A stretch of DNA of 41,915 bases from Alishewanella jeotgali KCTC 22429 (GTDB lineage: Bacteria; Pseudomonadota; Gammaproteobacteria; Enterobacterales; Alteromonadaceae). Position 1 is the first letter of the stretch, and every line of letters starts with the position of its first letter. The DNA is taken from positions 74,304 through 116,218 of the forward strand of contig NZ_AHTH01000023.1 of the NCBI RefSeq assembly GCF_000245735.1, in the 5' to 3' direction. Under the pieces are notes generated by a model. It was given only the letters and a program-made list of their open reading frames with translations. It was not told the origin of the DNA and did no database searches. The position numbers and the translations under genes were made by a program. Below are positions 1-41,915 of the stretch, piece by piece.

Positions 1-16
1 CCAGCCAAACAGCTGC

Positions 17-71
17 AAAAACAGCAGCAAACGTCAACACGCCCTAAAAGGCTCTGGAGTTACGTTTGCTG
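17..71 (-). terminator. Probable intrinsic terminator downstream of yidC
   Basis: Read on the minus strand, the sequence just after the yidC stop has a 10-bp perfect stem (CAGCAAACGT at 25-34 pairs with ACGTTTGCTG at 62-71). The stem continues with AAC/GTT past a one-base bulge and encloses a loop of about 20 nt. A run of five T follows three bases after the stem (A17-A21 on plus). The long loop makes it less certain than a compact terminator. It would separate yidC from the next minus-strand gene, which lies outside the window. Confidence 0.5.
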
Positions 72-81
72 TGGGAGCAGA

Positions 82-1719
82 TTAGGCTTTACGGGTATGT
101 ATGCCTTTCTTTTCCATACCTTTATAGATATACAGCATCTGAGCCAGCGAAATCAGGTTACTGACTAACCAGTACAGTACCAGACCACTTGGGAACCAGA
201 AGAAGAAGATTGAGAACGCTACCGGCATCCACATCATCAGCTTCTGTTGCAGCGGATCTGTTACCTGCATCGGCGTCAGCTTTTGCATCAGGAACATACT
301 GATACCAAAGAGTACCGGCAACACATACAGTGGGTCTTTTGCCGACAGGTCAGTGATCCACAGCATAAAGGGGGCGTGACGTAACTCGACACTCTCGACA
401 AATACCCAGTATAACGCCAGGAAAATTGGCATCTGGATCAGCATCGGTAAGCAACCGCCCATCGGATTTACTTTTTCTTTGCGATACAGTTCCATCATCG
501 CCGGGCCCATCTTCTGGCGATCATCTTTGTAGCGCGCCTGCAGCTCTTCAATCTTCGGCTTCAGGTTGCGCATCTTGGCCATGGACTCGTATTGGATCTT
601 GGTCAGCGGATACATCAGGCCCTTCACAATCAGGGTGATGATGATAATGGCGACACCCCAGTTGCCAACAAAGCCCTGGATAAAGGTCAGTAACCAGAAC
701 AGTGGTTGTGAAATAAACCACAGGAAACCGTAGTCGACAGTCAGATCCAGACCATTCGCCAGCTGTGCCAGATTATCCTGATCTTTCGGGCCGGCATAGA
801 ACACGGCGCTAAGGGTCAGCGTTTGACCCGGATCGATATCCACGGCTTCACCGCGGGCACCAATCACGCCCTTGTTGCCACCATGCACCAGGCTGTATAG
901 CTGGTTATTGCTATTGGCATCGGGGATCCAGGCAGAAACGAAATAGTGTTCCAGCATGGCAACCCAACCACCCTGGGTGCTAATTGCCAGGTTGGTCTTT
1001 TGCATATCGCTGAAATCATACTTTTTGTAGCGCTCGCTGCTGCTGCCATAGGCGGCGCCGCGGTATATCGGCATAAACATGCTGCTGCTTTCACCGTTAT
1101 CGATGTTTTGCAGCAGGTGTTGGTAAGGTTGTACCGTTTTCACTTCATTGCTGTTGTTCACCAGCAAATATTCTACCCGGACATCATAACGGCCAGCGGT
1201 AAAAATAAAGCGTTTTTCAATTTGCAGGCCATTGTGGTCCAGATATAAAGGCACCACCAGGGTATCACCGCTTAAGGTAAACTCAGTGGCATCAGTACGG
1301 TACAGGGCGCGGCTACCGCTACGATCCGGACCATCACGGGCGGTTAAACCAGATTGGGCCACATATTCAAAGCCACCCAGCTGGCGCATCAACACGTAAG
1401 GTTCTGCGCTGCCTTTAGTCAGGGCATATTGTGGTAAAGTCAGGCCAACAATATCGCCGCCACGGGTGTCGATTTCCAGCTCCAGCACGTCGGTACGCAC
1501 TTTCACCCGACGGGCAGTGGCTTCCGGTTGCACGGTCTGGCGTGGTCCTTCGTTGCTATCAACAAATAACGACGCAGAACTGCTGTCAGCGGCGGCTTGT
1601 TGCTGCTGTTGTACCTGCGGGACAGCCGGTTTAGGGCCATAATCTTTTTGCCATTCCTGCCAGAGGAAAAAACTGACGATTGCCAGGGCAATTATTAGAA
1701 AACTGCGTTGTGAATCCAT
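82..1719 (-). CDS. yidC: Membrane protein insertase YidC
   Basis: Inner-membrane insertase (Oxa1/YidC/Alb3 family) that inserts and folds membrane proteins alone or with SecYEG. The 545-residue length is normal for the gammaproteobacterial form. Visible parts: an N-terminal membrane anchor (residues about 6-22), a Gln/Ala-rich linker, a large periplasmic beta-domain (about 70-330), then the conserved five-helix core with the cytoplasmic charged hairpin (about 380-425, including KMRNLKPKIEELQARYKDD) and the NPMGGCLPMLIQMPIFLALY segment. Four bases after yidD on the same strand, it forms the usual rpmH-rnpA-yidD-yidC cluster. The start (ATG at 1719) puts the anchor right at the N-terminus, as in the family. 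Confidence 0.97.
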   Translation of the reverse strand: MDSQRSFLIIALAIVSFFLWQEWQKDYGPKPAVPQVQQQQQAAADSSSASLFVDSNEGPRQTVQPEATARRVKVRTDVLELEIDTRGGDIVGLTLPQYALTKGSAEPYVLMRQLGGFEYVAQSGLTARDGPDRSGSRALYRTDATEFTLSGDTLVVPLYLDHNGLQIEKRFIFTAGRYDVRVEYLLVNNSNEVKTVQPYQHLLQNIDNGESSSMFMPIYRGAAYGSSSERYKKYDFSDMQKTNLAISTQGGWVAMLEHYFVSAWIPDANSNNQLYSLVHGGNKGVIGARGEAVDIDPGQTLTLSAVFYAGPKDQDNLAQLANGLDLTVDYGFLWFISQPLFWLLTFIQGFVGNWGVAIIIITLIVKGLMYPLTKIQYESMAKMRNLKPKIEELQARYKDDRQKMGPAMMELYRKEKVNPMGGCLPMLIQMPIFLALYWVFVESVELRHAPFMLWITDLSAKDPLYVLPVLFGISMFLMQKLTPMQVTDPLQQKLMMWMPVAFSIFFFWFPSGLVLYWLVSNLISLAQMLYIYKGMEKKGIHTRKA

Positions 1720-1722
1720 GTG

Positions 1723-1986
1723 TTAGCTTTTCTCATTATGCTTATCAGGAACGGGATCTTCACCGCCCGGGTGAAGCGGATGGCATTTTAATATGCGTTT
1801 ACCGGCTAACCAAGCCCCTTTCACGGCACCAAAGCGTTGAATCGCCTCGATCGCATAGTGCGAACAGGTGGGGTGAAAACGACAGCGTGGCCCCAGTAAC
1901 GGGCTGATCACTAACTGATAGCCACGCACTAAACCCAGCATTAACCAGATGACAAAGCGGTGTATTGGCGAGCGATCTTCTGCCAT
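1723..1986 (-). CDS. yidD: Membrane protein insertion efficiency factor YidD
   Basis: Small (87-residue) membrane-associated YidD/Hid family protein that helps YidC-dependent insertion. The family core is clear: [21 protein letters not shown], then an amphipathic helix and [10 protein letters not shown]. The three Cys residues typical of the family are present. Its first 46 bp overlap the 3' end of rnpA in another frame, a common arrangement that suggests translational coupling. A later start at residue 16 (Met) is possible but would remove the N-terminal amphipathic segment. Confidence 0.95.
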
Positions 1987-2309
1987 AGCCGTTCCAGTTG
2001 TTTTAGTAATTCATCATTCGGGGTGTTACTGATATCCCCCTTTACCATGAGTACCAGATCAACAGCAGGAAGCTGGTGCTGATGCAAACGAAAGCTATTC
2101 CGCACACAACGTTTGATACGGTTGCGCTGTACGGCTAATTTAACACGTTTTTTAGCGATAGTAAGGCCAATTCGCGGCTGCGTTAACTGATTTGGCTTAG
2201 CAAGGATGGTAAACAGGGGAGAAGCAACCCGAAATGGGTTCTGGAAGACATTATCAAACTGACTGGGAGTTAACAGTCTTAACTCCCGGCCGAATTTGTA
2301 GCTGACCAC
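1941..2309 (-). CDS. rnpA: Ribonuclease P protein component
   Basis: Protein subunit (C5) of RNase P, which with the RNA subunit removes 5' leaders from pre-tRNAs. At 122 residues it is close to the usual 115-130. It contains the RNA-binding signature [29 protein letters not shown] with the RNR motif at about residues 61-63. It lies 19 bp downstream of rpmH, and the two are normally one operon. The 3' end overlaps yidD. Confidence 0.96.
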
Positions 2310-2328
2310 GCAGCGTTTAACCGCCAGC

Positions 2329-2906
<578 letters not shown>

Positions 2907-4277
2907 GTGTACCAGTCCGTTTGGCAAAATTGTTTGCAGGCATTGCAGGCAGAGCTACCCGCGCAGCACTTTAGTATGTGGATCCGCCCACTACAGGCCG
3001 ACAGTTCAGCTGATGCGCTGACCCTTTACGCACCCAACCGTTTTGTGCTGGATTGGGTTCGGGAAAAGTACCTGAACCGGATCCTGGAGCTGATCCGCGA
3101 TTATTGCGGTGATAATGCACCGCGGCTACGCTTCGATGTTGGCAGCAGCAATCAACAGCATAAAGTCACCGCGCCTGGCCCGGCTCTACAGAAAGTAGTA
3201 GCCGAAACGCCGGTTGCTGAGCCAGAGGTGCCTGAACCCGCCCCGAAAAGCATAGTGCGCTCTAATGTGCGCACTAACTATACTTTTGCCAACTTCGTTG
3301 AAGGTAAGTCGAACCAGCTGGCCCGGGCCGCTGCGTCGCAGGTGGCAGATAATCCCGGTACAGCCTATAACCCGCTGTTTATTTATGGCGGTACTGGTTT
3401 GGGTAAGACCCACTTATTACATGCGGTAGGTAACGGTATTCTGGCGAAAAAGCCTGATGCCAAGGTGATCTATATGCATTCTGAGCGCTTTGTGCAGGAT
3501 ATGGTGAAAGCGCTGCAGAATAACGCTATCGAAGAATTTAAGCGTTACTATCGCTCGGTTGATGCCTTACTGATTGACGATATCCAGTTTTTTGCCAATA
3601 AAGAGCGCTCGCAGGAAGAATTCTTCCATACCTTTAATGCCCTGCTAGAAGGTAATCAGCAGATCATTCTGACCAGCGATCGTTATCCAAAAGAGATCGA
3701 CGGGGTGGAAGATCGGCTGAAATCCCGTTTTGGCTGGGGTTTGACGATTGCGATCGAGCCGCCAGAGCTGGAAACCCGGGTCGCGATCCTGATGCGAAAA
3801 GCGCAGGAAAACCAGATCCGCTTGCCGGAAGAAGTGGCGTTCTTTGTCGCGAAACGGCTTCGTTCCAATGTTAGGGAATTGGAAGGCGCCTTAAACCGGG
3901 TGATAGCCAATGCCAACTTTACCGGCCGGCCCATTACCATCGATTTTGTGCGCGAAGCGCTGCGTGATTTACTGGCGTTACAGGACAAGCTGGTCACCAT
4001 TGAAAATATTCAGAAAACGGTAGCCGAGTATTATAAAATCCGGGTGGCGGATCTATTATCCAAGCGCCGTTCCCGCTCGGTTGCCCGGCCGCGGCAAATG
4101 GCGATGGCGTTGGCGAAAGAGCTGACTAACCACAGCTTACCGGAAATTGGCGATGCCTTTGGTGGCCGTGACCATACTACGGTATTACATGCTTGCCGCA
4201 AGATTGAGTCTTTGAAAGAAGAAACTCATGAAATTAAAGAAGATTTCCAAAATTTAATTCGTACTTTGTCCTCTTAA
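2907..4277 (+). CDS. dnaA: Chromosomal replication initiator DnaA
   Basis: ATP-dependent initiator that binds DnaA boxes and opens oriC. 456 residues. Domain I (1-85) starts [17 protein letters not shown]; a short Pro/Glu-rich linker covers about 86-120. The AAA+ domain has Walker [10 protein letters not shown] and Walker B LLIDDIQF. Domain IV carries the DNA-binding helix-turn-helix with the DnaA signature ([19 protein letters not shown]). The start is GTG at 2907, preceded by AGGAGA at 2897-2902. It fits the conserved N-terminus, and GTG is also used by E. coli dnaA. First gene of dnaA-dnaN-recF-gyrB, with dnaN only 12 bp downstream. Confidence 0.98.
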
Positions 4278-4289
4278 CAGGGTGTTGTT

Positions 4290-5393
4290 ATGCAATTTCT
4301 GATCAACCGTGACGCTTTACTTAAACCATTACAAATGGTCTCTGGTGCCATTGAGCGGCGGCATAACCTGCCGATCTTATCCAATGTGCTGCTGGACGTT
4401 ACGGCTGATACTTTGTCGCTGACCGGAACCGATCTGGAAGTCGAGCTGGTGGCCAGCACCGAGCAGCTGCAGATCCAAAGTCCGGGCCGGATTACCGTGC
4501 CGGCAAAAAAGCTGCTGGATATTTGTCGCAGCTTACCGGAGCAAAGTGATATTCAGGTCGCGGTACAAGGCGAGAATTGCGTACTGACCAGCGGTAAAAG
4601 TAAGTTTACCCTGTCGACCCTTAGTGCTGCCGAATACCCGAATTTAGAGAGCTGGCAAGGTGAGGTTGAGATTAACCTCGGCCGGCAGCAATTGCGCAAG
4701 TTATTAGAAGACACCGCGTTCTCGATGGCGAATCAGGACGTACGCTACTATTTAAATGGCTTGTTGTTTGAAGTCGACAACGGCACCCTGACCGCAGTGG
4801 CAACCGATGGTCACCGGCTGGCGATGAGCACGCTGGCGTTACCTGCTGTTAGCGGGCAACAGAAGCAAATTATTATCCCACGCAAAGGTGTGTTGGAGAT
4901 TATGCGCTTGCTGGCCAATGACGAGCAGCAAGTCAGCCTCAGTTTAGGGCAGAATCATATCCGTTTAACCGACAGCAGCTTTAGTTTTAGCAGTAAGCTG
5001 ATCGATGGCCGCTTCCCGGACTACCGCCGCGTCTTGCCACGTAACAGCACTAAGCTGGTGACAGCACATCGCGCGGTGTTAAAAGATGCCTGTATCCGGG
5101 CGTCCATTTTATCGAATGAAAAGTACCGTGGTGTGCGTTTTACGCTCAGTAATCACGAAGTCCAGATCGTTGCCAATAACCCTGAACATGAGCAAGCGGA
5201 AGAAGTAATCGAAGTCGAGTATCAGGGCGACACTCTCGAGATTGGCTTTAACGTCGGCTATTTGCTGGATGTATTAAATACTCTGGCGACCGATTTGGTG
5301 ATCTTGCATCTGAACGATTCTAATTCCAGTGCTCTGATTGAAGGGGTCGGCAACAATGGCGCGGCCTATGTTGTGATGCCGATGCGTCTCTGA
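4290..5393 (+). CDS. dnaN: DNA polymerase III beta subunit (sliding clamp)
   Basis: The 367-residue ring-forming clamp (366 in E. coli) that tethers Pol III to DNA. It starts MQFLINRDALLKPLQMVSGAIERRHNLPILSN, contains VSGQQKQIIIPRKGVLEI and SKLIDGRFPDYRRVLP, and ends with the typical VVMPMRL tail that lines the protein-binding cleft. It lies 12 bp after dnaA and 13 bp before recF, so the genes are probably co-transcribed. Confidence 0.98.
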   Translation: MQFLINRDALLKPLQMVSGAIERRHNLPILSNVLLDVTADTLSLTGTDLEVELVASTEQLQIQSPGRITVPAKKLLDICRSLPEQSDIQVAVQGENCVLTSGKSKFTLSTLSAAEYPNLESWQGEVEINLGRQQLRKLLEDTAFSMANQDVRYYLNGLLFEVDNGTLTAVATDGHRLAMSTLALPAVSGQQKQIIIPRKGVLEIMRLLANDEQQVSLSLGQNHIRLTDSSFSFSSKLIDGRFPDYRRVLPRNSTKLVTAHRAVLKDACIRASILSNEKYRGVRFTLSNHEVQIVANNPEHEQAEEVIEVEYQGDTLEIGFNVGYLLDVLNTLATDLVILHLNDSNSSALIEGVGNNGAAYVVMPMRL

Positions 5394-5406
5394 TTTTTAC
5401 TCCGTT

Positions 5407-8927
<3,521 letters not shown>

Positions 8928-8939
8928 TAAAAATTTAAC

Positions 8940-8965
8940 GGGGGCAGCTTTGCCCCCTTAGTCAT
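8940..8965 (+). terminator. Candidate terminator after gyrB
   Basis: GGGGGC-AGCTTT-GCCCCC hairpin at 8940-8957 followed by a weak T-rich tail (TTAGTCATTT). It lies between the gyrB stop and glyQ. The tail is poor, so termination may be partial. Confidence 0.6.
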
Positions 8966-8986
8966 TTAAAGTGAGTCTGTTGCGCC

Positions 8987-9913
8987 ATGCATAAGTACGA
9001 TATTAAAACCTTTCAGGGGCTAATTTTAGCCCTGCAGGATTACTGGGCACGCCAGGGCTGCGTTATCGTGCAGCCGCTGGATTTAGAAGTTGGCGCCGGT
9101 ACTTTCCATCCGATGACCTTTTTACGTTCTCTGGGGCCAGAGCCGACTAACGTCGCTTACGTGCAGCCATGTCGCCGGCCAACTGATGGCCGTTATGGCG
9201 AAAATCCCAACCGGCTGCAGCATTACTACCAGTTTCAGGTGATCTTAAAGCCGTCACCAGACAATATTCAGGAGCTGTATCTGGGCTCGCTGCGCGAACT
9301 GGGGATCGATACCCTGGTACACGATATCCGCTTTGTGGAAGATAACTGGGAATCACCGACACTGGGTGCTTGGGGCCTGGGTTGGGAAGTGTGGTTAAAT
9401 GGCATGGAAGTAACGCAGTTTACCTACTTCCAGCAAGTGGGTGGCCTGGAGTGCCGTCCGGTAACCGGCGAAATTACCTATGGCTTAGAGCGCCTGGCGA
9501 TGTATATCCAAGGTGTGGATTCGATCTATGATCTGGTATGGACCGACGGCCCCTTGGGGCGGGTAACCTATGGCGATGTGTTCCATCAGAATGAGGTCGA
9601 GCAATCGACCTACAATTTTGAGCATGCCGATGTAGCCGCCTTGTTTGCCTACTTCGACCAGTGTGAAAAGGAAAGCCAGTATCTGATTGAACAAGGCCTG
9701 GCGTTGCCAGCCTATGAAAAAGTGATGAAAGCCTCACATGCTTTTAACTTGCTGGATGCTCGTCATGCCATCTCGGTAACTGAGCGTCAGCGCTATATTC
9801 TGCGGGTTCGCACCCTGGCCAAGGCCTGTGCGCAGGCTTACTATGATGCCCGCGAAAAACTGGGTTTCCCGCTTTGCAAGAATCAGAGCGCCAAGCAGTC
9901 GGAGGCGAACTAA
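8987..9913 (+). CDS. glyQ: Glycyl-tRNA synthetase alpha subunit
   Basis: Catalytic alpha subunit of the heterotetrameric (alpha2beta2) class II glycyl-tRNA synthetase. 308 residues (303 in E. coli). Typical N-terminus [49 protein letters not shown], class II catalytic region with [11 protein letters not shown], and [23 protein letters not shown]. Its TAA overlaps the glyS ATG by one base (TAATG), indicating coupled translation of the two subunits. Confidence 0.98.
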
Positions 9914-11970
9914 TGCGTTCACAAGATTTTCTGGTTGAAATTGGTACCGAAGAATTACCACCAAAATCGCTTACCACTTTGGCACAAGCCTTTGCCGATA
10001 ATCTGCAAGCCGAATTAGCTAAACTTGAGCTTAGCCATGCTGAAATTAGCTGGTATGCGGCTCCACGCCGCTTAGCAGTGCGGATTAATCAGTTAGCCGC
10101 AGCCCAGGCCGATAAAGTGGTAGAAAAGCGCGGGCCAGCGCTGAGTGCGGCCTTTGATGCCAATGGTAATCCGACTAAGGCCGCTGAAGGTTGGGCCGCG
10201 GGTTGTGGCATTACGGTGGCGCAGGCTGAGCGTTTAGAAACCGACAAAGGCGCCTGGCTATTATGCCGGCAACAGCAACAAGGGCAGGCGACGGTCAGCT
10301 TGCTGCCGGAGATGGTCAGCACAGCCTTAGCCAAACTACCTATTGCCAAGCCGATGCGCTGGGGTAGCTCAGATGCCGAATTTATCCGGCCGGTACATAC
10401 CATTATTATGCTGTATGGTGAGCAGGTAGTGCCTGCTACTATTCTTGGCCGGCAGAGTAGTAATCAGACCTATGGCCATCGTTTTCATGCGCCGGCGCTG
10501 GTCAGTATCAAAGATGCCGATGCCTATCTGCCGACGCTGGAACACGCCTTTGTAGTGGCTGATTTCGCTAAGCGCAAAGCCTATATCGCGGAGCAGGTAC
10601 AAGCGACCGCTCAGCAGTTACAAGCACAGCCGCAATGGGATGACGCTCTGCTGGAAGAAGTCACGGCGCTGGTCGAATGGCCGGTAATACTGGTAGGTAG
10701 CTTTGAAGAAAGCTTCCTGCAGGTGCCGGCTGAGCCGCTAATCTCGACGATGAAGGATAATCAGAAGTACTTCCCGCTGCGGGATAGTCAGGGCAAGTTA
10801 CTGAACAAGTTTATCTTTGTGGCCAATATCAGCAGCAAGGATCCACAGCAAATTATCTCTGGTAATGAGAAGGTGGTACGGCCGCGCTTATCAGATGCGC
10901 AGTTCTTCTTTAATACAGACCGCAAGGTCAAACTCGCTGAGCGGTTAGACAGTTTAAAGACAGTACTGTTTCAGCAGCAGCTGGGCACGTTGTTTGAAAA
11001 ATCGGAACGAATCAGCCAGGTGGCCGGCTTTATTGCCGCAAAAATTGGTGCCGATCAGGCCGCCGCTGCCCGTGCCGGCTTATTATCGAAAACCGATTTG
11101 ATGACTAATATGGTCGGCGAATTCCCGGAAGTGCAAGGTATTATGGGTATGCACTATGCCCGGCTGGATGGCGAAGCGGAAGCAGTAGCCTTGGCGCTGA
11201 ACGAGCAATATATGCCGCGTTTTGCCGGTGACCAGTTACCCAGTCGTCTGGAAGGGGCGGCAGTAGCTATCGCAGATAAGCTGGACACACTGGTCGGTAT
11301 TTTCGGCATTGGCCAGATCCCGAAAGGAGACAAGGACCCGTTTGCGCTGCGTCGCGCCGCCATTGGTGCCTTACGTATTATGGTAGAACAACAGCTACCC
11401 TTGGATTTAACCGACCTGATTGCCGTGAGTCAGCAAAGCTTCGGCAACAAACTGACCAACCCACAGGTGGCCACTGAAGTCCTGGACTTTATGCTGGGTC
11501 GCTTCCGTGCTTGGTATCAGGACGAAGGCTATAGCGTTGATGTGATTCAGGCGGTACTGGCGCGCCGGCCAACTAATCCGGCAGACTTTGATCGCCGGGT
11601 TAAAGCGGTAGCACAGTTCCGTAAGCTGGATGCAGCAGCAGCCTTAGCGGCTGCCAATAAACGGGTGGCTAATATCCTGGCCAAAGTAGACGGTGATATT
11701 GCCACCACGGTAAATACCGCTTTACTGCAGGAAGAGGCCGAACAGGCACTGCATAGCGCAATAACGGCTGAGCAGGCTTATCAGGCCGGTCAGCATAGCT
11801 ATGCCGAAGCCCTGGCGCACTTGGCCTCAATGCGTGAGGTTATTGACCAGTTCTTTGACAAGGTAATGGTAAACGCCGATGACGCTGCCGTACGGGCTAA
11901 CCGCCAGGCGCTGTTAAAGCAACTGCGGGAGTTGTTTTTGCAGGTGGCGGATATTTCACTGTTACAGTAA
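9913..11970 (+). CDS. glyS: Glycyl-tRNA synthetase beta subunit
   Basis: The beta subunit is needed for tRNA binding. 685 residues (689 in E. coli). The start at ATG 9913 gives [20 protein letters not shown], the conserved N-terminus; a longer frame from 9874 is inside glyQ. The HD-like segment ([35 protein letters not shown]) and the C-terminal anticodon-binding region ([22 protein letters not shown]) are present. Confidence 0.98.
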
Positions 11971-11982
11971 TATTTGATAAAT

Positions 11983-12019
11983 AATAAAAAAGCCAGCTGT
12001 AATGCTGGCTTTTTTATTA
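11983..12019. terminator. Intrinsic terminator after glyS, bidirectional in form
   Basis: GCCAGC (11992-11997) and GCTGGC (12004-12009) form the stem, flanked by A6 upstream and T6 downstream that extend the pairing. It closes the replication/glyQS block. Confidence 0.9.
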
Positions 12020-12032
12020 TGTTACCCAACAT

Positions 12033-12087
12033 AGCACAAATAACGTGGTTGCCTCAATCCGGTGCCGGCTTGCACCGGTTTAAAGCA
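12033..12087. promoter_or_regulatory. Candidate NtrC enhancer pair upstream of nirB
   Basis: TGCACCGGTTTAAAGCA (12071-12087) matches 12 of 17 positions of the NtrC consensus TGCACYAWWWTGGTGCA, with both outer triplets intact. A weaker site with core GCAC-N7-GTGG lies at 12034-12048. Their centres are about 99 and 137 bp upstream of the predicted sigma-54 start, similar to the classic glnA arrangement. The same stretch holds an inverted repeat (12059-12065 with 12072-12078) and a perfect 16-bp palindrome (12083-12098), so another regulator is possible. Confidence 0.4.
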
Positions 12088-12151
12088 AAGCTTTGCTTGG
12101 CTGTGGTACGAAGTATGATATTTATATAATAAAATCAATCAGATAATAATA

Positions 12152-12167
12152 TGGCATTGTTTGTGCT
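12152..12167 (+). promoter_or_regulatory. Sigma-54 (-24/-12) promoter of nirB
   Basis: TGGCAT-TGTTT-GTGCT against the consensus TGGCAC-N5-TTGCW: invariant GG and GC are present with exactly 10 bases between them, and 9 of 11 defined positions match. The predicted start is about 12178, only a few bases before the first leader hairpin. This leaves a leader of about 175 nt before nirB. Confidence 0.65.
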
Positions 12168-12183
12168 TTTATTTTGTCAACAA

Positions 12184-12243
12184 CACCAGCGCAGACTGGT
12201 GCTGAACCTAATTTGAATTGAGGTGTAAAGCTCTGCTTTGCAC
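12184..12243 (+). other. nirB leader hairpins
   Basis: Two hairpins lie at the 5' end of the predicted leader. One is CACCAG-CGCAGA-CTGGTG (12184-12201; 6-bp stem, 6-nt loop). The other is GTGTAAAG-CTCTG-CTTTGCAC (12223-12243; 8 bp including one G-U, 5-nt loop), which abuts the ANTAR-type hairpin. Neither loop shows the A1/G4 rule, so which one acts as the first half of a two-hairpin ANTAR target is unclear. Confidence 0.5.
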
Positions 12244-12257
12244 GGGCAACGAGGCCC
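12244..12257 (+). promoter_or_regulatory. ANTAR-type antiterminator hairpin in the nirB leader
   Basis: GGGC-AACGAG-GCCC: a 4-bp stem closing a hexanucleotide loop with A at position 1 and G at position 4, the hallmark of RNA hairpins bound by ANTAR proteins. Its 3' strand (GCCC, 12254-12257) is also the first four bases of the terminator's 5' arm, so the two structures exclude each other. The likely ligand is the NIT-ANTAR protein encoded at 19218-20495. Confidence 0.72.
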
Positions 12258-12300
12258 ACGACAAAACTGCCTGCTGGCAGCTTAGTCGTGGGCTTTTTTT
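12254..12300 (+). terminator. Leader attenuator of the nirB operon
   Basis: GCCCACGAC (12254-12262) pairs with GTCGTGGGC (12285-12293), followed by seven T (12294-12300). The loop contains a second small stem CTGCC/GGCAG. It lies 53 bp before the nirB start and after the promoter, so it is a conditional terminator rather than the end of a gene. Confidence 0.88.
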
Positions 12301-12353
12301 ATCGGCAAAATTTGTTGTTCGCTTCGGCTAACAAGGGCTTTAAGGACTTAGAC

Positions 12354-14930
12354 ATGCAGCAGACAAAACACATTCTGGTGATTGGCAATGGTATGGTGGG
12401 GCACCATTTTGTTGAGCAACTGCGCGCCAAAGACCCACAGGCAAACATTACCGTGTTGTGTGGTGAGGTGCGGCTGGCCTACGACCGGGTGCATTTATCC
12501 GGCTACTTCAGCGGCACCAGTGCAGAGCAACTTGCTTTAACGACAGAAGAGGCTTATCAGGCGGCCAATATTCAATACCGCCTAAATTGCTGGGTGGAGC
12601 AAATCGACCGTGACCAGCAGTTGGTCATAACCCGTCAGGGCGGGCAGTTTTACTATGACAAGCTGGTGCTGGCAACCGGTTCCTATGCTTTTGTACCACC
12701 AATTCCCGGTAATGAGCAGCCGCATTGTCTGGTGTACCGTACGCTGCAGGATTTAGATGCGATAGCGCAAAGTGCGGCCCAAAGTAAAGTCGGTGTGGTG
12801 ATAGGCGGTGGTTTGCTCGGGCTGGAAGCAGCAAATGCGCTAAAACAACTCGGCTTACAAACTCATGTGGTGGAATTTGCACCACAGCTAATGGCTGTGC
12901 AGCTGGATCAGGCTGGCGGCCAGATGTTAAGCCAGAAAATTACCGAGCTGGGTGTGCAGGTACATACCGGCAAAGCCACTCAGGCGATAGTTGCTGGCGC
13001 AGAGTGCCGTTATCAGTTGCAGTTTGCCGATGGTGAAAGTTTAGAGACAGATTTAGTGCTGTTTTCCGCTGGCATCCGGCCTTATGACCAGTTGGCGCGC
13101 AGCTGTGGTTTAGCTGTGGGGGATCGGGGCGGAATAGTCGTTAACGATCAGTGCCAGACGTCTGACCCACATATTTATGCCATAGGTGAATGTGCCTTAT
13201 GGCAGCAAAAGATTTTTGGTCTGGTAGCACCTGGCTATCAGATGGCGCGTGTGGTGGTAAGCCAACTGACAGCTGGCGGGCTGAGTTTTACCGGCGCTGA
13301 TATGAGCACCAAGCTAAAACTGCTGGGTGTGGAAGTGGGTTCTATTGGCGATGCCCATGCCAGAACGCCTGGCGCGTTAAGTTATGTGTTTACCGATCCG
13401 CGTGCTCAGGTCTACAAAAAAATGGTGGTAAGCAAAGACGGCAAACGCCTGCTGGGTGCTGTGCTGGTCGGCGATACCAGCAACTACGACAGTCTGCTGC
13501 AATACGCTTTAAACGATATGTTGCTGCCAAAACAGCCGGAGCAACTGATTTTACCTGCAGCGTCCGGCGCAGCTGTGGCCGCTTTAACTTTACCCAACAG
13601 CGCCACCATTTGTTCCTGCCATAACGTGGCTAAAGGCGACATAGTGGCGGCTATGGACAGTGGTTGCTGCGATTTAGCCAGTATCAAAAGCTGCACTAAG
13701 GCCAGTACAGGTTGTGGTGGTTGCACTGCTTTGCTCAAATCCGTAGTGGATGACGAGTTAAAAAGCCGTGGGGTTGAGGTGAAAAATCACCTCTGTGAAC
13801 ACTTTGCTTATTCCCGTCAGGAATTGCTGCATTTAGTTCAGGTGGGCGGTATTAAAACCTTTGCCGAACTGTTAAGCCGCCACGGTCAGGGTTTGGGCTG
13901 TGATATCTGTAAGCCGACTGTGGGCTCTATTCTGGCGTCGAGCTGGAATGATTATGTGCTGAAAAAACCTCATGTGGGTTTGCAGGACACCAACGATACC
14001 TTTCTCGCCAATATGCAAAAAGACGGTTCTTATTCAGTGGTGCCGCGTATTGCCGGTGGCGAAATTACCGCAGAAAAACTGCTGGTGATAGGTCAGGTCG
14101 CTTTGGATTTTAATCTCTATACCAAAATTACTGGTGGGCAGCGTATCGACTTATTTGGCGCCCGTTTAGAGCAGTTGCCTGCCATTTGGCAGCGTTTGGT
14201 TGATGCGGGTTTTGAGACCGGCCATGCCTATGGCAAGTCGCTGCGTACAGTCAAATCTTGTGTCGGCAGCACCTGGTGTCGTTATGGTGTGCAGGACAGT
14301 GTCGGTCAGGCCATAGCTATCGAAAACCGCTATAAAGGTTTAAGGGCACCCCACAAAATCAAAATGGCAGTGTCGGGTTGTACCCGCGAATGTGCTGAAG
14401 CGCAAAGCAAAGACATTGGCATTATTGCCACCGAAAACGGCTGGAACCTGTATGTCTGCGGTAACGGCGGTATGAGGCCACGCCACGCCGACTTATTTGC
14501 CACCGACCTCGATACCGACACTTTAATCCGCTACATAGACCGCATTCTGATGTTTTACATCAAAACTGCCGACCGTTTGCAGCGCACCTCGGTCTGGCTG
14601 GAAAAGCTGGACGGCGGGCTGGAGTATCTGCGCCAAGTGATTATTGACGATCAACTGGGTATAGCGCAGGAGTTGGAAAACCAGATGGCTGCGCTGGTGA
14701 ATACCTATGCCTGCGAATGGCAGGCCACGCTGGACGACCCGCAGGCGCTGAAACGTTTCCGCCAGTTTGTTAACAGCCCGCAGCCGGATCCCAATATCGT
14801 TTTTGTCGAAGAACGGGCGCAGATCCGCCCGGCGACAGCAGAAGAAAAACGCCGGTGGCAGCAACAAATTCCTGTTACCCAGCTTTCTACGTCAGAGCTG
14901 CCTGCCACAGCTTTAGTAGAGGAGAAATAA
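12354..14930 (+). CDS. nirB: NADH-dependent nitrite reductase large subunit
   Basis: Cytoplasmic siroheme enzyme reducing nitrite to ammonium with NAD(P)H. 858 residues (847 in E. coli). In order: FAD/NAD-binding domains (GNGMVG near residue 11; VVIGGGLLGLEAA), a BFD-like [2Fe-2S] region with Cys420 and Cys422 plus the later CTKASTGCGGC, a ferredoxin-like half-domain, and the siroheme/[4Fe-4S] site (Cys636, Cys642, Cys676, Cys680; C-X5-C and C-X3-C). The start at ATG 12354 has AAGGA at 12342-12346; an open frame from 12288 begins inside the terminator and is not the start. The nirD gene follows after 1 bp. Expression is probably controlled by sigma-54 and leader antitermination. Confidence 0.97.
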   Translation: MQQTKHILVIGNGMVGHHFVEQLRAKDPQANITVLCGEVRLAYDRVHLSGYFSGTSAEQLALTTEEAYQAANIQYRLNCWVEQIDRDQQLVITRQGGQFYYDKLVLATGSYAFVPPIPGNEQPHCLVYRTLQDLDAIAQSAAQSKVGVVIGGGLLGLEAANALKQLGLQTHVVEFAPQLMAVQLDQAGGQMLSQKITELGVQVHTGKATQAIVAGAECRYQLQFADGESLETDLVLFSAGIRPYDQLARSCGLAVGDRGGIVVNDQCQTSDPHIYAIGECALWQQKIFGLVAPGYQMARVVVSQLTAGGLSFTGADMSTKLKLLGVEVGSIGDAHARTPGALSYVFTDPRAQVYKKMVVSKDGKRLLGAVLVGDTSNYDSLLQYALNDMLLPKQPEQLILPAASGAAVAALTLPNSATICSCHNVAKGDIVAAMDSGCCDLASIKSCTKASTGCGGCTALLKSVVDDELKSRGVEVKNHLCEHFAYSRQELLHLVQVGGIKTFAELLSRHGQGLGCDICKPTVGSILASSWNDYVLKKPHVGLQDTNDTFLANMQKDGSYSVVPRIAGGEITAEKLLVIGQVALDFNLYTKITGGQRIDLFGARLEQLPAIWQRLVDAGFETGHAYGKSLRTVKSCVGSTWCRYGVQDSVGQAIAIENRYKGLRAPHKIKMAVSGCTRECAEAQSKDIGIIATENGWNLYVCGNGGMRPRHADLFATDLDTDTLIRYIDRILMFYIKTADRLQRTSVWLEKLDGGLEYLRQVIIDDQLGIAQELENQMAALVNTYACEWQATLDDPQALKRFRQFVNSPQPDPNIVFVEERAQIRPATAEEKRRWQQQIPVTQLSTSELPATALVEEK

Positions 14931-14931
14931 T

Positions 14932-15291
14932 ATGGCCTGGACTGATATTTGTGCTTATGAAGATTTAGTTGAAAACAGCGGTATTTGCGCTTTGTTCAAT
15001 GGCTGCCAGGTGGCGGTGTTTTTGCTGCAACAGCAGGGCAGGCAGGAACTGTATGCTATTGGCAATTACGATCCTGTCGGCGGCGCTAATGTTTTGTCGC
15101 GGGGCATTGTTGGCTCTGTCGGTGAGCAGATAGTAGTGGCTTCACCTTTGTATAAACAGCACTTTAACCTGAGCACAGGCCAGTGCTTAGAACAACCTGA
15201 AGTGGTGCTGCCTGTCTATGCGGTGAAACTGCAGCATGGCAGGGTATGGCTGCATGCCCAACAACAAAAGCAACAGGCATCAGCTGCCTGA
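14932..15291 (+). CDS. nirD: Nitrite reductase small subunit
   Basis: 119-residue Rieske-fold small subunit of the NirBD reductase. The fold is suggested by DICAYEDLVENSGICALFNGCQVAVF and the segment NYDPVGGANVLSRGIVG. The Cys/His cluster ligands of true Rieske proteins are absent, as expected for NirD. One base separates it from nirB, so it is co-translated. Confidence 0.93.
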   Translation: MAWTDICAYEDLVENSGICALFNGCQVAVFLLQQQGRQELYAIGNYDPVGGANVLSRGIVGSVGEQIVVASPLYKQHFNLSTGQCLEQPEVVLPVYAVKLQHGRVWLHAQQQKQQASAA

Positions 15292-15355
15292 TTAACAACC
15301 AGACAGCAAGGGCTGGTTAAAAAGGTAAAGGACAAGGCTAAACATAAGGGTAAGT

Positions 15356-16228
15356 ATGATGAGTGTTATAAGCTACTTTCTGCGTTCACCACTGGGCCGC
15401 TCAGTTATATCAGGCTGGAACTGGCGTGACGCTGACACCGGCCAGTTAAAACCCGCAGGCAAAGGCCGGGTGGTACTAATTGGTGCCGGGCCTGGTGATC
15501 CTGAGCTGTTAACGGTTAAAGCGCAGCGTTTATTGCAGCAGGCCGATGTGCTGTTGTTTGATAGTTTGGTTCCGGCTGAGCTGTTGGCGATAGCGCCACG
15601 GCGTTGCAAAAAAGTATTTGTTGGTAAAAGAGCGGGCCGCCATGCTATGTCGCAGCACGACATAAACCAGTTGCTGGTAAAGTATGGCCAGCAAGGTGGT
15701 TTGGTGGTGCGGTTAAAAGGTGGCGACCCGGCGATTTTTGGCCGGGTATCAGAAGAAGCTGCAGCGTTGCAACAAGCCGGTATTGCCTTTGCCATAGTGC
15801 CGGGCGTGACCAGTGCCTGCGCGGCTTCGGCCTATTGTGGTATTCCGCTTACCGCCCGCGGCAGTGCCACGTCAGTGCAGTTTTTAACCGCGCAGTTTGC
15901 CGACCCTGCCAAACAGCCGGACTGGTCTGGTTATCAGTACAGAGCCAATGGCTCTAACCCGACGCTGGTGGTCTATATGGGCTTAAACCGTTTGCAGCAA
16001 TTGTGTGCTGGTTTAGTGTCAGTTGGCTGGCCGGACAATACCGCTATAGCGCTGCTGGATCAGGTCAGTACTGCCCAGCAACAGCAACTGCAGGGCACGC
16101 TGGCTGATATTGACCAGCGTTTAGCGGCCAATCCGCTATGCGGGCCGACATTGATTGTGATTGGCGAGGTGCTACACCAGCGGATGGCGGTAGATTTAAG
16201 CCTGCTGCAGGCTAAGGTTGTTGCTTAG
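15356..16228 (+). CDS. cobA: Uroporphyrinogen-III C-methyltransferase
   Basis: SAM-dependent methyltransferase (SUMT) converting uroporphyrinogen III to precorrin-2, the first step to the siroheme needed by NirB. 290 residues. Motifs: VVLIGAGPGDPELLTVKA, VVRLKGGDPAIFGR, PGVTSACAASAYCGIPLTARG and a late TLIVIGEVL. About 37 residues precede the first beta strand, an extension not seen in minimal CobA. It is not a CysG-type dehydrogenase domain, and its role is unknown. ATG 15356 or the adjacent ATG 15359 may be used. It follows nirD by 64 bp. Its stop codon interlocks with that of the convergent kinase gene. Confidence 0.93.
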   Translation: MMSVISYFLRSPLGRSVISGWNWRDADTGQLKPAGKGRVVLIGAGPGDPELLTVKAQRLLQQADVLLFDSLVPAELLAIAPRRCKKVFVGKRAGRHAMSQHDINQLLVKYGQQGGLVVRLKGGDPAIFGRVSEEAAALQQAGIAFAIVPGVTSACAASAYCGIPLTARGSATSVQFLTAQFADPAKQPDWSGYQYRANGSNPTLVVYMGLNRLQQLCAGLVSVGWPDNTAIALLDQVSTAQQQQLQGTLADIDQRLAANPLCGPTLIVIGEVLHQRMAVDLSLLQAKVVA

Positions 16229-17922
16229 TTTGCCAGCAACCATAATATAATCAGGCATTGCAGCAGGCAGCAACTTTGCCAGAACCACAGCGGATGAAGT
16301 TCTATCAGGCTTTGCGGTGCCTGAAACTTCGCATTGGGATGGCGTAAATCATATAAAAACTCAGACAGGGCCTGATAACGCAGGCTGGGGTCGGGCTGCA
16401 AGGCTTTTTCCAGTGTCCGGTCCAGCCAGGCGGGTAGCTCGCTATCGGCAGATAACACAGACTGATACTGTAGTTTTTTCTGCGCTTTTAAACTTCTGCG
16501 CCGGGCAACCTCAGGCCCGTAAGGAAAGCGCCCCGACAGCAACTGATAGGTTAATACAGCCAGTGAGTACAGATCTGAGCGCTCACTGCCTGGTGCACCT
16601 AAAAAATACTCGGGTGCGCAATATAAGGCAGTGCCGGGAATATCGCCGGCCACTTCGTCATCTGGCTGTAAGCCGGCCAGCCGTGCTGCACCAAAGTCGA
16701 TAATTTTAACGCTGCCCTGTGGCGTAACCATGATATTTTCCGGTCGTAAATCCTGATGCAATATTTCGCTGCGGTGCAAAGCCTGTAAGCCTTTGCCAAT
16801 TTGTTCTGTCAGCGTGCGTATTTGTTCCAGAGTGGCTTTGGGGTGGTCGAGTTGCCATTGGCGCAGGGTTTGGCCATCAATATATTCAAATAGCGTATAC
16901 AGCGCTGTGCGTGGTCTGTTGATGCTGGCCGGGCGCAATACATAAGCACTGTTAACCCGTTTTGCTATCCATTCTTCGCGCAACAGCCGCTCCAGATAAT
17001 CGGGCTGTTCGGCCAAATCAATCGACGGTGCTTTTAGCACCAGCAGTTTTGCTGTTTCGCTGTCCTGCACCAGATACACATGGCTGCGGCTGCTTTGTTG
17101 CAGTGGCCGTATTATCTGCAGGCCGTCAAGGGTATCGCCTTGTTGCAATAGCGGTGGCAATGGCAGTTGCTGATCGATACAAGCCGGTAAACTGCTGTCT
17201 GCCGGCAGGGCGTTAATACGCACCAGTTGCAGCGTAATATTATCTTTGCTGCCAGCGGCTAAAGCGGCGTCGGCCAGTTGCTGTGCCAGCGTTGATAAAT
17301 CTGCTTGTTCTGGTCCAAGTAACGCCATTAGCTGCGGCTGTGGTAACACTTCAAATAAGCCATCTGTCGCCAGCAGAAATACATCCCCTGCCAGCAATGG
17401 CAGGCTGTGGTAATCGGGTTCCAGCACTGCGCCGGCTCCAAGCGCCTGGCTTAAAAAACTGCTGCTGCCACGCCATACCCGGTGATCCCGCGTCAGTTGT
17501 TCCAGTTGCCGGTTACGCCACAGATAAATCCGGCTGTCACCAACATGCAGCAAATGTGCATGGCGTTGCTTTAGGATCAGCGCACTAAAAGTGCAGACAT
17601 AACCTTTATCCGGATCGGCAGCAAAAGGGCCATTGCGGTTTTGTGCATATAACCAGTTATGGCTGGCCTTTAACACCTGCAAGGCGGCATGCGGCACCGA
17701 CCAGGCATCGCTGGTACAGTAGTAGTCGCTGAGAAAGCTTTTCACTGCGGTTTCGCTGGCAATCTGGCTAACGGTACTGGTGCTGATACCATCGGCCACC
17801 GCCAGCACTATGCCTTTGTTACTCAGCTGTGGTTCTGTGGGCAGGCAAGCGCCAAACCAATCCTGGTTCAGCGTTTTGCAACCTGCACTACTGTACTGGC
17901 CGATGGATACTTGCAATGACAT
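16225..17922 (-). CDS. Bifunctional PP2C phosphatase / Ser-Thr kinase, membrane-anchored
   Basis: 565 residues in three parts. Residues 1-235 are a PP2C-type phosphatase with all metal-binding Asp motifs (NQD21, VADG44-45, ATDG187-188, SKDN227-228). Residues about 265-525 are a Hanks-type kinase with Lys297, Glu316/317, HQD391LRPEN, DFG409-411, APE436-438 and Asp450. Residues about 544-563 form a C-terminal hydrophobic helix, so both catalytic domains would face the cytoplasm. Oddities: the glycine-rich loop (RPLQQSSRSHVYLV) has no glycine, and the usual catalytic-loop HRDLK is HQDLR. It starts 2 bp after the FNT channel gene on the same strand. The target is unknown; the channel or a nitrate-uptake protein is a guess from context. 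Confidence 0.9.
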   Translation of the reverse strand: MSLQVSIGQYSSAGCKTLNQDWFGACLPTEPQLSNKGIVLAVADGISTSTVSQIASETAVKSFLSDYYCTSDAWSVPHAALQVLKASHNWLYAQNRNGPFAADPDKGYVCTFSALILKQRHAHLLHVGDSRIYLWRNRQLEQLTRDHRVWRGSSSFLSQALGAGAVLEPDYHSLPLLAGDVFLLATDGLFEVLPQPQLMALLGPEQADLSTLAQQLADAALAAGSKDNITLQLVRINALPADSSLPACIDQQLPLPPLLQQGDTLDGLQIIRPLQQSSRSHVYLVQDSETAKLLVLKAPSIDLAEQPDYLERLLREEWIAKRVNSAYVLRPASINRPRTALYTLFEYIDGQTLRQWQLDHPKATLEQIRTLTEQIGKGLQALHRSEILHQDLRPENIMVTPQGSVKIIDFGAARLAGLQPDDEVAGDIPGTALYCAPEYFLGAPGSERSDLYSLAVLTYQLLSGRFPYGPEVARRRSLKAQKKLQYQSVLSADSELPAWLDRTLEKALQPDPSLRYQALSEFLYDLRHPNAKFQAPQSLIELHPLWFWQSCCLLQCLIILWLLAN

Positions 17923-17924
17923 GG

Positions 17925-18779
17925 TCAGACTTTGGCCAGATCTGCAGTGTTGCGGCTTGCTGCGGTCGTCACCAGATTACGTTTAGGCGCAGTTTTATAG
18001 TGCGTGCTGTACAGCGTCAGGCCGGTAAAAGCCAAACCGCCAACCAGATTGCCAAGCGCCGTAGGTATTTCGTTCCAGATCATATAATCCATAATGGAGA
18101 AATCACCGCCCATCATCATGGCGAAAGGAAATAAAAACATATTCACCACCGAGTGCTCAAAACCCATAAAAAAGAACAACATAATTGGCATCCACATGGC
18201 AATGGCTTTGCCGCTGACATGGGTGGAGATCATCGCGCCAACCACCCCCATCGACACCATCCAGTTACATAACATGCCACCCAGAAAAATGGTCAGCCAG
18301 CCCGCAGTGCCATGTTCGGCATAACCTAAGGTGCGCGCCTCACCGACATCTGCCAGTTTGTCAGCCACAGCCCCCGGCTCGGTATTAAAGCCCATCGTTA
18401 GCACAAACGCCATCATGGCTGCCACTGTTAAAGCGCCAACAAAGTTACCGATAAATACCAGCCCCCAGTTGCGTAGCACCCCCTTTACCGTAACACCGGG
18501 GCGGCGGTCCAGTAAGGCCAGCGGTGTCAGTACAAAAACACCGGTCAGCAAATCAAAGCCCATCAGGTACAACATAATAAAACCGACCGGGAACAACATA
18601 GAGCCCACTAAAAAGGAGCCCGTTTGCACGGCAACAGTTATCGCAAATACCGCCGCCAATGCCAGAATCGCGCCCGCCATATAAGAGCGGATCAGGGTAT
18701 CGCGGGTAGACATAAAAATTTTTGCTTCGCCGGCATCGACCATTTTGGTCACAAACTCGGCTGGAACTAAATAAGCCAT
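17925..18779 (-). CDS. nirC: Formate/nitrite transporter family channel (NirC-like)
   Basis: 284-residue inner-membrane protein of the FNT family, pentameric channels for small anions such as formate and nitrite. At least six hydrophobic segments are visible. Family landmarks are GGMLCNWMVSMGVVGAM, the central histidine motif GFEHSVVNMF and NEIPTALGNLVGG. Sequence alone does not fix the substrate; the neighbours (nirBD, cobA, NIT-ANTAR regulator) argue for nitrite import. First gene of a two-gene operon with the kinase/phosphatase. Expression is predicted to need the sigma-54 promoter at 18941-18956 and read-through of the leader terminator. Confidence 0.88.
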   Translation of the reverse strand: MAYLVPAEFVTKMVDAGEAKIFMSTRDTLIRSYMAGAILALAAVFAITVAVQTGSFLVGSMLFPVGFIMLYLMGFDLLTGVFVLTPLALLDRRPGVTVKGVLRNWGLVFIGNFVGALTVAAMMAFVLTMGFNTEPGAVADKLADVGEARTLGYAEHGTAGWLTIFLGGMLCNWMVSMGVVGAMISTHVSGKAIAMWMPIMLFFFMGFEHSVVNMFLFPFAMMMGGDFSIMDYMIWNEIPTALGNLVGGLAFTGLTLYSTHYKTAPKRNLVTTAASRNTADLAKV

Positions 18780-18833
18780 GGGTTCACCTTTTTCCGTTAT
18801 GTTTAGTTATTCAGCTGCTGTTTTTTGCACAAC

Positions 18834-18885
18834 AAAAAAGGCGTCCGGATCATGCTGTGTTATCAGCTGATCACGGGACGCCTTT
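18834..18885 (-). terminator. Leader attenuator of the FNT-kinase operon
   Basis: On the minus strand AAAGGCGTCC (18885-18876) pairs with GGACGCCTTT (18846-18837), and the T-run spans 18839-18834. The enclosed loop is about 29 nt and can itself fold (GCTG-ATAACA-CAGC). It lies upstream of the channel start codon and downstream of the predicted promoter, matching the nirB leader design. Confidence 0.85.
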
Positions 18886-18889
18886 GTCC
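18876..18889 (-). promoter_or_regulatory. ANTAR-type antiterminator hairpin in the FNT leader
   Basis: Minus-strand RNA GGAC-AAAGGC-GUCC: a 4-bp stem with a hexaloop having A at position 1 and G at position 4. Its loop and 3' strand are exactly the 5' arm of the terminator, so the two folds are mutually exclusive. Confidence 0.7.
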
Positions 18890-18906
18890 TGAAACTGTTT
18901 TTTGTC

Positions 18907-18927
18907 CGGAGGTGCTTAACACCTCCG
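18907..18927 (-). other. 5' hairpin of the FNT leader
   Basis: Minus strand CGGAGGTG-TTAAG-CACCTCCG: a perfect 8-bp stem with a 5-nt loop, starting a few bases after the predicted transcription start. Position and size parallel the 8-bp hairpin in the nirB leader. The loop lacks A1/G4. Confidence 0.55.
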
Positions 18928-18940
18928 CCGCATTTAACTA

Positions 18941-18956
18941 GGCAACTTTGATGCCA
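18941..18956 (-). promoter_or_regulatory. Sigma-54 promoter of the FNT-kinase operon
   Basis: Minus strand TGGCAT-CAAAG-TTGCC against TGGCAC-N5-TTGCW: GG and GC are 10 bases apart, and only the sixth and last positions differ. The predicted start is near 18930, giving a 5' leader of about 150 nt. Confidence 0.7.
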
Positions 18957-19040
18957 GCCTGAAATTTTCGCTTAATCGTCTAATTTGTCTTGGTTTTTAA
19001 TAATATGCCTTTGCCGTGGCGGCAGTGCTAAGGGCCATAG

Positions 19041-19079
19041 TTGTGCATAGTAGCGCATTTTTTGCACTGATTTGGGGCG
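19041..19079. promoter_or_regulatory. Candidate shared NtrC enhancer between FNT and nasR
   Basis: TGCACTGATTTGGGGCG (19063-19079) matches 14 of 17 positions of the NtrC consensus. A weaker half-matching site (minus strand TGCGCTACTATG and following, 19041-19057) lies beside it. They sit about 120-145 bp from both predicted divergent sigma-54 starts, a standard enhancer distance for each. Confidence 0.5.
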
Positions 19080-19167
19080 CTTGCCGGTATTGGTGTTGTT
19101 ATTAGCTAGCGCTTATGCAGGCTGAAACGCAAGGCTGGCAGTAGCTGGCACAGGCAAAAAGCGGGTA

Positions 19168-19183
19168 TGGAACAGGCATTGCT
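19168..19183 (+). promoter_or_regulatory. Sigma-54 promoter of the NIT-ANTAR gene
   Basis: TGGAAC-AGGCA-TTGCT matches 10 of 11 defined positions of TGGCAC-N5-TTGCW with GG-N10-GC spacing. The predicted start is near 19195, only about 23 nt before the ATG. Unlike the two target operons, this unit has no leader terminator. Confidence 0.7.
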
Positions 19184-19217
19184 AGAACTTAGCACTGACC
19201 ATTCTATTGTGTAATGT

Positions 19218-20495
19218 ATGAACCCTTCGACCGCACAGTTTTTGCTGGCTGCAAAACAGGCAGAAATAAAAGCCCTGTTACAGCTTTCGGCTAACTGTCA
19301 GCTGGTAACCAGCATTAGCGAACTGGTGCATCAGCTGCAGCGCGAGCGGGGCATCAGCAATATTTTTCTCGCTTCAGGCTGTGAGCTGTTTGCCCGCCAA
19401 CGCCAGCAGCAATTGCAGCACAGCACCAGCGCAGAGCTGCAATTACGCACAGCACTTGAGCAGCAGTATTTACACGCACCGCAGCCGTGTAACAGCAGCC
19501 GTTTACTCAGCGGTATTGCACTGGCATTGCAGGGCATGGATCATCTGGCGGAACTGCGCGAACAAATACACCAGCAAAAAATAACCCCCTTACAAGCCAC
19601 CGAAGCCTATAGCCGCTTGATTGCCGCCTGGCTGGCGGTGGTGTTGGAGTCGGCTGATCTGGCCTGTGACGCCAGCATTACCCGCGTACTGGTTGCCTTG
19701 TTTAACCTACTGCAAACCAAAGAATATGCCGGCCAGGAAAGGGCATGGGGTGCTATGGGGTTTGCCTCCGGTAAGGTAAGTACAGAGCTGGCTGAGCGTT
19801 TATTATTACTGCAACAGGCCCAGCAACACAGCGCTGCTGTTTTTCTGGAATTTGCCAGCAGCGCACAACAGCAGCAGTGGCAACAGCTGGAGCAAAGCGC
19901 CGCAGCTAAACAGCTGCAACAACTGAGAACTATGCTGCAGCAGCTACCGGGCACGGCAACGCTGGTGCCGGCAGTCAGTGATCTTTGGTATCAGTTTGCT
20001 ACCGATCGTATGGACGCGATGCACCAGTTAATGGCATTGCTGACAGCTGATTTGCAGCAACTCACCGCTGCTACTGTAACTGCCGCTCAACAGCAGTTGC
20101 AGCAGCACCGGCATAAGCTAACCGAGCTGACTGCCTTGCCAGCCGGTTCAGGTTTAACTTTATTAATCGATCCCAGCATGCCGGGTTTATATGGCGCCTC
20201 GGTTGTACCGCAAACGACCAACGAGCACGGCATCACGGCACCCGGCCGCTCGTTTTATCAGCTGTTGTCGGAGCAGGCGCAGCATATCCGCCAGATCCAG
20301 GCGGAGTTATGTGACGCCCGCCGCGCTATTACCGAGCAAAAACGGATCGACCGCGCCAAGCTGCTGCTGATGCAGTATAAAAAACTCAGCGAAGAACAGG
20401 CCTATCGCCAGTTACAGCAAAGTGCAATGCAGCAGCAATGCCGTATTGCGGATGTAGCGGAAGCCGTGGTGAAAGCTTTGCTGCAGGGGGGCTAG
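19218..20495 (+). CDS. nasR: NasR-like nitrate/nitrite-responsive antiterminator (NIT-ANTAR)
   Basis: 425 residues, close to Klebsiella NasR (about 393). Residues about 25-340 are a helical NIT sensor with the family motifs LVHQLQRERGISNIFLASG (Arg42 and Arg44 in the ligand-side helix region) and QERAWGAMGFASG. Residues 368-425 are an ANTAR RNA-binding domain (AITEQKRIDRAKLLLMQYKK, then SEEQAYRQLQQSAM). NasR-type proteins bind leader RNA hairpins when nitrate or nitrite is bound, allowing read-through. Matching targets are present at 12244-12257 and 18876-18889. An in-frame TAA at 19212 precludes an upstream start. No clear Shine-Dalgarno sequence precedes ATG 19218, so expression may be low. 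The sensor is very Gln-rich. Confidence 0.88.
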   Translation: MNPSTAQFLLAAKQAEIKALLQLSANCQLVTSISELVHQLQRERGISNIFLASGCELFARQRQQQLQHSTSAELQLRTALEQQYLHAPQPCNSSRLLSGIALALQGMDHLAELREQIHQQKITPLQATEAYSRLIAAWLAVVLESADLACDASITRVLVALFNLLQTKEYAGQERAWGAMGFASGKVSTELAERLLLLQQAQQHSAAVFLEFASSAQQQQWQQLEQSAAAKQLQQLRTMLQQLPGTATLVPAVSDLWYQFATDRMDAMHQLMALLTADLQQLTAATVTAAQQQLQQHRHKLTELTALPAGSGLTLLIDPSMPGLYGASVVPQTTNEHGITAPGRSFYQLLSEQAQHIRQIQAELCDARRAITEQKRIDRAKLLLMQYKKLSEEQAYRQLQQSAMQQQCRIADVAEAVVKALLQGG

Positions 20496-20521
20496 ATTAG
20501 CAAAAGAACGTGTTAATAAAT

Positions 20522-20545
20522 CCGCTCCGGTTTAAACCGAAGCGG
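20522..20545. terminator. Hairpin between convergent nasR and tusA
   Basis: CCGCTCCGGTTT and AAACCGAAGCGG form a long hairpin with one mismatch (a G-U pair in the minus-strand RNA). It is followed on the minus strand by ATTTATT. It is a probable shared terminator, though neither side has a good T-run. Confidence 0.5.
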
Positions 20546-20582
20546 CTATTGTCATGGCGTTTTACAGGCAGTCCGGAGTTTG

Positions 20583-20831
20583 TTAGGCACTCACTTTCTT
20601 TACCAGATACCGATACGGCAGTTCAGTGGTATCGCTGCCCACTAACTCATGATCCATAAAACGGCAAAAGGCAGGAATATCACGGGTGGTGGCCGGATCG
20701 TCGGCAATAATTAATAAGGTTTCACCCAACTGCATTTTACGGATTTGCAGCCGTATCATCATTACCGGCTCGGGGCAGCGCATACCTAAGGCATCAAGGG
20801 TGTGATTTGCGCTGCTAAATAACTGTCTCAT
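20583..20831 (-). CDS. tusA: Sulfur carrier protein TusA
   Basis: 82-residue SirA/TusA family protein (81 in E. coli) that relays sulfur from IscS to the TusBCD/E-MnmA pathway for tRNA 2-thiouridine. Signature [16 protein letters not shown] with the active Cys in the CPxP motif, then [27 protein letters not shown] precedes ATG 20831 at suitable spacing. It may also serve other sulfur-transfer routes. Confidence 0.95.
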
Positions 20832-20846
20832 CTCTGCTCCGCAAAA

Positions 20847-20872
20847 ATGGGGTCAGAGTACTCTGACCCCAT
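20847..20872. repeat. 26-bp perfect palindrome (REP-like)
   Basis: Two 13-bp arms, ATGGGGTCAGAGT and ACTCTGACCCCAT, meet with no spacer. The GGGGTCAGAGT...CTGACCCC pattern resembles short dispersed palindromes associated with REP-type transposases. No transposase gene is nearby. It lies between the fadA end and the tusA start, where it could also act as an operator or mRNA hairpin for tusA. Confidence 0.6.
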
Positions 20873-20887
20873 ATATTTAGTAAATAA

Positions 20888-20911
20888 GGGCCGTAAAAAC
20901 GGCCCCTATTT
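20888..20911. terminator. Terminator after fadBA
   Basis: GGGCCGT-AAAA-ACGGCCC (20888-20905). On the minus strand, which is fadA's direction, it is followed by TTATTTA. On plus it is followed by CTATTTT. It closes the fadBA transcript. Confidence 0.7.
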
Positions 20912-20938
20912 TACGCGATTCGCAGCTTTGCTGCCAGC

Positions 20939-22120
<1,182 letters not shown>

Positions 22121-24274
22121 TTAAACCGGGAAGAAACGCTGGCCATTAGCGGCCATGGCGCGGGTTTGTTCGGTTACCTGGTAAATCTCGCCCAGGTGGG
22201 CGTACTTGTCGGCCAGTGCGACAAAGTTAGCCAGACCCAGGGTATCGACATAACGCAGTGGACCACCACGGAACGGAGGGAAGCCCAGGCCATAAACCAG
22301 ACCCATATCCGCTTCGGCCGCACTGGCAACAATGCCTTCTTCCAGACAGCGGATTGTTTCATTAATCATGGGTACCATCAGGCGGGCAATAATGTCCTCG
22401 GCACTGAAGTCCTGTTTGGCGGCAGCAATACCGGACAGTAAGTTAAGGCTGGCGGCATCAATATCCTTTTTCGGCTTGCCTTTGGCATCTTTGCTGTAAG
22501 CATAGAAACCGAGGCCATTTTTCTGACCGTAACGGTTAGCCTGATACATGGCGGCAACAGGATCATTGTCCAGTTTGGCCATCCGGGTTGGGAAGCCGGC
22601 TGCCATCACGTCCGTGCAGTGATAAGCGGTATCTAAACCGACGACGTCCAGCAGATACGCCGGGCCCATCGGCCAGCCAAACTGCTTTTCCATCACCTTA
22701 TCAACCTGAGCGAAGTCGGCGCCGTCTAACACCAGTTTGCTAAAACCGGCGAAGTAGGGGAACAGTACCCGGTTGACAAAGAAGCCCGGACAATTGTTAA
22801 CGACGATCGGTGACTTGCCCATTTTCGCCGCGTAAGCGACGACAGCGGCTACGGTTTCTTCACTGGTGTCTTTACCGCGGATCACCTCTACCAGTGGCAT
22901 CTTCGGTACCGGGTTAAAGAAGTGCATACCACAGAAATTCTGTGGCCGGCTCAGATTCGCTGCCAGCTGATTGATTGAGATGGTTGAGGTATTTGATGTC
23001 AGGATGGCATCATCGGCCAGCAAGGCTTCAACCTCTTTTAATACTGCGCCCTTGATTTTCGGGTTTTCGACCACGGCTTCCACCACGATATCGACGCCTT
23101 TCACCTGCTCGTTGCTTAATGTCGGTGTAATAGCAGAGATCACTTTCGCCATACCGACTGCATCCAGCTTGTTGCGCTCCACCTGTTTGGCCAGCAGCTT
23201 GGTGGCTTCGCCCATCCCCAATTCCAGCGCTTTATCGGCAATGTCTTTCATCACTACCGGTACACCCTTTAACGCGGATTGGTAGGCAATGCCGCCACCC
23301 ATAATGCCGGCACCCAGTACAGCCGCTTTTTTCACCGCCTTGGTTGCGACTTTTGCGGCTTTTTTGGCTTTCCCCTTAATCACCTGATCATTCAGGAACA
23401 GACCAATTTGCGCTGTTGCGGCATCGGTTTTTGCCAGTTTGGCAAAGCCGCTGTTTTCCAGTGCGACGGCGGCGTCACGGCCTAAAGTTGCAGCAGCTTC
23501 AATAGTCTGCACGGCTACCATGGGTGCCGGGTAGTGTTTACCGGCGGTAGCGAACACCATACCTTTGGCGGTGTTAAAGCTCATGGTGGCTTCGGTCTTG
23601 TTAAGTTTCAGCGGTTGCAGTTTCACCGCACGCTTTTTCTGCCAGTTCAGCTTGCCGGCGATGGCATCTTCCAGCATGCTCAGGGCTGCCGCTTCCAGTT
23701 TTTCCGGTGCCACCACCGCATCAATTAAGCCTTCTTTCTGTGCTTGCTCTGCGCCGCGCTCTTTGCCGGTGGTGATCCACTCCATCGCATTATCGGCACC
23801 GATAATGCGCGGTAAACGCACAGTACCGCCGAAACCTGGCATCAAGCCCAGTTTGACTTCCGGTAAACCGATACGGGTTGTGGTATCCGCCACCCGATAA
23901 TCACAGGCCAGGGTCCACTCACAGCCACCGCCCAGTGCAAAACCTTTAATCGCGACCACCGAAGGCACAGGTAAATCTTCACAGTAATCAAACACATCAG
24001 AAGCGGTTTTAATCCAGGGAACCAGTTCGGCTTCCGGACGCTCGAATACGGGTAAGAACTCGGTAATATCGGCGCCGACAATAAAGTTGTCTTTGCCGCT
24101 GACAAACAGCACGCCTTTTAATTCAGGATCCGCGTGCAGCTTGGCCAGCGCTGCCTTACAATCGGCCAGCGTCTGTTGATCAAATTTGTTGACCGAACCT
24201 TGGGCGTTAAACGTAAACCTGGCAATGCCAGGTTTCAGATACTCCACCTGGATGCTGTTACTTTGGTAAATCAT
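22121..24274 (-). CDS. fadB: Fatty acid oxidation complex alpha subunit FadB
   Basis: Multifunctional enoyl-CoA hydratase / 3-hydroxyacyl-CoA dehydrogenase with isomerase activity. 717 residues (729 in E. coli). The N-terminal crotonase domain has [34 protein letters not shown] and [21 protein letters not shown]. The dehydrogenase domain has the NAD fingerprint [19 protein letters not shown] (about residue 318) and [19 protein letters not shown]. First gene of fadBA. Candidate fatty-acid regulator sites lie upstream (24317-24334 and 24379-24396). Confidence 0.97.
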
Positions 24275-24316
24275 AAATATGCTCCTTGGTCGCGTTTGCT
24301 ATATAGGGTTATTCGC

Positions 24317-24334
24317 AACTGGTACGATGAGGTT
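24317..24334. promoter_or_regulatory. FadR-like partial operator upstream of fadB
   Basis: AACTGGTACGATGAGGTT shares CTGGTACGA with the E. coli fadB operator as I remember it, but its right half is poor. It lies 43 bp upstream of the fadB ATG. Confidence 0.35.
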
Positions 24335-24378
24335 ATCCCATCCAGTGTGTCGTGCTTTAATGAAAATATCAATAGTTA

Positions 24379-24396
24379 TTTAAACAGGTGTTTGAA
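24379..24396. promoter_or_regulatory. PsrA-like operator between fadB and slt
   Basis: TTTAAAC-AGGT-GTTTGAA, an inverted repeat with one mismatch between its 7-base arms. It agrees with the TTCAAAC-N4-GTTTGAA type of site described for the TetR-family fatty-acid regulator PsrA in gammaproteobacteria. It lies 105 bp upstream of fadB and 77 bp upstream of slt. Confidence 0.55.
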
Positions 24397-24473
24397 TTCC
24401 GGATAGGTGCAAAGTCTGAAGGACCCTACCTATTTTCTCATCCGATAGTTAGTTAGCATTTTGGAGCCTTGTT

Positions 24474-27762
<3,289 letters not shown>

Positions 27763-27790
27763 GCAGTGGCAAGGGCGCATTAAGGACCCT

Positions 27791-29242
27791 ATGCAATATC
27801 GTTCGATAATCCGGATCCTGGGGATGCTGATTGCCATTTTCAGCATCACCATGGTGCCGCCGGCACTGGTCGCATACTGGTACCAGGATGGTGCCGGTGT
27901 GCCCTTTATCCTGTCTTTTATTCTCTGTTTGTTCAGTGGTTTTTTAATCTGGTATCCAAACCGGCAATATCGGGCTGAGTTAAAGGTCCGTGACGGCTTC
28001 CTGATCGTGGTGTTGTTCTGGATCGTGCTGGGTGCGGTAGGGGGCATCCCGCTGGTACTGGCAGAGCGGCCCAATATGAACCTGGCCTCGGCAATGTTTG
28101 AGGCTTTTTCCGGCCTGACGACTACCGGTGCGACGGTATTAACCGGCATTGAACTACTGCCAAAGGCAATTCTTTACTACCGGCAGCAGCTGCAATGGTT
28201 AGGTGGTATGGGGATCATCGTATTGGCGGTTGCGATTCTGCCGCTGTTAGGTGTCGGTGGTATGCAGCTGTACCGCGCGGAAACGCCTGGGCCGGTAAAA
28301 GATAACAAGATGACGCCGCGGATTGCCGATACCGCCAAACATCTGTGGTATATCTACCTGGCGCTAACGTTGGCCTGTGCGTTGGCGTTTTATGTAGCGG
28401 GGATGTCCTGGTTTGATGCGATTTGTCATGCTTTCTCAACAGTAGCTATCGGCGGCTTTTCAACCTATGACGCCAGCATTGGTCATTTTGACAGTGGCTT
28501 GATTAATACCATCTGTATTGTGTTTCTGTTGATCAGTGCGGTGAACTTTCCGCTGCACTTTGCTGCTATCCGAGGTAAGAGTGTCACGACCTATTTCCGC
28601 GATCCGGAGTTTAAAACCTTTCTTGGCATTCAGGCGGCGCTGATTTTGATTTGTTTTCTGGTGTTATTACACACCAGTGTTTATCCGGACGCTCTGACAG
28701 CACTGAACCATGCCGCCTTTCAGGCAGTGTCGATTTCCACCACGGCAGGCTTTGCTACCGACGGCTTTGCTGCCTGGCCATTGTTTTTACCGATCTTACT
28801 GATTTTCTCCAGTTTTATCGGCGGCTGCGCCGGTTCGACCGGCGGCGGGATGAAGGTGGTTCGGGTATTACTGCTGTTTAAGCAAGGGGTGCGCGAGTTA
28901 AACCGGCTGGTGCATCCACGGGCTATCTATGCCATTAAACTTGGCCGGCGGCCGGTTGAAGATCGTATTGTACAGGCGGTTTGGGGCTTTTTTGCTGCTT
29001 ATGCGCTGGTATTTGTGGTGATTATGCTGGCGCTGATCTTTACCGGGCTGGATAATATTACCGCCTTTTCGGCTACAGCGGCTTGTCTGAATAACCTGGG
29101 GCCAGGCCTGGGTGAAGTGGCGGCCCATTTTGGCAATATTCCGGATGCCAGCAAGTGGATCCTGATTATTGCCATGGTGTTTGGCCGGCTGGAGATCTTT
29201 ACCTTGCTGGTACTCTTTACGCCGGCATTTTGGAAAGATTAG
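27791..29242 (+). CDS. trkH: Trk potassium uptake system membrane protein TrkH
   Basis: 483-residue inner-membrane K+-translocating subunit with four pseudo-repeated M1-P-M2 units. Filter-region segments with glycine include AFSGLTTTGATVLTG, AFSTVAIGGFSTYD, SISTTAGFATDGF and ATAACLNNLGPGLG. It lies 28 bp after pepQ and converges on trkA, the regulatory subunit of the same transporter, with only 5 bp between the stops. Confidence 0.96.
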   Translation: MQYRSIIRILGMLIAIFSITMVPPALVAYWYQDGAGVPFILSFILCLFSGFLIWYPNRQYRAELKVRDGFLIVVLFWIVLGAVGGIPLVLAERPNMNLASAMFEAFSGLTTTGATVLTGIELLPKAILYYRQQLQWLGGMGIIVLAVAILPLLGVGGMQLYRAETPGPVKDNKMTPRIADTAKHLWYIYLALTLACALAFYVAGMSWFDAICHAFSTVAIGGFSTYDASIGHFDSGLINTICIVFLLISAVNFPLHFAAIRGKSVTTYFRDPEFKTFLGIQAALILICFLVLLHTSVYPDALTALNHAAFQAVSISTTAGFATDGFAAWPLFLPILLIFSSFIGGCAGSTGGGMKVVRVLLLFKQGVRELNRLVHPRAIYAIKLGRRPVEDRIVQAVWGFFAAYALVFVVIMLALIFTGLDNITAFSATAACLNNLGPGLGEVAAHFGNIPDASKWILIIAMVFGRLEIFTLLVLFTPAFWKD

Positions 29243-29247
29243 ACACC

Positions 29248-30624
29248 CTAAATAAAGATAGCGCTGACCTGGAATAGCTTTTCCACTTCAACGATATGCT
29301 TTTTATCCACCATAAACAGGATAATGTGGTCGTCGGTTTCAATCCGCGTATTATCGTGAGCGATCAACACCTCGTCACCACGCACTATGGCGCCGATCGT
29401 TGTACCGGGCGGCAGCCGGATCTCGCCTATGGTTTTGCCAACAACCTTACTGGTGCTGCTGTCGCCATGCGCTATCGCCTCGATGGCTTCGGCAGCACCA
29501 CGGCGCAGAGAGTAAACGTTAACAATATCGCCACGGCGGATATGGGTCAGCAGTGCCGAGATGGTGGCTTGTTGCGGGGAGATGGCGATATCGACTTCGC
29601 CACCTTGTAACAGATCGACATAGGCGCCACGTTTAATCAGCACCATGGTTTTCTGCGCACCCATCCGCTTGGCCAACATTGCCGACATAATATTGGCTTC
29701 ATCATCGTTAGTTACCGCGATAAAGACATCGATTTGCTCGATATTTTCTTCTTCCAGCAATTCGGGATCCGAGGCGTCACCAACATAAACCACCGTATTA
29801 TCCAATCCGCTGGATAAAAATTCAGCCCGTTCTTTGCCACGCTCGATCAGTTTCACACTGTGGGTTTTCTCCAGCGCCCGTGCCAAACCAAAGCCGACAT
29901 TGCCGCCGCCGGCAATCATAATGCGGCGGTAGCTGCGCTCCAGTTTTTGCAGCTCGCTCATCACCGCCCGGATATGTTTGGTTGCCGCGACGAAAAACAC
30001 TTCGTCGTCGGCTTCGATAATGGTGGTGCCTAAAGGCTTAATCGCCGTGCCGCGACGATAAATGGCCGCTACCCGGGTTTCAATATGCGGCATATGTTCT
30101 TTTAATGCCGACAGGGCGTGCCCGACCAATAAGCCACCATAATAAGCCCGTACTGCCACCAGGCTGACTTTGCCTTCAGCAAACTCTACCACCTGCAGGG
30201 CGCCCGGATAGTCAATCAGGCGGCGGATATAGTTGGTAACCAGGGCTTCCGGCGCAATAAAGTGGTCTACCGGCATATCGTCTTTATGAAACAGCTCATC
30301 GCGGTATTTCAGATACTGGTTGGTACGGATGCGGGCAATTTTCAGCGGCGTATTAAACATACTGTATGCCACCTGACAGGCCACGATATTCACTTCATCG
30401 CTGCTGGTTACTGCAACCACCATATCCGCATCTTCAGCGCCGGCTTTACGTAAAATATCCGGATGCGAGCCATGACCAAACACCACCTGTAAGTCAAAGC
30501 GGTCTTGTAATGCCCGCAGCTTATCGAGGTTGGTATCGACAATAGTAATGTCGTTTTGCTCGCCCACCAGGTTTTCTGCCAGGGTTGCACCCACTTGTCC
30601 GGCGCCGAGAATGATAATTTTCAT
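29248..30624 (-). CDS. trkA: Trk system potassium uptake regulatory subunit TrkA
   Basis: 458-residue cytoplasmic peripheral protein with two tandem RCK (Rossmann NAD-binding plus TrkA-C) modules. The fingerprints are [17 protein letters not shown] at the N-terminus and [17 protein letters not shown] near residue 234. It gates TrkH by nucleotide binding. Last gene of the def-fmt-rsmB-trkA operon, 12 bp after rsmB. Confidence 0.97.
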
Positions 30625-30636
30625 ACTGGTACTCTG

Positions 30637-31929
30637 TTAGGCCGCTTTATGTAGCAAGGCATAGAAAAAGCCGTCCATATCCTGCTCTCCCGGTAAAATC
30701 TGCCAGCTGCTGCTGCCCAGTTCCGGCAACGGCAGCAAGCTGGCGTCGTTTTGCTGCGCCAGAAACTGTGTCAGCTGAGCGCTGTTTTCGGCCGGTAACA
30801 CGCTACAGGTGGCATAGAGCAGGGTGCCGCCGGGTTTAAGTAGGCGCCAGGCACACTGCAGGATCTGCTGCTGTAATTCGGTTAGTGGCGCGATATCGGT
30901 TTTTTTGCGTAGCCAGCGGATATCCGGATGGCGGCGGATCACCCCGGTTGCAGAGCAGGGCACATCCAGTAAAATCCGGTCAAATAACTCACCTTGCCAC
31001 CAACTGGCGGTATCCAGCACATCGGCTGCTACCACCCGTGCCTGCAGCTGCAAACGCTGCAAATTTTCCGTTACCCGCTGTAAACGCTGGGCATCACGAT
31101 CCAGCGCTGTTAGCTGTAAGCCAGGTGTTTGCTCCAGCAAATGACAGCTTTTACCGCCGGGCGCACTGCAGGCATCCAATACCTGCTCACCGGGCTCTGG
31201 CGCCAGAAAGAGCGCGGCATGCTGCGCCGCAGCGTCCTGTACTGAAAACCAGCCTGCGGCATAACCTGGCAGGGTGGTGATATCACAAGCCTGGTCCAGC
31301 TTGATCGCCACTGGCAAATAGGCAAAAGGCTGGCTGGCGCTGATACCGGCCTGTTGTAATGCCTGCAGGTAGTCAGCGGCACTGATTTGCTGTTGGTTAA
31401 CTCTAAGCCACAGTGGCGCCTTTTGCTGGTTTGCCGTTAACACCGCCTGCCACTGCTGTGGGTAGGCTTGTTGCAGCTCGCTGATCAGCCAGCCCGGATG
31501 GTTAAACTGCACCGCGCTGCTGGCCTGGCTAAAATCAAACAGCTCCGGCTTGCGCTGCACATTACGCAGCACGGCATTAATCAGCTTGGTCAGGTTCTGA
31601 CCCTTTAATAATCTGGCCGCCTCTACAGTTTCGCTGATGGCGGCATGGTCTGGGATGCGTAAAAATTTGAGCTGATAGATGCCGACATAGATCAGAAACT
31701 GTAGCGGCCTTAGCTGTTTAATCAGTGGCTTATCCATCAGTTGCTGACAGACGGTTTCCAGCTGCGGTAGCTGGCGCATCACGCCAAAACAAATTTCCTG
31801 CAGCAGGGCTTTGTCCGGTGCAAACGCCAGTTTTTGCTGGCCTTTCGGCAGGGCATCGGATAACGACTTGCCCTGATCAATCACCTGATAACAGATCTCT
31901 GCTGCCAGGGCGCGTAACTGAGCACTCAT
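30637..31929 (-). CDS. rsmB: 16S rRNA (cytosine-967-C5)-methyltransferase RsmB
   Basis: SAM-dependent m5C967 methyltransferase. 430 residues from ATG 31929, which overlaps the fmt stop as ATGA; the in-frame ATG at 31953 is inside fmt and less likely. The N-terminal part is a NusB-like RNA-binding domain (to about residue 140). The catalytic part has [17 protein letters not shown], the [15 protein letters not shown] motif IV and the catalytic Cys in [12 protein letters not shown]. Confidence 0.96.
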
Positions 31930-32867
31930 AATTGCTGGCCCACGGTCAGCCACTCGGCCCGGCCATTCAGAAAATCAGCTGCACTCATCGGTTTTTTACC
32001 CGGTGGCTGTAACTGGGTGATCTGTAGCACCTGCTGCTGACAGCCAATATAGATGCCGGTTTTATCGGCTTTTAAAATGCTACCCACTGGTCCTGACAGG
32101 CTGCTGGCGACCTGAGCCTGCCAGACCTTTACCGTGCCTTGTGGCAGCTCCAGGTAACTGACTGGCCAGGGATTAAAGGCGCGTATTTCACGCTCCAGTG
32201 CGGCGGCGTCTTTGTTAAAGTCGAGCCGGGCTTCATCTTTGCTGAGTTTTTCGGCATAGTTCGCCAGTTGCTCATTTTGTGCCTCGGCCTGCTGTTGCAG
32301 TGCCGGTAAATCCGCCACGGCGGCTAACAGCGCTTGCGGCCCCAGCTGCGCCAACTTTTGATACAGGCTGGCGCTGGTGTCCGTAGCTAAAATCGGGCAA
32401 CTGACTTTGCTGAGCATAGCGCCGGTATCTAAACCTTCATCCATCTGCATAATGGTGATGCCGGTTTCACTGTCGCCAGCCCAGAGTGCGCGCTGGATTG
32501 GCGCTGCACCCCGCCAGCGCGGTAATAACGAACCGTGCACGTTAATACAGCCCAGTCTTGGCATGTCTAACACCGCTTTAGGCAGGATCAGGCCGTAGGC
32601 AACGACAACCATCAAATCGGCGTCTATTGCTGCCAGCTGTTGTTGCGCTGCAGCTTTTTTCAGCGATTTAGGTTGATAAACCGGAATATCATGTTGTAGA
32701 GCAAGTTGTTTGACCGGGCTTGGCTGCAGCTTTTGGCCACGTCCCGCCGGGCGATCAGGTTGGGTATAAACCGCCACCACCTGGTGTGGGCCAGTTAATA
32801 AAGCCTGTAAATGACAGGCAGCAAAATCCGGCGTACCGGCAAAGATAATACGTAAAGGCGTGGTCAC
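31926..32867 (-). CDS. fmt: Methionyl-tRNA formyltransferase
   Basis: Adds a formyl group from 10-formyl-THF to initiator Met-tRNA. 313 residues (315 in E. coli). [18 protein letters not shown] at the N-terminus, catalytic region [27 protein letters not shown], and [16 protein letters not shown]. It lies 12 bp downstream of def, the deformylase acting at the other end of the formyl cycle. Confidence 0.97.
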
Positions 32868-32879
32868 ATTAAATCCTGT

Positions 32880-33395
32880 TTAAAGCGCGTGGCGCTCAGC
32901 CAGTTTGGCTTCTTTTTCCAGTTTCTTGCGGATCCGATCACGTTTTAGCGGCGACAAATAATCGATAAACAGCTTACCGATTAAATGATCCAGTTCATGC
33001 TGCAAACAGATCGCCAATAAGCCGTCGGCTTGTAACTCAAACCAGTTACCGTCGATATCCTGCGCCTTTACCGTGACATTTTTCGCCCGCGATACCGAAG
33101 CATAGTTCTGCGGTACCGATAAACAGCCTTCTTCATAACTGGTCTCGCCATCATGGGCGATGATTTCCGGGTTGATAAAGACCTGCGGTTGATTGCGCTC
33201 TTCCGACAAATCAATCACCACCACCCGCAGGTGGACGTTAACCTGAGTTGCGGCCAGACCAATGCCATTTTCGTCATACATGGTCTCTAGCATGTCTTTG
33301 ACCAGCTGACGAATTTCGGCGTTAACTTCCGCCACTGGCTTAGCAATGGTGCGTAAACGCTCATCGGGAAAATGTAATACTTTTAAAACTGCCAT
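32880..33395 (-). CDS. def: Peptide deformylase
   Basis: Metal-dependent removal of N-formyl from new proteins. 171 residues from ATG 33395 with AGGTG upstream; the N-terminus [20 protein letters not shown] matches the family. An upstream ATG at 33452 would add an unrelated 19-residue leader. All three motifs are present: [17 protein letters not shown] and [12 protein letters not shown] (HExxH). First gene of def-fmt-rsmB-trkA. Confidence 0.97.
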
Positions 33396-33518
33396 AACAC
33401 CTACAAAATATGCTTTAATTAGTTCGCTGTGGTATGTTTTAATTTTAGCCATTATTGCGCTTTAATAACAGCTTAGCGTGTAATTAATAAAAATGAGTAT
33501 AGGGTTAAGGATGCGGGC

Positions 33519-34628
33519 ATGCTGAAAAAAATAACACTGACACTGGCGGCCTTGTTATGCTGGTTTTCTGCGGCGGTAACAGCGGATGTATTGCAAGTGC
33601 GCCCAGATGCGCCTGCAACCTATGTGGTAAAGCCGGGAGATACCCTCTGGGATATCTCGGGTTTATATCTGAATCAACCCTGGCGTTGGCCAGAACTCTG
33701 GCAAATGAATCCGCAGGTGGATAATCCACACCTGATCTATCCCGGCGACGTGTTGTCTCTCACCTTTGATAGTGAAGGGCGGCCGCGTTTGGGGCTTAGC
33801 AGTAAAAGAGCTATGCGGTTAACACCTCAGGGGCGGACAATTCACAAGAACCCTGACGCTATTGCTACCTTACCGCTGGGGATTATCCGGCCGTTTCTCA
33901 GTTACGATCAGGCGATGTCACAACAGCAAATCGATGCCTTGCCTTATATTCTTGGCAGCAACTCGGCAGCGAAGAGTGCCAATGAGACCAATACACTTTA
34001 TGTGAAAGGTGAACTGGTAGAGGGTGCGGCCTACGCAGTTTACCGGCCGGGCCGTGCTTATGTCGACCCGGATAGTGGCGAAGTACTGGGTTACGAAACC
34101 CGTTTGATTGCGACTACCCGTGCTTTCCGATCAGGCCAGGCGGGCAGCGAGGGCACAAGTTTTGAACCGGCTGCCATGCGGGTGTTGTCGGTGACCCGCG
34201 AAATCCGGCAGGGGGATAAGGTGATCCCGGCTTATGATCAGCAGGCCCTACCGGCTCAGTTTGTGATGACGAAACCCGAGCAGGCGGTCAGCGGCAAGAT
34301 TATTGCCAGCTCGTCAGATTTGCGGGAGTTTGCGCGGATGGATGTGGTGGTGCTGAATCTGGGCCAGAGCGCGCTGCGTGCCGGCCATATGCTGGGTATT
34401 TACCGGCAATCGCCGACTGTGGTTGACGGTAGTGGTAAGCCGGTATATCTGGAGGATGCCTCCAGATTACAAAAAGTGATGCGCGACTTTGGCGGTGAAG
34501 TGCTAAAGATGCCAAAAGAAAAAGTGGGCGAGCTGATGGTGTTTAAAACATCAGATAACGTCAGTTTCGCTGTGGTGACGCAAACCGATAAACCGATCCG
34601 GGTTGGAGACATTATTACCAACCTGTAA
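33519..34628 (+). CDS. LysM domain protein, secreted
   Basis: 369 residues. Signal peptide to about residue 22 (MLKKITLTLAALLCWFSAAVTA). One LysM peptidoglycan-binding module spans about 35-80 (YVVKPGDTLWDISGLYL, then NPHLIYPGDVLSL). About 290 further residues have no motif I recognise, apart from a beta-rich look. It lies between divergent def and dprA; this position is common in related genomes. A cell-wall-associated role is inferred from LysM and the signal peptide only. Confidence 0.85.
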   Translation: MLKKITLTLAALLCWFSAAVTADVLQVRPDAPATYVVKPGDTLWDISGLYLNQPWRWPELWQMNPQVDNPHLIYPGDVLSLTFDSEGRPRLGLSSKRAMRLTPQGRTIHKNPDAIATLPLGIIRPFLSYDQAMSQQQIDALPYILGSNSAAKSANETNTLYVKGELVEGAAYAVYRPGRAYVDPDSGEVLGYETRLIATTRAFRSGQAGSEGTSFEPAAMRVLSVTREIRQGDKVIPAYDQQALPAQFVMTKPEQAVSGKIIASSSDLREFARMDVVVLNLGQSALRAGHMLGIYRQSPTVVDGSGKPVYLEDASRLQKVMRDFGGEVLKMPKEKVGELMVFKTSDNVSFAVVTQTDKPIRVGDIITNL

Positions 34629-34655
34629 ACGGTAGTTCAGGGATGATGCGACAAA

Positions 34656-35738
34656 ATGGAACTGCTACAACACTGGCTGGCCACAGCCGTTGTACATGGC
34701 TTAGATGGCCATCGCATTCGACAGCTGTGCCAACATCTGGAACTGGCAGCCTTAATCAGGCTGCCGGCCAGCACCCTGCAACAACTGGGCTTAACAGCGA
34801 AACAAGCCCAGCTGCTTTGTTATCAAAGCCAACCCTGGGTCGAACAAGCGCTGCAGTGGCAAGCTGAAAGCCCACAGCATCACTTACTTTGCTTCGATGA
34901 TCCCCGTTATCCTCTGCTGTTAAAAGAAACGCCGCATCCACCGGCTGTGCTCTTTGTGAAGGGCGATGCTGAGCTGTTACAACAGGCACAAATTGCGATG
35001 GTCGGCAGTCGCTCACCGACGCCGGGTGGCCGGCAAATTGCCCGCCAGTTTGCGGCTGAACTCAGTACGCAGGGGATGGTGATTACCAGCGGCATGGCGC
35101 AGGGAATTGATAGTGAGAGTCATCTGGGAGCACTGGAAGCGGGTGGCAAGACCATAGCGGTGCTGGGTCATGGCCTGCGGCAAATCTATCCGGTAGGAAA
35201 TCGGGCGCTGGCCGGCAGAATAGTACAGCAAGGTGCCTTAGTCAGTGAGTATTTTCCGGATGTACGTGCCCGGGCAGAGTTTTTTCCGCAGCGTAACCGC
35301 ATTGTCGTCGGGCTAAGTACCGGTACCCTGGTGGTGGAGGCGGCGCTGCGCAGTGGTTCCTTAATCAGTGCCCATCTGGCGGTGCAGTACAACCGCGAAG
35401 TCTTTGCCGTGCCGGGCGCTTTGTTTAATACCCAGGCCGCTGGTTGCCATTATCTGATCCAACAGGGCGCTAAACTTGTTACCTGCGTGGCCGATATCCT
35501 GGAAGAGCGGGCGCTGTTTGCCGATAACGGTTTAGCCAAAACGGAAAAAAATCCTGAAATCAGCTTGTCTGAACAGCAGTTGTTAGCTAACGTAGGAGAT
35601 GAGCCTATTGCCACTGATCAGTTGGCAGAACGCTCCGGCATGTCAGTAACAGACGTATCCATTGCCTTGCTGCAACTAGAACTTGCAGGCAGGGTAGCAG
35701 TAGTCCCCGGTGGTTACATAAGAGTGAGGAGTGCCTGA
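34656..35738 (+). CDS. dprA: DNA processing protein DprA (Smf)
   Basis: RecA loader for incoming single-stranded DNA in transformation. 360 residues. N-terminal SAM-like region, then the Rossmann-like DprA core with IAMVGSRSPTPGGRQIA, ITSGMAQGIDSESHLGALEAGG, LGHGLRQIYP, FPQRNRIVVGLSTGTLVVEA and FAVPGALF. A C-terminal winged-helix (DML1-like) domain covers about 300-360. Only 2 bp separate its stop from smg. No other competence genes are in the window. Confidence 0.96.
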   Translation: MELLQHWLATAVVHGLDGHRIRQLCQHLELAALIRLPASTLQQLGLTAKQAQLLCYQSQPWVEQALQWQAESPQHHLLCFDDPRYPLLLKETPHPPAVLFVKGDAELLQQAQIAMVGSRSPTPGGRQIARQFAAELSTQGMVITSGMAQGIDSESHLGALEAGGKTIAVLGHGLRQIYPVGNRALAGRIVQQGALVSEYFPDVRARAEFFPQRNRIVVGLSTGTLVVEAALRSGSLISAHLAVQYNREVFAVPGALFNTQAAGCHYLIQQGAKLVTCVADILEERALFADNGLAKTEKNPEISLSEQQLLANVGDEPIATDQLAERSGMSVTDVSIALLQLELAGRVAVVPGGYIRVRSA

Positions 35739-35740
35739 AG

Positions 35741-36214
35741 ATGTTTGATATCCTCGTTTATCTGTTCGAAAATTACATCCACAACGAAGCCGATGTTTAT
35801 GTGAACCATGCGGATCTGACCAAAGAGCTCAGTAAAGCCGGTTTTCACGATGATGATATTTTCCGCGCTCTGAAGTGGCTGGATCGCCTGTCAGCGTTGC
35901 AGGAAAATCATATCAAGCCCTATCTGACCAAGGCGGTCAGTACTGCGACCCGTATCTATACGGCAGAAGAATATCGGAAAATCGATACTGCCGGTCAGGG
36001 TTTCCTGATGTTTTTGGAGCAAATCAATGTGCTGGATGCGACCACCCGGGAAATGGTGATCGATCGGGTGATGGATTTGGATGCTGCCAGTATCAGTCTG
36101 GAAGATTTAAAGTGGGTGGTGCTGATGGTGCTGTTCAATGTACCAGGTAAAGAAACTGCCTACGCCCAGATGGAAGATTTAATCTTTGACGAAGTGGACG
36201 GCCCGCTGCATTGA
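35741..36214 (+). CDS. smg: Smg family protein (DUF494)
   Basis: 157-residue acidic cytoplasmic protein of the Smg family (157 in E. coli). It starts MFDILVYLFENYIHNEADVYVNHADLTKEL and ends LEDLKWVVLMVLFNVPGKETAYAQMEDLIFD. The family's molecular role is not known to me. It is nearly always linked to dprA, as here. Confidence 0.93.
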   Translation: MFDILVYLFENYIHNEADVYVNHADLTKELSKAGFHDDDIFRALKWLDRLSALQENHIKPYLTKAVSTATRIYTAEEYRKIDTAGQGFLMFLEQINVLDATTREMVIDRVMDLDAASISLEDLKWVVLMVLFNVPGKETAYAQMEDLIFDEVDGPLH

Positions 36215-36257
36215 GCTAAGGCACCACTTTAAGCTTATCTAGAGATCATATAGACGG

Positions 36258-36797
36258 ATGTCTGATCATAACCCGCTGTTTCAGTTACCACAGCACGCCG
36301 AACCCTGCCCGCAATGCGGGCAGCCTTTAGTTATTCGCTCCGGTAAAAGCGGCCCCTTTCTGGGTTGCAGCAGTTATCCGGCCTGCGACTATCTGAAGCC
36401 ACTACATCAGCATGATAATACGGTGGTCAAGATCCTGCAGGATGAACCCTGCCCTGAATGTGCCGCACCGCTGGCGGTGAAGCACGGCCGTTATGGCATG
36501 TTTATCGGTTGTACCCGTTACCCGGATTGTCATTTTGTGGTACACGAAGAAGCGTCAGCCAGTAGCAGCATTGCCTGTCCGCAGTGCCAGCAAGGTCAGT
36601 TAACAGAGCGGCTGAGCAAGTTTGGTAAAACCTTTTGGGGCTGTAACCGTTATCCGGATTGCCGCTTTCTGGTTAATGATGCGCCGCAGCTTGGAACTTG
36701 TCAGTTCTGTCAGTTTCCACTGTTGCTGCAAAAGAAAAGCGGCCTGTATTGTGCCGCTAAAGCTTGTCAGAAAAAGCAGCCGGCAAAGGCTGACTAG
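36258..36797 (+). CDS. Topoisomerase-type zinc-ribbon protein (YrdD-like)
   Basis: 179 residues made almost entirely of zinc ribbons like the C-terminal repeats of topoisomerase I. Four Cys-rich units: CPQCG...CSSYPAC, CPEC...CTRYPDC, CPQC...CNRYPDC and CQFC...CAAKAC, spaced about 45-50 residues apart. It is probably nucleic-acid binding. It follows smg as E. coli yrdD does, but the tsaC gene found next in E. coli is missing and purK is here instead. Confidence 0.88.
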   Translation: MSDHNPLFQLPQHAEPCPQCGQPLVIRSGKSGPFLGCSSYPACDYLKPLHQHDNTVVKILQDEPCPECAAPLAVKHGRYGMFIGCTRYPDCHFVVHEEASASSSIACPQCQQGQLTERLSKFGKTFWGCNRYPDCRFLVNDAPQLGTCQFCQFPLLLQKKSGLYCAAKACQKKQPAKAD

Positions 36798-36815
36798 AGC
36801 ACCATCTGGTGCTCT
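36796..36815. terminator. Hairpin between yrdD-like gene and purK
   Basis: AGAGCACC-ATCT-GGTGCTCT, a perfect 8-bp stem beginning within the zinc-ribbon gene's stop codon and ending 3 bp before the end of convergent purK. There is no T-run on either side, so it may protect 3' ends rather than terminate. Confidence 0.45.
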
Positions 36816-36818
36816 CGG

Positions 36819-37949
36819 CTATAGCTGCTGTAGCATCTGTTCCAGTTCGGGAAAGGTGGCGGCGGGTAGCAGGTCAATCAGCTGGGCGAAGCGGGCCTTT
36901 AACTCTGCGGTGCTGTTGGCAGATAAATTAATATGTCCCATTTTACGCCCGGCGCGCTTGGTTTTACCGTACCAGTGTAAGCCCAGCGCCGGTAGTTCGA
37001 GGATACTTTTCGGGACCTGATCTTCGCCAAGGATATTAACCATCAGCGTAGGCCGGATCAAAGCCGTACTGCCCAATGGCAAACCACACACAGCCCGTAA
37101 ATGATTCGCAAACTGGCAGCAGTCAGCGCCTTGCTGTGTCCAGTGGCCGGAGTTATGCACCCGCGGTGCCAGTTCATTGACCAGCAGCTTACCCTGTACA
37201 TCGAAGAACTCGATAGCCAACACCCCAACATAGTCCAGCTGCTCGGCGACGGCGGTAAACATTTGTTCCGCTTGCTGTTGTAGTGCGGTTTCAACCGGGC
37301 GAGCCAGCGACACACTGAGTACGCCATTAACATGGTGGTTCTCTGTCAAAGGATAAACCTTGATCTCGCCATGGCGGTTACGGGCACCGACCAGTGAGAC
37401 TTCACGGTCAAAACGAATAAACTGCTCGGCAACTATAGCCTGCTGGGGATCCGCTGCTAAGAAAGCCGCCAATTCTTGCCATAATGCCGGCGCGGCTGCC
37501 GCGTCTTTTAACCGCCACTGTCCCTTGCCATCGTAGCCGGCCAGCGCACTTTTAAACACCAGTGGCAAACCCAATTGCGCGATAGCGGCGTTAAAGTCCG
37601 TTTCGTTATTGATCACAGTAAAGGCACTGGTTGCGACACCCGCGGTTTGTAACAGGCTTTTTTCCAGCCGGCGATCACCGCCAACCTGAATGGCCTGCGC
37701 ACCGGGTAAAAACTTACCGCTTTGCTGGCATTGTGCTAACACCGGCAGTGGAATATGCTCAAATTCAGCCGTTACGACATCGGCATCGGCCAGCGCTTGC
37801 GCCAAACCGTTACCCAGTAATTGCTGGGTCAATGGATGCACGATGTTGTCACTATTCACATCATAAGCACTGATGCTGATATTCAGCGGCGCACCGGCCA
37901 GCGCCATCATCCGGGCCAGCTGCCCGGCGCCTAAAACTAATACTTTCAT
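36819..37949 (-). CDS. purK: 5-(carboxyamino)imidazole ribonucleotide synthase
   Basis: ATP-grasp enzyme of de novo purine synthesis making N5-CAIR from AIR, bicarbonate and ATP. 376 residues (355 in E. coli). [20 protein letters not shown] at the N-terminus, [15 protein letters not shown] and FVEQ-type ATP-grasp segments, and [17 protein letters not shown]. Its start overlaps the purE stop by 4 bp, the usual purEK operon. Confidence 0.96.
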
Positions 37950-38437
37950 AGTGCAACCTGTGCTGGATCCGCTTGGCTTAATACGCTTTCGGTTTGGGCG
38001 GCGCGGAAGGCATCAATTTGCTGCATTAAGGCCGCGTCTGAGGTGGCAAGAATTTGCGCCGCTAGCAAGCCAGCATTGGCAGCACCGGCTTCGCCGATGG
38101 CCAGGGTGCCGACTGCAACACCTTTGGGCATCTGGACTATTGATAGCAGCGAATCAATGCCTTTTAAGGCTTTCGATTGTACCGGCACACCCAGTACCGG
38201 CAGGCTGGTAAAAGCAGCGGCCATACCCGGCAGGTGTGCCGCGCCGCCGGCACCGGCAATAATCACTTTTAAACCCCGGCTGGCGGCTGAGCTGGCATAC
38301 TCTGCCAGTAGCTGTGGGGTACGGTGTGCGGAAACCACCCGGGTTTCGTAGGCAATACCAAACCGGTCCAGCATATCTGCTGCGAGTTTCATGGTAGGCC
38401 AATCAGACGTTGAACCCATGATAATACCAACCTGCAT
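37946..38437 (-). CDS. purE: N5-carboxyaminoimidazole ribonucleotide mutase
   Basis: Converts N5-CAIR to CAIR. 163 residues. [25 protein letters not shown] binds the substrate phosphate. VVSAHRTP carries the active-site His; [26 protein letters not shown] completes the class I PurE pattern. First gene of purEK. Confidence 0.97.
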
Positions 38438-38571
38438 AGTGGTTTCCTTCTCTGTACGTAATGAACATCGGGCCGTAAAGCGGTATTATACCCGTCATCG
38501 GCAACTGAAGAAAATTTTTAGTACAGCAGCGCTGCCAGGCAGCCCGCTGACTCAGACAGTCAGGAGTATTG

Positions 38572-39501
38572 ATGCAACCCTATCAAACCCAGTTAGCGCA
38601 GGTGCAGGCATTCTTAATGGCGCTGCAGGATCAGATTTGCCAACAATTACAGCAGGCTGACGGTGGTGCGGCCTTTGTCGAAGATGCCTGGCAGCGCGCG
38701 GAAGGCGGCGGAGGTCGCAGCCGGGTTCTTACTGGCGGTCAGGTTTTTGAGCAGGCAGGGGTGAATTACTCGCACGTCTTTGGCGCGCAGATGCCTGCCT
38801 CGGCCACAGCGCACCGACCGGAGCTGGCAGGGCGTAATTTCAATGCCTGCGGCGTATCCTTGGTGATCCACCCGCATAACCCTTATCTGCCAACCACGCA
38901 TGCCAATGTCAGGTTTTTTATTGCCGAAAAGGAAGGCGCGGAGCCGGTGTGGTGGTTCGGCGGGGGCTTTGACCTGACGCCGTATTATCCGTTTGAAGAA
39001 GATGTCGTGCATTGGCATCAAACGGCGAAACAGGCTGTGGAGCCCTTTGGGGCTGATTACTATCCAAACTATAAAAAATGGTGTGATGACTACTTTTATT
39101 TAAAACATCGTGGTGAAACCCGTGGTGTTGGCGGTTTATTTTTCGATGATCTTAATGCACCGGGTTTTGAGCAAAGCTTTGCCTTAATGCGAGCGGTCGG
39201 CGAGGCGTTCTGCCAGGCTTACTTACCTATAGTGGCTAAGCGCAAAGACATCCCCTATGGCGAGCGCGAGCGGCAGTTCCAGCTATACCGGCGTGGCCGT
39301 TACGTCGAATTTAATCTGGTATATGACCGTGGCACCCTGTTTGGCTTACAAAGTGGTGGCCGTACCGAGTCGATTTTAATGTCGATGCCGCCACTGGTAC
39401 GTTGGCAATATGGTTATCAGCCGGAGCCGGGCAGCCCGGAAGCCTTACTCTACGAACGCTATTTAAAACCGCAGGATTGGCTGCAAATTTTGACCAACTA
39501 A
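38572..39501 (+). CDS. hemF: Oxygen-dependent coproporphyrinogen-III oxidase
   Basis: Converts coproporphyrinogen III to protoporphyrinogen IX using O2. 309 residues from ATG 38572 with AGGAG at 38562-38566. Motifs: [58 protein letters not shown] and [35 protein letters not shown]. Its stop codon interlocks with that of the convergent hemoglobin gene. Confidence 0.97.
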
Positions 39502-39947
39502 CAGTTAATCATATGGCTCGCCAGTTGCCCAATCGACTGGCGAATACCATCACGCAGCATTTTGTTTTCTACCACCTCATCTAACGCCTGCTCCATACAG
39601 AACATCCACTGATCTCTGAGTTGCTGATTGACTGTAAAGGGTAGGTGGCGGGCACGCAGCCGCGGATGGCCATATTTCTGCTCGAACAGGGCCGGGCCGC
39701 CAAGCCAGCCGGATAAGAACTCAAAAAACTTTTGCCGGATACCATCCAGCGGCAGTGGGTGGATGGCGTACAACTCTTTGGCTTCCGGTGCGGTTGCCAT
39801 AATATCGTAAAAGCGATTTGCCAGCGCCCGCACTGCCGTTTCCCCTCCCATTAGCTGGTAAGGGGTTTGCCCGGGTGTCGGATGTGCCGTATTATCCTGA
39901 TTGCAGGTTTTTTTACTGAACATTTGGACTAACTTTTTAAAAGGCAT
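39498..39947 (-). CDS. Group II truncated hemoglobin
   Basis: 149 residues, 2/2 globin family (TrHbO-like). The core begins [22 protein letters not shown]. The proximal region is [32 protein letters not shown] with the proximal His in the FxxKYGHP segment, then [12 protein letters not shown] with the Trp typical of group II. The start may be 39947 or 39923. It lies tail-to-tail with hemF and head-to-head with aroE (7 bp apart if 39947 is used). Confidence 0.9.
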
Positions 39948-39954
39948 AAATAAA

Positions 39955-40770
39955 GTGGACCGTTACGCTGTGTTTGGAAATCCGATAGGGCATTCAAAAT
40001 CACCCTTTATCCACCGCCTGTTCGCACAGCAAACGGCAGAGTCGATGCAATACGAGGCCATTCTAGCACCAGTCGACGACTTTGCCGAACACTGGCGCGC
40101 TTTTGTGGCAGCTGGCGGAAAGGGCGGCAATGTTACCGTGCCTTTTAAAGAACAAGCATTTCAGCTGGCTGAACAGTTAACCGCAAGAGCCAGCGCAGCC
40201 GGTGCCGTCAATACTCTATACTTTGACGCAAGTGGCCAACTATGGGGCGATAATACCGATGGTATTGGTCTGGTGACGGATCTGCAGCGGCTTGGCATAA
40301 CGCTAAAGGCAAAGCGGGTGCTGTTACTGGGCGCCGGTGGGGCCAGTCGTGGTGTAATAGGTCCGCTATTGGCGGCCGGTGCGAGTGAGGTGATCCTCGC
40401 CAACCGTACAGTCGAAAAAGCGCAAGCTATCGCAGCGAGTTTCCCGGGAAAGGTCATAGCTTGTGCCTTAACGGCGATCCCAGACCTTGCGTATCAACTG
40501 ATCATTAATGCCACCTCATCCGGTTTAACCGGTGCACGTCCTGAGATAGCTGCGCAGCACCTGGCCTGCTGTGAGTTGGCTTATGATATGTTGTACGGTA
40601 AGACGCCGACCCCGTTCTTAGTTTGGTGTCAGCAGCAGGGCGTACCAAAGATTGCTGATGGCCTGGGTATGTTGGTCGGGCAAGCAGCGGAAGCATTTCG
40701 AATTTGGCGTGGCAAGCTACCGGAGGTTGCGCCGGTACTGCAGGCGTTAAGCGCGGAGCTCGGGCGATGA
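39955..40770 (+). CDS. aroE: Shikimate dehydrogenase (NADP+)
   Basis: Reduces 3-dehydroshikimate to shikimate. 271 residues when started at GTG 39955 (272 in E. coli), giving [31 protein letters not shown] lies about 12 bp upstream. A longer frame from TTG 39901 would overlap the hemoglobin gene. Motifs: [11 protein letters not shown] (catalytic Lys), [37 protein letters not shown] (NADP fold) and INATSSGL. Confidence 0.95.
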
Positions 40771-41015
40771 ACCAACAGTTAATTTTCAACAATGACTTTG
40801 CGATTGCCAGCAACGCAGCGGCTATCAGCTTTAGTTGCCTGGTGGCGGGACTAAAAGTCCGCTGCTTTATTCCGATACCTGCGACACTGAGCGCCGCGGA
40901 TTTTTTGCAGCAAGTACAGGCCGATAGCTTTTATTGGGAAGATGTAGCAGAGGCCGCGATTGCTGCAGATACATATAATAGTGCCGGTGAGATCTGGCTA
41001 ACCGGCAACGATTAA
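40767..41015 (+). CDS. DUF1488 family protein (YrdB-like)
   Basis: 82 residues from ATG 40767, which overlaps the aroE stop as ATGA; an in-frame ATG at 40704 is inside aroE. It resembles E. coli YrdB in position after aroE, in size, and in the pattern of a short beta-rich N-terminal half followed by an acidic helix ([14 protein letters not shown]). Function unknown. Confidence 0.8.
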
Positions 41016-41027
41016 TCTTGGTATGAG

Positions 41028-41558
41028 CTAGCCAGTCAGGTACTCGTTTTTTAGTTGCACATAATTGCTGGCAGATTCTTTTAAAAAGGCTTTCTCACTA
41101 TCATTAAGCGGACGTGCCTGTTTCGCAGGGCTGCCTACATACAGATAACCACTTTGTAGTCTTTTACCTGGTGGTACTAAACTACCGGCACCGATAATGA
41201 CATCATCTTCGACAATAACGTCATCCATCACGATAGCACCCATCCCAATCAAGATGCGGTTACCCAGGGTACAGCCATGCAGCATCACCTTATGGCCTAC
41301 GGTAACATCTTCACCAATAATAAGCGGCGAACCTTCCGGCTTGCCGTTGCTAGGCCTGGATAAATGTAATACTGAACCGTCCTGCACATTAGTGCGGGCA
41401 CCAATCCGAATATAGTTAACATCCCCCCGCGCAACAACTAAGGGCCAGATACTGACATCGTTAGCCAACACGATATCGCCAACCAGTACGCTTGACTCAT
41501 CCACATAAACGCCTTCTGCCAGGGTCGGCAATACACCTTTATAAGCTCTTATCGTCAT
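41028..41558 (-). CDS. yrdA: Gamma-carbonic anhydrase-like hexapeptide protein YrdA
   Basis: 176-residue left-handed beta-helix protein built from hexapeptide repeats. Histidines occur at the positions expected for metal binding (DGSVLHLSR, VTVGHKVMLHGCTLG). Enzymatic activity of the family is often uncertain. ATG 41558 has GGAGGA four bases upstream. The adjacent ATG 41561 would leave only one base of spacing, so 41558 is preferred. Next to an rRNA operon, as in E. coli. Confidence 0.93.
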   Translation of the reverse strand: MTIRAYKGVLPTLAEGVYVDESSVLVGDIVLANDVSIWPLVVARGDVNYIRIGARTNVQDGSVLHLSRPSNGKPEGSPLIIGEDVTVGHKVMLHGCTLGNRILIGMGAIVMDDVIVEDDVIIGAGSLVPPGKRLQSGYLYVGSPAKQARPLNDSEKAFLKESASNYVQLKNEYLTG

Positions 41559-41666
41559 CATTTCCTCCAGTGCTGCGTTATTATGCAGTAAATGTTCTAA
41601 AAAAGCGCTTTTCGCTGCATTTTTCTGCGAACGATCTAAAAACCCGAAGTTTTCTATAAACTCTGC

Positions 41667-41700
41667 TTGCAGCCTCGTTAAAACTCCCTATAATGCGCGC
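41667..41700 (+). promoter_or_regulatory. rRNA operon promoter P1
   Basis: TTGCAG (41667-41672), 16-bp spacer, TATAAT (41689-41694), then the GC-rich discriminator GCGCGCC typical of growth-rate-controlled rRNA promoters. It points out of the window. Confidence 0.75.
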
Positions 41701-41783
41701 CATGCCACGGGTGCTGTGTTAAACGAGTTTAGCTGGCAAACCGGGTGAGAAAACGAAGCGCTCAAAAATCTTGAAAAAGACGC

Positions 41784-41820
41784 TTGACAGCAACGTTTAA
41801 ATCACTAAAATGGCCGCCTC
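41784..41820 (+). promoter_or_regulatory. rRNA operon promoter P2
   Basis: TTGACA (41784-41789), 16-bp spacer, TAAAAT (41806-41811), followed by the GC-rich GGCCGCC. It lies 117 bp after P1. The remaining 104 bp to the window edge would be the 5' leader of a 16S rRNA precursor; no mature 16S start is visible before the end. Confidence 0.75.
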
Positions 41821-41915
41821 GCTTCAGGGTGCTGATGAAGGCCCCGAAAAGCAGAGTGAAGCAGTAAGTAAAGTGAAATTGAGTCGAACGTGACGATGAG
41901 TCTTAAAAAGAATCC

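Follow-up and report, generated by a model that had tools for sequence, protein, structure and literature searches.

On the minus strand of the window (the whole 41,915-nt stretch of DNA that was analysed), a gene for a formate/nitrite transporter (FNT)-family channel heads a unit whose second gene, encoding a protein with both PP2C phosphatase and Ser/Thr kinase domains, starts just 2 nt after the end of FNT (Table 1). The FNT family match is clear, even though the score against the NCBIfam NirC model falls short of the cut-off (45.5 versus 293 bits); among relatives of solved structure, the protein is nearer to algal LCIA (92 bits) than to FocA (61 bits) or to the entry named NirC (32 bits). 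Judging from its context, the substrate would be nitrite. The motifs visible in the second protein (DG, GDSR and TDG, and LVLK, HQDLRPEN and DFG) are presumably those expected of a PP2C phosphatase and of a kinase, respectively. Such a gene lies directly after FNT, on the same strand, in 79 of 80 loci (the best 80 of 592), and we found no publication on the pair in the literature searched.

The plus-strand neighbour encodes a NIT domain followed by an ANTAR domain, the arrangement of NasR, and aligns with the NasR structure over both parts (PDB code: 4akk; 117 bits). It accounts for the one PF03861 match in the whole genome and is, therefore, the sole ANTAR protein. The only PF00384 match in the genome is NarG; the nitrite handled by the regulon is therefore probably external or respiratory in origin, and not the product of an assimilatory nitrate reductase. 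Between the NIT-ANTAR gene and fadA lies a perfect palindrome, ATGGGGTCAGAGTACTCTGACCCCAT (20847–20872), which we presume to be similar to the ends of mobile elements.

Table 1. Positions of the genes and leader elements within the window
Feature	Position	Strand	Basis
FNT-family channel (formate/nitrite transporter), first gene of unit	17925..18779	−	PF01226, 217.9 bits
PP2C phosphatase/Ser-Thr kinase protein	16225..17922	−	PF13672/PF00481 and PF00069
NIT-ANTAR protein, NasR homologue	19218..20495	+	PF08376, 159 bits; PF03861, 61.5 bits
σ54-type promoter, TGGCAT-N5-TTGC (−24/−12)	18942..18956	−	Sequence match; promoter predicted
5′-terminal hairpin, 8 bp, loop UUAAG	18907..18927	−	Sequence; occupies ANTAR P1 position
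ANTAR hairpin P2, GGAC(AAAGGC)GUCC, A at loop position 1, G at 4	18876..18889	−	Sequence
Intrinsic terminator: 5′ arm 18885–18876, 3′ arm 18846–18837, T-run 18839–18834	18834..18885	−	Sequence, folding, covariation
Companion nirBD leader	12152..12300	+	Sequence, scan, folding
σ54-like site of nirBD leader	12152..12166	+	
5′ hairpin of nirBD leader	12184..12201	+	
Second hairpin of nirBD leader	about 12223..12243	+	
P2 of nirBD leader, GGGC(AACGAG)GCCC	12244..12257	+	
Terminator of nirBD leader	12251..12300	+	
nirB and nirD	12288..15291	+	Large-subunit homology starting near residue 27

Architecture of the FNT leader

Read along the minus strand from 18956 to 18834, the region upstream of FNT comprises a σ54-type promoter sequence, an 8-bp hairpin, a linker, the hairpin P2 and an intrinsic terminator, after which FNT follows. 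The −24/−12 spacing would place the transcript start at ~18930. In the first hairpin, 18927–18920 pair with 18914–18907, and the fold of 18906–18930 has an energy of −15.8 kcal/mol. A sequence-only reading had drawn attention to this leader, and its coordinates, the 8-bp hairpin, the GGAC-AAAGGC-GUCC hexaloop and the re-use of its loop and 3′ strand in the terminator are all to be read in the sequence: the 5′ arm of the terminator, AAAGGCGUCC, is exactly the P2 loop plus the P2 3′ strand. Of the hairpin pair that it described, P2 is an ANTAR hexaloop, but the first hairpin carries the pentaloop UUAAG and has no A1/G4; an A1/G4 hexaloop with at least three pairs is absent from this part of the leader.

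The terminator folds with −28.4 kcal/mol (z −7.6), and the region 18815–18935 with −50 kcal/mol (RNAfold; z −6.9). In nascent RNA ending before the 3′ arm of the terminator, P2 is dominant, with pair probabilities of 0.94–1.00; for the complete leader, the energy of the terminator fold is −45.8 kcal/mol versus −39.1 kcal/mol with P2 forced, an advantage of ~7 kcal/mol. This predicted balance is an arrangement that a stabilizing protein could tip. Set beside the dual-hexaloop ANTAR motif (Ramesh et al. 2012), the leader has both the A1/G4 hexaloop of P2 and the overlap by which P2 excludes an intrinsic terminator, and an ANTAR protein is encoded in the same genome; an upstream P1 with an A1/G4 hexaloop was found in neither leader of the window when at least three pairs were sought. 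The predicted promoter ahead of the leader, a σ54-type sequence match that the sequence-only reading does not mention, corresponds to a feature of the NalA type.

Both strands of the window were scanned for an A1/G4 hexaloop on a stem of at least 4 pairs that overlaps the 5′ arm of a terminator. Two sites were obtained, namely, the FNT leader and one before nirB at 12248. As the sequence-only reading had held, chance is unlikely to account for both: 40 dinucleotide shuffles of the window gave 0.1 sites per window, and none was seen in 2000 shuffles of either intergenic region. It had also placed the two leaders on either side of the NIT-ANTAR gene, which is not the case: they are found ~0.3 and 7 kb from it, both toward lower coordinates. 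Its view that the FNT leader repeats the nirB design is borne out for P2, the terminator overlap and the σ54-like site, which are common to both, but not beyond this, since the nirB leader has one extra 5′ hairpin and is absent among the matches of R1, a covariance model trained on FNT leaders (150 of 1402 candidates in the genome scored). The sole Rfam match near the nirB leader is Lacto-rpoB (E 1.8). The first GTG of the nirB reading frame (12288) falls within the terminator, and translation probably starts near 12366, at the onset of homology.

Terminator-like sites are common here (27 in 12 kb versus 15.9 expected in shuffles), as they would be if the hairpins merely marked the end of another transcription unit and there were no regulated leader. 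The placement of the site makes such a reading extremely improbable: it is situated downstream of the σ54-like site and ahead of the FNT start, in the orientation of FNT, and the T-run ends 18–117 nt before FNT in relatives (53 loci). Likewise, a terminator belonging to a neighbouring gene is ruled out by the direction of the T-run, toward FNT, together with a gap of 2 kb to the nearest upstream minus-strand gene, fadA, which ends at 20939.

Conservation of the leader and its co-occurrence with ANTAR genes

Leaders were compared across 104 FNT loci: 24 in 22 of 98 relatives (own genome included), the others being the best 80 of 592 in named genomes (the closest listed are Rheinheimera), with at least four genomes occurring in both sets and so counted twice. 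The comparison, which the sequence-only reading had suggested as a check, went in its favour, as the P2 hairpin and T-run stand directly before FNT in 57 of the 104 loci (including the best 80 of 592) and both mutually exclusive helices covary. When a loop heptamer followed by a T-run was chosen with no demand for pairing, 59 of the 104 loci (same scope) were selected; 57 of these 59 have a P2 stem of at least three pairs, and 54 also have a terminator run of at least 6. Earlier detectors had given 42 of 104 (strict A1 and pairing) and 53 of 104 (second detector), again including the best 80 of 592. The alignment consists of the rows of the second detector (48 distinct), which were chosen with a demand for pairing, and its covariation counts therefore lean toward pairing; across the 48 leaders, 4 of 5 pairs in P2 and 8 of 11 in the terminator have changed on both sides, in each case well above slid versions. 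A σ54-like site scoring at least 8 of 10 accompanies 49 of 53 FNT leaders, whereas for random 110-mers taken from these loci the value is 69 of 1060.

The P2 loops include AAAGGC, AACGGC, AATGGC, AAAGAC and similar. Position 1 is G (GACGGC) in ten loci (L033, L051, L062, L078, L086, L087, L090, L094, L100 and L102), seven of them from Marinobacter, and an ANTAR gene is present in nine of the ten genomes. The L030 loop has A instead of G at position 4. Upstream of FNT in L081, a Marinobacter bin, the P2 core is intact and no T-run follows.

Among the best 80 of 592, 24 of the 34 leaderless FNT genes share the strand of nirB and lie 400–700 nt downstream of it, and nirB itself has such a leader in 20 of the 22 nirB–FNT loci evaluated (by a scan without shuffle control). 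The two exceptions, both isolate genomes (L038 and L101), lack an ANTAR match and keep a σ54-like site before nirB. An ANTAR-type leader thus precedes the FNT-kinase unit, directly or via nirB, in 66 of 80 loci (the best 80 of 592). In L067 (5467–5907) and L099 (5438–5956), a cyanase gene precedes a leaderless FNT, which suggests that this branch of FNT serves other anions or a different nitrogen source.

The presence of the leader was also set against that of ANTAR genes, in counts that all ignore kinship. In the relatives, an ANTAR gene is found in each of the 11 genomes with the leader (8 being of the window's genus, own genome included) and in 3 of the 11 that have FNT without it. Matches to R1 at E ≤0.001 coincide with an ANTAR gene in 13 of 14 genomes, versus 29 of 98 overall. 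For the best 80 of 592, the values are 45 of 46 genomes with an FNT leader versus 26 of 34 without, and, when nirB leaders are counted, 65 of 66 versus 5 of 12 evaluable (two loci left aside; Fisher p 2 × 10−6, kinship ignored). Nine genomes of the best 80 of 592 lack an ANTAR match, and some of these absences may be gaps, because six are metagenome bins by title. A leader without an ANTAR match is seen in L078, a metagenome bin; conversely, five genomes (L039, L067, L081, L095 and L099) have an ANTAR gene and no leader at FNT or at the nirB of the locus. Eight genomes have neither an ANTAR match nor an FNT leader, and all seven of those examined (the isolates being L038, L069 and L101) keep a σ54-like site, 67–168 nt before the first gene versus a median of 169 nt in 49 leader-bearing loci. 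This pattern fits a joint loss of attenuator and antiterminator.

These data bear on two further explanations. The leader could be a constitutive attenuator or a small RNA, ending at the terminator mostly regardless of nitrite, with the short RNA as the product; such a reading would accord with the strong terminator and with the typing of P11 by Rfam as a gene (sRNA), not a cis-regulator. We consider it improbable, given that the P2 hexaloop and its terminator overlap are conserved with covariation and that the presence of the leader tracks that of the ANTAR gene (the position of the leader before FNT is no evidence by itself, because the loci were chosen by FNT). Still less probable is control by another factor acting on the leader, be it a different antiterminator, the ribosome or a small molecule, with no role for the NIT-ANTAR protein. 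Here, a first hairpin that is not an ANTAR loop and the L078 leader have to be weighed against the ANTAR co-occurrence and the divergent NIT-ANTAR gene, found no more than 1.2 kb from FNT in 19 of 80 loci (the best 80 of 592).

Related ANTAR systems and the first hairpin

The closest parallel is found on Pseudomonas nirBD, where NalA, NasT and σ54/NtrC are established in the part of the review cited (PMC12830290): as proposed for FNT, a σ54 promoter is combined with a leader terminator that an ANTAR protein overrides. A nitrite reductase regulon is common to both, and 20 Pseudomonas-type loci (among the best 80 of 592) have FNT and the kinase behind a leader-bearing nirB. The window differs in having a separate leader directly before FNT, a one-protein NIT-ANTAR regulator in place of NasS–NasT, and a first hairpin that is not A1/G4. 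The P2 core GGACAAAGGCGUCC is identical in the window leader and in the consensus of P11 (RF00625), which we take to be NalA; the FNT leader scores 24.7 bits against P11, below the gathering threshold of 70. Its P2 core is also near that of narK RNA (RF03032), again sub-threshold (18.3 versus 43.2 bits), the model of which covers a σ54-like site, a first hairpin and GACAAAGACGUC, as in the window leader. In contrast to the window, a canonical hexaloop precedes P2 in 6 of 8 narK matches by script and in 8 of 8 by eye; the script took the upstream hairpin for P2 in L160, L165, L168 and L170, and L164, L166 and L167 were not counted. The narK RNA matches (L160–L170) occur in 10 of 185 genomes of the class, with two over the cut-off; nine of the ten have an ANTAR gene, and the tenth match, L167, looks like coding sequence. 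The Rfam narK RNA, for which we found no publication in the literature searched, would thereby gain a likely explanation, since it looks like a σ54 site with an ANTAR leader. In the Rfam scan of the window, nothing exceeded threshold, the sub-threshold P11 and narK matches being informative; those to the RhlA thermometer, Srn266, Atu_C8 and mir families, also sub-threshold, were taken as chance.

The NasR/nasF leader of Klebsiella likewise has a NIT-ANTAR regulator and nitrate/nitrite antitermination, as well as a P2 with a terminal C:G pair and an A1/G4 loop overlapping a terminator. However, its two-hairpin motif fits the SELEX consensus (as given in the cited part of PMC7496416), whereas in the window P2 alone does, and the operon differs. 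In the eut leaders of Enterococcus, the targets of EutV, an ANTAR hexaloop P2 is exclusive with a terminator, as in the window; signal and genes differ.

The first hairpin is, therefore, the point on which the window leader departs from the known motif, which comprises two hexaloops with A1 and G4 and was recovered in the same form by NasR SELEX (PMC7496416, in the part cited). According to the same source, the in vitro affinity of NasR for P2 on its own was roughly one-tenth of that for both hairpins (about 12 µM versus 1 µM). For EutV, the cited part of PMC8934654 reports that both hexaloops are needed in vivo, although in the structure the protein holds a single loop at any one time, and raises as an open question the need of ANTAR antitermination for a pair of hairpins if these are gripped singly. 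In loci that include the best 80 of 592, a canonical first hexaloop occurs in 11 of 49 distinct FNT leaders (versus 0.9 expected in mononucleotide shuffles), in 4 of 22 leaders beside a NIT-ANTAR gene (4 of 23 with L030, itself without one) and in 12 of 33 nirB leaders, the latter falling to 0 of 12 for Rheinheimera and Alteromonas-type loci (the choice of P2 being doubtful in L083). Judged from the sequences, many Pseudomonas-type and narK leaders do possess a genuine canonical P1, which is absent from the leaders of the window, where a hairpin at the predicted 5′ end of the RNA appears to replace it. AGAGGU was considered as a general P1 in the Rheinheimera clade and rejected: it has four pairs only in L006 and L008, where it overlaps the stronger 8-bp hairpin, and is absent with four pairs in L002, L004, L005, L007, L009 and L028.

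Proposed antitermination of FNT

We consider it very probable that the unit encoding FNT and the kinase/phosphatase lies behind a σ54-transcribed, ANTAR-controlled attenuator of the NalA kind. The observed basis consists of the sequence elements, the exclusive folds, their conservation with covariation and the co-occurrence with ANTAR genes; we infer the promoter, the ligand, the binding, the read-through and the cotranscription. Antitermination of NasR/NasT type is well supported, if by indirect means, because the fold is conserved and covarying, it co-occurs with ANTAR genes, and the single ANTAR protein of the genome is the adjacent NasR homologue. Against it stand the non-canonical first hairpin, the leader of L078 without an ANTAR match, the five ANTAR genomes without a leader and the A at position 4 in L030.

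In this mechanism, without nitrate or nitrite, the leader RNA would fold into the terminator and transcription would stop. Nitrate or nitrite bound by the NIT domain of the neighbouring protein would cause its ANTAR domain to grip P2; because the loop and 3′ strand of P2 are also part of the terminator, the latter would be unable to form, and RNA polymerase would read into FNT and the kinase/phosphatase gene. The nirBD leader would be switched likewise, so that nitrite entry, nitrite reduction and a signalling enzyme would be induced together.

More tentatively, and with rather less than even confidence, we suggest that the FNT and nirBD leaders are natural single-hexaloop antiterminators, with P2 as the only hairpin through which the NIT-ANTAR protein acts and with a different role for the 5′ hairpin (5′ protection, pausing or spacing), and that the same signal induces the PP2C/kinase protein, which may control FNT or nitrogen flow. 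It is possible that a non-canonical P1 is still read by the protein. We found no one-hexaloop form among nitrite leaders in the literature searched; leaders in which P2 alone is canonical, beside a NasR homologue, make the two-hairpin question directly testable.

The FNT leader is real, conserved and functionally well placed; it belongs to a kind already known, and what differs is the single canonical hexaloop. The sequence-only reading had regarded ANTAR control of transport and of a signalling enzyme as undescribed. The first of these is not new, as ANTAR RNA matches upstream of nitrate/nitrite transporters and nitrite reductase are already listed in the cited part of Ramesh et al. (PMC3369931), whereas for a kinase/phosphatase we likewise found no description in the literature searched. 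The leader links this apparently uncharacterized protein to nitrite supply in many gammaproteobacteria, and thereby points to a condition that induces it and, in the FNT channel, to a probable partner.

A search of the own genome with R1 (150 of 1402 candidates scored) returned the FNT leader as the top match (52 bits, E 5 × 10−9). In the relatives (best 56 candidates per genome), R1 gave 19 matches at E ≤0.01 in 19 genomes, 11 of them before FNT. Four others (L152, L153, L156 and L159) lie beside an ANTAR gene and not FNT, and four short ones (L154, L155, L157 and L158) were taken as chance. The same view was taken of a further target in the own genome, at C62 (25 bits, E 0.04, the rest being weaker), which lies between genes that we presume, from their translations, to be asparaginase-like and gamma-glutamyltransferase-like.
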